A DNA stretch of 64,000 nt, from NCBI GenBank assembly GCA_019192545.1, contig JAHCMI010000012.1, positions 62,001 to 126,000 of the forward strand, in the 5' to 3' direction. Origin of the DNA: Rivularia sp. MS3. GTDB taxonomy: Bacteria > Cyanobacteriota > Cyanobacteriia > Cyanobacteriales > Nostocaceae. The position numbers and the translations under genes were made by a program. This document shows, piece after piece, positions 1-64,000 of the stretch (positions are counted from its first letter, which is position 1; each line of letters begins with the position of its first letter). Under the pieces are notes generated by a model. It made no database searches, was not told where the DNA came from, and saw only the letters and a list, made by a program, of their open reading frames with translations.

Positions 1-1561
1 CAAGTATGCGTTTTACTTGTACAACTGTTAAGTCAGGGTTTACTGACAAAATTAGCGCTGCAACTCCAGCGACTACGGGAGTGGCGCTAGAAGTACCGCC
101 AAAATAAGCAGTAAAATCACCTTTGGTGTAGCCAGCTGCTCCTAATTGATCTGTTGTAAACATGCCTTTGCCAGGAAGGGAAGCTGCAATCGCTGGTTGG
201 CTATAGACAAAACCCGTTTGCTCAAACCACATACCTGGTTGAGCGTTATTGCTGGGCGCGCACAAAGAAATATTTGTACCCCAATTACTGTAAGCTGCTT
301 TTTTATTCAAGCTTGTAGAAGCAGAAACAGCTATCGCATCAGGGTGTACGGCAAATCCACTTAGCCACCTGGTCTTACCAGCTACTATATTTTTTACCCA
401 TCCGCGCTCGTAAACCGTGCCATTAATTGGGCGATTGGCATTACCAGCAGCGAATAAAATTATGCAACCCAAGCCATTGCGACCTTTCGTTGCAGCACGA
501 GTAATGGCTGCGCGTTGACGTAAGGAAAGAGGAAAATATACAGCTGATGCTCCCCAACTGCAAGAAATAACACTTGCCCCTTTTTCAATTGCCCAATCAA
601 AAATTGCTTCTATAGATTCATCATCTAAAAATCCACTGGTACGGATAGGCATAAACGCACAACCAGGGGCAATGCCGGAAATTCCCGTTCCATTTTCCTC
701 GGCGATCGCTATCCCCGCACAAGCAGTACCGTGGCTGGGTTGTTTTTGTGCAGGCATTGGTAAAAAATCTTTATCTTTTAAATCCAAAGGAGCAACTATT
801 TTTCCACTACCCATAAAATCGGGATGATTTAAGTCAAAAGAATCATCTACCACCGCAACAGTAACCGAACGAACTCCTCGCGTAATATCCCAGGCTTTTT
901 CGACCGAAATATGCGAACCATAAGCTAATTGATTACCACCATTATGATTGAGATACCACTGTTGAAAATAAAGAGGGTCGCGAGGTTTATAATATGATGC
1001 TTGATGAATAATAATATTAGGTTCGCTAGCTACAACTTCGGGTAATCCTTGTAACCTATTAGTAATTTTTATGGGATTTTGTGTAGCTTGCTCGCTAACT
1101 TTAAAAGCGAAAGTATTAGGAAGACCATCAATAGCTTTGTAAAGAATTAAGCCAAACTTGGCTGCAATGGTATTAATTCTGGCAGAATCGACCCTCATAT
1201 CGAATTCAATCGTAATTTGGTCGCCTAAATAAACTTTGTTTCCGCAATTGCCTTTAATTTGGTAAACATGGCTGGCAAAAGCGACATTTTTAGAACTTCG
1301 CGCTTGAGACATCGCCATTTCTAAGCTACTGGGCGCAACTCGAAACAATTCTAAACGAGAAGTCGGAATAGTACTGCGCCAACTACCTAAAAAATTCTGA
1401 GCTAATTCCCTGGTTGAAATATTAAACTTGCTGCGAACCGTAAAACGGTCTGAAATTTTTTCTAATATTAATTCTTCACCACCGCGTTGTATAATCAATC
1501 CTAAACTGCTATCTGGTATCCCGGACGAAGATTTTTCTGGTCGGTTAGTGTTCGTATTCAT
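1..1561 (-). CDS. Subtilisin-like serine protease (S8), C-terminus cut by window edge
   Basis: The frame is open from an ATG at 1561 to the left edge, so about 520 codons are seen and the C-terminal end is missing. After roughly 215 residues resembling an N-terminal propeptide, an S8 peptidase domain follows: catalytic Asp in VAVVDDSFDLNHPDF (about 820-871), catalytic His in PSHGTACAGIA (about 710-740), oxyanion Asn in FAAGNANRP (about 430-456) and catalytic Ser in GGTSSATPVVAG (about 70-110). All catalytic residues are present, so it should be active. No export signal is visible at the chosen start. The gene stands alone, divergent from the gene at 1727. Substrate unknown. Confidence 0.9.
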   Translation of the reverse strand, partial: MNTNTNRPEKSSSGIPDSSLGLIIQRGGEELILEKISDRFTVRSKFNISTRELAQNFLGSWRSTIPTSRLELFRVAPSSLEMAMSQARSSKNVAFASHVYQIKGNCGNKVYLGDQITIEFDMRVDSARINTIAAKFGLILYKAIDGLPNTFAFKVSEQATQNPIKITNRLQGLPEVVASEPNIIIHQASYYKPRDPLYFQQWYLNHNGGNQLAYGSHISVEKAWDITRGVRSVTVAVVDDSFDLNHPDFMGSGKIVAPLDLKDKDFLPMPAQKQPSHGTACAGIAIAEENGTGISGIAPGCAFMPIRTSGFLDDESIEAIFDWAIEKGASVISCSWGASAVYFPLSLRQRAAITRAATKGRNGLGCIILFAAGNANRPINGTVYERGWVKNIVAGKTRWLSGFAVHPDAIAVSASTSLNKKAAYSNWGTNISLCAPSNNAQPGMWFEQTGFVYSQPAIAASLPGKGMFTTDQLGAAGYTKGDFTAYFGGTSSATPVVAGVAALILSVNPDLTVVQVKRIL

Positions 1562-1726
1562 GAGTGCCGTATTTTGTGACTGCAATAGTTGTGGGAACTC
1601 AATTGATGAGATTTTCAGTCTAAATTCACAGTGTATGTGGCTTTGCTTTGTTTCACAGCAAAACAGAGTTAAGATACCCGAAGTTTATATCCGCGTTCTG
1701 TTTAGTCGTCCCAAGTATTTATCCCC

Positions 1727-2320
1727 ATGAAATTTGCTGCAACCGTTCCCAATATTTGTATTTCTTTGTTATCGGTAATAGCAAGTTTTGGCCTGCTATC
1801 ACCCGTTCACGCTCAGGTTAAACTACCTAGCGGTAGCACGCAAGTACAACCGATAGATCCAAATGACCCCAATAATCTTCGTCCAACCGGACAAACAGCA
1901 AGCGTTTTGAGCCTTGAAGGTGGCAAGCGTTTGATGACAGAGGCGAACAATGCGGTTGCTTCTCAAAACTATTCTTTAGCTGCTGATAAACTCAAAGAAG
2001 CACGTGTAGTTTTCAACCAGCTATCAAATTTCTACCAGCAACTAAATTCTAGCTTTGCCGGAATTGACAATAGATTAGCCGATTCCCAGCGCAAAAAAGC
2101 TTTGTCTACGGCTCAAATGAGAGATGAGGCTACATATCAGTTAGCATTAGTTCATAGGGCGCAAAATAAGCCAGAATTAGCAGTACCTCTGCTGGTGCAG
2201 ATTATCAAAAGTCAAAATCCTACTAGAGATTTAGGCAAAAAAGCTTATCAACAGTTATTTGAATTAGGTTTTGTTGATTCTCCTTTTCGTAAAGGTGGTA
2301 ACGCTTCTTCCCGCAAATAA
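1727..2320 (+). CDS. Exported helical protein, uncharacterised
   Basis: 197 residues. Residues 1-30 are a signal peptide (hydrophobic core ending at VHAQ), so the protein is probably exported. The mature part is polar and mostly helical, with a segment near 65-95 that looks like a TPR-type hairpin (accumulating Ala/Leu, DKLKEA) and a second near 130-165 (YQLALVHRAQNKPELAVPLL). I do not recognise a named family. It is followed about 40 bp downstream by a good intrinsic terminator, so it appears monocistronic. The start ATG has no clear ribosome binding site. Confidence 0.75.
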   Translation: MKFAATVPNICISLLSVIASFGLLSPVHAQVKLPSGSTQVQPIDPNDPNNLRPTGQTASVLSLEGGKRLMTEANNAVASQNYSLAADKLKEARVVFNQLSNFYQQLNSSFAGIDNRLADSQRKKALSTAQMRDEATYQLALVHRAQNKPELAVPLLVQIIKSQNPTRDLGKKAYQQLFELGFVDSPFRKGGNASSRK

Positions 2321-2360
2321 TAATCGATTTTGATATCTACAATAAAATTATTAAATATAA

Positions 2361-2388
2361 CCACCGTCAAATGTTTGGCGGTGGCTTT
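2361..2388 (+). terminator. Intrinsic terminator
   Basis: Ten-base-pair stem beginning CCACCG and ending CGGTGG, one T-G wobble, 4-nt loop, followed by CTTTTG. It lies 40 bp after the stop of the exported protein at 1727-2320 and is the likely end of that transcript. Confidence 0.75.
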
Positions 2389-2619
2389 TGAATTGTCTGC
2401 ATGAACCTTTATGTGCGGCTTAGTTTGCTCGTACTGCAATAACCTTGGCAGCGCAACTTTTCTCCATCCCACAAGAATTAGAAGATTTGACAGCTATTTA
2501 ATTTAAATGCGTTTTAACTCATGACTATTTAAAATTTTGAAGATTTAGAAAACCGCTTTTTCAACAAAACTGCCTTTCTCGATTCTGATAAGATAGCAGT
2601 AGCGTAAAAATTTATTAGA

Positions 2620-2653
2620 TAACTGGTAACTGGTAACTGGTCACTGGCAACTG
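2620..2653. repeat. STRR-type heptamer tandem repeat
   Basis: Three exact TAACTGG units followed by the variant TCACTGG and a partial unit. Short tandem heptamers of this kind recur in spacers across the window and are typical of filamentous cyanobacteria. Confidence 0.8.
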
Positions 2654-2725
2654 AAAAATCTGAATTGCGGTTTAAAATTTGTACATAATAAAGTGTAGGA
2701 AAATAATTTACATTTAGGGATTGCG

Positions 2726-2983
2726 ATGATAAGTCCGCAGCAGGTAGAAGAAATGATAAAGGCACAAATGCCAGATGCTCAAGTCCAAGTAGAAGATTTA
2801 ACCGGTGGTGGCGATCATTATCAAGTCAGTGTAGTTTCATCGCAGTTTGCAGGCAAGGGATTAGTAAAACAACATCAATTGGTATATGGTGCCCTGAAAC
2901 AAGCTATGTCTACAGAAGCTATTCACGCATTAGCACTTAAAACATATACTCCCGAAGCTTGGCAAGCTACTGCTGCTTCATAG
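2726..2983 (+). CDS. bolA: BolA family protein
   Basis: 85 residues, the usual size for a short BolA. The class II KH-like fold is indicated by [15 protein letters not shown] and the conserved [10 protein letters not shown] helix, whose His is a candidate ligand of the 2Fe-2S cluster shared with monothiol glutaredoxins. BolA proteins act with CGFS glutaredoxins in Fe-S trafficking and redox signalling. The gene directly downstream, 103 bp away on the same strand, is exactly such a glutaredoxin, which supports both calls and suggests co-transcription and a heterodimer. Start is the ATG at 2726. Confidence 0.9.
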
Positions 2984-3086
2984 TTACAGTTAAATTACAT
3001 ATAGCTACAACAATAGCTATAAATAAGCTCTGGCTTCTAGCTTCAAATTCTTACCGCAGCCCACACACTATTAACAAGGAAACATC

Positions 3087-3410
3087 ATGACACCAGAAGT
3101 TAAAGAAAGAATTGATAATCTGGTACAGCAGAACAAAATTATGGTTTTCATGAAGGGAAGCAGATTAATGCCAATGTGCGGCTTCTCCAATAATGTTGTT
3201 CAAATTATCAATACATTAGGAGTCCCTTACGAAACTTTTGACATCCTTGAAGATCAAGAAATACGTCAAGGAGTTAAAGAATATTCTGATTGGCCTACAA
3301 TTCCCCAGGTATACATCAATGGTGAGTTTGTCGGCGGTTCGGATATTTTGATTGAACTTTACCAAAAAGGTGAATTACAGCAAATGGTGGAAGTCGCAAT
3401 GGCTTCTTAG
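3087..3410 (+). CDS. grxD: Monothiol glutaredoxin, Grx4/CGFS type
   Basis: 107 residues, full length for a single-domain monothiol glutaredoxin. The active site CGFS starts at Cys31, preceded by FMKGS and followed by the glutathione-binding WPTIPQVYINGEFVGG with the TIPQ cis-Pro loop. CGFS glutaredoxins bind a 2Fe-2S cluster across a homodimer or with BolA and pass it to target apoproteins in the cytosol. bolA lies just upstream. A possible ribosome binding site (AAGGA) precedes the ATG. A terminator-like hairpin lies 170 bp downstream at 3578-3608. Confidence 0.95.
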   Translation: MTPEVKERIDNLVQQNKIMVFMKGSRLMPMCGFSNNVVQIINTLGVPYETFDILEDQEIRQGVKEYSDWPTIPQVYINGEFVGGSDILIELYQKGELQQMVEVAMAS

Positions 3411-3577
3411 AAATCTCACGCTTTTAAGCTGAGTGCGGTACGCTTTTTTGCTACCTCATTCCCTCCTGCGGCAACCCTCTCCGACAACTTGGCTACGGCG
3501 TACATACATCTTTTCACAAGTAATGAGTAGTGAGTAATGAGTAATACCTCTGTCTGAAGTCACGTTCCGGGAATCTT

Positions 3578-3608
3578 AAAAAATGGGGTGCCCCTGCCCC
3601 ATTTTTTT
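3578..3608. terminator. Bidirectional terminator-like hairpin
   Basis: Stem AAAAATGGGG paired with CCCCATTTTT around a loop of about 8 nt, with A and T tracts on both sides. It could terminate bolA-grxD on the plus strand and the small gene at 3936-4184 on the minus strand. Confidence 0.65.
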
Positions 3609-3690
3609 GCGAACATTGCAAGTCAGAAGATTCAAATATTGATGTGTAGGCGGTAGCCTTAGTAAGGAAGAGGGCACAGCAGCTTAAATT

Positions 3691-3719
3691 TGTATTGCAT
3701 GTAAATGAAAACCGCTATA
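3691..3719. repeat. Dispersed repeat copy 1
   Basis: A 29-bp stretch starting TGTATTGCAT and ending AAAACCGCTATA matches 29472-29500 with three differences. It is non-coding in both places. Confidence 0.6.
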
Positions 3720-3935
3720 ATTGCAGCTGTGCGGTTTAATATCATTTTCTAACAGCAAAAATCCCCTCTACTTTTTTTGGCATAACCAATTAAGCCAGTG
3801 AGGGGAAATTTACTTAAATTGCTACAAAACATCTATTGAGAAATCGCACCGCTGCCATAATTGATATTCGCAGAGAATATGCTATAATAATCTGCGTTAA
3901 GCAGCAACTGCTAGTAATTGACAGTAAAAATTTTA

Positions 3936-4184
3936 TTAGTAGTAATCTGGCTCTGCCTGTGGTTGAGTCACTGCGAAATTGGATACATCAAATAGAAAAC
4001 GAGTTGCTTCTTCTTCTAGGCGGTGAATTAAGTAAGGCTCGATGCCATTACTATGTCTTAGTGCGGCCAAATAACCATCAAGGTAAATCCGCATATCGTC
4101 TGTACGATAACCCCGATTCCACATCTCGACGAAGGCATCTGTTAATGTTTGGTAGTAGCGGATGGTTCGTGTGTCTTGGAGCAT
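3936..4184 (-). CDS. Small conserved cyanobacterial protein (DUF6761-like)
   Basis: 82 residues, beginning MLQDTRTIRYYQ. It is soluble and mostly helical, with the pattern DAFVEMWNRGYR, YLDGYLAALRH and PYLIHRLEEEATRFLFD, which I recall as a cyanobacteria-specific small family (DUF6761); that name is from memory. No catalytic motif or membrane segment is visible. The opposite-strand frame at 3836-4186 covers the same DNA but encodes nothing recognisable. It is divergent from the response regulator at 4738. Function unknown. Confidence 0.75.
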   Translation of the reverse strand: MLQDTRTIRYYQTLTDAFVEMWNRGYRTDDMRIYLDGYLAALRHSNGIEPYLIHRLEEEATRFLFDVSNFAVTQPQAEPDYY

Positions 4185-4737
4185 AAGATAAGAGATAAAT
4201 ATCGTCTATGGTTGGTTCGGGAGAATTGTAAATTATTTAAGTTTGAATGTGAAGTAAGACTTACCCCTCAAACAGGAATTACAATCCAATAAACTTTGCG
4301 TGAGAAATATTCTTTATTGTCACGACTTCTACACATATCCTATTCCTTTATAGGCTAAATGTGATGAGTAAATAAGCTATTGTGATATTTTTTCTACATC
4401 ATTTATTCCCTATACAAATTAATGCTTTGTGCCATACAAAAGGAAATATCTACCCTACTTTCATCATAAAACACTTGTGGGGATCGGGGAAAAATGAAGT
4501 TTTACCTCCTGCCATATGAAGGCAACTAATACAAGAAATAAAACAAAAAGTTAACGTATATATTAGTTTAGCATATCAAAAAATGATAAATGTTACCAAC
4601 CGTCTGGTAAATGAGGCAACCATATAGGGATACAGTAAAACTAAAAAAAGCAATAAATGTCAAGCAAATGCCAATAGGAGTAACAACGGTTACAAAACCA
4701 AAGCTATAGGCTTTGTTACCTTGAAAGTCATACTCGA
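4185..4737. other. Divergent promoter region
   Basis: 553 bp between the small gene at 3936-4184 and the response regulator at 4738. It is AT-rich with no credible ORF. The right end carries an NtcA-type promoter (4680-4722, listed separately). The left part must carry the promoter of the minus-strand gene. Confidence 0.6.
4680..4722 (+). promoter_or_regulatory. Candidate NtcA-activated promoter
   Basis: GTA-N8-TAC at 4680-4693 (GTAACAACGGTTAC, itself a palindrome) is followed after 23 nt by a TAN3T -10 element at 4717-4722. This matches the canonical NtcA class II promoter of cyanobacteria. Transcription would begin near 4729, leaving a leader of about 9 nt before the ATG at 4738. Binding is inferred from sequence only. 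Confidence 0.6.
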
Positions 4738-5550
4738 ATGAGGGGTTTTGCCACCGTGGGTTCGGTTTGTATAGAAATTATTGAGGGGAATCCCCATTTA
4801 AGGTCGCTGTTAGGTTGGCACTTACAACAATTGGATTATAGAGTATTTCAGGCTGCTAGCATTTATCAAGCTAGAGAAGCCTTTCTAACTCATCAACCAA
4901 CATTAGTTGTCCTTGATGCCGATCTACCTGATGGTGATGGAATCGAATTTTGTCGTTGGTTGAATCGCCAGCAACAGCCTTTGATTCTAATGCTCTCTGC
5001 GCGAAATAACGAAGCTGATATTGTCACTGGTTTAAAAGCGGGTGCTGACGATTACCTGAGTAAACCTTTTGGGATGCAAGAATTTCTTGCACGAGTAGAA
5101 GCGCTTGTTCGCCGCAAGCGTACTCCTGTAGCGCCAGCTTACCTGGATTACGGTGCTTTACAAATTGACTTAGTACAGCGCCGCGTTCGCTTTAAAGGTG
5201 AATTTATTGATTTAACACCACAAGAATTTAGTTTGCTTTACGTGTTAGCTCAAGCTGCTGGAATACCTTTGTCTCGCTCAGAATTATTGCGTCGTGCTTG
5301 GCCTGATGCCATAGACAATCCGCGTACAATTGATACTCATGTATTATCACTGCGGAAAAAAGTCGAATTAGATCCGCGCCAACCGAGTCTAATTCAAACC
5401 ATACGCAATGTAGGATATCGCTTTAATGTCGAAATTCTAAATACAAATGTTTCTCAAAATATTGCCGAGCGATCGGCACCGAGAATAGCCAAACATCAAC
5501 CAAAAAATCAATTTGCCGAGCAGCATTCCACTATTGCTTCGGGGAGATAA
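4738..5550 (+). CDS. OmpR/PhoB-family response regulator, NrrA-like candidate
   Basis: 270 residues. A receiver domain (about 9-125) has the phospho-acceptor Asp in VVLDADLPDGDG, a Ser in MLSARN and Lys in YLSKPF. A winged-helix DNA-binding domain follows (about 140-235) with IDLTPQEFSLLYVLAQ, TIDTHVLSLRKKVE and IRNVGYRF. The last 35 residues are a polar tail. It should be a cytosolic transcription factor; no histidine kinase is adjacent. The NtcA-type promoter just upstream suggests induction by nitrogen limitation, which fits the nitrogen-response regulator NrrA; that identity is inference. A GTG at 4756 is an alternative start. Confidence 0.9.
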   Translation: MRGFATVGSVCIEIIEGNPHLRSLLGWHLQQLDYRVFQAASIYQAREAFLTHQPTLVVLDADLPDGDGIEFCRWLNRQQQPLILMLSARNNEADIVTGLKAGADDYLSKPFGMQEFLARVEALVRRKRTPVAPAYLDYGALQIDLVQRRVRFKGEFIDLTPQEFSLLYVLAQAAGIPLSRSELLRRAWPDAIDNPRTIDTHVLSLRKKVELDPRQPSLIQTIRNVGYRFNVEILNTNVSQNIAERSAPRIAKHQPKNQFAEQHSTIASGR

Positions 5551-5613
5551 GGAGATGGAAGAGTGGAGGGAGATAAGGAGACAATTAAAACTTTTAACTC
5601 CTAGCTTCTTTAC

Positions 5614-5634
5614 AGACGTAGCATTGCTACGTCT
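5614..5634. repeat. Dispersed ACGTAG palindrome copy 1
   Basis: Perfect 8-bp inverted repeat AGACGTAG / CTACGTCT around a 5-nt loop. It lies between the convergent response regulator and ABC ATPase genes, where it may terminate. The same stem recurs at 44015-44035. Confidence 0.65.
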
Positions 5635-5663
5635 CTACAATTCCTAATTCCCAGTTTTGGGCT

Positions 5664-6440
5664 TTAAAAATCAAAATCATCTTCGGCTTCAGCTTGTTTC
5701 AAGCTTTCTTGCAAACTACTCCAGTTTACTAGAGAAGCTGTTTGATTTTTAACCAAACGTCCTTGTTGCAAGTACAACAGCCGAGTACAAAAATTCTCAG
5801 CTAGGTTTAATTGGTGATTCACCATCAAAACTGTGGTTTGATGCTTTTTGTATAGCTGATTTAGAATTTTAATAATGCGTTCCGCTGTTTTTATATCTAG
5901 GTTAGAGGTTGGCTCATCTAACAATAAAATTTTCGGCTGGATAACTAAACCTCTAGCAAGGTTTACTAGTTGTCGCTGTCCCCCCGAAAGCTGCGTTTCC
6001 GTTCTAGCGAGCCAGTCGTCTGGGATATGTAGCTGTTCGAGCCAATAGCTTAAGCGTTGTTGAATTTGAGGCTTAGTAAAACTTCGCAACATCAGCGGGT
6101 AAGCTAAAGCCTCTCTCACGCTCATTCCTAATAGTTTTGGCTCTTGCCCAACAAGGGTGACAATCTGACGTAACTCAATTGCCCGAATTTGCTGATATTC
6201 TTGATTTTCAAGATAGATTTTACCTCTTGTAGGTTCGTATAAGCGATTTAAAAGACGTAATAAATAAGACTTTCCGGCTCCTGTCGGCCCGGTAATCGCA
6301 AGGCGATCGCCTTCGTAAACCTCGAATGAAATATCCTGCAAGATGGGATATTCCGGCAATTTCTGTTTTGCTCGAACGGTCAGTGTTTCTGCGTAACTGA
6401 CTTGTTCTATTTTGAGTTGAATTTGTGGTTTTGTCTCCAA
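5664..6440 (-). CDS. Orphan ABC transporter ATP-binding protein (FetA/YbbL-like)
   Basis: 258 residues, one nucleotide-binding domain. Walker A is GPTGAGKS (about 51-58), Q-loop VGQEPKLLG, signature LSGGQRQ, Walker B ILLLDEPTS and switch His in MVNHQ. All residues needed for ATP hydrolysis are present. The domain resembles the short ATPases of the FetA/YbbL type, but no permease gene is adjacent, so the partner and substrate are unknown. The start ATG at 6440 has no strong ribosome binding site. It is divergent from rsmG with a 90-bp spacer. Confidence 0.88.
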   Translation of the reverse strand: METKPQIQLKIEQVSYAETLTVRAKQKLPEYPILQDISFEVYEGDRLAITGPTGAGKSYLLRLLNRLYEPTRGKIYLENQEYQQIRAIELRQIVTLVGQEPKLLGMSVREALAYPLMLRSFTKPQIQQRLSYWLEQLHIPDDWLARTETQLSGGQRQLVNLARGLVIQPKILLLDEPTSNLDIKTAERIIKILNQLYKKHQTTVLMVNHQLNLAENFCTRLLYLQQGRLVKNQTASLVNWSSLQESLKQAEAEDDFDF

Positions 6441-6531
6441 ATCTAAAACCTATTAATTAAACTTTGCTCTCGTTAATAGTCGAGTTAATATCTAAAATAC
6501 TATTTTGGATTCAAAAAAATAACTCGTAAAT

Positions 6532-7320
6532 TTGATTGTGAGCGATTCAACTATATCTTGTTTGCCCCAGATGAGGGATATTTGGGAGCAAACTCTTAAC
6601 TGGCAACCATCTATTCAAGAGCAAAATCAATTTCAGCATCTTTATGAATTAATTATTGAGGCAAACCGTCAGTTAAATCTAACTCGCATTACTAATCCTG
6701 AAGATTTTTGGGAAAAACATTTGTGGGATTCTTTACGAGGAATCAAGTTTTTAATTTCAGCAAGCAAAATTAACGGGCAGGTAGAAGAGAAAAAACAAAG
6801 GCAAGACAAAGAAAAAATTAAGATTATCGACTTAGGAACCGGTGCTGGTTTTCCCGGTATTCCCGTAGCGATTGCAGTTGGCAATTGTACGTTGAATTTA
6901 GTTGATTCGACAAAGAAAAAAATTAATTTTATCGATAGCGTTTTACCGAAACTTAATTTAGATAATGTTAAAGCTACCACTTGTAGGGTTGAAGAAATAG
7001 GTAGAGATAGCCAGCATAGAGAAGCTTACGATATAGCGCTGATTCGGGCTGTAGCGAGTGCCTCAACTTGTGCGGAGTATACTTTACCTTTGTTAAAACA
7101 AGGAGGATTAGCTGTAGTTTATCGGGGCGGTTGGACAGAAAAAGAAAATGTCGGCATGATAAACGCAGTTGAAAAGTTGGGTGGGAAGATAGAATCAATC
7201 GAACAATTTAATACACCCTTGAGTAACGGCGATCGCCATTGTTTGTATCTACGTAAAGTAGCAAGTACCCCAGAGAAGTTTCCCCGTAATGTTGGGGTAC
7301 CCGCTCGGAATCCGCTTTGA
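6532..7320 (+). CDS. rsmG: 16S rRNA (guanine527-N7)-methyltransferase RsmG
   Basis: 262 residues. RsmG/GidB methylates G527 of 16S rRNA using S-adenosylmethionine. Seen are the N-terminal helix LYELIIEANRQLNLTRIT, the FWEKHLWDSL motif, the SAM-binding loop DLGTGAGFPGIP and the later LIRAVAS segment. The frame opens with a TTG at 6532; a GTG at 6538 is at least as likely. A lysine-rich stretch near residue 86 (EEKKQRQDKEK) is a small insertion. The last ~18 residues lie in an inverted repeat and look like a non-native extension. Confidence 0.93.
   Translation: MIVSDSTISCLPQMRDIWEQTLNWQPSIQEQNQFQHLYELIIEANRQLNLTRITNPEDFWEKHLWDSLRGIKFLISASKINGQVEEKKQRQDKEKIKIIDLGTGAGFPGIPVAIAVGNCTLNLVDSTKKKINFIDSVLPKLNLDNVKATTCRVEEIGRDSQHREAYDIALIRAVASASTCAEYTLPLLKQGGLAVVYRGGWTEKENVGMINAVEKLGGKIESIEQFNTPLSNGDRHCLYLRKVASTPEKFPRNVGVPARNPL
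7265..7300. repeat. Inverted repeat inside the rsmG 3' end
   Basis: GTACCCCA at 7265-7272 and TGGGGTAC at 7293-7300 form an 8-bp perfect inverted repeat around 20 nt. It lies within the last codons of rsmG and seems to supply its C-terminal residues. Confidence 0.6.
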
Positions 7321-7360
7321 GGAGATGGAGAGAAGGAGAGGGGGTAGATGGGGGAGAAAT

Positions 7361-7395
7361 TAACCTCTAACCTTTAACCTCTAACCTTTAACCTT
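7361..7395. repeat. STRR heptamer repeat TAACCTY x5
   Basis: Five uninterrupted 7-bp units, alternating TAACCTC and TAACCTT, in the spacer after rsmG. The same unit occurs at 30525-30550 and near 62250-62280. Confidence 0.9.
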
Positions 7396-7508
7396 TGTTG
7401 CGTATATTAATTTACGAGTTTTTTCCAGAATATTCTTGAGATAATTAAAGAAAAAGACTATAAACGTTTTACGAATTAAGCATAACTGGGAAAGGATGGA
7501 AAAAAGTC

Positions 7509-8048
7509 ATGAGTGAAGCAGCAGATGTTCAAACGACTGACGAAAATAATAAAGGTTCGGGATTTTCTAAATTCAAGAAAATTCTCATCGGTATCGTAAT
7601 TGCCACAATTGCAGGGGCTGCTTTATACGGTGCGGGTTGGTTTCAAGCACGCTCTCAATTTTCTTCTGACGATGATGAAATCAAGCAGGAGTTACAGCGA
7701 ACTAAGGAACTGTTAAATACAGCTACAAACCGTGCTTATTTGATGGAAGCTCGCGGTGATTTGTACGATACTACAGTCAACTTAGACGAGCGTAACTTTG
7801 GTATGGCAAATACTCGGTTACAGGAAGCAGCAGCAGCTTTGGGTAAAGTTGAAGATACAGACGGTAATTTGAATATTAGTAAAATACAAGAATTACAGCA
7901 GGCAGTTGCTAAGAAGAATATTAATGTTGCGGTTAATTTAGAACAACAGCGCAATACTGTTTTAAGCTACATTAATGTTTTGAATAAATTAATTCCTGCA
8001 GAAGGTAACTTGGAGATTCCCGCAGCCGAAGAAACACCTCAACAGTAA
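7509..8048 (+). CDS. Membrane-anchored helical protein, uncharacterised
   Basis: 179 residues. Residues 1-23 are polar and cytosolic, then one transmembrane helix spans about 25-47 (ILIGIVIATIAGAALYGAGWF). The rest is a predicted helical, coiled-coil-prone domain with NTATNRAYLMEARGDLYD and two further Leu/Ala-rich helices, ending in a Pro/Glu tail. A GGA-type ribosome binding site precedes the ATG. I do not recognise a named family. A clear terminator at 8082-8119 follows, so the gene is probably monocistronic. Confidence 0.8.
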   Translation: MSEAADVQTTDENNKGSGFSKFKKILIGIVIATIAGAALYGAGWFQARSQFSSDDDEIKQELQRTKELLNTATNRAYLMEARGDLYDTTVNLDERNFGMANTRLQEAAAALGKVEDTDGNLNISKIQELQQAVAKKNINVAVNLEQQRNTVLSYINVLNKLIPAEGNLEIPAAEETPQQ

Positions 8049-8081
8049 AAAGATTGAGCAAATAATTGAAAATATACGAGT

Positions 8082-8119
8082 AAAAACCGTAGTTATTTGT
8101 AAGTGACTACGGTTTTTTT
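8082..8119 (+). terminator. Intrinsic terminator
   Basis: Stem AAAACCGTAGT / ACTACGGTTTT with a loop of about 12 nt and a run of seven T. It separates the membrane protein at 7509 from the hicA operon. Confidence 0.9.
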
Positions 8120-8179
8120 ATTAGCTAGTTAAGCAACCTTAGTTTAATTAAGTGATACTATATATGATACTATTGCTCG

Positions 8180-8455
8180 ATGAGCAAATTAGAGAAATTA
8201 GTACAGCAATTCCTAAAAAGACCTCCAGACGTTAAGTTTGAAGATGTACGCTATATTTTAGAAGCTTTTGGGTTTGAAGAAAAACGCTCTAAAGGTAGTC
8301 ATCATAGCTTTAGTAACTTAGAAGGTAGAACAATTACCGTTCCTAAAAAAGGAGGAAAAAAAGTAAAAGGGGTGTATGTAGAAAAAATTGTTGAACTATT
8401 AAATTTAGAACAGTGGATTAATGACAACTTTGAAACCGAAGAAGAAGCAGATTAA
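8180..8455 (+). CDS. hicA: HicA-type toxin (mRNA interferase)
   Basis: 91 residues, a little longer than a typical HicA. The dsRBD-like fold is marked by FEDVRYILEAFGFEEKRSKGSHHSF, with the catalytic-type His at 41/42 in GSHHSF, and TITVPKKGGKKVKGVYVEKIVELL. HicA toxins cleave mRNA when free and are neutralised by HicB. The next gene is a HicB homologue overlapping by 35 nt. The toxin-first order is usual for hicAB. Family call is by motif; activity is inferred. Confidence 0.92.
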   Translation: MSKLEKLVQQFLKRPPDVKFEDVRYILEAFGFEEKRSKGSHHSFSNLEGRTITVPKKGGKKVKGVYVEKIVELLNLEQWINDNFETEEEAD

Positions 8456-8798
8456 AAAGCAATCATTAGAATACTATTTGAGCCTTCATTATCCTGTAAC
8501 AATTTACCCAGATGCAGATGGCGGATATGTAGCTGAAATTAAAGACTTACCAGGATGCCTCACACAAGGTGAAACCCTTGAAGAAACTATGGCAAATATT
8601 AATGAAGCACGGGAACTATGGCTGGAAACCGTCTATGAAAATGGAGACATAATACCTTTACCTGCTACGGATGATACTTACAGTGGTAAGTTGCTTTTGC
8701 GGATGCCAAAAACTTTACATCACCGTCTAGCTGAGGCTGCTAAAACTGAAGGTGTAAGCTTGAATCAATACATCATCTTTTTATTGAGTAATTCATGA
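8421..8798 (+). CDS. hicB: HicB-type antitoxin
   Basis: 125 residues. The N-terminal part is a HicB partial RNase H fold (YPVTIYPDADGGYVAEIKDLPGCLTQGETLEETMANINEA, in pieces), which binds HicA. The C-terminal part from about residue 90 is a ribbon-helix-helix DNA-binding segment (KLLLRMPKTLHHRLAEAA, GVSLNQYI), so it should autoregulate the operon. The first 35 nt overlap the end of hicA, which implies translational coupling. The start ATG at 8421 gives a lysine-rich leader. Confidence 0.93.
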   Translation: MTTLKPKKKQIKKQSLEYYLSLHYPVTIYPDADGGYVAEIKDLPGCLTQGETLEETMANINEARELWLETVYENGDIIPLPATDDTYSGKLLLRMPKTLHHRLAEAAKTEGVSLNQYIIFLLSNS

Positions 8799-8826
8799 AA
8801 TTATTTCGGCAATTAAGCAAAGCTTT

Positions 8827-9804
8827 ATGGATAGCTATCTAAAATTAGCATATAAAGCAGCACAGGAGTTTGCAAGTTATGATTCGCGTTTTTCTATTAG
8901 TAATAAAAAGCCTTTACTTCAAGGAAATAAAAACCGAGTTTTACGCGGGTATTACGAAGATAAACCTGTAGTATTTAAGTTTTATACTGATTTACTCAAG
9001 CCAAATTATTTTAAAAGCAAGTCTACAGAAAGTTTATTTTTGAGACATGCTGCTGCTACTAATGTAGTACCGAAATTAATATTTGAATCTGAAAATTTTG
9101 TTATTATCGAAGAAATACCGGGATGCTCGTTGGAGCAAAAGTTTTCTCAATTCAATCTGAATTTTAATCATTGGTTATCTAAAGTTGCTATTAGTGTTGG
9201 TTCCGCTCATGCTTGTTTAGCTAATCTATTAGTTAGTCAGGAAGTTTTTTCAAATTATTATAATTTACATTCTCATGGAAAAACTTTAGAGCAGAACATT
9301 AATGACATTTTGGAAACTTCTTTGACAATCTGTAAAGAGGTAGAAAATTTCCAAGGTTTACTAAATACTATTGATTACATTTACGAACATCTTGGAAAAA
9401 TTCTCAATCAACCAAGAATTCTTTATAAATACGACAATAATTTAGGAAATATCATCGTAAATAATCGAGGATTTCAAAAATTCATTGATTTTGAAGAGTG
9501 TTACGAAGGTACTAAAGCGATTTATTTAGGAGCTATATTTGATTGCTTGCATCAAATTCCTTGGAATCTACCTGCTGATAGACTAACTATTCGTCAATCT
9601 CTACCTTGGAAGTATATTAAACATGGTTATGAATTGTATGGGAATGAGGCAATTGATTCTTTCCTTTTTGAGCAAATTATTGCTATGGCTATGTTTAATG
9701 CTTGGTTTAGAATAACACGTACTTGGAAAGCTAATCTTGATATGAGTTTCTGGAGTCCAAGATTTTGTAAAAGATTAGAAACATATTGGGATATGATTGC
9801 TTGA
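8827..9804 (+). CDS. APH-like phosphotransferase (kinase fold), unusual catalytic loop
   Basis: 325 residues. The layout fits the aminoglycoside phosphotransferase/choline-kinase superfamily: VVFKFY supplies the ATP-binding Lys (Lys51), an acidic helix follows, IIEEIPG is hinge-like, KYDNNLGNII holds catalytic-type Asp203 and Asn208 with D-x4-N spacing, and FIDFEECYEG supplies the metal-binding Asp221. The usual HGD triad reads KYD, so the His is missing. It lies 28 bp after hicB and 27 bp before the next gene, so it appears to be part of the hicAB transcript. The substrate is unknown; protein, small molecule or nucleotide phosphorylation are all possible. Confidence 0.75.
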   Translation: MDSYLKLAYKAAQEFASYDSRFSISNKKPLLQGNKNRVLRGYYEDKPVVFKFYTDLLKPNYFKSKSTESLFLRHAAATNVVPKLIFESENFVIIEEIPGCSLEQKFSQFNLNFNHWLSKVAISVGSAHACLANLLVSQEVFSNYYNLHSHGKTLEQNINDILETSLTICKEVENFQGLLNTIDYIYEHLGKILNQPRILYKYDNNLGNIIVNNRGFQKFIDFEECYEGTKAIYLGAIFDCLHQIPWNLPADRLTIRQSLPWKYIKHGYELYGNEAIDSFLFEQIIAMAMFNAWFRITRTWKANLDMSFWSPRFCKRLETYWDMIA

Positions 9805-9831
9805 AAAAAGCTGATATCCTACAAAGCAAAG

Positions 9832-10434
9832 ATGAAATCATTTTGGCAATTAATCAAAACTTCTATTTTGACCTCAAGTGTATTTACAATAAACTATAGC
9901 GCTATAGCTCAAAATACAGCAATCACACAACCCCAACCTCCGAAAGAACTCGAACGTTTAGAATATTTTCAAGGAACTTGGAGATGTCAACAACCAGCAG
10001 CACCTACTTCTGCTAATAGTATTTTTATTTGGAATGTCAGAAGAGGTTTAAATGATTTTTGGTATGTGGGAAAAGCTCAAGAAACAAGAGCGCCAAATAA
10101 TGCTAAGCCTGTCAGTTCGCAAGAATTTATCGGATATAATGGAGCATCTAAAAAATTGATTCGTTCGACTATAGTAGGTGACGGTAATTCTTATAATATG
10201 ACTGCAACAGATTGGAAAGATGGGAAATTAATTTGGGAAGGAATTCTGTTTCGGATGGGAACATCTACACCGCTTCGTCAAGAAATTATTAGAAATAGTC
10301 AAAATAAATTTACCGCTACTTATTTTATTCCTGATAGAGAAAATAAATGGAAACCTGCTGTTAGCGAAACTTGTAACCGCTTAAAATCATCATATAGCGC
10401 TAGGCAAAGGTTTAAGTATTTATCAACATCCTAA
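9832..10434 (+). CDS. Exported lipocalin-like protein (DUF1579-like), uncharacterised
   Basis: 200 residues. Residues 1-27 are a signal peptide ending at AIAQ. The mature domain begins LERLEYFQGTWRC and continues with alternating beta strands (FIWNVRRGLNDFWYVGKA, QEFIGYNGASKKL), a pattern resembling DUF1579/lipocalin-like proteins that measure out a beta barrel. Two Cys (in TWRCQQ and SETCNR) could form a disulfide. It is the last gene of the run starting with hicA, 27 bp after the kinase-like gene; whether that link is functional is unknown. Confidence 0.65.
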   Translation: MKSFWQLIKTSILTSSVFTINYSAIAQNTAITQPQPPKELERLEYFQGTWRCQQPAAPTSANSIFIWNVRRGLNDFWYVGKAQETRAPNNAKPVSSQEFIGYNGASKKLIRSTIVGDGNSYNMTATDWKDGKLIWEGILFRMGTSTPLRQEIIRNSQNKFTATYFIPDRENKWKPAVSETCNRLKSSYSARQRFKYLSTS

Positions 10435-10792
10435 TTTAATTGCGTTAGCCATGATTAAATTTTGGCTCATCAGTTGTTAGTATGCTAAATTCTGAATAAA
10501 AATTACCGAAATATTTACTGCGTAGGGATTTGACATTTTATATGCTTAATTTTTGATAACTTTACTCTTTTTCCCCTACTGCCGACTGCCGACTGCCGAC
10601 TGCCTAAAAACGACTACTTAAATAGCATACCAAGTGCTGAAGAACCTAAATTTTAGCTATTTTCGCATAATTATATATGATTGATAAAGGTGTATTTTAA
10701 AATTACTAGATTACAGCTTTATGGCAATCATAAATATTTTTTTAATACTTATATACTTGACAATTTATTTTTATTCAGTTATCAGCTATTTA
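10435..10792. other. Intergenic region between convergent genes
   Basis: 358 bp, AT-rich. It contains the ACTGCCG heptamer repeat at 10578-10604. No gene or clear terminator is visible. Confidence 0.6.
10578..10604. repeat. STRR heptamer repeat ACTGCCG
   Basis: Three exact ACTGCCG units plus a partial fourth, between convergent genes. Confidence 0.85.
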
Positions 10793-11593
10793 CTATAATT
10801 GCGACAAAAAACTAGATATTTCTCGATTAATAATTTCTGGATACTCTGCTATTAATAAATGTCCACCTTCAGGTAAATGTAAATGTTTACCTAATGGAAA
10901 CAATTTGCTTAAATCCTCTCCCATCGATTCGGTGAAGGTTGGATCTTCACCTCCACTAATAACTAAAATCGGAATCTTAAATTTATTTACTCTGTATTTT
11001 TTTTTAAAGAAGTTATAACCCCAAAATATTTCTAAAGCTTTATAAGGATGATATGTTTTTGGTACGGGACTTTCCGCGAAAAAACGTTCAATCTTTTCTG
11101 CTCGGGAGCTAGATAATTTATTTGTTAATGATTGAATAAAAGGTAAATGATAAAGATATCTACCACCCCAAGTAAAAAATTTCATTAAAGGAATCTCCCA
11201 CCAAGGTGCTAAATCGTGAGTTCCCCCAGCCACTAAAATCAAACCGCTTACGGTATGTTTTCTTGACCATTCTAAACCCAAAGGTACCCCATAGCTATGA
11301 CAGCAAAGTACGGGAGATTGGATATGAAATTTTTTTAACAATCGAGTTAAATCGCGTTGATGTCTTCCCAAAGAATAGCGAGAATAAGCCGTAGAATCAC
11401 CGTTTCCCCCCAAGTCATAAGCTAATACCTCTCTACCTTGCTTGAGGAAGAATTCGTATTGCGATCGCCAGTTAAAACGATTCCCGAGTCCCCCATGTAG
11501 GAACACTAAAGCAGGTTTTTCTCCCGGAGTGTAAGCAACCTGCAAATCTACACCTTTCCGCAGATGTATTTTATTTCCAACAAGTTTATCCAT
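10793..11593 (-). CDS. Alpha/beta hydrolase
   Basis: 266 residues, a complete alpha/beta hydrolase fold. LVFLHGGLGNRFNW gives the oxyanion HGG, LAYDLGGNGDS is strand 4/loop, the nucleophile elbow is CHSYG (Ser after His), VISGGEDPTF supplies the acid and GGHLLIAE the catalytic His. The first residue of the elbow is Cys rather than Gly, a tolerated variant. A cap domain lies about 130-200. No signal peptide, so it is cytosolic. The substrate cannot be inferred; the family includes esterases, C-C hydrolases and haloperoxidase-like enzymes. Confidence 0.88.
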   Translation of the reverse strand: MDKLVGNKIHLRKGVDLQVAYTPGEKPALVFLHGGLGNRFNWRSQYEFFLKQGREVLAYDLGGNGDSTAYSRYSLGRHQRDLTRLLKKFHIQSPVLCCHSYGVPLGLEWSRKHTVSGLILVAGGTHDLAPWWEIPLMKFFTWGGRYLYHLPFIQSLTNKLSSSRAEKIERFFAESPVPKTYHPYKALEIFWGYNFFKKKYRVNKFKIPILVISGGEDPTFTESMGEDLSKLFPLGKHLHLPEGGHLLIAEYPEIINREISSFLSQL

Positions 11594-11768
11594 TCGGACT
11601 ATACCTTGAGCAAGTATGAAAAATTGCTTTTAATAGATTTAATAATAGCTAAATAGTTCTAAATTTACTCTATTTTACTAAGTTTACATTTATTTATACT
11701 CTAATTAACGAGAATCTAGAAATCCGGTAACTAAAAAATATCAATAAACAAGCTAAAAAAGGAGAGAA

Positions 11769-13436
11769 ATGTTATTAGATAAACGTCAACGTGTTGGACT
11801 TTGGATAGCTTCGACTTTAACTGCTTTGGTAGGGATTATAAATTTATTATCTGCCGTAACTCCTAATATACCCAAACGTACAGAGCTATTAGAACAGTTT
11901 GTTCCTTTTGAAATCCGCGCTAGCAGTCATTTTTTAGCTGCAATTACGGGATTTATTTTAATTACCCTTGCTGCTAATTTGTTACGTCGTAAACGAGTAG
12001 CTTGGTTGCTAACTGTCGGACTTTTAATTGTATCTATTACCCTACATTTACTTAAAGGATTAGATTACGAAGAAAGTTTGTTGGCAGTAGTATTATTAGT
12101 GCAGTTAATTTTTCTGCGCGGACTATTTACCGCTCAATCTGACCGTCCTTCCATTGCTCAAGGAATTAGAGTTTTGATAGTGGCTCTATTGTTTACTTTA
12201 GCTTACGGTACGGTTGGCTTTTTTCTCTTAGATAAACAATACAGCGTAAATTTTAATTTATTTGAGGCATTGCAACAAACTTTCGCAATGTTTTTCACTT
12301 TAGATAATGCCGGATTACAACCAACTACTAAATATGGACGTTTCTTTGCCGATTCAATATATTTTGTCGGCGCGACTACTTTAACTTATGCTTTATTCAT
12401 GCTGCTGCGCCCAGTTTTATTAAGAACTACTTTTGAAATGGAAAGACAATATGTGAAAGAAATTGTCGAGCAGTATGGTAAATCTTCTTTGGCAAGATTA
12501 ACTCTATTAAATGATAAAGCTTATTATTTTAGCGATACTGGTAAAAGTGTTATTGCTTACGTTGCTAAAGGTCGTGGTGCTGTAGCTTTAGGAGACCCCA
12601 TTGGGCCAGAAGAAGACCGTAAAAATGCGATAAAAGGTTTTCAAGCATTCTGCAATCAAAACGATTGGTATCCAAGCTTTTATCAAACTTTATCTGCGGA
12701 TATTGACCTTTATAAATCTTTGGGATTTAAGTTGATTAAAATCGGTGAAGAAGCCATTGTTGATTTAAAAAGTTTTACTGTTGAAGGTAAAGCTGGAAAG
12801 AATTTAAGAACGGCAATAAATCGTTTTACTAAGTTGAATCATCAAGTTAAATTTTATCAGCCACCGATAAGCGATGAGTTATTACAGAAACTCAAGATTG
12901 TCAGCGATGAATGGTTGAAAATGATGCAGGGTTCTGAAAAAAGATTTTCAGTTGGCTGGTTTGATGAGGATTACCTACGCGATTGTGAAATTGCTGTTGT
13001 AGAAACTAATGATGGTGAAATTAGCGCTTTTGCTAATATTATTCCTGAATATCAATTAAATGAAATCACCATTGACTTGATGCGACGGAAAATAGAAGTT
13101 GAACACGGAACAATGGATTTCTTATTTATTTCCATGTTCAAGCATTTTAAAGAAAAGGGATATGACGGTTTTAATCTCGGTTTATCAGCCCTTTCCGGAG
13201 TCGGTGAAAATCAAGAAGCGCCAAAGTTAGAAAAGGGCTTACATTATCTCTACGAACATCTAAATAGATTTTATAATTTTCAAGGATTGCATGGTTTTAA
13301 AGAAAAGTTTAAACCTCGATGGGAACCGCGTTATTTAGTTTACCCAAATTTAACTAGTTTACCCGATGTAATCATTGCTTTAATCAGGGCTGATTCTGGC
13401 GATAGAGTTTTGGATTACTTCAAATCTGGAACATAA
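11769..13436 (+). CDS. Short MprF-like protein (membrane domain plus DUF2156)
   Basis: 555 residues. The N-terminal ~215 residues contain about six transmembrane helices; the C-terminal ~320 residues are a DUF2156/phosphatidylglycerol lysyltransferase domain (YGKSSLARLTLLNDKAYYF, YVAKGRGAVALGDPIGPEED, FLFISMFKHFKEKGYDGFNLGLS in part). MprF enzymes transfer Lys or Ala from tRNA to phosphatidylglycerol and flip the product. Full MprF is about 840 residues with 14 helices, so the flippase half here is much reduced. A good AAAGGAGAG ribosome binding site precedes the ATG. Amino acid donor is unknown. Confidence 0.85.
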   Translation: MLLDKRQRVGLWIASTLTALVGIINLLSAVTPNIPKRTELLEQFVPFEIRASSHFLAAITGFILITLAANLLRRKRVAWLLTVGLLIVSITLHLLKGLDYEESLLAVVLLVQLIFLRGLFTAQSDRPSIAQGIRVLIVALLFTLAYGTVGFFLLDKQYSVNFNLFEALQQTFAMFFTLDNAGLQPTTKYGRFFADSIYFVGATTLTYALFMLLRPVLLRTTFEMERQYVKEIVEQYGKSSLARLTLLNDKAYYFSDTGKSVIAYVAKGRGAVALGDPIGPEEDRKNAIKGFQAFCNQNDWYPSFYQTLSADIDLYKSLGFKLIKIGEEAIVDLKSFTVEGKAGKNLRTAINRFTKLNHQVKFYQPPISDELLQKLKIVSDEWLKMMQGSEKRFSVGWFDEDYLRDCEIAVVETNDGEISAFANIIPEYQLNEITIDLMRRKIEVEHGTMDFLFISMFKHFKEKGYDGFNLGLSALSGVGENQEAPKLEKGLHYLYEHLNRFYNFQGLHGFKEKFKPRWEPRYLVYPNLTSLPDVIIALIRADSGDRVLDYFKSGT

Positions 13437-13480
13437 ATAAATAATATTTAACGTAGAATTAAATTAGATGATTGATTACA

Positions 13481-14455
13481 TTACGAAAGCCCTAAATCCT
13501 CATCTAATCCCAACATAATATTTAAATTCTGCACCGCAGCACCGGAAGCTCCTTTTCCTAAATTATCTAATCTAGCTACCAATAAAGCTTCTTTTGTCTG
13601 GTCATTCGCGAATACAAATATCTCAACTAAGTTTGTATTATTCGCTGCCTGTGTATCTAAAAACTTACCCTTGCGTAAACAGCTATTATCATTTACAGGC
13701 GCGATGGAAACGTATTTCTCGTTTTGATAATATTCTTCGAGGGTTTTTTGAATCAATTCACCGTTGACTTTGTCTTTTGTTTGAGTTTGTAGCGAGTGTA
13801 AAGGCAAGGGAATTTGTACCAACATTCCTTTTTCAAAGTTTCCTACAGCAGGAACAAACAACGGTGGAGACTGCAAACCCGAATGCTGGTGCATTTCTTT
13901 AACGTGTTTATGCGCGAAGCTTAAACCGTAGATTCCATAAGCATAATCATTTACTTTTTCTTCCGAAACGCTTTGATATTCCTCCATCAGCTTTCTTCCT
14001 CCTCCCGAATACCCAGAAATCGCATTGATACTCACGGGAAAATTTTTAGGAATAATACCTGCTGCAACTAAAGGACGCACGCAGGCTAGAAAACCGGTAG
14101 GATAGCATCCGGGGTTACTAACTCTTTTAGCGTTTCTAATTTCTTCTCGCCGACTTGATTCTAATTCGGGAAAGCCGTATACCCAACCGCTAGCAACGCG
14201 ATGGGCAGAACTTGCATCTAATATTTTTACCTCGGGATTAGTGACAAAACTTACAGCTTCGCGGGCTGCATCATCGGGTAAACAAAGAATTGCTACGTTA
14301 GCAGAATTAATAAGTTGCGATCGCGCTCGAGCATCTTTCCGTTTTTCTGGAGGTATGCTGAGGATTTCAATATCATCGCGACGATCCAAACGTGAGTGAA
14401 TTTGCAATCCTGTGGTACCTTCTGCCCCATCAATAAAAACCGTAGGCTTGCCCAT
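13481..14455 (-). CDS. argC: N-acetyl-gamma-glutamyl-phosphate reductase, type 2
   Basis: 324 residues, the short (type 2) form of ArgC. It reduces N-acetylglutamyl phosphate to the semialdehyde with NADPH in arginine biosynthesis. The N-terminal Rossmann loop reads GAEGTTGLQIH, the catalytic Cys117 is in SNPGCYPTG, followed by NAISGYSGGGRKLMEEY and the C-terminal dimer region. The Asp-Ser pair DASSAHR is also typical. It converges on the MprF-like gene with a 44-bp spacer. No other arg gene is adjacent, as is usual in cyanobacteria. Confidence 0.95.
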   Translation of the reverse strand: MGKPTVFIDGAEGTTGLQIHSRLDRRDDIEILSIPPEKRKDARARSQLINSANVAILCLPDDAAREAVSFVTNPEVKILDASSAHRVASGWVYGFPELESSRREEIRNAKRVSNPGCYPTGFLACVRPLVAAGIIPKNFPVSINAISGYSGGGRKLMEEYQSVSEEKVNDYAYGIYGLSFAHKHVKEMHQHSGLQSPPLFVPAVGNFEKGMLVQIPLPLHSLQTQTKDKVNGELIQKTLEEYYQNEKYVSIAPVNDNSCLRKGKFLDTQAANNTNLVEIFVFANDQTKEALLVARLDNLGKGASGAAVQNLNIMLGLDEDLGLS

Positions 14456-15142
14456 AATTTCATACCTTCCTTGAAATCTCGAAGATGCTTCTATATTTTC
14501 TCACTATGTTGAGCAATTTCTACTATCAGTTATTAGTCAAGTTAGTAAATTTAACGATAAATTAGCCGTATTTATTAACTCATTGGCTTTATTAATTTCA
14601 GATATAAATTAAGTTTAATCCAGGTTTCATTGTGAGGTCATATCGCTAATCTGTTAAATACTCTTAATGTATTTAATTGATTTTGATAAAATCATCTGCT
14701 TTATATTTGTTATATCTTTACTTGCGGCTAGGGAATATTTTTTACATTTACTATTTCAAATTATATTTTGCTATGTATATTGTTATATACGGTATTTAAT
14801 ATATATATGTCTTTTTTTATATAGAGACAAAGTAATAAAGCATTTATATAAAAAATACAAGTACTTAAGGGTTGACCATTTTAATTGATAAAAAATTTAA
14901 AGAACATAATTTCCATATTTTTTAAAAACCGATTTATATTTTTGCTTTTTATATCAAAATGAAGTGTTTATATTTTCAGGCTTTGAAGAAAATGAATAAA
15001 TTAGTGAATTCTCAAAACAATGAAAATGAATCAATATTATATATTCAATTATTTTATATTTAGAAAATTGCGATAATTCATGATTTAACATTTAGGTAGT
15101 TTCTTCAGAATCCCAGGTAGAACTAAGTAAGGAGGTAGAAAA
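14456..15142. other. AT-rich intergenic region
   Basis: 687 bp, very AT-rich. The only open frame (14667-14888) encodes a low-complexity Ile/Tyr/Phe-rich peptide without a ribosome binding site and is not called. The right end carries a strong Shine-Dalgarno sequence (AAGGAGG) for the gene at 15143. Confidence 0.6.
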
Positions 15143-16384
15143 ATGGCAGATGCTCTAGAGAAAAAGACTTCAAACTCGCAGTCTTCTGTAAGTATCAGCC
15201 CAGACGGAACTGCAATCAGAGAATCTCAGGCAACTATCACAGTTGATGATGGTAGGGGTAATACTGTAACTGATTCTGTATCTGTCTCTGACTCAAATCC
15301 AGGTGGTGAAGATTCCCAAGATGCTCCCGATACAATGAATGATTCGGGTACTAACACATTTGGTGAAGATTCCCAAAATGCTCCCGATACAAAGAATGAT
15401 TCGGGTACTAACACATCTGGTGATGATTCTCAAAATGCAGCAGATATGATGGATTCGGATGCTAATACATCTGGTGATGATTCTCAAGATGCTCCCGATA
15501 CAATCAATGATTCGGGTACTAACACATCTGGTGAAGATTCCCAAAACGCAGCAGATGCGATGAACGATTTAACTAATTCTGCTCCCTCAGAAGATGTATC
15601 TGAAGCAAGACAAGCAGAATCTTCAGTACAAAAAGCTTTAATAACACAAAGTTTTATTAACAATGGCAGTTTTGAAGGTGATTTCTTTCAACTTGGTGAA
15701 GGCACTTTTGAGAGATGGCGAACCATTGGCGACACCAGTATTGAGACAAAAGAAATTGGAATTGCTCCCACCGATAAAGAGTCTCAAGCTTTAATTACTA
15801 ATGGCTTTAGCGATTCGGGTGGTTCTGTTGAAGAATCGGATTTATCAGAATTTTTCGATTTATCATCTTCCACTCTCGACGCTCTGCTTGGAGGGAATGC
15901 CACAGAAGGTTCGGGAATTAAGCAGCAATTTACCGCTCAAGCTGGCGATATCTTGGAGTTTGACTATACTCTTCTAACTAACGAAGCTACACCATCAAAA
16001 ACCTTTAACGATACAGCTTTCTTTTCTCTCGGGAAATTTGTTCAAAAATTAAGTGATACATCAGATCCAACTTTCTCTTCCGATAAGAATGTCAAAGGAT
16101 ATTCGGAAGCAACAGACACTCAATCTCTAAAAATCTTAATTTCCGAAGCTGGAACATACGATTTAGGTTTTGGAATTGTAGATTTGACTGATACGATTGT
16201 TAACTCTGGAATATTAATAGATGATGTTAAGCTGACTTCAACAGGTGTTTCTCCTTTCGAGTCACAAACTATTGAAGGTTCCGATGCTAGTAAAACTGAT
16301 GCTGCGATTAGTGGCGATGTTGACTTAACCTTCGGAAGTAAAGGTTTTGAACCAGCTGAGAATTCTTCTAATCTTCAGCGATAG
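15143..16384 (+). CDS. Acidic tandem-repeat protein with C-terminal beta domain
   Basis: 413 residues, strong AAGGAGG ribosome binding site. Residues 1-54 are Ser/Thr-rich and contain ATITVDDGRGNTVTDSVSV. Residues 55-142 are four and a half copies of a 19-residue acidic repeat (GEDSQNAPDTxNDSGTNTS). Residues ~165-390 look like a beta-sandwich adhesion or carbohydrate-binding module (FINNGSFEGDFF, GSGIKQQFTAQAGDILEFDY, ILIDDVKL). There is no N-terminal signal peptide and no membrane helix, so if secreted it would need a type I or other leaderless route. Not assigned to a named family. A perfect terminator follows. Confidence 0.75.
   Translation: MADALEKKTSNSQSSVSISPDGTAIRESQATITVDDGRGNTVTDSVSVSDSNPGGEDSQDAPDTMNDSGTNTFGEDSQNAPDTKNDSGTNTSGDDSQNAADMMDSDANTSGDDSQDAPDTINDSGTNTSGEDSQNAADAMNDLTNSAPSEDVSEARQAESSVQKALITQSFINNGSFEGDFFQLGEGTFERWRTIGDTSIETKEIGIAPTDKESQALITNGFSDSGGSVEESDLSEFFDLSSSTLDALLGGNATEGSGIKQQFTAQAGDILEFDYTLLTNEATPSKTFNDTAFFSLGKFVQKLSDTSDPTFSSDKNVKGYSEATDTQSLKILISEAGTYDLGFGIVDLTDTIVNSGILIDDVKLTSTGVSPFESQTIEGSDASKTDAAISGDVDLTFGSKGFEPAENSSNLQR
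15305..15568 (+). repeat. 57-bp coding tandem repeat, 4.5 units
   Basis: Units begin at 15305, 15362, 15419 (54 bp variant), 15473 and 15530 (partial). Each starts GGTGAAGATTC or GGTGATGATTC and stays in frame. Copies are nearly identical at DNA level, which indicates recent expansion. Confidence 0.9.
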
Positions 16385-16697
16385 TTGAACCGTTGAATAA
16401 TTAGTAATTATCAATAAACCCGGTTTTGCAGTAAAACCGGGTTTATTGATGTATAAAAACTGTTGAGTTACTATAGGTTTTGTTCGAGCGCTACTATAAA
16501 ACTATAATATATCCACAAAACTTGAAAAATTACCCATCAACAATGGGTTTTACAATTGTAATCGTAATCTAAAATTAGATTAGCAGTAAGTTATTTTACT
16601 TAATGTATTTGTGTAACAGTTAATGGAATAATTGACTCATTTGTGACATAAATTCAATCTAATACCGATAGACCGTTAATTTCGACGATAATTAAAG
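16385..16697. other. Intergenic region
   Basis: 313 bp. It begins with the perfect palindromic terminator at 16411-16449. The remainder is AT-rich and presumably carries the promoter of the gene at 16698. Confidence 0.6.
16411..16449. terminator. Perfect palindromic terminator (AAACCCGGTTTT type)
   Basis: A 17-bp perfect inverted repeat, TCAATAAACCCGGTTTT and its complement, around a 5-nt loop, 27 bp after the acidic repeat protein. The core AAACCCGGTTTT / AAAACCGGGTTT recurs at 50235-50267, so it may also be a dispersed repeat. Confidence 0.8.
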
Positions 16698-17354
16698 ATG
16701 AAGTTTACGAATCGCTCGCTGTTCTTTGTTGTTGGTTTTGTTGTACTTATAGTTTTCGGCTTTGGAGGCTATCAAATTGGACGCTTTTTTTTGCGGGAAC
16801 CTACAGCAAAAAATTCTGTAGACGCAAAACCTGTAAAAAATGACAAAGTCAGAGCAAGCCTGGGTAATTTTCGGAAACTTGAAGGTACGTCTTATTTAAT
16901 AGCGCCTGTAAACTACCAACAAGATTATCGTCAAAATTCTTATGCTAAAAAAGCATCTACTACCCGTAATTATTTATTTGTTAATGCTAACGATAAATCA
17001 GCACAGCAATTAGTACCGGAAAATGACTATTTATTTCTGAATGCCCAAGAAGTATTTCTCGAAAGGCGTGCAGATAAAATTGCCAGGGGAATGTGGTATG
17101 AAGTAGTCAAGGCTGATAGCAATGATGATAAGCGTTTAGATGAGAAAGATAAGAAAACTATCGCTGTTTCTGATGTTTCGGGAAGCGATTACACTGAAGT
17201 GATTGATGAAGTCGATAGGTTGTTAGGTTCGCATCAAAAGAATTCTACGACTTTATTAGTGTTTTACGAGTTGGATGGTAGAGAGTATGTTGGCGAGATT
17301 AATATTCTCAGACGTGTATTAGTCGAACAGCAGGTATTACCTGCAATTAGATAA
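16698..17354 (+). CDS. Single-pass membrane protein with EF-hand-like loop
   Basis: 218 residues. One N-terminal transmembrane helix (about 8-33) anchors a soluble domain outside the cytoplasm or in the periplasm. Residues near 140-151 read DSNDDKRLDEKD, which fits the EF-hand/dockerin calcium loop (acidic or Asn at positions 1, 3, 5, 9 and 12). The last third (LLVFYELDGREYVGEINILRR in part) is beta-rich. No family name recognised. It converges on uvrC, 38 bp apart. Calcium binding is inferred from the loop alone. Confidence 0.75.
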   Translation: MKFTNRSLFFVVGFVVLIVFGFGGYQIGRFFLREPTAKNSVDAKPVKNDKVRASLGNFRKLEGTSYLIAPVNYQQDYRQNSYAKKASTTRNYLFVNANDKSAQQLVPENDYLFLNAQEVFLERRADKIARGMWYEVVKADSNDDKRLDEKDKKTIAVSDVSGSDYTEVIDEVDRLLGSHQKNSTTLLVFYELDGREYVGEINILRRVLVEQQVLPAIR

Positions 17355-17392
17355 TCCTTCATCGGAGGCTTACATCTTGCATTGGACAATTG

Positions 17393-19288
17393 CTAATTAG
17401 AATGTATTTCGTTATTTGGATGAAAATAATCGTAGATTTCTTGTGCTAAACGCGAGCCGATTCCGGGTACTTCGGCAATTTGAGCGGGTGTTGCGATGCG
17501 GATATAGTCTATTGAACGGAAATGCGCTAATAGTTGTTGTTGACGATTATGCCCCAAACCTGGTATTTCATCTAAACGCGATCGCCTTAATTTTGCGGTA
17601 CGTTGTTGACGGTGAAAACTAACGGCAAAACGGTGAGCTTCGTCGCGCAACCTTCTTAGTAACTGCACTCCAGGTTGTTCGGCTTCTGTTTTCAAAGGTA
17701 TGGATTCCCCAGGTACGAATATTTCTTCCCGACGCTTGGCTAAACTGACAACTCGCACGTCTTCTAGTAAATTCATTTCTTGCAAAACAGCGACAACAGA
17801 AGATAATTGTCCTTTTCCCCCATCTATCATGACTAAATCTGGAAAATCGGGATTACCTATTCTTTGTAATTGTGGATCTTCTATATATTTGCGAAAGCGT
17901 CTGCCGATGACTTCAGCTAAGGAAGCAAAGTCATCTGAATGACCGATTTGAATTTCTGGATTTCTAATTTTATAATGCCGATAATGCTGCTTTGCCGGTA
18001 AACCATCAATAAACACTACTTGTGAAGCTACCGCATTTGAACCTTGAATATGAGAAATATCGTAACCTTCGATGCGATGGGGTAACTCCGGTAAATCGAC
18101 TATAGCAGCTAAATCTTGCAGGGCTTGTTGATTGCGATCGCCTAGTTTTTGCATTCTTTGCAGTTCATAGTTGGCATTTCGCTCTACCATTTCAATTAAT
18201 TCTGCTTTAAGTTGACGCTGGGGATTAATAATACTGACTTTTTTCCCTTTACGTTGACTCAAGGCTTCTGCCAAAATTTCTGCATCCGGTAAATCGTGCT
18301 GAACTACAATTTCACTAGGAATTTCTACTGAATCGGCGGTTTGATAATGTTCTTCTAATACCCGCTGTAAAATAGCCCCGAATCCAGCTTGTGCGTCGGC
18401 TAAAAATGCCAGTCTTCCGACTAATTGTCCGGCACGAATCTGAAATAATTGAATGCAAGCGTGTTTCTCGTCCGCTGCTAAAGCTATGGCATCCCGAGAA
18501 ACAGTATCGTCGGGTAAAGATACTTTTTGGTCGGCATTTAACGACTTTAATCCGGCGATTTGGTCTCTTCTGCGTGCGGCGGTTTCAAAGTTTAATTCTT
18601 CAGATGCCTGCTCCATCTGCTGAGTAAGTGTATCAATTAACTCACTAGTGCGACCTTGAAAAACCATCGCTACCTTCTGCACAATTTTGCGGTATTCTTC
18701 CGGTGTAACCAATTGCTGACAAACCCCCGGACACCTGCCCAAATCATAGTTTAAACAAGGTCTATCTTTAAACAAAGGCTGCGGCCGCTGTCTTAAAGGA
18801 AATATCCGCTTGCACAAACGTAATATTCCCCGCAATAAACGAGAATCAGTATATGGCCCGTAATACCTGTCCTTTTCTTTACCAAGTCTGCGTTTGCGGG
18901 TAATAAAAATTCTGGGATATGTTTCAGACCAAGTTATACAAACATAAGGATACTTTTTATCATCTTTGAGCAGCACGTTGAAGTATGGCTGATGCTGCTT
19001 AATTAAATTTGCTTCTAAAGCTAACGCTTCGGCTTCTGTATCTGTAACAATAAATTCGATTTCCGTCACCAGCCTTACCATCATCGCGATGCGATCGCTA
19101 AGTTTTTGTGACTCTCGAAAATAAGAGCGAACCCGAGTCCTTAATTTACGCGATTTACCTATATACACGATACGGTCATTTGCATCCCGCATCAAATAGA
19201 CTCCTGGCTCTGGGGGAATCTCTTTTAAACGACTTTCTAAACGTTCCGGATTTTTTAGTAGCGGTAAAGATTCAGCAGATTTTGTCAC
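17393..19288 (-). CDS. uvrC: Excinuclease ABC subunit C
   Basis: 631 residues, full length. UvrC makes both incisions in nucleotide excision repair. The N-terminal GIY-YIG nuclease is seen in [20 protein letters not shown] (about 28-47) with the catalytic Arg and Glu segment nearby; a Cys cluster [13 protein letters not shown] follows; the UVR domain (about 205-240) binds UvrB; the RNase H-like nuclease starts near [11 protein letters not shown]; and tandem helix-hairpin-helix motifs end the protein ([16 protein letters not shown]). Translation starts with GTG at 19288. No neighbouring repair gene. Confidence 0.97.
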
Positions 19289-19898
19289 AACTCAAGTCTG
19301 AAAATAAAGAATCGACCCATCATTATTATTTTAAGTAAAATCACCGCCGTTGTACGCGGATTAAATTCTTTATCCAAAAACTGTAGCGTTAACTGTTCAA
19401 ATTTCAAACCTTGATGCTTTAAAATTAGCTTCTTCCAGCATTTTTAATGGTTGCCTTATTTACGCCGACTTATACTAGTTCTTTAAATTTACTTATAAAT
19501 CAACTGTAAAGTTTTTGAAAACAAAATCCAATGCTTTTGAACTTTCAATCAATCCGGATATTCAGAAGTTAATTACGGCAATACAATATCTATTTTTACT
19601 AAATTAACAGTCAATACTCTAAATTTTAGTTCCTCATCATTATAAATTCGTTATAATTCCTGCAATTTAAATCAGTAAAATCTCGTATTTTAGTTAAATC
19701 TGTAATTCTTAAGAAAATTAACGGATTTATAGACTTGAACCAAATGATTATCATTGGTATAAATCAAAGCATAGATGTAGTTCAAAAAATTAGTATATAG
19801 TTTGAGATTAATTTATTTACCCATACTTAAGTTTAAATAGATAAATTGAGATTATTAAGTTTCGATTAAGGTCACAAAAATATTTTAGGAGCAAGAAA
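19289..19898. other. Intergenic region with Fur/Zur-like box
   Basis: 610 bp, AT-rich, between uvrC (minus) and the 60-residue gene (plus). The only structured element seen is the palindrome at 19743-19755, listed separately. A good ribosome binding site, TTAGGAGC, lies just before 19899. Confidence 0.6.
19743..19755. promoter_or_regulatory. Fur/Zur-like palindrome
   Basis: AATGATTATCATT, a 6-1-6 inverted repeat of the Fur-family type. The identical 13-mer occurs at 61189-61201 next to a ZnuA-like gene. It lies 144 bp upstream of the small gene at 19899. Confidence 0.5.
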
Positions 19899-20081
19899 AT
19901 GAATTCACAAGATTTTGAATCCCAGTACCGTGAAGCAATGAATGAAACACTCAATGAATTACAGTCGGCAATCTTGTTGTTAGCGCAAGCTCAACGAAAA
20001 ATTTCTATAATTGGTTCTTCAGTACAAAATTTAAGTCAAAGCGTCGAAGAATATCTAGTTAACCAAAAATCTGAATCATGA
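19899..20081 (+). CDS. Small helical protein, 60 residues, uncharacterised
   Basis: 60 residues preceded by a good ribosome binding site (TTAGGAGCAAGAAAATG). The sequence is a continuous amphipathic helix with a heptad-like pattern (MNETLNELQSAILLLAQAQ, SVQNLSQSVEEYL), so a coiled coil or four-helix dimer is likely. It is acidic, has no Cys, no signal and no membrane segment. A Fur/Zur-like palindrome lies upstream, which hints at metal-responsive expression but is not proof. Convergent with the receiver gene at 20114, 32 bp away. Confidence 0.7.
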   Translation: MNSQDFESQYREAMNETLNELQSAILLLAQAQRKISIIGSSVQNLSQSVEEYLVNQKSES

Positions 20082-20113
20082 ATTTAATTAAATTAGATTG
20101 AGTTTAATTGATT

Positions 20114-20545
20114 TTATTTCCGGTGACAAGATAACTCTTTTTCGATTGCTTGAGTAAGCTCTGTAAGAATCACAGGTTTGACAAAGTAGCGGCGAGCGCC
20201 TAAACTAATCGCTCGTTCGCAATCTGATTTAAAAGCTAAACCAGAAACTACGATTACAGGAATTTTTTCACGACCAAAATTTTGCTGCATTTCTTCTAAC
20301 AAAAAGAAGCCATCAACATCTGGCAATTTTAAATCTAATACAATTAAATCTGGTTGAAAAGTTTCTACTATAGAAAAAAAATTTGAACCGTCAGACAAAC
20401 TTTTTACTTTGTATCCAGAAAAACTTAAGCAATCCCTTAGTAGCATTCGATTAGCATCATTATCCTCGACGAGCAAAACTTTTTTTACCTTCTGCGATTT
20501 TAATGATTCTACTTGCTGCTCTGCACTTATTAGCTGCGCTGTCAT
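20114..20545 (-). CDS. Stand-alone response regulator receiver protein
   Basis: 143 residues, one CheY-like receiver domain and no output domain. The acidic pocket is in LLVEDNDANR, the phospho-acceptor Asp in LIVLDLKLPDVDG, Ser in VVSGLA and Lys in YFVKPV, so all phosphorylation residues are present. A polar N-terminal ~20 residues precede it. It probably works in a phosphorelay or as a scaffold switch; no kinase gene is adjacent. An ATG at 20545 is the start, with only a weak upstream purine stretch. Confidence 0.92.
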   Translation of the reverse strand: MTAQLISAEQQVESLKSQKVKKVLLVEDNDANRMLLRDCLSFSGYKVKSLSDGSNFFSIVETFQPDLIVLDLKLPDVDGFFLLEEMQQNFGREKIPVIVVSGLAFKSDCERAISLGARRYFVKPVILTELTQAIEKELSCHRK

Positions 20546-21488
20546 CTTTACCTATCACTTTCACTCACAAGTCAATTATTTGCAAACGAACGTAAGAATA
20601 TCGTAAATTTCAGAGTTTGAAAAAGATACAGAATTAGATAAAAAACATATTTCTAAAAGGATATGCTAAATTTGTTCGCTAAAATCACTAGTTTGCTAAA
20701 CTAGCTAAAACATCTTTTCTAAGTAAGGTTAATTCACTTCTTCCTAACTAGGAAAATAGCAAAACGCAAGATAAATTAGTTTAAAATTATACGTCATTAC
20801 CAATCTTGTCAGAAGATATCGGCAAAATCACAGGTAACACTTAGTGACTTATATATTACCTTAAATTCCCATTCTATAAGGTGGAAAGGGCATCATCTGA
20901 ACATTGGAACGAAAACCATACTTCTTATTTTCCTTAAAGGAAGTTTATCAAAAAAATTTGGGTTAACTATTATTAATGCTTATACTAAATAGTAGCTTAA
21001 AATGCAAACATAAGACAAAGTTAAATTAATCTTTAACTTCGCCTTATATTTGAACAATAAAATTTACAATAGTTTTAAAAAATAATATTTAGTTAAAATT
21101 AATATTTATATCTTAAACTATATTGATAAATACGGTATGTGTTATCTATGTGTATAAAAACATACTAATATTTAAATAATTTGTTAGGTAAGAAAAATAG
21201 TTATGAAATTATTTAGATTGTGAGGATATAAAAAAGTTCTGGTAGAGAATAGATGCACCTTTGACTAATTTTTTTCATAAATTAATCGTAAACGAAGCCA
21301 AAAACTTTATTAAACCAAATATCTCCTTAGTTTATATTGTTTATCATTCCCGACAAACTTAATAAAAACGATTTTTTGTAGACTTTGTAACGAGATATTC
21401 GAGTAAAACGTGCGTTTTATTGCTGATTTTACAAAAATATTTTGGGTTTTTAATATTTCTGCAAAATATATACTTCAAGAGTTAGGAG
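20546..21488. other. Long AT-rich intergenic region
   Basis: 943 bp without a supported gene. An imperfect inverted repeat at about 21010-21047 (AAGTTAAA at 21018-21025, TTTAACTT at 21032-21039, outer ATAAG/CTTAT) may be a terminator for transcription from the PEP-CTERM gene at right or belong to a small RNA. Nothing else is recognised. Confidence 0.55.
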
Positions 21489-22034
21489 TTATGATGCTGC
21501 TGTTTGGCTGCTTTTTTGTTTTTGATGTTTTGCAGCAAGTAAAAGAAATGTAATTAATCCCAGCATTGCTGAAGGTTCGGGAACTTTCCTTCTTTGTGAT
21601 GACGCAGATGAATAAATAGCAGTATGCATTTGCTCGCTCTCTAAAGGAGAAAATTCAGCATTATATATTATGTGTTTAACTCCATCATCCGAAACTTTTA
21701 CTTGAATTTTCTCACCAGCATTAATTGATTCATAACTACGTATAGCTTTTTTCAACATCAAATCGTCTAATAAATTTTTATCTTCTGTTTCCTTTGGCTG
21801 ACTTTGTGAATCAAACTCTGGAAAAGATATGCATGAATTCGTTTGATTGCACTGCTGTTTATCTAACAAAATATCTTTATTATCAAATGATGGCTGATTC
21901 TCTGAAGCTTTTGTAAAATCATCGTGACTGGTAATATTATTAAGCGAACCTGCTTGTGCTGGGGCTGTAGCGCTGGCGCTAATTATCGTACCAAGTAATG
22001 CGTAATTACGAATATTGTTTATAGTTAATGTCAT
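21489..22034 (-). CDS. PEP-CTERM sorting domain protein
   Basis: 181 residues from the ATG at 22034, chosen because AAGGA lies about ten bases upstream and the signal peptide then starts properly (MTLTINNIRNYALLGTII, cleavage near AQAGS). A longer frame to 22097 lacks these features. The mature part is polar with a few conserved-looking Ser/Asp; the C-terminal end reads VPEPSAMLGLITFLLLAA followed by a basic tail, the tripartite PEP-CTERM signal recognised by exosortase for surface sorting. The middle domain is not recognised. Confidence 0.82.
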   Translation of the reverse strand: MTLTINNIRNYALLGTIISASATAPAQAGSLNNITSHDDFTKASENQPSFDNKDILLDKQQCNQTNSCISFPEFDSQSQPKETEDKNLLDDLMLKKAIRSYESINAGEKIQVKVSDDGVKHIIYNAEFSPLESEQMHTAIYSSASSQRRKVPEPSAMLGLITFLLLAAKHQKQKSSQTAAS

Positions 22035-22257
22035 GGACGCTGGTTCCTTCAAAACTAAAAAAACAAGTAATTGATACTCCCCTTTTTTTTGGCGCAATTA
22101 CATATTGTGAAAATTTAATCCCATCAAATAAGTATATTGCCCCAAAAACTGAAAAAAATTGATGCACGGAATCTGTAAGACTGCGCTCAGTCTAACTCAG
22201 TACTACTGTGATTGTGGATACAAATTGGTTAATTTTACATCAATCTCGAATAAAGAT

Positions 22258-23460
22258 TTAGTAAACCAACTGTAAGAACTGGGATATTTTGTCTACAGCA
22301 GCTACTAGCTCTGATGGCTCCCGGACTAAGGCAAAGCGGACGAAACCTTCTCCAGACTTGCCAAAACCAGCCCCAGGAGAAGCAGCAACACCCGTATTTT
22401 CAACTAAATCTTTACAAAATTGGATAGAATCTTTACTCCAATCCTCCGGTAGCTTTGCCCACACATACATAGTTGCTTTTGGCAAAGTGACTTCCCATCC
22501 GATACGGTGTAAAGCATTTACAAAAGCATCGCGGCGTTTTCGGAAGCTATCCACAGCAATCTGCACTCCCGATTGCGGCCCGTTTAAAGCAGCGATCGCG
22601 CCATTTAAAATTCCTCGATATTGATTAAAGTCAACTGCTGCTTTTACTTGACGTAAGCTTTTAATCAACTCACGATTACCAATAGCAAAACCGATGCGAA
22701 AACCGCCCATATTGTAAGACTTGGATAAAGTAAAAAATTCAATGGAGGTACTTTTTTCTGAATCGGCTTGCAAAATTGAAGGGGCTAAAGACAGGGGATT
22801 AGTTTCTTGTGCTTGGGTTTGTGCAAATACCAAATCTACGTAGGGAAAATCATGAACCAAAACAATATTATGCTGCTGACAAAAAGCAACCGCTTTTTTG
22901 AAAAAAGATAACGGTGCAGTCGCGGCGGTAGGATTATGAGGATAACTTAGTACCATCATCCGGGACTGACTTAATACAGATGCAGGAATATCCTCAAATA
23001 CAGGTAAAAAATTGTTTTCTTCCCGTAAAGGCATAGCATAAATTTGACCGCTAGCTAAGTGAACCCCCCCAGCATGAGAAGGATAGCCTGGATCGAGCAA
23101 TAAAGCAAAATCTCCCGGATTTAGAACAGCTAAAGGTAAATGTGCCGTCCCCTCTTGGGAACCAATTAAAGGTAGTACTTCTGTTTCGGGATCGACCGAA
23201 ATTCCAAATCTGAGCGAATACCATCGAGCTGCTGCACAACGAAACTCTTTAGTTCCGTTAAACAGTAAATATCCGTGAGTACTTTTATCGTACAAAGACT
23301 TAGCTATAGCTTCGACGACATGACTTTCTGCTGGTAAATCCGAAGATCCCAAAGACAAATCAATTAACTCACGGCCATAAGCCAAAGCTTTAGCTTTTGC
23401 AATATCCATATCTGCAAACACATTGGATTGCAGTGGTTCTAAACGCTTCGCAAATTGCAT
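22258..23460 (-). CDS. Class I/II PLP aminotransferase (DapL/AspC-like)
   Basis: 400 residues, fold type I. PLP-binding residues are visible: Asn176 in YPHNPT, Asp204 and Tyr207 in VHDFPYVDL, Lys247 (Schiff base) in TLSKSYNMGGFRIGF, and a C-terminal Arg in FVRFALVRE. The family includes LL-diaminopimelate aminotransferase and aspartate/alanine aminotransferases; the sequence is closest in feel to the cyanobacterial group annotated as aspartate or LL-DAP aminotransferase. The exact substrate cannot be set from sequence alone. It is monocistronic; the thioredoxin gene is 165 bp or more away. Confidence 0.88.
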   Translation of the reverse strand: MQFAKRLEPLQSNVFADMDIAKAKALAYGRELIDLSLGSSDLPAESHVVEAIAKSLYDKSTHGYLLFNGTKEFRCAAARWYSLRFGISVDPETEVLPLIGSQEGTAHLPLAVLNPGDFALLLDPGYPSHAGGVHLASGQIYAMPLREENNFLPVFEDIPASVLSQSRMMVLSYPHNPTAATAPLSFFKKAVAFCQQHNIVLVHDFPYVDLVFAQTQAQETNPLSLAPSILQADSEKSTSIEFFTLSKSYNMGGFRIGFAIGNRELIKSLRQVKAAVDFNQYRGILNGAIAALNGPQSGVQIAVDSFRKRRDAFVNALHRIGWEVTLPKATMYVWAKLPEDWSKDSIQFCKDLVENTGVAASPGAGFGKSGEGFVRFALVREPSELVAAVDKISQFLQLVY

Positions 23461-23759
23461 TTTTAAAGTTAGTAGTTAGTTGTTAGTGGTGAAGTATAGC
23501 CGAGAATGAGAGGTTTGCCCCATAAGCGAATGTCCAACAGCGCAGCCTATCCAGCAAAGAGATACCCGAAGGTTAGTTGTTAGTTTCCGCCCAAAGCTTA
23601 GGCAGAGGAAATGATAAATTTCGGATTCCGCTCTATTTAGATTTCTCCAGCTTCCTCATAAAAAAGGGCTAGAAGGCAAATCCCAGTTAATAGAACTAAA
23701 TTATCATTTACTAATAACTTCATACCATCGGCTAACCATTAACAACTATCTACAAATAC

Positions 23760-24092
23760 TTAATTACTTAGGTGAGTGTCTAATAAACTCATTAATTTAT
23801 CTTTATTAACAACTCCCTCGCTAGAGGCTAATACTTTGTCACCTTGAACGAGCCTTAAAGCTGGTACACCTTCCACCTGATATTGCTTAACGGAAACAGG
23901 GTTGGGATCGACTTCCATTTTGACAACCTTGAGCTTGTCGCTATATTTAGTAGCAGCAGCATTAACTGCTGGAGACATCAATTTACAAGGTCCGCACCAA
24001 GAAGCCCAAAAATAAACTAATACTGGTTTCTCAGCTTGCAATACTTCTTTTTCAAAATTAGCATCATTAATGTTATTCACACCCTCGCTCAT
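23760..24092 (-). CDS. trxA: Thioredoxin
   Basis: 110 residues from the ATG at 24092. The frame extends to a GTG at 24104, but GGAG in that stretch is the ribosome binding site of the ATG. The fold is complete: VLVYFWASWCGPCKLM with the redox pair Cys33/Cys36, cis-Pro in VEGVPALRL, and EGVVNKDKL near the C-terminus. It reduces disulfides in cytosolic target proteins using thioredoxin reductase. EGVPALRL replaces the usual GIPTLLLF, a variation seen among paralogous thioredoxins, so this may be a secondary member rather than the housekeeping m-type. Confidence 0.92.
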   Translation of the reverse strand: MSEGVNNINDANFEKEVLQAEKPVLVYFWASWCGPCKLMSPAVNAAATKYSDKLKVVKMEVDPNPVSVKQYQVEGVPALRLVQGDKVLASSEGVVNKDKLMSLLDTHLSN

Positions 24093-24368
24093 TTTAATCT
24101 CCACTTAATAGCATCTTTTATAGTTACACAAATTAAATGTATCTCAATATGTTGCCTAGTAACTAGTAGCTGTGGGCAGAGGGGGAGATGAGAGGGGGGA
24201 GAGTATAATTCGTAATATGTCACTTCGTGCCACGCTTCGCTACGTAATTCGTAATATCGCCGTACTGCACGCAAGCTACGTAATTAATGCCCCATCAATG
24301 TAATTTAAGGGCTATGTCCGTTCCGCACACGTTGCGCTAACAAACCTAAAAAAATAACTTGGTGAACA

Positions 24369-24419
24369 ACTGTTAACTGTTCGCTGATAACTGTTAACTG
24401 TTCACTGTTCGCTGATAAC
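24369..24419. repeat. Tandem AACTGTT/CGCTGAT-type repeats
   Basis: Alternating heptamers of the CTGTTAA/CTGTTCG/CTGATAA type; the same words recur at 29508-29584 and 45275-45320. Confidence 0.8.
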
Positions 24420-24426
24420 GTACAGC

Positions 24427-24457
24427 AAAAATCCCACAACAGTATTGGCTGTGGGAT
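24427..24457 (-). terminator. Intrinsic terminator of the vipp1 gene
   Basis: On the minus strand ATCCCACA and TGTGGGAT (24431-24438, 24450-24457) form an 8-bp stem followed by a T run. It lies 33 bp past the stop at 24490. Confidence 0.85.
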
Positions 24458-24489
24458 AATTCTAAATAGCTGAATTCAAATCTAAAAAA

Positions 24490-25278
24490 TCACATATTGT
24501 CTAACTCTTTGCGTAACGCTTCTAAGTCGGAATCTACTGGTTCGCTACTTTTCTGCTGACTAGCTTGATTGGTGTCAGTTTGTTGTGGTAGCTGGGGTTG
24601 GTTTGCTGCGGCTTCTCCAGGTAGAGCCATTTGTGCTTTTAGAGCAGCTAATTCATCGTCTACACCGCTGCTAGATTCTAGCTGTGCAAATTGACTTTCT
24701 AAGTCAGAACCAGCTAATTCTGCTGCGGATTGAGCGCGTGCTTCTTGCATCATGACTTTTTCTTCCATGCGCTCAAATGCAGCCATTGCACTGCTGCTGT
24801 TCATACCGCGCACCATTCCTTCAAGCTGCTCTTGTGCTTTGGCAGCCGTAACCCTTGCTTTGAGCATTTCTTTCTTGGTTTTTGCCTCAGAAATTTTGCT
24901 CTCTAACTGGATTAAATTACGCTTGAGATTTTCAACTTGAGCGCTTTGTTGGTCTAGACTTGTTTTAAGAGTGCTAGCAGACTCGGTAAAAGATTTTTTA
25001 CGCTCTAATGCTTGGCGAGCTAGGTTCTCGTCACCTTTTTGTAGCGCTAGCATTGCATTACGCTGCCATTTATTCAGTTCATTATTAGCATCGTTATATT
25101 GCTTTTCTGTACGTTTTTGAGCCGCAATTGCTTGAGCAACACCCTGACGTAACCGAACCAAGTCTTCTTGCATTTCAAGAATAGCTTGTTCTAGTATTTT
25201 TTCTGGATCTTCAGCTTTACTGACTAAGTCGTTGAGGTTTGCGCTTACTACTCGTCTTACGCGATCGAATAATCCCAT
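24490..25278 (-). CDS. vipp1: Vipp1/IM30, PspA-family ESCRT-III membrane remodelling protein
   Basis: 262 residues, nearly all helical. The N-terminal amphipathic helix MGLFDRVRRVVSANLNDLV binds membrane, followed by the EDPEKILEQAILEMQ PspA core and long coiled coils. What marks it as Vipp1 rather than PspA is the C-terminal extension: a Pro/Gln/Ser linker (about 215-245) then a final helix VDSDLEALRKELDNM. Vipp1 builds ring and rod oligomers that maintain and form thylakoid membranes. A PspA paralogue lies 163 bp upstream on the same strand. Ribosome binding site AAGAGGA. Confidence 0.93.
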   Translation of the reverse strand: MGLFDRVRRVVSANLNDLVSKAEDPEKILEQAILEMQEDLVRLRQGVAQAIAAQKRTEKQYNDANNELNKWQRNAMLALQKGDENLARQALERKKSFTESASTLKTSLDQQSAQVENLKRNLIQLESKISEAKTKKEMLKARVTAAKAQEQLEGMVRGMNSSSAMAAFERMEEKVMMQEARAQSAAELAGSDLESQFAQLESSSGVDDELAALKAQMALPGEAAANQPQLPQQTDTNQASQQKSSEPVDSDLEALRKELDNM

Positions 25279-25441
25279 ATTTGTTTTCCTCTTAAGATTT
25301 ACGCTCCGGCGATAAAAAGTTAGGTTTTTTACTACTTATATAGTTCCCTATTTCAATGTAATCTTTCTCTTCCCAATTAGTCCTCCTTATAACCCCCAGT
25401 TCTCAAAAGAAATATTACGGGTAAGAGCTATAAAATTTCAT

Positions 25442-26134
25442 CTAACTACTGGGAGGCTGCTGCGGACTTTGCGTACTTTGGGGAAGTTGTGCTTTCATTG
25501 CCGAAAGTTCGGCATCTACATCATCACCTTCAGTTAAGTTCGCAAATTTGTTTTCTAATTCGTCCGTACCAGATATCGCAATTGCTTCTTGTTTCGCTTC
25601 TAGTTCTAAAAGTTTGTCTTCCATTTTCTCAAAAGCTTTTAGCGAGCTGGTATCGCCAACTTCACCAAGCATTTCTTGAAGTCGCAAAGAAGCTTCAGCC
25701 GAACGAGCGCGAGCAATATACATATCTTTTTTGGTTTTAGCCTCAGATATTTTTAGCTCTAAAGACTGCATATCTTTTTTAAGTTTAGCGACTAAAGTTT
25801 TTTGTTGCCCAATTTGTTCTAGCAGTGCGGTTGCTGTTTGTTCGTAGGCTTTACGTTTCGTCAGGGCTTCTCGCGCTAAAGCCTCGTTACCTTGTTGCAA
25901 AGCCATGCTCGCGCGACGATACCACTCTTCTGATGTTGACTGAGCCTGAGCCGCTTGTCTTTCGGTACGTTTTTGAGTAGCGATCGCCTGTGCTACTCCT
26001 TGTCGCATCCGCACCAAATTTTCCTGCATTTCATAAAGGGTTTGTTCCAGAATTTTCTCTGGATCTTCCCGTTGTGCCGTCCAACTATTTACATTTGAAC
26101 GAAATAAGCGCAAGATGCGCTCAATCAGCCCCAT
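25442..26134 (-). CDS. pspA: PspA-family protein, paralogue of Vipp1
   Basis: 230 residues. The same layout as the neighbour (MGLIERILRLFRSNVNSW amphipathic helix, EDPEKILEQTLYEMQENLVRMRQG, coiled coils) but it ends after a short Gln/Pro/Ser tail and lacks the terminal Vipp1 helix. It therefore looks like a true PspA, which protects membranes under stress. The two genes are co-directional and probably arose by duplication. Between them is a 160-bp spacer, so each may also have its own promoter. Confidence 0.9.
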   Translation of the reverse strand: MGLIERILRLFRSNVNSWTAQREDPEKILEQTLYEMQENLVRMRQGVAQAIATQKRTERQAAQAQSTSEEWYRRASMALQQGNEALAREALTKRKAYEQTATALLEQIGQQKTLVAKLKKDMQSLELKISEAKTKKDMYIARARSAEASLRLQEMLGEVGDTSSLKAFEKMEDKLLELEAKQEAIAISGTDELENKFANLTEGDDVDAELSAMKAQLPQSTQSPQQPPSS

Positions 26135-26276
26135 AAAGTTAAGCCTCTATTTCTAAAGTTTTCATAACCACTAATAAGCAGAGACTAGCGAGTAGCGAAT
26201 TACGAATTATCTCCCCTTGTCTCCCTATCTCACTATTCTCCTCAGAATTCCCCGTTTATTTGATTAATTGTCTGGT

Positions 26277-27578
26277 TTAATTATCCGGTTCTTCTACCCT
26301 TGCCGTAATTCCCTTTTGCTTGAGAAGTTCTAAATGGTCTTTTAGCCTCTTTTTAGATTTAAAGGCACCTAAATAAACATATTTACCTTCTGGAGACAAA
26401 TATGCATCTGGAATTACTTTCTTAACAGAAGCTAAAGTATTACCTGTATTATCAACGATGACATTATAAAACCCGCCACTGGATGGTTGGATGTCGTCAA
26501 GGTTTTGAGGGGTTGATGGTGGTGCTTCAGTTACCGGGGTAGATGGTGTATTCGCGGTCACGGGTGGTGACATTTGTTCTACCGTAGCTTGACTTGTTAC
26601 CGGAGTTGATGGTTTGGCTGCGGTTGTAGGTTTTGCTCTGGGTGTGGCTCCGGCTATATCATCAATATTGTTTATATCTGGAAGTTCATTTTTTGCCAGA
26701 TTCGGATTTCTCGATGGAGCGGTTAATTTCGGCTCATCAGATTTTATATCACTAACATTTTCGGTATTCTCACTGCTAACTTGTTGATTGCGCTTGAATA
26801 ATCCGCCGAAACTGAGTGAAGGTAGGTTATTTAAATTAAAAATGATATACCCAAAAGTAATACTTGAAACCAAAAGTAATGCCATCGAGCCAATGCTTAA
26901 AGGTGATAGCAGACTGTCATTATTATTTTTTGGTTTTTTGGTTTGGGGTTGTTGCTGTTCTTCTTGTAGGCTTCGCAGCAGAGCTTCAGAAGATTCTAAA
27001 TAATCATCTGGTTGCTTAGTATTGTCTTCGGGTGTGGGTATATTATCTTGTGGAATGCTTCCATTTGTTACCGCTTTGACGATGCTGCTTTGGTTTGCAG
27101 TCTCTGGCGTGCTTTGATTCTGAGCTTTTGTTGTTGCTTCAGGAAATGGTACAGCTTGCTGTTGACTAGCAGCAGTTTCGGAAAGCGGAATTTCAGAATT
27201 ATTGTTTTGATTAAAAGTTACCTCTGGCGAAGCTGCCGGTACGGGAGGAGGCGGTGGTGTTTTGATTTCGCTCTTAGTTTCTTTGGGTGTACTTGCTTGC
27301 TGCTGTCTTATGTAAGCAGCAGCTTCTTCTGCTGTTAAACTCTGCTGATTTTTGCTATTAGCAGCAGATATAGCATTTTGAACTTGGGGTTTTCGGGCAA
27401 TCAAACTGCCCAAACTTTTCGGAGTTGGAGTTCTACGCGCAATTCGCGTTCGACGATACCGTGCTAATTCTTCATCTAGCTGTACTTCTAAAGTTGCTAG
27501 AGCCGCACTAAGTGCCGGTTTTAGATTTGATGTTTTAGATGTTTGATTACCAGAATAATATAGGGGGTTTTCACTCAT
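26277..27578 (-). CDS. Single-pass membrane protein with C-terminal SPOR-like domain
   Basis: 433 residues. Residues 1-225 are cytosolic, Pro/Gln/Asn-rich and largely disordered, with a short helical segment at 25-50 (AALATLEVQLDEELARYRR). A single transmembrane helix lies about 230-252 (LSIGSMALLLVSSITFGYIIF). The periplasmic part is another low-complexity Thr/Pro linker and ends in a ~65-residue SPOR-like domain (FYNVIVDNTG, YVYLGAFKSKKRLKDHLELLK, ITARVEE). SPOR domains bind denuded peptidoglycan at division sites, so a cell-division or septum role is plausible. A GGAGG ribosome binding site lies in the sequence just upstream. Confidence 0.8.
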   Translation of the reverse strand: MSENPLYYSGNQTSKTSNLKPALSAALATLEVQLDEELARYRRTRIARRTPTPKSLGSLIARKPQVQNAISAANSKNQQSLTAEEAAAYIRQQQASTPKETKSEIKTPPPPPVPAASPEVTFNQNNNSEIPLSETAASQQQAVPFPEATTKAQNQSTPETANQSSIVKAVTNGSIPQDNIPTPEDNTKQPDDYLESSEALLRSLQEEQQQPQTKKPKNNNDSLLSPLSIGSMALLLVSSITFGYIIFNLNNLPSLSFGGLFKRNQQVSSENTENVSDIKSDEPKLTAPSRNPNLAKNELPDINNIDDIAGATPRAKPTTAAKPSTPVTSQATVEQMSPPVTANTPSTPVTEAPPSTPQNLDDIQPSSGGFYNVIVDNTGNTLASVKKVIPDAYLSPEGKYVYLGAFKSKKRLKDHLELLKQKGITARVEEPDN

Positions 27579-27793
27579 AGCCCGTGTGCCTCCGTACCGA
27601 CTGCCAAATTATCCACCGTGTAACAATTTTCTCGCGTAAAACTATGACATGTTGATCGGATTAGCGCTATCGTGCCAATCCAGACGACTATCTCCTGTGA
27701 AAACGAGGAAGCTTGATAAAACCTGCTCCGATTTTCAGGAGTCATCTCGGGTAAAACAAATACCCTTGTGCCAATCCTAGCGAAAATTATCAT
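27579..27793 (-). other. Possible 72-residue leader ORF or structured leader
   Basis: An ATG at 27793 opens a 72-codon frame whose stop overlaps the start of the SPOR-like gene (ATGA). The peptide has no recognisable domain. The DNA is richer in G and C than the spacers around it and contains a hairpin GGATTGGC / GCTAATCC (about 27656-27679) plus a second copy of GGATTGGCAC near 27775. It may be a short translated leader, a regulatory RNA or a real small protein; I cannot decide from the sequence. Confidence 0.35.
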
Positions 27794-27843
27794 AGTTATA
27801 TGATTTCACCAAGATGTAATTCTTGCACCCACTTTTATTAAAG

Positions 27844-28389
27844 ATGTCATTTGAATCAATTCCAGATATTCTAGACCAGTTACAGATTGAATTTTTATAC
27901 AAGCAACAACCTATACAGCGCTTGCTTGACTGTTGGCAAGAAGTAGTGGGAGAAGTTATCGCTACTCACACTCAGCCTGTATCCATTGATAGAGGTATTT
28001 TATGGGTGGCAACTTCTAGTGCTGTTTGGGCGCAGAATCTGACTTTTGAGCGTCAAAAATTTTTGAAGCAATTAAATCAAATATTACCAAATCCCTTGGT
28101 AGATATACGTTTTTCTACCGCTCGTTGGCAGCGCACTGAAAAAAAATCTTTTCAGGAACCAAATATTTCATCTACAGACCATCCGAGCTATTTAGGAAAT
28201 AGCTTCAATCAAATACCACTAAATCAATGCCAACCTAAAAACCCCGGAACTGCTTTTGCTAATTGGGCGCAAACAATAAAAACGCGATACTCGCATTTAC
28301 CTGTTTGTCCCAACTGCGAATCTCCCACTCCCCAAGGTGAATTACAACGTTGGGGTGTTTGTTCGATTTGCGCTGCTAGGTCTTTTTGA
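27844..28389 (+). CDS. DUF721/DciA-like protein with C-terminal zinc ribbon
   Basis: 181 residues from the ATG at 27844; the frame also contains a TTG at 27823, but the N-terminus MSFESIPDILDQL fits the family better. DUF721 (DciA) proteins load or stimulate the replicative helicase in bacteria lacking DnaC. The core is WQEVVGEVIATHTQPVSID, LWVATSSAVWAQNLTFER and LPNPLVDIRF. The C-terminal CPNC then CSIC pair (about 158-176) is a zinc-ribbon, which is not part of minimal DciA. Function in replication is inferred from the family. Confidence 0.82.
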   Translation: MSFESIPDILDQLQIEFLYKQQPIQRLLDCWQEVVGEVIATHTQPVSIDRGILWVATSSAVWAQNLTFERQKFLKQLNQILPNPLVDIRFSTARWQRTEKKSFQEPNISSTDHPSYLGNSFNQIPLNQCQPKNPGTAFANWAQTIKTRYSHLPVCPNCESPTPQGELQRWGVCSICAARSF

Positions 28390-28777
28390 ATGGGGAGCAG
28401 AGACTTTAGGAGATTGCAATTGATAATTATGTTTTGATTATTCTTTAGGGAGAATTGTTATTTTACAGTAAATCTTAAGTTTTAAGCGTTAGTCCTTGAA
28501 GCTGACTGTAGCTATGCTCCTATATCTAAAGCAGGCTAATTAATCGCGATCCCTGATTAGTTTAGACACAGAATCCTAAGATAATTTGAAAGACTTTTGT
28601 TTCTTTTTCGTTACATAAAAATTTAAAAATATGACAAAAACATAAAGAGATTATAAAGCTTATTTTCTGTTGGGATCGCGAAAACTTAGACGCAATCATA
28701 GCTTTATGGGTTTATTCCGTATTTATGTCTAGGAGCAGAATAGTAGAAGTAAATCAGCCCAGCATACGGCGTAAAAA
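28390..28777. other. Intergenic region
   Basis: 388 bp, AT-rich. I see no gene or strong hairpin. It presumably carries the promoter for the four-Cys gene at 28778. Confidence 0.55.
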
Positions 28778-29074
28778 ATGAAAAGCATCCAAATCTTCAC
28801 TTCAGCCTGCCGAAATTGTCGTCACTTTGCACCCGAAGGTCGGCGTGGAGGAGTATGTCAGCAACTCGGAGCGCCAGTACGTGGAAGTTGGAAAGCCTGT
28901 TCTTTAGCAGCCCCTCCCTTCGCCCCTTCATGGGAAACCTTGGAAGATGCTTGGAGTTTGCCGGATGCTACTCCGTTATTAGCAAAGAGTTCTCAAAGCT
29001 TAGCTCTGAGTAATATAGAAGCATCAATCGAGCAAGAATCGACCCCGGTTAAAGCAGAAGCCTTATTAAGTTAA
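28778..29074 (+). CDS. Small four-cysteine protein, uncharacterised
   Basis: 98 residues. Cysteines at 11, 14, 27 and 41 (CRNCRHF, GGVCQQLG, GSWKACSLA) form a C-x2-C-x12-C-x13-C pattern that could bind zinc or an Fe-S cluster. The C-terminal half is low-complexity and Ser/Ala-rich. No signal or membrane segment. An overlapping frame at 28816-29013 has no comparable features. I know similar small proteins are conserved in cyanobacteria but cannot name a family. A terminator at 29288-29319 lies 214 bp downstream. Confidence 0.75.
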   Translation: MKSIQIFTSACRNCRHFAPEGRRGGVCQQLGAPVRGSWKACSLAAPPFAPSWETLEDAWSLPDATPLLAKSSQSLALSNIEASIEQESTPVKAEALLS

Positions 29075-29287
29075 AATTAAGTTAAATGTATCTGTGAGGA
29101 GAATTGTTCCCTTATTCGTGGAAAACTTGAACGGTTAAGTTTCTATATAAGAAATGCATAGCAACTTTAAATTTACAAACAATTAAGCCGTTTAATTCGA
29201 GCGATGAATCGGTTAAGTTTATATAAATAAAATTTGTTTTAAAAGATTTTAGCAGTGAGTACTTACTTCACCCTTGGACTCACAAAG

Positions 29288-29319
29288 AATTGCACCCTTG
29301 AAGTACTGGGTGCAATTTT
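29288..29319 (+). terminator. Intrinsic terminator
   Basis: AATTGCACCC / GGGTGCAATT, 10-bp perfect stem with a 10-nt loop and T run, downstream of the four-Cys gene. Confidence 0.8.
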
Positions 29320-29471
29320 CATGTTTATCGTGGCTAAAACATCATAGAAAGAAATTAATTCTTAATCATAGCGAATTTCAGTTGAGTAGAATACACGCTA
29401 CACCTCACCCCGCCCTACGGGCACCCCTCTCCTTATAAAGGAGAAGGGAAGGTGCAATGAATGAGAGCATC

Positions 29472-29500
29472 TGTATTGCATCCAAGTGAAAACCGCTATA
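29472..29500. repeat. Dispersed repeat copy 2
   Basis: Matches 3691-3719 with three differences; non-coding. Confidence 0.6.
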
Positions 29501-29507
29501 TTAACTG

Positions 29508-29584
29508 CTTGCTGCTCGCTGTTCACTATTAACTATTAACTGTTAACTGCTCACTGTTCACTGCTCACTGCTCACTGTTCACTG
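29508..29584. repeat. CTGTTCA/CTGCTCA heptamer repeats
   Basis: About ten 7-bp units of the ACTGTTC, ACTGCTC and ACTATTA type, running up to the last codon of menB on the other strand. Confidence 0.85.
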
Positions 29585-30418
29585 TCATGGTAACCAAGGA
29601 TATTGACGAAAATCCGGCTTACGCTTTTCTAAGAATGCCTGTTTTCCTTCGCTTCCTTCTTCAGTCATGTAATAAAGTAAAGTGGCATTTCCAGCAAGTT
29701 CTTGTAAACCAGCTTGTCCGTCACAGTCAGCATTAAACGCAGCTTTTAAACAGCGAATTGCAATAGGGCTTTTCTCTAAAATTTCTTGTGCCCATTGGAT
29801 ACCTTCAGCTTCTAATTGCTCTACTGGTACAACAGTATTCACTAAACCCATATCTAAAGCTTGTTGAGCGCTGTACTGACGACACAAAAACCAGATTTCG
29901 CGAGCTTTTTTTTGTCCGACACAACGGGCTAAATAACTTGCACCAAAACCACCATCAAAGCTGCCAACTTTTGGCCCGGTTTGTCCGAACACTGCATTAT
30001 CGGCGGCAATTGTCAAGTCACAAATTAAATGTAAAACGTGCCCTCCCCCAATTGCGTAACCCGCAACCAAGGCAATTACAACTTTGGGCATGGAGCGAAT
30101 CAGGCGTTGTAAGTCTAATACATTCAAGCGGGGAGTTCCCTCATCATCGATATACCCGGCTTTTCCACGCACGCTTTGGTCGCCGCCCGAACAGAACGCA
30201 TATTTACCGTCAGTATGAGGTCCCGCGCCAGTAAATAAAACTACGCCAATACTAGAATCTTCGCGGGCATCGCAGAAAGCTTGGTAAAGTTCAAAAACAG
30301 TTTTCGGACGGAAAGCATTGCGTTTATGGGGACGGTTAATAGTGATTTTCGCAATACCATCGGCTTTATGATAAAGAATATCTTCGTAGGTTTTGGCGGT
30401 TTGCCAGTTGATTTGCAT
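29585..30418 (-). CDS. menB: 1,4-dihydroxy-2-naphthoyl-CoA synthase
   Basis: 277 residues, full-length MenB. It cyclises O-succinylbenzoyl-CoA in the pathway to phylloquinone, the photosystem I secondary acceptor. The crotonase fold is complete: [11 protein letters not shown], oxyanion [49 protein letters not shown] and the C-terminal [22 protein letters not shown] in part. The MenB marker [18 protein letters not shown] distinguishes it from enoyl-CoA hydratases. It lies 166 bp downstream of menD in the same direction, probably one transcript despite heptamer repeats between them. Confidence 0.97.
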
Positions 30419-30524
30419 TATTGGTCGTTAGTCATGAGTCATTAGTCATTATCTAATAGCTGTGGCGTTAGAAAATGTCATTAGCCATATTGATAACCGT
30501 TACAAAACCCTCATACTGTTTTTT

Positions 30525-30550
30525 TTAACCTTTAACCTCTAACCTTTAAT
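30525..30550. repeat. STRR heptamer repeat TTAACCT
   Basis: Three to four TTAACCT/CTAACCT units between menD and menB; the same unit as at 7361-7395. Confidence 0.85.
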
Positions 30551-30584
30551 TTAAGCAGTCTTAGCCGTAACATACCCTACAAGA

Positions 30585-32351
30585 TTAATTCATTATTTTC
30601 CTTAAGTTATCTTTACGCCATTTGGCATCGGCTTTACGATTGGTGCGTATTTCTAAAACCCTAATTCCCTTGCTAGGTAATGGATTCAAGTTGTTTTGCA
30701 AGTCTTCCCAATTAGTCATTAACTTGTATTCAACACCGTAGGTTTTACAAAGTTGCTCAAAGTCTATATTCTGTGGAGTTGCAAACAACTCTTCAAAGGG
30801 TGGTTCAAATTCTGATATTGGCAGCATTTCAAAAATTCCACCGCCATTGTTATTAATTAATACTATAGTTAGATGTCCAATAAATTTATTTCTGGTCAAA
30901 AAACCGTTAGTATCGTGCAGCAAAGCTAAGTCACCTGTTAACATGACGCTGCTTTGTTGATGATGAGCGATTCCTAAAGCAGTTGACAAAGTACCATCGA
31001 TACCATTTGCACCACGATTGAAAAATGGCTTAATTCCTAAATTATTTGGTTTCCAGAAAAACTCAACATCCCTTACCGGCATACTATTAGATATAAACAA
31101 GGGTGTTTCGGGTGGTAAAACTTGAGAAAGCAGCCAAGCGGCTTTACCTTCAAATAACTCTTGTTTTGGCGCTAAAGTTTTATCGATATTTTTTCTCACC
31201 CGATTTTCAGTACTCAACCACATTTGAAGATAATCATCTTTTTGCGCTCCTAGCTTGCCTCCTTGTTTTTCTACTCCCCATACCAAATCTTCAATATTAA
31301 TCCGCAAATGAACCACCCTTCCATGTAAAGCATCAATATTGTGATTGGAAGACTCTATTATCCAGCGTAGAGGATTATTATCATTCAACCATTGACGTAG
31401 TATTTTGCTCGTCGGCATTTCGCCGATTTGAATTACTACTTCTGGATGTAACTCAGTTGCTAAATTTCGACTTCTTAAAATTAAATCGTAGGTAGAAATG
31501 ATATAGGGGTTGAGTAAAGCATGATTTCTGACTGGTGATAATCCCTCTGCCAAAACTGGGAATTTGAAATTTTTGGCAAGCTGGGCGATCGCTCTACAAT
31601 ACTTTGATGGTTGCTGAGGTTGAGCAACTCCAGCAATGATAATTCCTCGTTTTGTTTCTAGCCATTTTTGAGGGATTGAGAAAGAAGAATGAATAAATGT
31701 TTGTTGACATTTGTGCGTAACTGCGGCAAAAAACTCTTCTGAGCTAAAGTTTGATTGCAATGATTTTAAATTTTCTTTATTAAAATCATTTTTATCGCTG
31801 ATTGGTGGAAGAGGGTCGCGAAAAGGTATATTTAAATGTACTGGGCCAGAAACGGGATAAAGCGTTTGTTCGTAAGCGTATATTGTGGTTTGACGTAAAT
31901 AAGCTAACATTTCTGGTGTTAAGCTGGGGATTGCTAATTCTGCTTGCCAATTAGGATAATTAGCAAATAGTTTTAACTGATCGATGGTTTGCCCCGAATG
32001 GCAATTACGCAATTCCGCCGGTCTATCTGCTGTTAATAATAGTAAAGGTACGCGGCTATAATTTGCTTCCACAACTGCGGAATAAAAATTTACTCCTGCC
32101 GTACCGGAAGTGCAAACTATAGCAACGGGTAAGCCAGTCGCTTTGGCTCTACCCAAAGCGAAAAAAGCAGCTGAACGTTCATCAAGAATCGGAATAACTT
32201 CTATATCTGGTTGAGAAAGAGCAAAAGCAACCGTCAAAGGAGTTGAACGAGAACCCGGACAAATTACAGCGCAAGTCAAACCCAATCGTTTAAGGGTTTG
32301 GGTAAATATAGAAGCCCAAACTTCGTTGATATTTCTAAATCCAATCGGCAT
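30585..32351 (-). CDS. menD: 2-succinyl-5-enolpyruvyl-6-hydroxy-3-cyclohexene-1-carboxylate synthase
   Basis: 588 residues, full length. MenD is the ThDP- and Mg-dependent step that joins isochorismate with 2-oxoglutarate in phylloquinone synthesis. Seen are the N-terminal VICPGSRSTPLTVAFA, the catalytic Glu region LDERSAAFFALGRAKA, CTSGTAGVNFYSAVVEA, and the ThDP/Mg-binding GDLALLHDTNG followed by INNNGGGIFEML. All three ThDP-enzyme domains are present. It heads a likely menD-menB transcript. The ATG at 32351 gives the MPIGFRNINEVW N-terminus typical for cyanobacterial MenD. Confidence 0.97.
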   Translation of the reverse strand: MPIGFRNINEVWASIFTQTLKRLGLTCAVICPGSRSTPLTVAFALSQPDIEVIPILDERSAAFFALGRAKATGLPVAIVCTSGTAGVNFYSAVVEANYSRVPLLLLTADRPAELRNCHSGQTIDQLKLFANYPNWQAELAIPSLTPEMLAYLRQTTIYAYEQTLYPVSGPVHLNIPFRDPLPPISDKNDFNKENLKSLQSNFSSEEFFAAVTHKCQQTFIHSSFSIPQKWLETKRGIIIAGVAQPQQPSKYCRAIAQLAKNFKFPVLAEGLSPVRNHALLNPYIISTYDLILRSRNLATELHPEVVIQIGEMPTSKILRQWLNDNNPLRWIIESSNHNIDALHGRVVHLRINIEDLVWGVEKQGGKLGAQKDDYLQMWLSTENRVRKNIDKTLAPKQELFEGKAAWLLSQVLPPETPLFISNSMPVRDVEFFWKPNNLGIKPFFNRGANGIDGTLSTALGIAHHQQSSVMLTGDLALLHDTNGFLTRNKFIGHLTIVLINNNGGGIFEMLPISEFEPPFEELFATPQNIDFEQLCKTYGVEYKLMTNWEDLQNNLNPLPSKGIRVLEIRTNRKADAKWRKDNLRKIMN

Positions 32352-32365
32352 GAAAAAATCAGGTT

Positions 32366-32479
32366 AAAGGTTAAAAGTTCAAAGTTAGAGGTTAAACATG
32401 AAATATTTATAACTTCTAACTTCTAATTCCTAACTTTAAACTCTTAACTCTTAACTCCTAACTCCTAACTCCTAACTCA
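32366..32479. repeat. TTAGAGGT/CTAACTC heptamer repeats
   Basis: A run of about a dozen loosely conserved 7-bp units (CTAACTC, CTTAACT, CTAATTC) fills the spacer between menD and folB up to the folB start codon. Confidence 0.8.
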
Positions 32480-32481
32480 TT

Positions 32482-32841
32482 ATGGACTGCATCTACTTAA
32501 CGGGAATTCGCGCTTACGGTTACACTGGCTATCTAAAAGAGGAACAAGTATTAGGACAATGGTTTGAGGTGGATGTAAGGTTATGGTTGGATTTAAGTAT
32601 ATCTGCTCAAACTGACGCTATTCAAGATACTATCGATTACCGCAGCGTCATTGGTTTAGTGCAGGAAAAAATCAAAACTTCAAAGTTCGCTTTGGTTGAA
32701 CGTCTTGCTGGCACTATCGCAGATTCTATTTTACAAAAATGCAATTTGGTAAAGCAAGTTCAAGTGGTATTGAGTAAACCTGCTGCACCAATTCCAGATT
32801 TTGGCGGCAAAATTACTATTGAACTGATTAGAAGCAAATAG
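32482..32841 (+). CDS. folB: Dihydroneopterin aldolase
   Basis: 119 residues, full-length single-domain FolB. It cleaves 7,8-dihydroneopterin in folate biosynthesis. The fold is marked by IYLTGIRAYGYTGYLKEEQ (with the catalytic Tyr), the Glu-containing VEVDVRL-equivalent FEVDVRLWLD, TIDYRSV, FALVERLAGTIAD and VQVVLSKPAAPIPDFGG. Divergent from menD. The ATG follows directly after heptamer repeats and has no clear ribosome binding site, so it may be translated from a leader-poor transcript. Confidence 0.95.
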   Translation: MDCIYLTGIRAYGYTGYLKEEQVLGQWFEVDVRLWLDLSISAQTDAIQDTIDYRSVIGLVQEKIKTSKFALVERLAGTIADSILQKCNLVKQVQVVLSKPAAPIPDFGGKITIELIRSK

Positions 32842-33900
32842 TTACTTAAAGCAAGCAGCAGAAAAATATAGGTAATACGAGTTGCGATACGCTTTAGCGT
32901 TGCCCTTGATATCGCACTTTTAAATCTAAATAGATGTGCGGCTAGATCCCATCGCAGGATAAATGTAAATTATTAATAAAAATTTTTCTAGTGGGGCATT
33001 TTGCCCGCGTTTCGTACACGACTTAAATATGCAAGGTACTAATAATGTTATTGATTGATTAATAAACTGCTAACTCGAATGCCTACAACTGAATAAGCTT
33101 ATAAAGTTTACTAGTTAATTGCTGATTTTTTATATCTTATTGCATATTTTCAGATCGGGCACAAATTGCATATTCTTAATATAGAGTTGGTAGACTTCGA
33201 GCTTATGTAACTTTACAAAAATTAAAGCGATATTTATTTACGGTTCAAATGTAGATATGGACTATTTATGGAACATAAAAGCAAAAATTAGTGGAGTTAA
33301 AAAAACATAATTATAGGTATTTCTTAAAAAAGTGCTTTTTATCTGAGAATACAGGCTATAAGCTCTTTCAGAAGCAAGTTTAGTAAAACTTTTCATCGAT
33401 TGCGATTCTGTTATTGCGATTTGAAGATACTATACGTATGTATTCGATTTCAAGACTTTTATTTGATAGTTATATTTAATTATCTGCCATAGAAAGCCTT
33501 GCTCAAAACATAATCTGATTTTGAAGTTCAATTTAATAAATGATATGTAAATATCTAAATAGTGACGTTTTTTTTATTTACTTAAGTAAAAACCACAGTA
33601 ATATCGATTTATCGCATAAATAATTATAGCTAAGAGCGAAAAAGATAGCTTTTATACAAGGCGCTTTTGAATATATTAATAATTAGCTATAATAACTTGG
33701 CATTCTATCTGTCAAACAATCAAATAAATGTATCACAAGGCAATAGCAATTGTAGAAGGTCAATGGCAGTAAATCAAATAAACAAGATTGTGAGGTAGGA
33801 ACAATGCTGTTTTCAATATTGATTATGATTAGAGTATTGAGATTTTAATCAGCTTGAAAGTTGCAAAACAACTGAATTTTAAGCAGTGAGTAAATAGCGC
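32842..33900. other. Long intergenic region, nothing recognised
   Basis: 1059 bp, the longest spacer in the window. AT-rich, without a credible ORF, RNA gene or strong terminator. A short G+C-containing patch near 32878-32920 (GATACGCTTTAGCG) resembles spacer repeats. It must hold the promoter of the GGDEF gene. Confidence 0.6.
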
Positions 33901-35178
33901 ATGAGCAACCTAAAAGTTTTTCTTGATGAAGAGAAACCAGCCCAGACTTGTTCCGTTAAGAAAAATTTACAAAAGTTTTGGAGCCGCGTTCTGAAAGTTA
34001 ATGATGCGATTGAAAAGATAATTGCAAAGGTTGTAGAAAATATTCAAAGTTTTATTTTGAGTGATATTTTGTTGATTAAAGAATGCAATGGAAGAATAGC
34101 AGTCGTCGTTCAAAGATATCATTTGGATTCTGTACTATATTTGACAGGAATTTGGAAGATTACGAAAAATATTAATAAATATTTTACCCACTTTTATAAA
34201 CCTTTTATAACAAGAGACTCGCATATGGTTAGCAAAATGCCTACCTTCAACAATCAACTAAGTAGAGGATTTCAACCGCAAAGGCAAAATTTCAACGCAG
34301 TAATCAATAGTATGGGTTGTGGGGTTATTGTCACAGATGTTAATAGCTGTATCAAAACTATTAATCCTGTTGCAGAAAAACTAACTGGCTGGTCAAAAAA
34401 TGAAGCTATTGGTAAAAACTTGTTGGAAGTTTTTCTTCTCAAAGATGCCGACACAGAAGAAGAAATTGGCAATTTAGCTGCACGTGCAATGAAGAGGGGT
34501 GAAATTTTGAATTTACCGGAAAACTGTAAGCTAGTAGCTAAAAATGGTAGCGAAATATCAGTTGGCGATACTGTTTCACCCGTGCGAGGAGATGAAGGGG
34601 AAATATTAGGAGCGGTATTGGTATTTCAGGATATTAGCAAACGAAAAACGATAGAAGCCGAACTTATACGCAATGCTTTCTATGATTCCATAACGGGTTT
34701 ACCCAATAGAGTTTTGTTTATCGATAGACTTACACAGGCTTTTGAACATAGTAAACGTAGAAAGAATTATTGTTTTGCCGTGTTGTTTGTTGATTTAGAT
34801 GGTTTTAAGGGCATTAACGATAAATTTGGTCATGGAATGGGAGATAAATTACTGATAGATATAAGTCAACTTTTGAAGCGCAGCTTGCGCGCAGGAGATA
34901 CTGTAGCTAGATTTGGCGGCGATGAATTCGCTATTCTTTTAGAAGACATTAAAGATGTTAGCGATGCTATTAATGTTGCCATACGCATTCAAGAAAATTT
35001 GGAAACGCCTTTCGATATCAACGAGCGTAAGATTTTGCTCACGGCGAGTATTGGTATTGCTTTGAGCAACCCGAGACATCAAGAACCCTTGAATTTATTA
35101 GATGATGCAGACAAGGCCATGTATCAAACTAAACAACAAGGTAAGGCTGGATATAGAGTCTTTGACGCTGAATCGTAA
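33901..35178 (+). CDS. PAS-GGDEF diguanylate cyclase
   Basis: 425 residues, cytosolic. Residues 1-125 are an unassigned N-terminal region. A PAS domain spans about 128-245 (FNAVINSMGCGVIVTDVN, INPVAEKLTGWS, VLVFQDIS). The GGDEF cyclase domain follows (about 255-420): YDSITGLPNR, FVDLDGFKGINDKFGHGMGD, active site FGGDEF (339-343), and an intact inhibitory I-site RAGD (330-333) exactly five residues upstream. Both residues needed for c-di-GMP synthesis and for product inhibition are present. The PAS ligand is unknown. Confidence 0.93.
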   Translation: MSNLKVFLDEEKPAQTCSVKKNLQKFWSRVLKVNDAIEKIIAKVVENIQSFILSDILLIKECNGRIAVVVQRYHLDSVLYLTGIWKITKNINKYFTHFYKPFITRDSHMVSKMPTFNNQLSRGFQPQRQNFNAVINSMGCGVIVTDVNSCIKTINPVAEKLTGWSKNEAIGKNLLEVFLLKDADTEEEIGNLAARAMKRGEILNLPENCKLVAKNGSEISVGDTVSPVRGDEGEILGAVLVFQDISKRKTIEAELIRNAFYDSITGLPNRVLFIDRLTQAFEHSKRRKNYCFAVLFVDLDGFKGINDKFGHGMGDKLLIDISQLLKRSLRAGDTVARFGGDEFAILLEDIKDVSDAINVAIRIQENLETPFDINERKILLTASIGIALSNPRHQEPLNLLDDADKAMYQTKQQGKAGYRVFDAES

Positions 35179-35800
35179 TTAAGATTAAAGGTCAAAGGTA
35201 TTTAGTCACAAGACTTTTGACCTTATAATAATTCCTATCTAGTTTCATACTGCACTTGGATGGAAGCTCGAAGAAACCGACTTTGTTAAATAATGTCACA
35301 ATCAAATATCCACAATTTAATATTCACAGTTTAATATTCACAATTTAATATTCACAAAGATATTGCTCTCTTCAAATATCTTCTACAGCCAAAAATTAGT
35401 TTTAAATCTGGTTCTCAAGTCCAACCTGGGCACTTCGTTTCAATACAATACAGTTTGGAACCTTACCCCGCCTTCTGGGGACTCCTCTCCTTATAAAGTC
35501 TACCGTATACACATATATACACATATATCGAAAAATCCCCCTGTTTAAGGTTGAGAAGGGAAGGGATAATCCAAGAATTATGATAAAAACTATACTTTTG
35601 TGCTCATCCTCTTAGTAATTATGAACAAAAAAGCTATAATATCCATACTTAAAATTGTCTATAAAATTTAAAAACATTAATAAATACAAAGAAATATTAA
35701 ACAATATATTGACATCGCAAAAATAGTTGATGGAAGAAAATGTGGTGGGGATATATTAGGATGAGATTTGCTTAATGCACTGTTATTTGACTAACAATCA
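35179..35800. other. Intergenic region with 14-bp tandem repeat
   Basis: 622 bp. It contains the 14-bp repeat at 35297-35352, a GC-richer stretch near 35464-35500 that partly matches 29402-29456 (CCTCTCCTTATAAAG), and short TATAC/CACATATA runs at 35505-35530. No gene. Confidence 0.6.
35297..35352. repeat. 14-bp tandem repeat, 4 units
   Basis: Four head-to-tail copies of CACAATTTAATATT at 35297, 35311, 35325 and 35339, the first slightly diverged. No spacers, so it is not a CRISPR array. Confidence 0.88.
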
Positions 35801-37111
35801 ATGTTGGATTTAGAAGCGATAGACCAATTGAGAAAAGTATTGCAGAAACTTAAATTTAAAGTTTTGACAATATTTCTTATTGTTGTATTTGGGATAGTGA
35901 TTTCATCAGTAAAGCCAGCCCAAACACAAGAGCCGGTAACGTTAAATTTACTGATGACAGCCCCCGATGCCGAGCCTTGGAAGAATGGAATAGTAAAGGA
36001 TTTTGAAGTAAAAAACCCCGGTATTCGTATCAAGATTATTGAAGGTCCGAATGCTACAGATTTGTTAGAAAATATGTACACTTCTGCCTTTATATTGGGG
36101 GATTCTCCTTATGACTTAATTAATATGGATGTCATTTGGACACCAAAATTTGCTGCTGCTGGTTGGTTGTTAGACTTGACAGATAAAATTACGAAAGATG
36201 AATTAGCAGCATTTTCGCAAAAAGATGTAGAAGGGCGGCGTTATAAGGGTAAACTATATGCGGTTCCCATGCGTAGCGATGTGGGAATGCTTTATTACCG
36301 AAAAGATTTACTCAAAGAAGCGGGATTTAATCCCCCAGAAAGTTTTGATGATTTAATCAAAATATCCGAAGCTTTAAAAGATAAATCAAAAGATAGATGG
36401 GGTTATGTTTGGCAGGGGAAGCAATATGAAGGATTAGCTGCAATGTTTGTGGAAGTTCTGGAAGGTTTTGGTGGTTATTGGGTTAACCCCGAAACATTAG
36501 AAGTAGGATTAGATAAACCGGAAACATTACAAGCAATTGAATTTCTGAAAAACACCATTGAAACAGAAATTTCTCCCGACGGAGTCACAACATATCAAGA
36601 AGAAGAAACCAGACGGATTTTTCAAAATGGGAATTCAGTTTTCTTAAGAAATTGGCCTTACGTTTGGCCTCTTGCAACTCAAGAATCTTCACCTATCGAC
36701 GGTAAAATTGCTATCAAACCGATGGTACATAATAAGAATGGAAGCAGCGGAGCTTGTTTGGGTGGTTGGGCTTTAGGAATATCGAAATCTACCAAACATC
36801 CCGAAGAAGCTTGGAAAGCAATTCAGTATTTTACTTCCGAAGAAGCACAGCGAAAATTTATCTTAGAAGCTGGTTTTGTACCCAGTCGTCGTTCGTTATT
36901 TACAGATCCACAAATTGTCGCAAAATATCCACATTATCCTGAATTATTGAAAGTTGTAGATAAAGCAGTATTACGTCCACCCATTGCTCAATACGCTCAA
37001 GCATCCGACATTTTACAACGCTATCTTTCGGCTGCATTAACAAACCGAATCACTCCCGAAGCAGCGATGAAGAATGCTGCATCCGAAACTCGTCAGTTGT
37101 TAGGTAGGTAA
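35801..37111 (+). CDS. Sugar ABC transporter substrate-binding protein (CUT1 type)
   Basis: 436 residues. An N-terminal hydrophobic segment (about 20-41) forms a signal peptide or anchor ending at AQTQ. The mature protein is a family 1 extracellular solute-binding protein: LNLLMTAPDAEPWKNGIVKDFE, SPYDLINMDVIWTPKFAAAGWLLDLTD, YAVPMRSDVGMLYYRKDLL, and the C-terminal EEAWKAIQYFTSEEAQ. Two permeases and an ATPase follow in order, so this is the binding component of a complete carbohydrate importer. Exact sugar unknown; trehalose, maltose and glucosylglycerol-type ligands are options. Confidence 0.9.
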   Translation: MLDLEAIDQLRKVLQKLKFKVLTIFLIVVFGIVISSVKPAQTQEPVTLNLLMTAPDAEPWKNGIVKDFEVKNPGIRIKIIEGPNATDLLENMYTSAFILGDSPYDLINMDVIWTPKFAAAGWLLDLTDKITKDELAAFSQKDVEGRRYKGKLYAVPMRSDVGMLYYRKDLLKEAGFNPPESFDDLIKISEALKDKSKDRWGYVWQGKQYEGLAAMFVEVLEGFGGYWVNPETLEVGLDKPETLQAIEFLKNTIETEISPDGVTTYQEEETRRIFQNGNSVFLRNWPYVWPLATQESSPIDGKIAIKPMVHNKNGSSGACLGGWALGISKSTKHPEEAWKAIQYFTSEEAQRKFILEAGFVPSRRSLFTDPQIVAKYPHYPELLKVVDKAVLRPPIAQYAQASDILQRYLSAALTNRITPEAAMKNAASETRQLLGR

Positions 37112-37167
37112 CAGGTAATTGGTAATTGCTGATGGGTAATCGAAGAAAAATTCTGAACTGTAAACCA

Positions 37168-37192
37168 CTAACAACTAACAACTAACAACTAA
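37168..37192. repeat. CTAACAA heptamer repeat
   Basis: Three exact CTAACAA units and a partial fourth inside the ABC operon, ending 2 bp before the permease start codon. Confidence 0.9.
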
Positions 37193-37194
37193 AT

Positions 37195-38085
37195 ATGGAA
37201 ACAATTCGGAGTAGAGAACAAAAAACGGCTTTAATTTTGTTAATACCAGCGATGCTGTTGCTGTTGTTGGTTTTTGGCTATCCCATCGCTCGCGCTTTTT
37301 GGTTGAGTTTGTTTACGGAAAATTTGGGAACGCAATTGCAGCCTGTTTTTTCGGGCTTTGATAATTATGCCAGGATGGCAGGAGATGGGCGGTTTTGGCA
37401 AAGCTTTCTTGTCACAACTATATTTACTAGCGCGTCAGTAATTTCGGAATTGATATTAGGTTTGGTAATCGCTTTGGTATTAAATCAGCAGTTTTTTGGA
37501 CGTGGTTTAGTAAGAACAACAGCCATTTTGCCTTGGGCTTTACCTACTGCTTTAATTGGTTTGGCTTGGGCTTGGATTTTTAACGATCAATACGGTGTAG
37601 CAAACGATATCTTATTGCGATTCGGCTTTATTGAAAACGGGATTACCTGGCTAGGAGATCCAACTTTAGCAATGGTTGCAGTTATTTTTGCTGATGTTTG
37701 GAAAACTACACCTTTTATCAGTATTTTGCTGTTAGCTGGTTTGCAATCAATATCAAGCGATTTGTATGAGGCACATTCGATTGATGGAGCAACTCCTTGG
37801 CAAAGTTTCCAGCAAATAACTCTGCCACTTTTGATACCACAAATCTTGATAGCCGTATTATTTCGCTTTGCTCAAGCATTCGGCATCTTTGATTTAATTT
37901 CCGTAATGACAGGTGGTGGCCCCGGAGGAGCAACAGAAGTGGTATCGCTTTATATCTACTCCACCATCATGCGTTATTTAGACTTTGGTTACGGTGCAGC
38001 TTTGGTTGTAGTAACTTTTATGCTGTTGATTTTCGCCGTAATTATTGCAAGTTTACTACTTCGTGTATCTCGCACGAGTACTTAA
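37195..38085 (+). CDS. ABC transporter permease, MalF/UgpA type
   Basis: 296 residues with six predicted transmembrane helices. The EAA motif that docks to the ATPase is in YEAHSIDGATPWQSFQQITLPLL, and the first helix (LILLIPAMLLLLLVFGYPIARAFW in part) is typical of sugar permease 1. It follows the binding protein by 83 bp; the spacer contains CTAACAA heptamer repeats. It forms the membrane channel with the next gene. Confidence 0.93.
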   Translation: METIRSREQKTALILLIPAMLLLLLVFGYPIARAFWLSLFTENLGTQLQPVFSGFDNYARMAGDGRFWQSFLVTTIFTSASVISELILGLVIALVLNQQFFGRGLVRTTAILPWALPTALIGLAWAWIFNDQYGVANDILLRFGFIENGITWLGDPTLAMVAVIFADVWKTTPFISILLLAGLQSISSDLYEAHSIDGATPWQSFQQITLPLLIPQILIAVLFRFAQAFGIFDLISVMTGGGPGGATEVVSLYIYSTIMRYLDFGYGAALVVVTFMLLIFAVIIASLLLRVSRTST

Positions 38086-38121
38086 AAGTAAGTATTGGCC
38101 ATTGGGCATTAGTAAATTATT

Positions 38122-38161
38122 TACTAACAACCAACAACTAACTACTAACAACTAACTACCA
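38122..38161. repeat. AACTAAC-type heptamer repeat
   Basis: Loosely conserved units (CTAACAA, CCAACAA, CTAACTA) in the spacer between the two permease genes. Confidence 0.75.
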
Positions 38162-38163
38162 AT

Positions 38164-39000
38164 ATGAAAAAAAATCTTCTAAAACAAATATTGCTATGGT
38201 TGGCAATTATTTTTGTCGTTGTATTTAGTTTGGCTCCAGCTTTATGGCAGTTATTGACTTCATTTAAGCTGAATGAAGATATTTCCAAACTTCCTACTAT
38301 TTACTTTCCAACTCGCTTTACTTTAAGTCATTATACGGAATTATTCGACCGTCGCCCTTTCTGGCGCTATATATTAAATAGTGCTTTTGTTTCAATTCTT
38401 TCTACAGCTTTTGCTTTGGGTATAGGTGCCCCGGCTGCTTATGCTTTGGCTCGTTTGCGTCCGAAGGGTCAAAATATTATTCTTGCGAGTATTTTAGTTG
38501 TTACACTTTTCCCTGGAATTCTACTATTTTTTGGATTATTAGAAATTGTGCAATTTTTGCGTTTAGGTAACAATTATTTAGCACTAATAATTCCTTATAC
38601 TGCAATAAACTTACCCCTGACTATTTTAGTTCTACGGAGTTTTTTCGAGCAATTACCTAAAGATTTAGAAGATTCTGCAAGAGTTGATGGCTACAATACT
38701 TGGCAAACATTAACACAAATAATTTTACCAATGACTCTTCCGGCTTTGGTAACGACGGGAATTCTCACATTTATTTTTGCATGGAATGAGTTTATATTCG
38801 CACTTACATTCATTACCCGTGATGATATGAAAACAATTCCCGTTGCCGCAGCCCAATTAAGTGGTGCTTCAACTTTTGAAATACCTTATGGTCCCATTGC
38901 CGCAGCGACAGTTTTAGGAACATTACCCTTAGTACTATTAGTTCTATTTTTCCAGCGCAAAATTGTTCAAGGGCTTACCGCAGGAGCAGTCAAGGGATGA
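38164..39000 (+). CDS. ABC transporter permease, MalG/UgpE type
   Basis: 278 residues, six predicted transmembrane helices. The EAA motif is in EDSARVDGYNTWQTLTQIILPMTLP and the region WNEFIFALTFI-GDDMKTIPVA is typical of the second sugar permease. It pairs with the product of 37195-38085. The spacer of 78 bp again carries heptamer repeats, so repeats have entered the operon twice without breaking it. Confidence 0.93.
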   Translation: MKKNLLKQILLWLAIIFVVVFSLAPALWQLLTSFKLNEDISKLPTIYFPTRFTLSHYTELFDRRPFWRYILNSAFVSILSTAFALGIGAPAAYALARLRPKGQNIILASILVVTLFPGILLFFGLLEIVQFLRLGNNYLALIIPYTAINLPLTILVLRSFFEQLPKDLEDSARVDGYNTWQTLTQIILPMTLPALVTTGILTFIFAWNEFIFALTFITRDDMKTIPVAAAQLSGASTFEIPYGPIAAATVLGTLPLVLLVLFFQRKIVQGLTAGAVKG

Positions 39001-39191
39001 CTTAGCAGTGAACAGTGAGCAACAAGTAGTAAGTAGCAAGTAATGAGTAGCAAGTAAAGAGTTGTTAGTTAAAAATTAATTTTTCCTTGTTTCTTCCTAA
39101 TTACCAATTACCTATTATCATTTCTCCTTCCTAATCTTCCCATGCTCAATTCCCAATTCCCAATCCAAAGTCTAAAATCCAAAATTCAAGA

Positions 39192-40265
39192 ATGGCTAAA
39201 CTTCAACTTACAAACTTAAACAAAACCTTTTCTCCAAAAGTAATTCCGGTTAAGGATATTAGTTTATCTGTGGATGATAGCGAATTTCTGACGTTATTAG
39301 GGCCAAGCGGTTGCGGTAAATCTACAACCTTAAGAATGATTGCGGGTTTAGAAGAAGTTACCAAAGGAAAAATATTTCTGGGTAAAGAGGATATTACCTA
39401 TAAACGCGCAGGCGATCGCAACATGGCGATGGTGTTCCAAAGTTACGCGCTATACCCACACATGACAGTACGGGAAAATCTAGCTTCAGGATTAAAGTTA
39501 AAAAAAGTACCCAGTGGTGAAATACAAAGCCGAGTTACTGAAGTAGCAGCGCTTTTAGGATTAGAAGAGTTATTTCAACGCAAACCCGGACAACTTTCTG
39601 GTGGACAAAGACAGCGTGTTGCTGTAGGTAGAGCCTTGGTACGTAAAGCTGAAGCTTATTTATTAGATGAACCTTTGAGTAACCTTGATGCACTATTGCG
39701 GGAAAGAGTGCGAGCCGATATCAAGCAGATATTTGCAGCACAACAAGCGCCGGTAGTTTATGTTACCCACGACCAAACCGAAGCAATGACGCTTTCTTCT
39801 AAAGTCGCGGTATTAAATAACGGTTACGTACAGCAACTTGCACCGCCAGCAGATATTTACAACCATCCTGCCAATTTATTTGTAGCCGGTTTTGTGGGCA
39901 GCCCTCAGATGAATTTGCTTACTATCCCCTGCAAAGGAAACAGCGCCATGCTGGGAGATTTTTCTGTTACTACACCAAAATTTTCTACTTCACCACCGCA
40001 AATTGTTTTAGGTATTCGTCCCGAACACGTTCGCGTTGCGCTACCAGAAGATACGCAAACCTTGAAAGGAAGAGTTTATCTGGTAGAGAACTTAGGAATG
40101 TACAAACTAGTCAGCGTACATGTTGCTAGTTCTCAAACAGAACTGCCGACTATCCGCGCTTTATTACCTCCAGATCAAAATTGGGATAACGAAGAAATTA
40201 CCCTTGCTCTACCCTCAGAGAACATTCACTGGTTTGATGTTGAGTCGGGGAATGCGTTGCAGTGA
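39192..40265 (+). CDS. Sugar ABC transporter ATPase, MalK/UgpC type
   Basis: 357 residues. Nucleotide-binding domain: Walker A GPSGCGKST, Q-loop FQSYALYPHMTV, signature LSGGQRQR, Walker B EAYLLDEPLSNLDA, switch His in VYVTHDQTEAMTLS. The C-terminal ~120 residues are the OB-fold regulatory domain (LGIRPEHVRVALPEDTQ). It powers the importer encoded by the three preceding genes, 191 bp downstream of the second permease. Such ATPases are sometimes shared by several importers. Confidence 0.94.
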   Translation: MAKLQLTNLNKTFSPKVIPVKDISLSVDDSEFLTLLGPSGCGKSTTLRMIAGLEEVTKGKIFLGKEDITYKRAGDRNMAMVFQSYALYPHMTVRENLASGLKLKKVPSGEIQSRVTEVAALLGLEELFQRKPGQLSGGQRQRVAVGRALVRKAEAYLLDEPLSNLDALLRERVRADIKQIFAAQQAPVVYVTHDQTEAMTLSSKVAVLNNGYVQQLAPPADIYNHPANLFVAGFVGSPQMNLLTIPCKGNSAMLGDFSVTTPKFSTSPPQIVLGIRPEHVRVALPEDTQTLKGRVYLVENLGMYKLVSVHVASSQTELPTIRALLPPDQNWDNEEITLALPSENIHWFDVESGNALQ

Positions 40266-40328
40266 GCAGTTATCAGTGAGCAGTTAACAGTTAAGGTTTA
40301 CAATTAAATAACTCCTAACTCCTAACTC

Positions 40329-41507
40329 TTAACTTGTTAAAAACTTATTTATCTTGGCTTTTACTTCTGGTAGCTTCATGTAGGCATCTGCGGCTTCTAG
40401 TAAATTATTGATATTTTCTTGGCTTGCATCGTCTAAATCATCGCTCAGATGTTTACCGGTTAAATGTTTATCAAGCTTAAATTGTAAGCGTACAATTTGT
40501 TCGTGAACTATTTGCTTGCTAATATATTCGTAGATATCGGAAGAACCATCAAACAATACGCCAACAATCGGACGCGCCCATTCAAACAAACCCCAGGCTC
40601 GTGCTTTTTCAAAAGGGATAATTCGAGTTCTATCTCCGGTGCCGATGGAAAGTACGCTAATATCTTTGGGTGAATAACCACATCGTAATGCTTCTGCAAT
40701 ACCGCAACTAGAAGGATTATTTGCCGCAACTCCACCATCAATAGCCGAATATATAGTTTTAATTGAATAAGTAGATGTTTTATCGGGAATTCTATCCCAA
40801 GCTGGGTTTACAGTTGCTTTTCTACTAGAACCAATATAATTTTTAATAACTCTAGTTTGTCCGCTACCTCTACCGTCGGTAATTCTAATTTCAGCATTTT
40901 CATATACTGCATCTACGGTAGATTCATTATCGCTAAAAATAATAGTATTTATACTTGCGTCTTTAACGTTGCCAATAACTCTTTTATCTAATTTATGTGC
41001 GGGGAAATAAGTCGGAGCCGATGCGGAAGAAACACATACTTCCCATAAAGGAACGTTACCATATGGTTTGTCGGGTCGCCAGCTTTTAAAAATAATCGGA
41101 TTGCGTTCAATAGTGTCGTAGGATACTACTAATAATCTGGGAGAAGTTCCGATATCTAAAAGTCTGGTTTCACCAAAAACGCCTTGTAAAACTTGAATTA
41201 AATTATTATCGGAATATTTCGGAGCAGATATACCGTATTTTAATAGTAAAGGAATTCTTTGTAGAGAAAAAAGGCTTTGATAGGGAAAAATACTTGAGCT
41301 TTTATTCTCAAAAAAATCGACAATATCTTCACAATTACGTCCTGTTGCGATAGCAGCCGCCACAATAGAACCTGTAGAAGTTCCTACAACTAAATCAAAG
41401 TACTCGTTTAACGGACGATTAATTTGCTTTTCGATATTCGCCAACATTTTTGCTGCAACAATTCCTCTAACCCCTCCACCATCTAGGCTTAATATCCGAA
41501 AAGGCAT
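40329..41507 (-). CDS. Patatin-like phospholipase with inserted beta module
   Basis: 392 residues from the ATG at 41507 (GGGAG ribosome binding site; a longer frame to 41603 would add a hydrophobic stretch). The patatin fold is complete: oxyanion GGGVRG (10-15), nucleophile Ser44 in VGTSTGS, and catalytic Asp257 in IDGGVAANNP. It hydrolyses acyl ester bonds of membrane lipids. Between residues about 184 and 250 an extra segment (GRGSGQTRVIKNYIGSS, ATVNPAWDRIPDKTSTYSI) interrupts the fold; it resembles a beta module common in phage structural proteins. No other phage feature is near. Convergent with the ABC ATPase. Confidence 0.87.
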   Translation of the reverse strand: MPFRILSLDGGGVRGIVAAKMLANIEKQINRPLNEYFDLVVGTSTGSIVAAAIATGRNCEDIVDFFENKSSSIFPYQSLFSLQRIPLLLKYGISAPKYSDNNLIQVLQGVFGETRLLDIGTSPRLLVVSYDTIERNPIIFKSWRPDKPYGNVPLWEVCVSSASAPTYFPAHKLDKRVIGNVKDASINTIIFSDNESTVDAVYENAEIRITDGRGSGQTRVIKNYIGSSRKATVNPAWDRIPDKTSTYSIKTIYSAIDGGVAANNPSSCGIAEALRCGYSPKDISVLSIGTGDRTRIIPFEKARAWGLFEWARPIVGVLFDGSSDIYEYISKQIVHEQIVRLQFKLDKHLTGKHLSDDLDDASQENINNLLEAADAYMKLPEVKAKINKFLTS

Positions 41508-41890
41508 TTCGATAATTCTCCCTGTATGATTATTGATAAATATATATTTGCCGGAGTATATTATTAATAATATTGGTAGTAACTGCAATAATAAAATATA
41601 CAAAATACGGAAGTAATGATAGTAAATTTTTGATAGCAGTTTTAATTAATAAGTTTTATAATTTTTGATATTCGAGCTTTACTTATATTAAACAGGTAAT
41701 ATTCTCAATTTAAACTTTAGTATAGACATCTTGCTCATATCAAAAGCTATAAAAATGAAAATATGTTATCGTTTTTCGATTGGTAAACTTTGCATTGTGA
41801 TTTTTCTGTAAAATCACTTGTTTATTAAAAAACAATTAGCTAATCTGACAGTTAGTCTACATAAAAATACTTGTTTGGGAGTAATTAAGG
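41508..41890. other. Intergenic region between divergent genes
   Basis: 383 bp, AT-rich, between the patatin gene (minus) and the hydrolase (plus). A ribosome binding site, GGGAG, lies just upstream of 41891. Otherwise nothing is recognised. Confidence 0.55.
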
Positions 41891-42934
41891 GTGACGAAGC
41901 TTAAAGCATTATCAGTAGCATCCGCTAGTGCAGCATTAGTTCTTTCAAGTACGGTGCAAACAGCTAAAGCTGCAAACTTCAACCCCGCGCCAATTTATCA
42001 GGATTTTGGTAGCTACAGCACGATTATTTCTAGAAACAATGATTTAGCAGATATTTATTTTCCCAAACCTAAAGATTCACAGACAGAGAATAATTCTTTT
42101 CCTGTAGCTTTGTTATTGCAAGGTGCCAATGTAGATAAATCAAGCTATTCTAAATACGCTAGTATTGTGGCTCGCTACGGTTTTGTGGTAGTTGTACCGA
42201 ATAGAAAGCGAACGATTTCACAATTTGGTAGAACGGGACTTTTTGCTGAAACTTCTCAGATAGATAATGTTTTAGCACAGATAAAAGCAGAAGATTTATT
42301 ACCGAATTCACCTATAAAAGGTATTGTAAATACAGATAAATTAGCATTATTAGGTCATTCTTTCGGGGGCGCTGTTGGACTATCAGCAATTGCAAACACT
42401 TGTATCCCTCTTATATGCGAAGGTTCGTTTGAGCAACCAGACGAATTAGTTGCAGGAGCATTTTTTGGCGCAAACCTCCGCAACCAAGCCACACAGGAAT
42501 TTATCCCCATTAACAATTCAAAAATTCCTACGGCATTAATACAGGGAACCCGCGATGGTGTAGCCCTTCCTTTCCGAGCCGAAAGAACTTACGATAATAT
42601 TCAAAATCCTCCCAAAGCTTTAATTAGCATTTTAGGTGCAAATCACTACGGTATTACCAATACTAATAACCCTGATGGACCATTTTCAGACCCTAATAAT
42701 CCAACAATACCTCAAGAAGTGGCGGTAGAAACTGTTGCCCGTTGGAGTGGTTTATTTTTACGCGCTAGCGTACTCAACGATAAAAAAGCTTTTGATTATG
42801 TATATTCGACTGGTGATGCATTGGATAAAAACGTAAAAGTTACGAGTCAAATAAAATCAGTTCCCGAAACTTCTTTTATCTGGGGTTTAGGATTTTTTAG
42901 TATTGGGATTTTATTGTGGAAACGAAAAAAGTAA
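41891..42934 (+). CDS. Exported alpha/beta hydrolase with PEP-CTERM-like tail
   Basis: 347 residues, GTG start with a GGGAG ribosome binding site. Signal peptide 1-28 (ends AKAA). The alpha/beta hydrolase fold has LLLQGANVDKSSY, nucleophile elbow GHSFGGAVG and acid/His regions GTRDGVALPF and GANHYGITN; it resembles secreted dienelactone/PET-hydrolase-like enzymes. The last 25 residues read VPETSFIWGLGFFSIGILL then KRKK, a PEP-CTERM-like sorting signal, so it should be displayed on the surface via exosortase. Substrate unknown. Confidence 0.85.
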   Translation: MTKLKALSVASASAALVLSSTVQTAKAANFNPAPIYQDFGSYSTIISRNNDLADIYFPKPKDSQTENNSFPVALLLQGANVDKSSYSKYASIVARYGFVVVVPNRKRTISQFGRTGLFAETSQIDNVLAQIKAEDLLPNSPIKGIVNTDKLALLGHSFGGAVGLSAIANTCIPLICEGSFEQPDELVAGAFFGANLRNQATQEFIPINNSKIPTALIQGTRDGVALPFRAERTYDNIQNPPKALISILGANHYGITNTNNPDGPFSDPNNPTIPQEVAVETVARWSGLFLRASVLNDKKAFDYVYSTGDALDKNVKVTSQIKSVPETSFIWGLGFFSIGILLWKRKK

Positions 42935-42937
42935 TTT

Positions 42938-43567
42938 TCAAGCTGCATTATGTGCCATCCATAAACAATCATCAAGTTTGAAATTTGTGAATGTAGCTTC
43001 AAAAGATGATTTCAAGGGGCTACAGGCATACAAACCAAAACTTATAGTTTCCTCTGGTGGTGCAGGAGGATCGAGTTTACCCATTTCAACTGATGTCTCA
43101 CCAAGATAATGTAAATGAAAAATTCTCATTTGCTTAAAATTGATGCCATCTAGTGACGTTTCAATGAGAAAATCTGGCCCTCGACGGTTGAGACGATACC
43201 ATATTGTAGTTGTCGTAGGTATATCTGTTGTTGCCCAATCCGAATAACCATAATTAGTAACAACGCTACCCAAACGTGAAAAATTTTCGGTTTCAAATTC
43301 AATAGATGCTTTAAACCAGTTATCGCTATTGATATAAATAATTAAACCGCATTGATCGAATTTAACTTGATATTCAAATGACGCTTGTACCGTAAATGAA
43401 AAATTGCTTCTATTTTCAACTAAAACAGCCGGAGCATTATCATTTCTAAATCCATAGTAACTACGCTGCCAGAAATCCGTATTTGGCTCTGTTGTGATTT
43501 TCACAAACTGGTGATTATTTTCAAAAAATTTCGGTTGATTCAGCCACTTACCGTTAGAAAAATCCAT
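42938..43567 (-). CDS. DUF1349-family beta-sandwich protein
   Basis: 209 residues from the ATG at 43567 (AGGA just upstream; the frame continues to a GTG at 43582). The sequence fits DUF1349, a concanavalin-like jelly roll: WLNQPKFFENN, TDFWQRSYYGFRNDNA, DQCGLIIYINSDNWFKASIE, WYRLNRRGPDFLIETSLDG, and ETISFGLYACSPL. Members bind or process carbohydrates in some bacteria. No signal peptide and no catalytic motif that I can name. It converges on the PEP-CTERM hydrolase, with stops 3 bp apart. Confidence 0.82.
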   Translation of the reverse strand: MDFSNGKWLNQPKFFENNHQFVKITTEPNTDFWQRSYYGFRNDNAPAVLVENRSNFSFTVQASFEYQVKFDQCGLIIYINSDNWFKASIEFETENFSRLGSVVTNYGYSDWATTDIPTTTTIWYRLNRRGPDFLIETSLDGINFKQMRIFHLHYLGETSVEMGKLDPPAPPEETISFGLYACSPLKSSFEATFTNFKLDDCLWMAHNAA

Positions 43568-44070
43568 ATTAATCCTGTTCACCAGCTATTATTCACGCAT
43601 TTTATTCCTTGCTTTCTAACGTAGTCGCGATAAGTAATGAACGCAAACGATTATATTACACGCTTGGAGTATCCGAATTCAAAAAGCTGTTTTTATTTTC
43701 AATTTAATTTGAATTTAAAAGTAGTAAAAAAAATTTTAGTGGTAAAGCATGAGATAATAGAAGAAATTAAATATTATTTTTTAATATAATGGCAGTGTTA
43801 GCAATTTTTTTATAATGGTTATGCCTTCCCATTATAAAAATTACTTTATACAGAAAATAATACCACGAAACTGTTACTAATCAAAAAACTCGCTACTTTT
43901 CTCGAATTCGTTATCAAGCAATTATCTATACAGATAAAGTAAAAAAGTAAGTAATTATCTCATTATAGACGGGATTAAATAGGATGCATTTGTAATAAAT
44001 ACAGCACAAAAAAAAGACGTAGTACGGCTACGTCTATACTTTACTGCTAAAATTACCAATTACCAATTCC
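43568..44070. other. Intergenic region with terminator
   Basis: 503 bp, AT-rich. The terminator at 44008-44035 ends the gene at 44071-45057. A loose inverted repeat near 43800-43845 (AATTTTTTTATAATGG and CCATTATAAAAATT) may be a further hairpin. No gene. Confidence 0.6.
44008..44035 (-). terminator. Intrinsic terminator, ACGTAG palindrome copy 2
   Basis: On the minus strand AGACGTAG / CTACGTCT is followed by eight T, 36 bp after the stop at 44071. The stem is identical to that at 5614-5634, so a dispersed repeat is serving as terminator. Confidence 0.85.
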
Positions 44071-45057
44071 CTATTTACCTTGAATATCCAAATCTACTTT
44101 TAAAGTAGAATTTAGAGGCGTTTCTTCCAAAGTATTGATATTTTTACCAATATATTTACTGTCAGCTAGTAAGGAAAGCTGTGAATTTATTGGCATTACT
44201 TTATCAAGGTCAACTGTAGCTTTTCCTTCGGCTCTACTTCTAAATGTTTGTAGAGTCAAAATACCGTCTAAAGGCAATCCTGGATAGTCAATTACTTGAG
44301 AAGATTTTTCTTGTTGCTGCAAATTAACGTTTAAAGTAGCAACACCATTTTTAACATTGACTAACTCATAAGTAGTAGTTTGATTCAGATTAATTCCGTT
44401 GATGCTAGTATCGGAACTAACTTGCCATTTTGCACCAGTTCCTATAGCTTCTGCTGGTAGCGGAGAAGATAACTGTTGTAAAGAATTAGATAATTGTTCG
44501 ACGAGAAACTTGATATTTACATCTACTGTTTTAGGAATTGCGTAATTTAGTTTTTTAGTTCTTCCTTGATTATCAATTACAGCAGCAGCTCTAAAATTCT
44601 CTAATTGTCCTATTTGCTTGCTAATTACTTTAATTAATTCCGGACGAGTTTGAGCATCGCCTTTGATTTTGACATCGGAATAAGCAATATCATAGTGAAT
44701 ATCTCCATTAGAATCTACCTTTTTAACAGTAGAATCTAAAGTAATTAGATAAGCTGGTAACTTTGCTCTAGGCATTTTAAAATCACCAATAGACATCAAA
44801 GTGTCTTTATTCAAAGTGACATTTATAGTTTGCTTGGTACCAACCTTTGGAGTGAAACGTAATTTTTCTTTGTTACCAGTTCCCGTACTAATAACTTTTA
44901 ATTGTGGAACTTTTGCAGCTTGAGTTTTAGTAGCTTGCTTTTGAGTTTGAATAACTACAGAAGAAGAGGTTTGAGCGTTGACACTTCTTAAATTTTGCTC
45001 TAATCCCCATCCAGCAAAAACTAGAAAAATCGAACTAGCTAGAAATAATCTTTTCAT
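44071..45057 (-). CDS. Exported DUF6263-like protein
   Basis: 328 residues. Signal peptide 1-29 (hydrophobic core LFLASSIFLVFAGWG, cleavage near VNAQ). The mature protein is a beta-rich domain with KLRFTPKVGTKQTINVTLNKDT, SDVKIKGDAQTRPELIKVISKQIG, NYAIPKTVDVNIKFLVEQLSNSL and ATLNVNLQQQEK, a pattern I associate with DUF6263; the name is from memory. Thr-rich low-complexity residues follow the signal. Divergent from rbsK. Function unknown. Confidence 0.7.
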   Translation of the reverse strand: MKRLFLASSIFLVFAGWGLEQNLRSVNAQTSSSVVIQTQKQATKTQAAKVPQLKVISTGTGNKEKLRFTPKVGTKQTINVTLNKDTLMSIGDFKMPRAKLPAYLITLDSTVKKVDSNGDIHYDIAYSDVKIKGDAQTRPELIKVISKQIGQLENFRAAAVIDNQGRTKKLNYAIPKTVDVNIKFLVEQLSNSLQQLSSPLPAEAIGTGAKWQVSSDTSINGINLNQTTTYELVNVKNGVATLNVNLQQQEKSSQVIDYPGLPLDGILTLQTFRSRAEGKATVDLDKVMPINSQLSLLADSKYIGKNINTLEETPLNSTLKVDLDIQGK

Positions 45058-45389
45058 GTGTTTATATGATTACAATTTGAAGTATTAAGTGTACGGTAAG
45101 GGAAATTGCAGACGAAACGATTAACTATTCTACCTTCAGATAGCAAAAAAATTAGATAAATAATTACAATCAGTTTTAGCGGACTTTAAAGATGATAAAC
45201 TGATGGATTGCAAACGGTTGAATCTCGTTTTATTGACAACTCAGTATATTTGAAAGTTCCCAAGTATTGGAAACAGCGAACAGTCAGCTGTTAAGAGTGA
45301 ACAGTCAACTGTTAAGAGTTGAGTAATTACCAATTACCAACTACCAATTACCAATCCCCCCATGCCTAGTTCCCAATTCCTAAATTATT
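45058..45389. other. Intergenic region with repeats
   Basis: 332 bp between the exported protein (minus) and rbsK (plus). AACAGTCA/CTGTTAA-type heptamers fill 45275-45355. No gene. Confidence 0.6.
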
Positions 45390-46310
45390 ATGAGTATTAT
45401 CGTCTTCGGCAGCATTAATATGGACTTGGTAGCGACAGCACCTCATTTACCGACTGCTGGAGAAACTTTGTTAGGGCATGATTTTTTTCAAGCACCGGGT
45501 GGTAAAGGTGCTAATCAAGCAGTCGCGATCGCAAAGTTAGGCATTCCCACGGAAATTATTGGACGTGTTGGCAAAAAAAGTTTTAGCGAGGAACTTATTT
45601 ATTATCTCCAAGCTGCCGGTGTCAAAACAGACAATGTGTTTGTGGATGAAACAGTAAGTTCTGGTGTGGCAATTATTAATGTAGATGATGCCGGTGAAAA
45701 TCAAATCGTAGTGATTCCCGGTGCAAACGGACGGGTAAATTTAGAAGATGTAGAAAGATTATCGCCGCTATTACCCCACGCAAAAGCACTTTTACTACAA
45801 TTAGAAATTCCCCTATCTGCTGTAATTGCAGCAGCAGAGGCAGCACAAAAAGCCGGAGTAAAAGTAATTTTCGACCCCGCACCAGCACAAAAAGAGTTAC
45901 CAGAAGAACTTTACCCCTTAGTAGATATTCTGACACCGAATGAAGTTGAAGCCGCTCAATTAGTAGGTTTTCCGGTGAATAGGGAAGATTCCGCCAAGAA
46001 AGCAGCAGAAGTTTTATTGCAAAAAGGCGTAAAATGTGCAGTTGTTAAACTTGGTGCCAAAGGCGTTTATTGTGCTACCCAGACAGAAAGCTTTTTTACA
46101 CCCGCATTTTCCGTAAAAACTGTTGATACCACAGCCGCAGGAGATGCTTTCAACGGAGGATTAGCCGCAGCAATTTCTCAAGAACTTTCCTTACATCAAG
46201 CCATAATTTGGGGTAGTGCAGCAGGTGCTTTAGCTGCAACCAAATCCGGCGCACAGCCTTCGCTACCAGATAGAGATACGTTCGATAAATTTTTACAAGA
46301 AATGAAATAG
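45390..46310 (+). CDS. rbsK: Ribokinase
   Basis: 306 residues, full-length PfkB-family ribokinase. It phosphorylates D-ribose to ribose 5-phosphate. Seen are FGSINMDLVATAPHLP, the sugar-binding APGGKGANQAVAIAKLG, GVAIINVDDAGENQIVVIPGAN, ILTPNEVEAAQLVG and the catalytic-base motif DTTAAGDAFNGGLAAA. The next gene, 82 bp downstream, is a cytosine deaminase, suggesting that ribose here comes from nucleoside breakdown. No ribose transporter is adjacent. Confidence 0.95.
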   Translation: MSIIVFGSINMDLVATAPHLPTAGETLLGHDFFQAPGGKGANQAVAIAKLGIPTEIIGRVGKKSFSEELIYYLQAAGVKTDNVFVDETVSSGVAIINVDDAGENQIVVIPGANGRVNLEDVERLSPLLPHAKALLLQLEIPLSAVIAAAEAAQKAGVKVIFDPAPAQKELPEELYPLVDILTPNEVEAAQLVGFPVNREDSAKKAAEVLLQKGVKCAVVKLGAKGVYCATQTESFFTPAFSVKTVDTTAAGDAFNGGLAAAISQELSLHQAIIWGSAAGALAATKSGAQPSLPDRDTFDKFLQEMK

Positions 46311-46392
46311 TAATTGGTAATTGATAATTGTTAACTGCTCACTGCTCACTGTTTCCGCTCTCCCTTCCACATATAATATTTAATAAAAAACT

Positions 46393-47706
46393 ATGATTGA
46401 TACAATCCTACGTCGGGGTAGAGTAGTTTCATTTAATACAGAAGAAAGCCAAATTATAGATATTGCTATTAAAGAAGGTAAAATTACAGCAATTTCCCCG
46501 AATTTGAAGGAATCTGCTTCTCAAGAAATCGATTTATCAGAAAAATTAATTTCTTCTCCCTTTGTTGAATCGCATATTCATTTAGATTCGGTTTTAACTG
46601 CCGGAGAACCCCGTTGGAACGAGAGTGGGACGCTATTTGAAGGAATCAAAATTTGGGGCGATCGCAAACGTAAAATTTCCATCGAAGATGTGAAAAATCG
46701 CGCTTTGACGATGTTGAAACAACAAGCGGCTCAAGGTATATTATTTGTCAGAACCCATGCAGATGTCAGCGAACCGCAGTTAATTGCGCTACGGGCTTTA
46801 CTTGAATTGCGCTCGGAAGTCAAAGATTGGATGACAATGCAGGTTGTTGCATTTCCTCAAGATGGGATTTATTCGCATTCGCAAAATGAGGTTTTACTCG
46901 AAAAAGCTTTAGAAATGGGTGCGGATGTGGTAGGAGGAATCCCCCATTATGAATTAACCAGAGAAGATGGTGTGCGCTCGGTAAAAAAGACATTTGAATT
47001 AGCGGAAAAATACAACCGTTTGATTGACATCCATTGCGATGAAATTGATGACGAACAATCGCGGTTTTTAGAAGTTGTTGCGGCTGAAGCTATTCGTAGA
47101 AAAAATGGTAGTAGAGTTACAGCCAGCCATACAACCGCTTTTGGCTCTTACAACAATGCCTATGCGTTTAAATTAATGGGTTTTCTCCAACAGGCTCAAA
47201 TCAATTTTATCGCCAATCCGTTGATTAATATTACCTTGCAAGGACGTGCCGATACTTATCCCAAACGCCGGGGAGTCACCCGCGTCAAGGAGCTATGGCA
47301 GAATAACTTAAATATTAGTTTTGGTCACGATTGCGTTCAAGACCCTTGGTATAGTTTGGGTACGGGAAGCATGTTAGATGTGGCTCATATGGGAGTTCAT
47401 ATTTGTCACATGACTGGGCGCGATGAAGTAAATGCTTGTTATCAAATGGTTACAGGCAATGGAGCTAAGACATTAAATTTAGGAAATAAATACGGTGTTG
47501 AAGTTGGTAAACCTGCATCTTTGATTGTCTTAGACGCAAAAGACTACTACGACGCTGTTCGTACTCGCATTCAACCACTTTACGTCATTTCCCAAGGTAA
47601 AATCATTGCTGCAACTACACCAGCAACCACTAACTTTTCATCGACAGGGATAATACAAAATTCCTCTTCATTAGAAAAATCTGTTTCCTTATCCAAAGTG
47701 CTGTAG
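46393..47706 (+). CDS. codA: Cytosine deaminase (amidohydrolase superfamily)
   Basis: 437 residues, full length. CodA deaminates cytosine to uracil at a mononuclear metal site. Metal and substrate residues are visible: HIH in VESHIHLDS, the conserved GTLFEGIKIWGDRK, His and Glu in IDIHCDEIDDEQ, SHTTAF, and the metal-ligand Asp in FGHDCVQDPWY. The set fits CodA rather than the tRNA/riboflavin deaminases. It sits downstream of rbsK, likely in one transcript. The C-terminal ~25 residues are Ser/Thr-rich and look non-essential. Confidence 0.93.
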   Translation: MIDTILRRGRVVSFNTEESQIIDIAIKEGKITAISPNLKESASQEIDLSEKLISSPFVESHIHLDSVLTAGEPRWNESGTLFEGIKIWGDRKRKISIEDVKNRALTMLKQQAAQGILFVRTHADVSEPQLIALRALLELRSEVKDWMTMQVVAFPQDGIYSHSQNEVLLEKALEMGADVVGGIPHYELTREDGVRSVKKTFELAEKYNRLIDIHCDEIDDEQSRFLEVVAAEAIRRKNGSRVTASHTTAFGSYNNAYAFKLMGFLQQAQINFIANPLINITLQGRADTYPKRRGVTRVKELWQNNLNISFGHDCVQDPWYSLGTGSMLDVAHMGVHICHMTGRDEVNACYQMVTGNGAKTLNLGNKYGVEVGKPASLIVLDAKDYYDAVRTRIQPLYVISQGKIIAATTPATTNFSSTGIIQNSSSLEKSVSLSKVL

Positions 47707-47902
47707 ATATCCTATTTTCTGTACCTTTACCCATCGATTCAACAACCTGCGGTCAATGTATAGATATTTATCTATGATTACGATTATAAATATCAAGGTT
47801 ATGATGGACAACTTGATGAAATAATTAATCTTGTTTTAATTTCTAAAGTTGTAAATCACTTTGAAAAATTTTCTTTTGCAAACTAAAATTCAACAAAATA
47901 GC

Positions 47903-48499
47903 ATGAAATCATTTAAATTGGTAGCATTGACATTAGTATTAATTTCGGGAAGTATATTAGCTACCTCTTGTAATGAGAATGCATCTTCAGCTAACAACGT
48001 GAATTCAGAAGCTCCGAATAGTTCAGATAATTGTATTACTGAGAAAGATGTTATCGATGCTCAAGAAACTTGGGGTAATGCAGTTATTGAAATTGGCAAA
48101 GCATACAAAAATAAAGGAGACTATACAACCGTAGCAGTAGAAACTGTTGATAATCTATACGGTTATGATGAAGGAAAAGTTTTATTCAAGCCTACTTTAG
48201 CTTCAGAAGGACAGTTTCGTTTAACGGAAGAAGAAGCTGTATCATATTTTGTCAAAGGTAAAGTTGGTGAAGACAAAGGATTTGCACTTCGACCTTGGAG
48301 TAAAGTACGATTTGAAAATGCCGGAGTCAGCGTTGGTTGTAGTGATGCCGTCGCTATGGGCAATTACTATTTCACCGATGCCAATACTGGTAAAGAAACA
48401 AAAGTTGAATATACTTTTGGTTATCGTAGAAACAACGATGGCAAGCTGCTGATTGACTTACATCATTCTTCTTTACCATTTAATCCTACCGAACAGTAA
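47903..48499 (+). CDS. NTF2-like lipoprotein, uncharacterised
   Basis: 198 residues from the ATG at 47903 (the frame extends to a TTG at 47861). The N-terminus MKSFKLVALTLVLISGSILATSC is a signal with a lipobox-like end, Cys23. The domain shows NTF2/SnoaL-like features: LYGYDEGKVLFKPT, EAVSYFVKGK, PWSKVRFENAGVSVG, SDAVAMGNYYF and the end LLIDLHHSSLPF. Some databases may label such proteins phosphoribosyl-AMP cyclohydrolase; I see no motif for that. The terminator at 48539-48575 follows. Confidence 0.8.
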   Translation: MKSFKLVALTLVLISGSILATSCNENASSANNVNSEAPNSSDNCITEKDVIDAQETWGNAVIEIGKAYKNKGDYTTVAVETVDNLYGYDEGKVLFKPTLASEGQFRLTEEEAVSYFVKGKVGEDKGFALRPWSKVRFENAGVSVGCSDAVAMGNYYFTDANTGKETKVEYTFGYRRNNDGKLLIDLHHSSLPFNPTEQ

Positions 48500-48538
48500 T
48501 TTAATTTTAATTTTTGACAACGTAAAAGTTATTTAATC

Positions 48539-48575
48539 TAGTAGCCCAAAATTTTTAGAGGCTGCTATTTTTTTA
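48539..48575 (+). terminator. Intrinsic terminator
   Basis: TAGTAGCC / GGCTGCTA stem with one wobble, 13-nt loop and eight T, 40 bp after the lipoprotein gene. Confidence 0.85.
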
Positions 48576-48740
48576 GATCGCAATTAATCTAATTATGTTG
48601 TCAAATTTAGCAATTATATTAAATTTGTTTGTATTGGAATAATTCTAGTTTCCTCTTCTTCCCTCTTCCTCCGTGTTCTCTGTGTCTCTGCGGTTTTTTA
48701 TCCCAAGCCAATGCTACTTAACTTAATTTTACTTTTACTA

Positions 48741-49130
48741 TTAATCTAACAAAAAAGAAACATGAGCAGAAACAACTTTCCAGCCTTCTGAAAAACGCTG
48801 CCACATTTGGCTTTGTCTGCCATAACGCTGTTCACCATTGATAAAGCGACGAAATTCGAGAGTTATTACCGCACTATCTTCACCAAAAGTAACTACTTTC
48901 AAATTAATGATTTCTCGTTCTAATCTAAAATTTGGGCGTGAATTGCGAAAAGCTCTGATATCTTCAGCACCATATTGATTTTCATTTAATCCAAAACGAA
49001 CCACATCCATAGAATCCCAAAAAAATCCATCCAGCACATCTGTATTGTTACTACATAAAGCCGCTTCGTACTTCATATACAACTCTGTCAACTCAGCTAC
49101 CAAAGCTGGATTATTAACGGTATTATCCAT
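48741..49130 (-). CDS. AtzH/HpxZ-like (DUF3225) NTF2-fold protein
   Basis: 129 residues from the ATG at 49130, chosen because GAGGAAATT precedes it (the frame extends to 49163). The family AtzH/HpxZ/DUF3225 is suggested by ELYMKYEAALCSNNTDVLDGFFWDS, VVRFGLNENQYGAEDIRAFRNSRP, and RYGRQSQMWQRFSEGWKVVSAHVS. These small proteins accompany amidases and oxalurate or cyanurate catabolism. Here no such enzyme is adjacent, but the cytosine deaminase is one kilobase away. Activity unknown. Confidence 0.8.
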   Translation of the reverse strand: MDNTVNNPALVAELTELYMKYEAALCSNNTDVLDGFFWDSMDVVRFGLNENQYGAEDIRAFRNSRPNFRLEREIINLKVVTFGEDSAVITLEFRRFINGEQRYGRQSQMWQRFSEGWKVVSAHVSFLLD

Positions 49131-49607
49131 AATTTCCTCAATAATCTTTACCACAAAATACATCTTACGTGATACAAATTAATAGGTTCTCAAAACTTTA
49201 CACATAGCCTTGCTTTTTGAAAGGGTTGAAGAAATCCGAATGTTTAAATAACTGGTTGGAAAACGATTTGTGCCTCCCGAGTATAGGATAGTTAAATTGA
49301 AACAATTATCTGTGCTTTAGATATTACTAACAAAGTCCCGGTAACATTATAAATTGTGCAAAGAATAAGCAAACAAAGAAACTATATAGTATCAGATAGT
49401 GGCGAAAATAATAAAATATTGATTTTAAGTTTACGCTTTTTTATTCCGATTATTTTCCTGTCTTGATATAGTACAAATATAGAAACTTATGATATTATCT
49501 TTTAATTAAAATAGCACTACGTCATTAGGTAAGGACATCAATAAAGACTTTAACATATAGACCTTTAACCGTATCCGTAGCGCTATATTAGTTTTTAATT
49601 AAAATTG
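49131..49607. other. Intergenic region
   Basis: 477 bp, AT-rich. The right part carries the hairpin at 49512-49585. The left part presumably carries the promoter of the gene at 48741-49130. No gene. Confidence 0.55.
49512..49585 (-). terminator. Possible terminator with long loop
   Basis: TAGCACTACG at 49512-49521 and CGTAGCGCTA at 49576-49585 pair over ten bases with one wobble on the minus strand; TTTTAATT follows. The loop is about 54 nt, so the call is tentative. It lies 23 bp past the NUDIX stop. Confidence 0.4.
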
Positions 49608-50162
49608 CTATTTAATCAATTTCAATCCTAGAAACAAAGCTGTAACAGTACCTGCAACACAAATTTCACCTTTAACTATTTTTTCTAAGATGTTATCTAC
49701 AGGAATTAGTATCACTTCTATTTCTTCTGTAATATCTAACTTCCTTTTTCCTACTTTTGTAACGTTTTCTGCTACAAACAAATGTAATTGATTTGTGTCT
49801 TTACTGGGCTTATCATAAAAAGTTGCTATCTTCTTGACAGATGAAGCAACATAACCAGTTTCCTCTTCAAGCTCCCTTTGAGCAGCAAATTCACCGCTTT
49901 CTTGTTCTGGATTAAAACCGCCAGCAGGAAGTTCAATAAAAAAATCACTTATTGCATGTCTATATTGCTTAACAAAAACAACTTCTTGATTGCTAGTAAT
50001 TGGTAAAATAATCGCTACATCCGGCCGCACATATACAAAATAATCATCAACTACTTCTCCGCTGGGTAATTCTATTTTATCTCGCCTGACTTTACACCAA
50101 GGATGGTTTAATGCCATTTCTGAGTGCAAAACATTCCACTTCTCTAAACTTGCCATAATCAT
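49608..50162 (-). CDS. NUDIX hydrolase, ADP-ribose pyrophosphatase-like
   Basis: 184 residues. The Nudix box is complete, from GFNPEQESGEFAAQ to RELEEETGYV (about 85-107), so it should hydrolyse a nucleoside diphosphate linked to another moiety with Mg. KQYRHAISDFFIELPAGG before it and the C-terminal EEIEVILIPVDNI fit ADP-ribose pyrophosphatase-type members; exact substrate unproven. The frame starts MIM; the ATG at 50156 is an alternative. Divergent from the epimerase. Confidence 0.9.
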   Translation of the reverse strand: MIMASLEKWNVLHSEMALNHPWCKVRRDKIELPSGEVVDDYFVYVRPDVAIILPITSNQEVVFVKQYRHAISDFFIELPAGGFNPEQESGEFAAQRELEEETGYVASSVKKIATFYDKPSKDTNQLHLFVAENVTKVGKRKLDITEEIEVILIPVDNILEKIVKGEICVAGTVTALFLGLKLIK

Positions 50163-50531
50163 TTCGCATTAAAGGGACAAAGATATATTTTATATAGCAT
50201 TCCAAAATCATTCCTAAATCATTTGTGAGATTTGAGAAACCCGGTTTTGATGAAAAACCGGGTTTCTGAGAGCTATCTTTCTCACGACTCATATCGGATT
50301 GGTATAGAATAATTATTTGATAATTTGAAACATAAGTATATACGACAATTTTATTCTGCTATCGATAATTTTCTGCTTAGCTTAAGGTTAAAGTATTGCA
50401 TTCAAAATATTATTATTCCTTATACAAAGCACGCCGATCATAAACTAAAAAATGGGGTACTTAAATTAACGCCTCATAGTAGCCTGGGAATCTCCCCACT
50501 AGAATCAACTCACTAAGCCCAATTTTTGATT
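50163..50531. other. Intergenic region with dispersed palindrome
   Basis: 369 bp between divergent genes. It carries the palindrome at 50235-50267. No gene; a 63-residue frame at 50325-50516 lacks a ribosome binding site and any motif. Confidence 0.55.
50235..50267. repeat. AAACCCGGTTTT palindrome copy 2
   Basis: AGAAACCCGGTTTT and its complement AAAACCGGGTTTCT around 5 nt, a 14-bp perfect stem. It lies between two divergent genes, so it is not a simple terminator here; compare 16411-16449. Confidence 0.75.
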
Positions 50532-51584
50532 ATGCAAATTGATCTAGAAGTATTTACAGTCAACAAACGCTTTCCTTTAACCATAAGTCGCGGTACCACT
50601 GCAAAAACAACAAATCTATGGGTAAAAATATCAGAAGATGGTATCGAAGGTTGGGGAGAAGCATCACCATTTAGCATCGGCAATTATCCCCAATCCACTG
50701 AGGTGATTCAAAAATCTATACTGCAAATTGCTCCTAGTTTACAAAATAAGCATCCGCTACAGCGTCAGCAAATCGAACAACTTTTAGTTAAAGCACAAAT
50801 CCCTTCTGCTGCCAAAGCCGCCATCGATACAGCCCTACACGATTGGATGGGAAAACGCGCCGGTTTACCTTTATGGCAAATCTGGGGACTTGATAAAAGC
50901 GCTATCAAACCGGTTTCCGTAACTATAGGTATTAGCTCTCCCGAAGCTGCCAAAAAAAGAGTCAGGGATTGGCTGCAATTTATGGATGTAAAAATGTTAA
51001 AAGTAAAACTGGGCAGCCCTGACGGTATTGAAGCAGACAAACAAATGCTTGATGCTGTACATCAAGAAGCTCCCATTCCAGATTTGTATGTAGATGCAAA
51101 CGGTGGCTGGAGTTTGGAAGATGCCCGAAAGATATGTTTTACACTTGCGGATATCGGTGTAAAGTATGTTGAGCAGCCTTTAGCAAAAGGACAAGAGCAG
51201 AATTTGATCGAACTCAAAAAGTCATCTCCTCTACCTATTTTTGTTGATGAAAGCTGCTTTACTAGTGCCGATATTCCTCGTCTTGCAGAATGTGCTGACG
51301 GTGTTAACATCAAGCTGATGAAATCGGGAGGTTTAACCGAGGCAATGCGGATGATAAATACAGCCCGCGCTTACGGTTTACAGGTAATGTTCGGTTGCTA
51401 CTCTGATAGCGCGATCGCAAACACCGCTCTCGCGCAACTAGCACCACTAGCCGATTACTTAGACTTAGATAGCCACCTGAATTTAATTGACGATCCGTTT
51501 ACGGGGGCATCGATCCAGGAAGGCAGAATTTTACCAAATAATTTACCAGGGTTGGGAGTACAACGGAGTGCGTTTGCCGCTTAA
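50532..51584 (+). CDS. Dipeptide epimerase (enolase superfamily, L-Ala-D/L-Glu type)
   Basis: 350 residues from the ATG at 50532 (the frame opens with a TTG at 50526). The muconate-lactonising branch of the enolase superfamily is clear: KVKLG with catalytic Lys, metal ligands in YVDANGGW, YVEQPL and FVDESC, and second catalytic Lys in NIKLMKSGG, then DLDSHL. The D-x-D/DLDxxL C-terminal motif is typical of L-Ala-D/L-Glu epimerases, which recycle murein peptides. The next gene overlaps its 3' end by 17 bp, which suggests translational coupling. Confidence 0.93.
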   Translation: MQIDLEVFTVNKRFPLTISRGTTAKTTNLWVKISEDGIEGWGEASPFSIGNYPQSTEVIQKSILQIAPSLQNKHPLQRQQIEQLLVKAQIPSAAKAAIDTALHDWMGKRAGLPLWQIWGLDKSAIKPVSVTIGISSPEAAKKRVRDWLQFMDVKMLKVKLGSPDGIEADKQMLDAVHQEAPIPDLYVDANGGWSLEDARKICFTLADIGVKYVEQPLAKGQEQNLIELKKSSPLPIFVDESCFTSADIPRLAECADGVNIKLMKSGGLTEAMRMINTARAYGLQVMFGCYSDSAIANTALAQLAPLADYLDLDSHLNLIDDPFTGASIQEGRILPNNLPGLGVQRSAFAA

Positions 51585-52608
51585 TCAAAAAATTGCGATT
51601 TTATTACATGAGGGAATTCGCGGAACTCATGGTAAAACAGGATTATCTTTATTGCGTTATAGCGATGCGCCGATAGTTGTTGCTATCGATCGCGATTGTT
51701 CGGGAGAGTCTTTAGAAGAGTTAACGGGTATCAAACGCAACGTGCCAATTGCTGCCTCTGTAAAAGATGCGCTGCAATTTAAACCCCAGGTTTTAGTAAT
51801 TGGCATTGCTCCTAAAGGTGGCAATTTACCGGATGATTACTGGCACGAAATTAAAGATGCCCTAGTGGGGGGAATGTCAATAGTCAATGGTTTGCATACT
51901 CCATTAGGAAAAAGCCCGGAATTGAAAACGCTGCTGAAACCGGGACAGTTAATTTGGGATGTTCGCAAAGAGCCGTCTAATATCGGTGTATGTACCCTCG
52001 CAGCCAGAAGCCTTTCCTGCAAGCGGGTTCTAACCGTAGGAACCGATATGGCAGTTGGTAAAATGTCCGCAAGCTTAGAGTTAAATCGTTCGTCTCGATT
52101 GCGGGGTTTGCGTACTAAATTCATCGCCACAGGGCAAACTGGTTTGATGCTCGAAGGTGATGGTGTAGCTCTAGATTCAGTGCGAGTTGATTTTGCTGCC
52201 GGTGCGGTAGAACAAATTGTTATGCGCTACGGTAAAAATTACGACATATTACATATTGAAGGACAAGGTTCTTTATTACATCCAAGCTCTACAGCAACAT
52301 TACCCTTAATACGCGGTTCTCAACCTACCCAAATGATTTTGGTACATCGTTTAGGACAACATCAGGTGATTGAAGGTGTACCAATTCCACCGTTAGTAAA
52401 AGTAATTAAATTATACGAAATGGTTGCTAGTGGTGCCGGTGCTTTTGCGTCTGTACCTGTAGTAGGCATTGCTTTAAATACCCGTAATTTTGATGAGGAT
52501 CGGGCAAAAAAAGCTATTTCACTCGTAGAATCAGAAACCGGATTACCCTGTACTGATGCAATCAGATTTGGTGGGGATAAGCTATTAGATGCGGTAATGA
52601 GAAGTTGA
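51568..52608 (+). CDS. DUF1611 P-loop protein (DgcN-like)
   Basis: 346 residues from a GTG at 51568, chosen because GGGAG lies nine bases upstream; a longer frame to 51487 would overlap the epimerase by 98 nt. DUF1611 proteins have a P-loop-like VGTDMAVGKMSAS followed by FIATGQTGLML and DILHIEGQGSLLHP; in other bacteria they act with dipeptide epimerases or in D-glutamate metabolism (DgcN). The overlap with the epimerase gene points to a joint role in recycling cell-wall or D-amino-acid peptides. The exact reaction is not known. Confidence 0.88.
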   Translation: MRLPLNQKIAILLHEGIRGTHGKTGLSLLRYSDAPIVVAIDRDCSGESLEELTGIKRNVPIAASVKDALQFKPQVLVIGIAPKGGNLPDDYWHEIKDALVGGMSIVNGLHTPLGKSPELKTLLKPGQLIWDVRKEPSNIGVCTLAARSLSCKRVLTVGTDMAVGKMSASLELNRSSRLRGLRTKFIATGQTGLMLEGDGVALDSVRVDFAAGAVEQIVMRYGKNYDILHIEGQGSLLHPSSTATLPLIRGSQPTQMILVHRLGQHQVIEGVPIPPLVKVIKLYEMVASGAGAFASVPVVGIALNTRNFDEDRAKKAISLVESETGLPCTDAIRFGGDKLLDAVMRS

Positions 52609-53464
52609 AAAGATATTCTTATCGTAACTATAAAATTAAGAAATAAATTTACAGTTTAAATAGTAACTAGGTACTACAAACATAAATACAAGTACAACTT
52701 ACGTAACTGGCACATTTTTTTGTCGGGTGCTTGTAAACTGAGTAATTGTAAAAGGAATAATAAGATATAGGTTATGTACTCCGCCACATTAACTATGCGG
52801 GGTGACGAGCGCTTGTAAAAAGCCCTTCTAAAGCGCGGAGTCAGCAAAGGAAGAGAATAAAGAGAATTAATTAGAGTAGACATAAAATTTATTTTATCCT
52901 TCTCCCACTGCTTGCCCTTACCCATCAATTTTAATGAAATCGAGTAGTAAGTTTAAAGATGAGATTCTCAATCAACCGAATCTAAACTAAGGTAATTAAG
53001 TTATATAAAATTATGGCTGGTCAATAAAGTGTTTTTTACTATTCTTTGTAATTACTATTGCTCTAAATACCCGTAATTCAATCTAAAAAATTGCGGTAGA
53101 ATGAAATCTAGAATTGATAAACATAAACTTTTATACACAATAGTTACTCATGACAATTTGACGAAAAAAATGAAAAATATATTAAGATAGCAAGTAACAG
53201 GTTATACGATTGATATTTGAGGGTTATTATCCAGTGCAGGGACAAGCCCTTTCCCCTTCTGAGATAAAACACGATAGAATAAATTCAAAAATTCAATATA
53301 GAATTAATTTTTATCAATTTAACGGTTCCTTAACGACAATCTTATCTAATGAGTAAGTTTACAAATACTCGATATTAGCTTTCGATTAGTCATTATAGGA
53401 ACTGAAATTAAAAATGTTCTTTGTCAAGATTAAGGGCATTCTCAATTGCTGATAGGTTAAGCTG
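52609..53464. other. Intergenic region, nothing recognised
   Basis: 856 bp, AT-rich. A reverse-strand frame at 52674-52928 is low-complexity and overlaps likely repeat sequence (AAAGCCCTTCTAAAGCGCGG), so it is not called. No clear terminator or RNA gene; presumably contains the promoter of the Ser/Thr kinase. Confidence 0.55.
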
Positions 53465-55918
53465 ATGCTCACAGACACGATTCTCCGTAATCGCTACAAA
53501 ATTCTTCAAGAACTGGGACGCGGTGGATTTAGTGTCACCTATCTTGCGGTAGATATGGATTTACCAGGAAATCCCAAATGTGTAGTTAAACAACTCAAAA
53601 CTCGGCACTCCAATAACACAATTTTGCAGATTGCCAAAAAGTTGTTCGACAGAGAAGCACAGGTACTCTATCGTTTGGGTAAGGGACACAAACAAATTCC
53701 CGAAATGTTCGCGCATTTTGAGGAAAACGATGAATTTTATTTAGTTCAAGAATTTGTCGATGGACACGATCTGACTAAAGAAATTAAACCACGGACGCGA
53801 TTGAGTGAGGAAAAGGTAACCAAGCTTTTACAAGAAATATTAGAAGTACTAAGTTTTGTTCATGAAAATGAAGTGATTCACCGCGATATCAAATTGCGGA
53901 ATATTATGCGCCGTCGTGAAGATGGTAAAATCGTTTTAATTGATTTTGGTGCGGTCAAAGAAATCAAAGGCTTGGCAAAAAACGAACAAGGTGATGTAAA
54001 TTCTACTTTGATTATCGGTACACCGGGCTACATGCCAGACGAGCAAGCTAATGGTAAGCCAAGATTATGTAGCGATGTTTATGCAGTCGGAATGCTGGGT
54101 ATTCAAGCTTTGACTGGTATACCTCCCCGCGAGTTACCATTTAATCCTAATAATGGTGAATTAATTTGGCGCGATTCGGCAAAAATAAGCGATAGATTGG
54201 CTGAAGTTTTGACAGGCATGGTAAGGCACCACTTTAGCCAGCGCTATAAAACAGCAGCAGAAGCTTTAAGAGCGCTCAAATCGCCTGAAATGTTGCTACC
54301 CAATACTTCTTTGGCTTACGAAGCACCAGTAACTTTACCGTCTACTGTTCGTCAATCTCGCCCTAAAACACTGCAATCTTTAGGATTGGTTGGTTTAATC
54401 GGAGTTGCATTTGGATTAGGAGCTTTTGGTTGGAACTTGTTTCGCTATAATTCAGTTAGCAACAAACCAGTTCAGACTACAGAAATTTCACCGACTGTAA
54501 ATAAGTTAAATCCTTCAACAAAACCCGAAAGTTTGAAGCCAACCCCATTAAAATTTTCACCTTCTACAGCTAACAGAGACAGCTATAATAACAAACCTAT
54601 TTTTATACCTTTTATACCGTTTTTTAACGAAAATCGACTTCATAGCGATCGCGAAGTTTCTCCATCAAAAACGAAGACGAATAAGGTAAAATCTGTGTTG
54701 GATTACCAGCAGAAAAAAAATCAGAAAAATATTCAGAAAAATATTCAGAAAAATATTCACAAACAAAATAAACCGGTTCCCAAAACTTCTATAACTCGCG
54801 AACAAAAAGTTGAAAAGAAAGAGCCGCCATCAAGCTTTTTAAATCAGCAGCCTCGAAATAAATCGGAATCTTTACCTCCTATTAACATACCTGCGTCCGA
54901 AGATAAAAAAATTGATAATTCTTCCAAACCTTCAATACCACAAACAGTTATAGAAGAATCTAAAACATCTTTACCAACAGAATCTAATTCAGTTGATGAA
55001 GTAAAAGATAAAAATAACAATAATAACGCAGGTAATTCAGAAACGGAAACAACTTTACCCAATAAATCCGATTCTGTTGACGAAGTTAAAAATAAACCTG
55101 AAACATCAAAACAGCCACCAAAAGAGCAGAAAAAGCCTTTAGAAGAAAAACCTAAACAAACTCCTCCTTCACCCGGTACACCTGCGATTGAAAGCGAATC
55201 GTCGCCTCAACTGACTCCATCACCTGCGCCAAATCCCTCACCAACGAAGGGTAAGGATAGCGTCGTAGTTCCAACAAGCGTACCAGAAGAATCTTTAATT
55301 CTAGAAAACAACAAATTCATTTATACAGAAGAATCAAAACCTATTTTACCAATTTCAACCCCTGAAGCTGAGGCTAAACCAACCGTTACACCACAAGCAA
55401 CCCCAACACCCGAAGCTAAAACTCAATCGGTTGCCACACCAGAGCCAACTTCAACACCCGAAGCTAAAACTCAATCGGTTGCCACACCAGAGCCAACTTC
55501 AACACCCGAAGCGAAAACTCAATCGGTTGCCATACCAGAGCCAACTTCAACACCCGAAGCTGAAACTCAGCCAGTTGTGACACCGCAGAAAACTTCAAAA
55601 ACTGAAGAAAATCAACCATCTGCAACACCACAGCCAACCGCAGCACCCGAGGAAATTCAACCGACTCCACAAACCTCTACCGATCCCACAGGTGAAGCTA
55701 AGTTTTTAGTTATCCCCGAAGTTTATCCTTCACCCACACCCAAAACCAAAACAAAAGTAACTCCGCAAATTTCTACTTCTCCATTAGAAAATGAGACGCA
55801 AGCTATTCCTCAAGCTTCTGCTTCTCCTTCACCTCAAAATCAACCAAAGGTAAAGCCAACACCAACTCCGTCACCTACAGAGCAACCAGGCTTATCCCTC
55901 AAACGTTTTGCTATTTAA
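53465..55918 (+). CDS. Membrane Ser/Thr protein kinase with long Pro/Thr-rich extracellular tail
   Basis: 817 residues. Kinase domain 1-280: glycine loop LGRGGFSVTYLAVD, Lys42 in CVVKQL, catalytic HRDIKLRN (His140-Asp142), metal-binding Asp161 in IDFGAVKEI and GTPGYMPDEQ in the activation segment. All catalytic residues are present. A transmembrane helix spans about 306-327. The rest, about 490 residues, is outside the cytoplasm and low-complexity: a K/N/Q-rich part with 12-bp repeats (54722-54757) and a Pro/Thr/Glu part with 48-bp repeats (55406-55597). It may contact the cell wall. Target proteins unknown. Confidence 0.92.
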   Translation: MLTDTILRNRYKILQELGRGGFSVTYLAVDMDLPGNPKCVVKQLKTRHSNNTILQIAKKLFDREAQVLYRLGKGHKQIPEMFAHFEENDEFYLVQEFVDGHDLTKEIKPRTRLSEEKVTKLLQEILEVLSFVHENEVIHRDIKLRNIMRRREDGKIVLIDFGAVKEIKGLAKNEQGDVNSTLIIGTPGYMPDEQANGKPRLCSDVYAVGMLGIQALTGIPPRELPFNPNNGELIWRDSAKISDRLAEVLTGMVRHHFSQRYKTAAEALRALKSPEMLLPNTSLAYEAPVTLPSTVRQSRPKTLQSLGLVGLIGVAFGLGAFGWNLFRYNSVSNKPVQTTEISPTVNKLNPSTKPESLKPTPLKFSPSTANRDSYNNKPIFIPFIPFFNENRLHSDREVSPSKTKTNKVKSVLDYQQKKNQKNIQKNIQKNIHKQNKPVPKTSITREQKVEKKEPPSSFLNQQPRNKSESLPPINIPASEDKKIDNSSKPSIPQTVIEESKTSLPTESNSVDEVKDKNNNNNAGNSETETTLPNKSDSVDEVKNKPETSKQPPKEQKKPLEEKPKQTPPSPGTPAIESESSPQLTPSPAPNPSPTKGKDSVVVPTSVPEESLILENNKFIYTEESKPILPISTPEAEAKPTVTPQATPTPEAKTQSVATPEPTSTPEAKTQSVATPEPTSTPEAKTQSVAIPEPTSTPEAETQPVVTPQKTSKTEENQPSATPQPTAAPEEIQPTPQTSTDPTGEAKFLVIPEVYPSPTPKTKTKVTPQISTSPLENETQAIPQASASPSPQNQPKVKPTPTPSPTEQPGLSLKRFAI
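55406..55597 (+). repeat. 48-bp coding tandem repeat in the kinase tail
   Basis: Three nearly identical 48-bp units at 55406, 55454 and 55502 and a diverged fourth at 55550, each encoding TPEAKTQSVATPEPTS or a variant. Recent, in-frame expansion. Confidence 0.92.
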
Positions 55919-56162
55919 ATTAAATCAAAGGTTTGAATGCTTCAACTTGATTGAAACCATTCAAATCGATGATTATTAAGCCTATAAATGCGCGCACCTT
56001 TTCCACCGTATAAAGATTACCATAATAATGGTTATTTTTTTCGCAAATAAAATAATAAAGAACCGATAAAACAATGTTAAGTTTCCGGGCGGGGCTTTGC
56101 GTGAGATTGGTATCATTCTTAGACTAGGAAATATACAAATCCTGTTCTATAAAAAGCTTGCC

Positions 56163-57824
56163 ATGAAACGTCAATGGAAGTCATTGATACTTGCCTTCAA
56201 CTGGGTATTGCTCTCGTTGGGCACTTCTATATTTGTTATCCTGACTCAATCACCTCAAATTACTTTAGCAAAAGAACCTGCGGTAATTATCGAAACTTCT
56301 AAAGAAGAAACCTTAACAGACACCGATAAGAAAAAGCCAGAAACTTCCACAGAAGAAACCGATAATAAAAAACCAGAATCAGAAAAAGCTGAGGAAGAAA
56401 AGCCAACTCCCGAAGAAATCGCTCGCCAGAAAAAACTCATAGAAGCAGATAAGCTTTATCAAGCCGGAAACATAGCCGAAGCAGAAAAAATATATCGTCA
56501 AGCCAAAGATTCTTTTACAACCACAGCCAATATTCAGCCACGTAAAAAAGCCATAGTTAACCCCGAAGAATTATCTCCTGCCGGTAAAGTTTATTGGAGA
56601 GAAGCACAAGCGGGAATCGCCAGTAATTTACGAACTAAAACTTTAGTACCCCTTAAGCTTTTAGTAGAAAAATACCCCGAATTTATACCGGGAAATATAA
56701 AGTACGCTCAATCTCTGAAAAAATACGGTCAAGAGGAACTCGCTTTACAAGTATTAGAAAGAGCAACATCGCTTTATCCCAATCAAGCAGAATTAGTCAA
56801 AGTAAGAGTTGATGCGCTTTCCGACGAGAAAAAATGGATGCAGGCTTCTCTGGCGGCGCGTCAATTTGCCATGCTCAACCCCGATAATCCTCAAGCTCCA
56901 GAATTTGTTCAACTTGCAGACGAAAAGTTAAAAAAATACACCTCTTATATCCGTAGAGAAACTAGAGGAAACGCCATAGCTAACATTATTACAGGTGTTG
57001 TGGGTTATGCAGCTACGGGTAGTTTGCTCGGTCCATTTTCCGCCCTCGACTCTACCATGATGCTGCTAAAAGGTGAAAAAGGTGTAGGTCGTTCTGTAGC
57101 TAAGCAAGCTAAAAAGCGGATGGAATTGATTGAAGACAAAGAAGTAAACGCCTATATTAACGAAATGGGGCAAAAGCTGGCTAAAATTGCCGGTAGAGAT
57201 GAATTTGAATACGAATTCTTCGTTATACCCGATAAAAATCTCAATGCCTTCGCCCTACCCGGCGGCAAAATTTTCATTCATACAGGCGCGATCGCTAAAA
57301 CAAATTCGGAAGCAGAAATAGCTGGATTAATCGGACACGAACTAGCTCACGTAGTACTTTCCCACGGATTTCAATTAGTAACTCAAGCCAACTTAATATC
57401 CAACGTCACGCAGTATATTCCTCTAGGTGGCACAGTCGGCAGAATACTTACCTTTGATTACAGTCGCGACATGGAGCGTCAAGCAGATAGATTGGGCACG
57501 AGGCTCCTAACAGCAGGTGGTTACGCTGCCGACGGCTTGCGTAACTTAACTTTAACCATGAAAAAACAGCAGAAAAATGCTCCTCCTGTATGGTTATCTA
57601 CCCACCCCGGAGGCGGTGAAAGAGTACGTTACTTAGAAGAATTAATTGCCACTAACGGTTACAACCGATACGCTTACGAAGGAGTAGCCAGACATCAACA
57701 AATTAAAGACAAAGTCAAACAAATAATGAAAGAAAGAGAAGAGAAAGATAAAAAAGACGACGATAAAGAAGATGAAGATAAAAAAGATCAACTAGAGAAA
57801 AAAGCACAGGAAGAAAGTAAATAG
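56163..57824 (+). CDS. M48 family metalloprotease with TPR region
   Basis: 553 residues from the ATG at 56163; the frame extends to a TTG at 56097. A signal anchor lies at the N-terminus (LILAFNWVLLSLGTSIFVIL). Glu/Lys-rich linker, then TPR-like helices (about 120-250: YQAGNIAEAEKIYRQAK, ALQVLERATSLYPNQAEL), then an M48 peptidase domain with zinc motif HELAH in GLIGHELAHVVLSHG, the third ligand region DYSRDMERQADRLG and LSTHPGGGERV near the end. It resembles BepA-type proteases that maintain outer-membrane assembly. The last 45 residues are almost all K, D and E. Confidence 0.9.
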   Translation: MKRQWKSLILAFNWVLLSLGTSIFVILTQSPQITLAKEPAVIIETSKEETLTDTDKKKPETSTEETDNKKPESEKAEEEKPTPEEIARQKKLIEADKLYQAGNIAEAEKIYRQAKDSFTTTANIQPRKKAIVNPEELSPAGKVYWREAQAGIASNLRTKTLVPLKLLVEKYPEFIPGNIKYAQSLKKYGQEELALQVLERATSLYPNQAELVKVRVDALSDEKKWMQASLAARQFAMLNPDNPQAPEFVQLADEKLKKYTSYIRRETRGNAIANIITGVVGYAATGSLLGPFSALDSTMMLLKGEKGVGRSVAKQAKKRMELIEDKEVNAYINEMGQKLAKIAGRDEFEYEFFVIPDKNLNAFALPGGKIFIHTGAIAKTNSEAEIAGLIGHELAHVVLSHGFQLVTQANLISNVTQYIPLGGTVGRILTFDYSRDMERQADRLGTRLLTAGGYAADGLRNLTLTMKKQQKNAPPVWLSTHPGGGERVRYLEELIATNGYNRYAYEGVARHQQIKDKVKQIMKEREEKDKKDDDKEDEDKKDQLEKKAQEESK

Positions 57825-58093
57825 GTCGATCAATTTTGGATTTTAGATTTTAGATTGTGGATTGGGATTTGAAAATAGTTAGAGAACAAGAAGATGCTTC
57901 TAATACAAATATTTTCAAATCTCTCCTTGTCTCCCCATCTCCTTGTCTCCCTATCTTCCCCCTATTCCCTATTCCAAAATAATATGCCAGTTACACAACT
58001 GCCCACACAATCAATCAACTCGCGAATCATTTACAAAAAATCTTCGTCACTACAACACATATACTCCCAATAAATTTTACAGGAGGATGATTA

Positions 58094-58894
58094 ATGTCAT
58101 CTAGACCTTTGAAGCTTTTATGTCTCGGCGGTTTAGCAGTATCCGTATTATTCGGTAACGCACCGGCAATGGCACAATACGACTCCTCAGACGATGCCGT
58201 TGTAGTACCTACAACCGGAAGCGGTAGAACTACCACAACCAGAACCCGTACATCCACACCAGCGGGAACATCAACCACAACCTCCACAAGCAGTTCTTCA
58301 CAAAGAGTTGACACCGCAACTCGGTTTAGCTGTCAAATGGATACCAACGGCTACACCGTTATGTACTCTCCTCAAAGTCAACCAAATCAATTATTTGCAT
58401 GGGCAACTCCCCAAGCATTAGGTGGCGGTTGGGATTCCCAAAGACGTTGTAATACAATTGCTCAACGCTTAGAAAGCTATCGTCCAGACGGTTTGCTAGA
58501 ACTTCGCACCTCGACTTTAAATGGATACGACGTATTATGCGTCACCAGCGAAGCCGATCCTTCTTGTCGTTTAGTACTTACAGTTCCTCCCGGTAGAGAT
58601 GCTTTCCAAGTACGTAACGACGTATTCCAAAACTTAGTTTCAGCAGACAGCGGACAAGCAACCATCGGCGTTAACACTTACAGAGGAGCCGGATTAGAAG
58701 ACACCATTAATCTAGGTAGAACATTACTTGGTGGCAAGCGTGCGGCAGTATCTAGAGATGCCATTCAGCTAAAACCTTTCTTAGATAAACAAGATGGTGG
58801 AAACGGCAAACTAATGCGAAACGTCAAGAAAACCACTCCTCAATCTCGTCCATCTCAATCCGGTAATAGATTGAATCCCGATCTTTTCCGTTAA
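58094..58894 (+). CDS. COP23-family exported protein
   Basis: 266 residues. A clear AGGAGG ribosome binding site and a signal peptide of about 28 residues (ending AMAQ) are seen. A Thr/Ser-rich linker (about 45-75) precedes a COP23 domain: RFSCQMDTNGYTVMYSPQ, LFAWATP, GWDSQRRCNTIAQRL, LCVTSEADPSCRLVLTVP. COP23 proteins were first seen as circadian-oscillating membrane-associated proteins in unicellular cyanobacteria; their role is unknown. Four Cys in the domain could form two disulfides. A terminator follows at 58943-58966. Confidence 0.9.
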   Translation: MSSRPLKLLCLGGLAVSVLFGNAPAMAQYDSSDDAVVVPTTGSGRTTTTRTRTSTPAGTSTTTSTSSSSQRVDTATRFSCQMDTNGYTVMYSPQSQPNQLFAWATPQALGGGWDSQRRCNTIAQRLESYRPDGLLELRTSTLNGYDVLCVTSEADPSCRLVLTVPPGRDAFQVRNDVFQNLVSADSGQATIGVNTYRGAGLEDTINLGRTLLGGKRAAVSRDAIQLKPFLDKQDGGNGKLMRNVKKTTPQSRPSQSGNRLNPDLFR

Positions 58895-58942
58895 TTAGAT
58901 TTTGGATTAAAAGAAAGTGTAAAATTCAAATTTATTTACTAC

Positions 58943-58966
58943 AGCGGGCAACAATGCCCGCTTTAT
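58943..58966 (+). terminator. Intrinsic terminator of the COP23 gene
   Basis: AGCGGGCA / TGCCCGCT with a 4-nt loop, then TTATTC, 48 bp after the stop. Confidence 0.85.
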
Positions 58967-59162
58967 TCATGAATAAGTTACGAGAAAAATATTCGTAAAG
59001 TTTATTGTTATCCATACCGAAGCACTGATAAAACTGGAAACAAAGAAATATTGAATCATAACTAATAGATTTCTAGTAAAATCATCTTTGGAATTGCAAT
59101 AAGCATGGGAAAATCCCAATGCCCAATTCCCCATGCCCTATTCCTAATTACCAAGTATAAAA

Positions 59163-59663
59163 ATGTTTGGCAGACCTCAACCAATACAACCAGAACCCGG
59201 ACAAGAATCAGTATGGGATTACCCTCGTCCCGCTGTATTACAAGATACCGATAAACATATTCAAATTGTTTTCAACGGCGAAACCATCGCAGACACCAAA
59301 CGAGCCAAGCGCGTTATCGAAACCAGTCATCCTCCCAGCTACTATATTCCTCCCGAAGATGTAAAAATGGAATATTTAATTCAAACACCCCATTCGAGTT
59401 TTTGTGAATGGAAAGGGATTGCGAATTATTACACTATTAAAGTTGGCGATAAAGAAGCACAGAATGCAGCTTGGTTTTACACAAATCCCACAGAAAAATT
59501 TGTACCTCTCAAAGATTATGTAACTTTTTACGCTCACCCAATGGATGCTTGTTATGTAGACGGTGAGAAAGCCGAACCACAACCGGGAAATTTTTACGGT
59601 GGTTGGATAACTAAAGATGTAGTCGGGCCATTTAAAGGAATTCCCGGTAGTTGGGGGTGGTAA
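59163..59663 (+). CDS. DUF427-family protein
   Basis: 166 residues, the usual size. DUF427 marks are the N-terminal VWDYPRPAVLQDTDKHIQIVFNGETIADTKRA in part, SHPPSYYIPPEDVKMEYL, FCEWKGIANYYTI, AAWFYTNP and FYAHPMDACYVDG. Structures of the family show a beta barrel with a buried pocket, but no activity is established. Cytosolic. The start has no strong ribosome binding site. Not linked to its neighbours by an obvious operon. Confidence 0.9.
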   Translation: MFGRPQPIQPEPGQESVWDYPRPAVLQDTDKHIQIVFNGETIADTKRAKRVIETSHPPSYYIPPEDVKMEYLIQTPHSSFCEWKGIANYYTIKVGDKEAQNAAWFYTNPTEKFVPLKDYVTFYAHPMDACYVDGEKAEPQPGNFYGGWITKDVVGPFKGIPGSWGW

Positions 59664-59667
59664 GAAA

Positions 59668-59760
59668 AGTTAGGAGTTAGGAGTTAGGAGTTAAGAGTTA
59701 GGAGTGAATTATAAATACTGATAACTGTTCACTGTTCACTGCTCACTGTTCACTGTTCAC
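59668..59760. repeat. GTTAGGA and ACTGTTC heptamer repeats
   Basis: A run of GTTAGGA units (59669-59703) and then CACTGTT/CACTGCT units up to the 3' end of the HNH gene. Confidence 0.85.
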
Positions 59761-60026
59761 TTCCTCTTCCCCCTCACCTGAACTTTCCTATCAGTCTTCT
59801 GCTTCTTCACCCATTTCAAAAACTTCTGCATCTGCGGCTCATCTTTAAGCAAATCGGCAGTATTTAACTCCTTTGCCAAACGGTTATTATCGTAAAGCGT
59901 ATGAACTTGTTTGTGGCAAGCAGAGCAAATATTAATTCTGGGGCCATGTTTACCATTTTTATGTTTGGGAATCAGATGATGAATCGTCAACTTTTCTAAA
60001 TCCCGCTCGCATAATTCACAAATCAT
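59757..60026 (-). CDS. Small HNH endonuclease-like protein
   Basis: 89 residues from the ATG at 60026 (the frame extends to a TTG at 60047). The HNH core is CELCERD, TIHHLIPKHKNGKHG and INICSACHKQVHTLYDN, with the two CxxC pairs for the structural zinc and the paired His of the nuclease site. A Lys-rich tail follows. Such stand-alone HNH proteins nick or cut DNA; whether this one serves repair, defence or is a remnant is unknown. Heptamer repeats flank it on both sides. Confidence 0.8.
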   Translation of the reverse strand: MICELCERDLEKLTIHHLIPKHKNGKHGPRINICSACHKQVHTLYDNNRLAKELNTADLLKDEPQMQKFLKWVKKQKTDRKVQVRGKRK

Positions 60027-60134
60027 AATATTAAGGTTAAATGTCAAGGGTCAAAGGTTAAATAAAATTCTAATTAATAACTCATAATTTCTAACTCCTA
60101 ACTCCTAACTTCATCTTCTCCTATGCCCAAAAAT

Positions 60135-61130
60135 TCATTTTTCAAATATTAAATAAGTCCCCCCCAAGCCTTCTAAAATAGTTCGCGTATTGGCTGTCAT
60201 CATCTTTTGATAAGTATCTGCTCCGCTTCCAGGTACGCCTAAGCTTTCTGTAAAAAGCTGCCTCTGGGATATATTTACCCGTGCTTCTTTAGCTACGGAT
60301 TTGATTAATTCAGGGCTGATTGTAGGCTGTGCAAATATTGTAGGTACTTGGGTTTTTCCTAAAGATTTAGCTAGTAATTTAACTTTAGTATCTGATGTTT
60401 GCTCTCTAGGACTAATAAATCTTAGGGTTCCCGCTAATTTCAAACCATAAGCACGAACATAGTAAGCCATCTCATCATGAGTTGTGACTAAAGTGCGTTT
60501 CTTCGGAGGAATACTTTCAATTCTAGTTTTTATCCAACTGTCTAATTCTGAAAGTTGCTTCTTTATTTTTTTAGTATTACTTTGATATAGATTAGCATTT
60601 TCTGGTATTTCTCTGGCTAAATTAATACTAATTACATCTACCATTTTGGCAGCATTTTTAGCATTATGCCATACATAAGGGTCGGCGACTTTTTTACCAT
60701 TTCTAGTTATCATTAATGGTGTAGGTACGGCTATTTTAGCCACGGGAAGCTTTGGTGCTTTATTTTTACTTGAAATAATAAATTTTTCTAATCTCGGTTC
60801 TAAGTTATAGCCGTTAAAAATAATTAATTTAGCTTGATTTATTGCCTGTTGGTCTGCTGGTGTTGGCTGATAGACTTTAGGATTTATTGATGGAGAAGTT
60901 AAACAGTTAAGATTAATTGTTTTTCCTGCAATTTGTTTTGTTAAGTCGCATAAAACACTTGTTGTTGCAACTACTAAGGGTAAATTTTTCTTAATGGTAG
61001 TAGTAGTTACAGTTGTTGTATAAGAGGAAGTTCTGTTGGAATTATTAGAATTATTACAGCCATAAATTGATACAGTAATTAAGACAAATATAATACGCAA
61101 AGCTTTGTGTAAAGGTAGTTTTTCTAACAT
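60135..61130 (-). CDS. ZnuA/MntC-like metal-binding lipoprotein with altered ligand residues
   Basis: 331 residues from the ATG at 61130, which gives a lipoprotein signal ending SIYGC (Cys25); the frame extends to 61166. The cluster A-I binding protein fold is clear (VVATTSVLCDLTKQIAG, IIFNGYNLEPRLEKFI, TTHDEMAYYVRAYGLKLAG, GADTYQKMM). Of the four metal ligands expected for the family, the first His (normally PHxY) reads PKVY, the second (normally DPHVW) reads DPYVW, the third His in THDEMAYY is kept and the acid (normally FAE) reads FAQ. No permease or ATPase is adjacent. A Fur/Zur-like box lies upstream. Metal binding is therefore doubtful or altered. Confidence 0.88.
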   Translation of the reverse strand: MLEKLPLHKALRIIFVLITVSIYGCNNSNNSNRTSSYTTTVTTTTIKKNLPLVVATTSVLCDLTKQIAGKTINLNCLTSPSINPKVYQPTPADQQAINQAKLIIFNGYNLEPRLEKFIISSKNKAPKLPVAKIAVPTPLMITRNGKKVADPYVWHNAKNAAKMVDVISINLAREIPENANLYQSNTKKIKKQLSELDSWIKTRIESIPPKKRTLVTTHDEMAYYVRAYGLKLAGTLRFISPREQTSDTKVKLLAKSLGKTQVPTIFAQPTISPELIKSVAKEARVNISQRQLFTESLGVPGSGADTYQKMMTANTRTILEGLGGTYLIFEK

Positions 61131-61188
61131 ATGCCTATAATTAATATTTGTTTGAATTTGTCGCATAAAAGTTGTTTATTTCAATCAG

Positions 61189-61201
61189 AATGATTATCAT
61201 T
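61189..61201. promoter_or_regulatory. Fur/Zur-like box between divergent genes
   Basis: AATGATTATCATT, a 6-1-6 palindrome of the Fur family, 41-59 bp from the two divergent start codons. The position next to a ZnuA-like gene favours Zur. Identical 13-mer at 19743-19755. Confidence 0.65.
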
Positions 61202-61241
61202 GTCACTGAGACAAATATTTGATTAGCATCAAGATATTGTA

Positions 61242-62192
61242 ATGACTATAAATACAATTAATGCATCTTCAGATTGTGAACTTGTCATAGCTTTGATGGG
61301 TAAAGGCGGAACTGGTAAAACTTTTACTTCACTTGGTTTAATTCAGGCTTTGAGAAAGTTGGATAAAGCAATGATTGTAGCGGATGCCGATACTAACAGA
61401 TCGCTTTCGCGCTATCTTACTGCCCACTATTTGGCATATGGGGAGGAGGAGCTAAAGCAACTTCCCTTGATGACTCAAGCAGAAAAGGATTTTTACGAAT
61501 TCCAGCAACTTGATTCAGAAAAAACCTATCGAGAATTTTACGGTACTCCATTCAACCAAGTTAAGAAATTTTCAGTTGAAACACCGGACTTTTTTACCCA
61601 AAAGTACATCACAAATCTCGACGAAAAGCTTGCGTTGATGTCTGTGGGAACCAGCGCTATGCGTATAGAAGAACTTTATTCTACCCGTTGTTCCCATGCA
61701 ACGTTAAATCCGTTAAAAGCTTGGTTGGCTTTATCTACAAATGGAATTGTAGTTCTTGACTGCGGTGGTGGTGAAGATTCCGGTAGATTTGGTTTGCCTA
61801 TTGGCGCGAATGTAGTGGTGGTAGTGGTAGAAGCAACTCCCGACGCGATCGCGATTTCCGAAGATATTCGAGCTATTGATGAAGAATTGGGAATTCCCGT
61901 AGTTTACGTTTTGAATAAATGTCTCAATCAGTTTCCCGAGGTTGAAGCTTTTGAAGCGGAACATCAGGATACCATTGTGGGTAAAATTCCTTTTATGCCT
62001 ACAATTTATGGAAAAAATCCTTTGGAAGTGTTTGAGGAAATTGAACCTATATTTACTCCAATACTGGAGAAAATTCTCGCTCAGAAATTAAGTACTCCTC
62101 AGCAAAGATGGCAAAGAGTACTCAGATGGCAAGAAAGATTGCAGCAGCAACGAGAAACTAGCAAAAGTCAACCCTTTAGTTTCATTTCTTAA
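61242..62192 (+). CDS. CooC/MinD/ParA-like P-loop ATPase
   Basis: 316 residues. The deviant Walker A is LMGKGGTGKTFTS (two Lys, SIMIBI class), the second box VADADTNRSLSRYL, and VVLDCGGGEDSGRFG equals the Walker B region. The later VVVVEATPDAIAISEDIRAIDEEL and VYVLNKCLNQFPE resemble CooC/MinD proteins that load nickel or other cofactors or position complexes. No Cys pair typical of a metallochaperone is seen apart from Cys in LDCGG and NKCLN. It is divergent from the ZnuA-like gene and shares the Fur/Zur-like box, so a role in metal delivery is possible. The last ~30 residues are Gln/Arg-rich. Confidence 0.82.
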   Translation: MTINTINASSDCELVIALMGKGGTGKTFTSLGLIQALRKLDKAMIVADADTNRSLSRYLTAHYLAYGEEELKQLPLMTQAEKDFYEFQQLDSEKTYREFYGTPFNQVKKFSVETPDFFTQKYITNLDEKLALMSVGTSAMRIEELYSTRCSHATLNPLKAWLALSTNGIVVLDCGGGEDSGRFGLPIGANVVVVVVEATPDAIAISEDIRAIDEELGIPVVYVLNKCLNQFPEVEAFEAEHQDTIVGKIPFMPTIYGKNPLEVFEEIEPIFTPILEKILAQKLSTPQQRWQRVLRWQERLQQQRETSKSQPFSFIS

Positions 62193-62287
62193 TTATTTAA
62201 AAGGAGTAGTGAGTAAAAGGGATGAGAAAAATTTTTCTAATTTATTATCTCTCACCTTTGACCTTTAACCTTTAACCCAATACCCAT

Positions 62288-64000
62288 TTACAAATTCCCA
62301 AACTTCGGACTCCACCATCCTTTAGCTGTGTTAAAGTAAACGGCTTCCTTGTGTTTTTTATCTTGTCGTGCTTTAGAATCCGAACACCGTAACATAGTTT
62401 TCTTTTGCCCCTCTTTCGTGTAACCGTATTCTTCTAGTGGTTTTTTACATACGGGGCAGGGATACTTAGTAACTTTTGCCGGAGGTTTCTTAGCTACAGG
62501 GGTTTTATCATCTTTTGAACGTGGAGGCTGCCAAGTTTTGTTGTAATCGCTCCAAAATAAGACTACGTTTTCACAACCGCTGACGCATTTAAGAAAATAT
62601 TTCTTTTTAACTTTGCTGCTCTTAATTTTTGCTAAATGGTTATTGCATTGGGGGCAGCGAGTTCTGGATTTATCATATTTTCGTTGAGTTGCAGAAAAAT
62701 TCTTGTTTCCATTCGACGCAGCAACAGGTACAGTTTTTGCTTTTACTAAAGCTGGTGCAAAATAATCTTGATTCCAGTTTGTGAGATATTTCTGCCAAGG
62801 TTGCTTTCCCGAAGCAATACTATCGAGGGCATCTTCCATTTGGGCGGTAAATTCTGTTTTTAATAAATCTGGTAAAGCCTTCTGTAAAAAATCATCTACC
62901 TCTAGTCCTAAATTTGTAGGCTGCAAATTAGACTTTGTCAACTGCACGTAGCCGCGTTTCTTTAAAGTCGCAATTGTAGGAGAATAAGTACTAGGACGAC
63001 CAATTCCTTTACGCTCCATTAACTGAACTAACTTCGGTTCGCTGTATCTTGGTGGTGGTTGAGTTTGTTTCTTCTCATGTCCGGCATTTTCTAAAGTTAA
63101 TATTTGCCCTTGCTCTAGGTTGGGTAACAGCGTATCTTTACTTAAATTTGCCCAGTATTTTGCATAGCCCAGAAACTCTACAACCTGTCCCCTAGCCTGC
63201 CAAAGTATTTCACCCGATTTAATAATTACCAAAGTTTTACGAAGTTGAGCCGCACGACACTGAGAAGCAACCGCTCTTTTCCATATCAATACATATAGAT
63301 TAAATTCGTCTGGAGAAAGTTCAACTCGCAACTCTACTGAAGGACGAAATACATTAGTCGGACGAATCGCTTCGTGAGCTTCCTGAGCAGTTTTTTTACT
63401 GCGATGTCTTGCCGTTTTATTCGGTAAATTCTGCGGATCGTTTTGCTCCAACCATTTACGCACGCTAGCGCAAAACTCTGGACTCAACATTACCGAATCC
63501 GTTCGCATATAGGTAATTAAACCAGCTTCATACAGCTTTTGTGCTAAGAGCATGGTTTTTTCCGGCGCAAATTTTAATCTAGAACCAGCTGCTTGCTGCA
63601 ATGTAGAAGTAATAAAAGGTGGTGGTGGTTGACGACTGGCAATTTTTCCTTCGTATTGGATAATTTGATGGGGATGATTTCGAGCTTCTCTCACCAAACG
63701 TTCCGCTTCAGCTTCCGAAAGCACCCGAGTAGATTCGGCTTTTTCCGACTTCTTAAATACCGTGTCATCATTTTCTTGATTATCTTGCTGTACTGTATCG
63801 GGAGCGGAATTCACCATTCCCTTATAAAAAGCGCGGAACCCTTCCACATAATCTACCCAAACGCTCCAATAATCTTGCGGTACAAAAGTGAGGATCTCTC
63901 TCTCTCGCTGACATATTAAATGTAGAGTTGCACTTTGAACTCTGCCGACACTCTTTGCACCATTATTCAAAGCCCAAACTAACGGACTTCCTTTATAACC
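62288..64000 (-). CDS. topA: DNA topoisomerase I (type IA), N-terminus beyond window
   Basis: The frame runs from the stop at 62288 to the right edge; the sequence at 63971-64000 (GYKGSPLVWAL) continues the coding region, so the start lies outside and the TTG near 63970 is internal. About 570 codons are seen. The active-site Tyr is in GLITYMRTDSV, with SAGRVQS-like SVGRVQSATLHLICQRE, ETHEAIRP-like AQEAHEAIRPTNV and RKGIGRPSTYSPTIATLKKRGYV all intact. Two C-terminal Cys4 zinc-ribbon modules (CPQCNNHL, CPVCKKPL) follow. It relaxes negative supercoils. Genes preceding it are unlinked. Confidence 0.93.
   Translation of the reverse strand, partial: GYKGSPLVWALNNGAKSVGRVQSATLHLICQREREILTFVPQDYWSVWVDYVEGFRAFYKGMVNSAPDTVQQDNQENDDTVFKKSEKAESTRVLSEAEAERLVREARNHPHQIIQYEGKIASRQPPPPFITSTLQQAAGSRLKFAPEKTMLLAQKLYEAGLITYMRTDSVMLSPEFCASVRKWLEQNDPQNLPNKTARHRSKKTAQEAHEAIRPTNVFRPSVELRVELSPDEFNLYVLIWKRAVASQCRAAQLRKTLVIIKSGEILWQARGQVVEFLGYAKYWANLSKDTLLPNLEQGQILTLENAGHEKKQTQPPPRYSEPKLVQLMERKGIGRPSTYSPTIATLKKRGYVQLTKSNLQPTNLGLEVDDFLQKALPDLLKTEFTAQMEDALDSIASGKQPWQKYLTNWNQDYFAPALVKAKTVPVAASNGNKNFSATQRKYDKSRTRCPQCNNHLAKIKSSKVKKKYFLKCVSGCENVVLFWSDYNKTWQPPRSKDDKTPVAKKPPAKVTKYPCPVCKKPLEEYGYTKEGQKKTMLRCSDSKARQDKKHKEAVYFNTAKGWWSPKFGNL

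Follow-up and report, generated by a model that had tools for sequence, protein, structure and literature searches.

The closest described systems to the protein considered here are the zinc-binding proteins ZnuA and AztC (PF01297, cluster A-I), with a His-His-His-Asp metal site, and the manganese-binding lipoproteins PsaA and MntC; for PsaA (1psz) we take the ligands to be His67, His139, Glu205 and Asp280. It is easily assumed of proteins with the ZnuA fold that they take up zinc or manganese. AdcAII and Lmb are orphan zinc lipoproteins, encoded apart from their transporter with the zinc ligands kept, whilst pseudoenzymes retain a fold whose active site has been lost.

A gene of Rivularia sp. 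MS3, lying within the 64,000 nucleotides analysed (the window), encodes a protein that resembles each of these in part. With ZnuA and AztC it shares the fold family, a lipobox, the conserved Cys pair, one His ligand and a Zur-like promoter box, but it carries Lys-Tyr-His-Glu in place of their His-His-His-Asp, has no permease or ATPase beside it, and falls below the 350-bit equivalog cut-off of the NCBIfam AztC model (NF040870) at 192.3 bits, as do the two other PF01297 copies of the genome (267.4 and 238.9 bits). PsaA (1psz) is its top profile match among solved structures, yet the His-His-Glu-Asp set of PsaA is not retained. It resembles AdcAII and Lmb in being encoded apart from a transporter and differs from them in its ligands; unlike in the pseudoenzymes, the lost site is here the metal site of a transport protein, and has been lost many times within one orthologous family.

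60135-61130, minus strand: orphan ZnuA-like lipoprotein gene (open reading frame; Pfam ZnuA match of 236.6 bits; Met13 in all 45 aligned sequences; lipobox Cys37 in 130/130 family members)

The predicted product is a full-length ZnuA-fold lipoprotein: the match to PF01297, against a cut-off of 29 bits, covers profile positions 1-262 of 263, which agrees with an earlier, sequence-only reading of the gene as ZnuA-like, and the lipobox cysteine is present throughout the family by alignment and inspection. The longest open reading frame spans 60135-61166 on the minus strand, and its Met13, at 61130, is probably the true start, as that reading had chosen, since this column holds Met in every aligned sequence, the window protein included, and in one genus relative a TAG stop shuts the frame just 5' of this point (the open reading frame there is 996 bases). 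A broken gene, which the earlier reading had thought less likely, or a sequencing error can be ruled out: from Met13 onwards no stop interrupts the frame in any of the six genus relatives (77-91% identity), and the ratio of non-synonymous to synonymous change (omega) is well below 1. The nearest copies among named records belong to Calothrix parasitica, Rivularia, Richelia and Plectonema (76-82% identity). The source genome, of 9.19 Mb, contains three PF01297 genes plus one weak fourth match; the other two each adjoin an ABC ATPase and a permease and encode His-His-His-Asp ligands, and no transporter gene was found at the locus of the 60135-61130 gene, bearing out its description as an orphan.

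The metal-ligand positions of the window protein are as follows.

60876-60878, minus strand: ligand position 1, Lys97 for His (PKVYQP), from PsaA alignments; His in 46/130 family members and in 21/21 ZnuA controls
60675-60677, minus strand: ligand position 2, Tyr164 for His (DPYVW), from PsaA alignments; His 72, Tyr 57 and Phe 1 of 130 family members
60477-60479, minus strand: ligand position 3, His230 kept (THDEMAYY), from PsaA alignments; His in 69/130 family members
60246-60248, minus strand: ligand position 4, Glu307 for Asp (LFTESL), from PsaA numbering; Asp 69 and Glu 19 of 130 family members; decays with the His set
60327-60329, minus strand: Gln280 (FAQP), the conserved Glu of ZnuA and probably a neighbour of the site, from PsaA alignment and column analysis

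Aligned to PsaA, with the PsaA numbers given above, the ligand set thus reads Lys97, Tyr164, His230 and Glu307. The fourth position was placed by counting along PsaA (1psz), where the single offset that fits His67, His139 and Glu205 puts Asp280 on Glu307; the same numbering excludes Gln280 (FAE/FAQ) as the fourth ligand, and Asp317 (ADTYQ), another candidate, was rejected in favour of column 307. Among the 151 columns conserved in the 22 controls, decay in step with the three His is also greatest at column 307 (difference 0.61), with column 162 close behind (0.59). According to a paper on AztD, the zinc in AztC is bound by Asp279 (PMC6689063).

The sequence-only reading had counted three of four ligands as replaced. 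Three positions do differ (Lys, Tyr, Glu), but one of them is an acid-for-acid change, and it lies at 307 rather than 280. PKVYQPTP and DPYVW do lack the first and second His, with Lys97 and Tyr164 aligning to these residues of PsaA, and the His of THDEMAYY is indeed kept, His230 being the third ligand; FAQ for FAE, on the other hand, cannot be scored as a lost ligand, residue 280 lying outside the ligand columns by PsaA numbering. The mapping of ligand columns that this reading had proposed therefore upholds its first two positions as non-His, and moves the fourth from FAQ to Glu307. Judged from these alignments, the window protein has two ligands lost, one acid exchanged for another (Asp to Glu) and one kept; it departs from the His, His, His/Glu, Asp set of functional cluster A-I, and its canonical metal site is gone. 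Zinc scavenging via the usual site is unlikely, since the mature protein has just two Cys and two His in total, the latter at 167 and 230. Nor is the change a matter of chance, because genus relatives share altered sets (KYHE twice, KYNE three times and QYHE once in the six of our sample) and the same columns have been lost repeatedly across the family.

To place the gene among its relatives, 145 genomes of the same taxonomic family were searched, and best matches were sorted by their own best match to three reference proteins, which yielded one orthologue in each of 130 genomes, together with 21 ZnuA proteins and one MntC-like protein as controls; these genomes are drawn from one family, and other families were seen in part. 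The orthologues form one side of a branch that separates them from the controls with 95% SH-aLRT support. A separate search of the remaining 15 genomes returned eight more open-frame orthologues, three that were in pieces or partial, and none in four genomes, among which is an assembly that is 54% complete. In one of the disrupted cases (genome G014, locus L298) the orthologue lies in pieces with several stops, and the adjoining WD40 and small-protein genes still match. An orphan orthologue with an open frame is hence present in 138/145 sampled genomes. Three His are kept in 41/138, with none of the eight added orthologues keeping all three. By Pfam the protein counts as ZnuA throughout these 138 of 145 genomes from a single cyanobacterial family, though 97/138 of the orthologues have lost one or more of the His ligands at positions 1 to 3. 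Transporter genes were found beside the family gene at 0/130 loci (mostly 5 kb on each side, less at contig ends), as against an ABC ATPase and a permease adjoining the ZnuA control gene at 21/21.

Beyond the family, a search of 194 genomes of the class gave matches with an E value of 1e-70 or lower in 58. Of the 30 loci listed, 24 were examined together with four others, two fragments being left out, and the three His positions were read: three loci proved to be family members, and all 25 complete proteins from outside the family keep three His. Of these 25, 24 are nearer to ZnuA, and one Chlamydiales record is about equally far from ZnuA and from the family. We recognised no report on this protein or on such ligand loss in the literature searched, although a mention under the gene name of the Anabaena PCC 7120 orthologue is possible.

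The window gene is not a single oddity but one instance of a loss that recurs across the family. All four ligands are present in 39/130 family members and none in 29/130, against all four in 21/21 ZnuA controls. Where the first position is not His, it is one of 13 other residues, Lys, Arg and Leu among them; the second is replaced by Tyr or Phe in 58/58 cases; and the third and fourth, the latter other than Asp or Glu in 42 members, are often replaced by Asn, Ser or Gln. Having three His or not requires 11 changes on the best tree by a quick method, nine of which are forced by starred branches, and 15 losses if regain is barred. Position 2 alone needs 10 changes, eight of them forced by starred branches, or 12 loss events with regain barred (second tree).

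The ligands have been lost along with neighbouring positions, and the scaffold has for the most part been retained. Seven columns decay with the His set, namely 307, 162, 250, 95, 280, 253 and 257; their differences run from 0.61 to 0.40, against 0.02 for the median column. Column 280, the FAQ of the sequence-only reading, is among them, and columns 250-257 are possibly close to the mouth of the site. The family has drifted from ZnuA elsewhere too, since about 40 columns that are fixed in ZnuA are loose here, many of them distant from the ligands. As to the order of events, position 1 is missing in 15 of the 19 members with two His, and the first His is gone in 84/89 members with any His loss, which suggests that position 1 was lost first. 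A tree-aware pair test of the His set against Asp307 was not significant (median p 0.25, with few independent pairs), and rescue by extra His or Cys was not seen: whatever the group, the median number of other His is 1 to 2, and 129/130 members have two Cys.

What, then, is retained around the gene? Upstream of it lies a candidate regulatory site.

61189-61207, no strand assigned: Zur-like box between the ZnuA-like gene and the divergent ParA-like gene (17.8 bits, the top match of the 64 kb window)

The weight matrix was built from 11 distinct ZnuA promoter sites and seeded with a consensus, and its 99% null threshold is 9.63 bits; the box, as a sequence match, lies far above this, and boxes at the equivalent place in six genus relatives score 13.9-17.8 bits. 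Elsewhere in the window, Zur-like matches stand upstream of a putative lipoprotein at 47861 (47773-47791, 15.8 bits) and of a protein at 56097 that by inspection is M48-type protease-like (56021-56039, 13.4 bits). Over the 1.353 Mb of the 130 loci, matches of at least 15 bits number 25 before the family gene (20 loci), 26 before a COG0523 gene (22 loci) and 14 elsewhere. At the 99% threshold a box is predicted upstream in 18/41 members with three His, 0/19 with two, 11/26 with one and 6/44 with none; the raw table of ligand loss against box loss is strong, but the tree-aware pair test is not significant, with few independent pairs. The zinc link is not universal, because a box of at least 15 bits precedes the family gene or the COG0523 gene in just 7 of the 44 members that lack all three His.

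In many relatives the ZnuA-like gene closes a run on one strand, which comprises SufE (found at 25 loci), an alpha/beta hydrolase (39), a COG0523 GTPase (54), a WD40 protein (69) and a small secreted CxCxxC protein (58), where SufE was named by inspection and the Pfam names come from the own-genome copies. Clustering of COG0523 subfamily 5 with WD40 and znuABC genes is noted in a 2009 paper (PMC2770081). In the window's genome the COG0523-WD40 run sits on another contig and lacks a ZnuA-like gene, so the window gene stands apart from the run and yet has a box of its own. That run (L276:2117-8258) comprises the SufE, hydrolase, COG0523, WD40 and small-protein genes with a formate/nitrite-transporter-like gene inside, and a second COG0523-WD40 pair is found at L277:3580-5758. 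The small protein (L276:7989-8258, contig 69), which is about 90 aa long and carries a conserved CxCxxC motif, has no Pfam or NCBIfam match in its own-genome copy; its counterparts in relatives are flanked by the WD40 and ZnuA-like genes, and it is possible that they are metal-binding peptides of a zinc-starvation cluster.

By the Nei-Gojobori method on close pairs (these are not mutually independent), median omega comes to 0.246 for members with at most one His (198 pairs), 0.225 for those with three (97 pairs), 0.278 for mixed pairs (242 pairs) and 0.118 for ZnuA (27 pairs). Intact and ligand-less members are under similar purifying selection (omega about 0.25), which is weaker than that on ZnuA, and constraint is weaker in general, given an omega about twice that of ZnuA and the 40 or so loosened columns. 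At the second ligand position, a His codon can reach seven residues by one-step mutation, yet the losses there end solely in Tyr or Phe. On the first tree 12 of 13 losses are to Tyr, with a chance of about 3e-6 under one-step mutation and a transition bias of 4, and for ten loss events, nine to Tyr, the chance is about 9e-5 under one-step mutation; both figures depend on the tree and on taking the losses as independent. That Tyr, and once Phe, is the sole substitute suggests that the cleft still matters.

We consider it reasonably probable that this is a zinc-starvation-linked lipoprotein which has given up metal capture for another role. The reading starts from what was calculated directly, namely the ligand states, the repeated losses and their concentration at the site, the purifying selection, the gene's standing as an orphan and the Zur-like boxes; another job than zinc capture is suggested because the site has been dismantled many times while selection kept most of the rest. 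The protein would have originated as a ZnuA-type zinc-binding protein that lost its link to a transporter, and would be held in the periplasm by its lipid anchor and probably expressed when zinc is short, going by the Zur-like box. It would have retained the scaffold, the Cys pair and the conserved core without the zinc ligands, and with them would have lost high-affinity metal binding. Most likely, a protein or organic ligand would be bound via the scaffold or the remodelled cleft, within the zinc-starvation response. Could the emptied pocket have been refitted around a selected Tyr at the second ligand, for a non-metal ligand or partner, in a repeated, parallel turn to a metal-free binding or signalling protein of that response? 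We offer this more specific version tentatively, as a possibility that we would not yet back.

The main rival is slow decay, in which the protein, redundant beside ZnuA, lost its metal site first with the rest following, and has no function in ligand-less lineages. This would account for the raised omega, for a gene that is in pieces, partial or not found in 7/145 genomes (the 54% complete assembly among them), and for boxes that are rarer without ligands (6/44 no-His against 18/41 three-His members at the 99% threshold), and the near-constant absence of the first His, once any is lost, does look like ordered decay. However, an omega far from 1 and much alike in ligand-less and intact members, frames open in 138/145 genomes, losses that centre on the site, and a second position that accepts Tyr or Phe alone speak against decay, and we think it unlikely.

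Less probable still is a changed metal site, at which a metal such as ferric iron would be bound via Tyr164, Glu307, His230 and others. Ferric-binding proteins have metal sites of Tyr, His and acid residues, the window protein does possess His230 and Glu307, the repeated changes at position 2 end in Tyr in 57/58 replaced members, and 5/130 members have Tyr-Tyr-His at the three His positions. Against this, the first position takes 13 non-His residues, Lys, Arg and Leu included, the third and fourth are also lost, often to Asn, Ser or Gln, and no one replacement set is common to the members. An auxiliary subunit of the cell's own ZnuABC, docking metal-free on the permease and tuning uptake, is the least likely, for although the genome has two complete transport systems of this type elsewhere and the gene has a Zur-like box, columns 250-257, which may be near the mouth of the site, decay with the ligands, and a genetic link to a transporter is lacking at 130/130 loci.

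The family spans the range from a complete metal site to none and has lost this site many times independently within one orthologue, which makes it a natural test bed for the function of a metal-less scaffold.

Two features of the immediate surroundings may be added. Downstream of the gene, at 59163-60047 of the window, are DUF427 and HNH genes (by Pfam), whose relatives occur near the family gene at 29 and 15 loci, respectively. On the other side, the divergent ParA/MinD-like ATPase gene (61242-62192) has its promoter region in common with the ZnuA-like gene, and adjoins it in 6/6 genus relatives and at 0/94 of the other loci compared.
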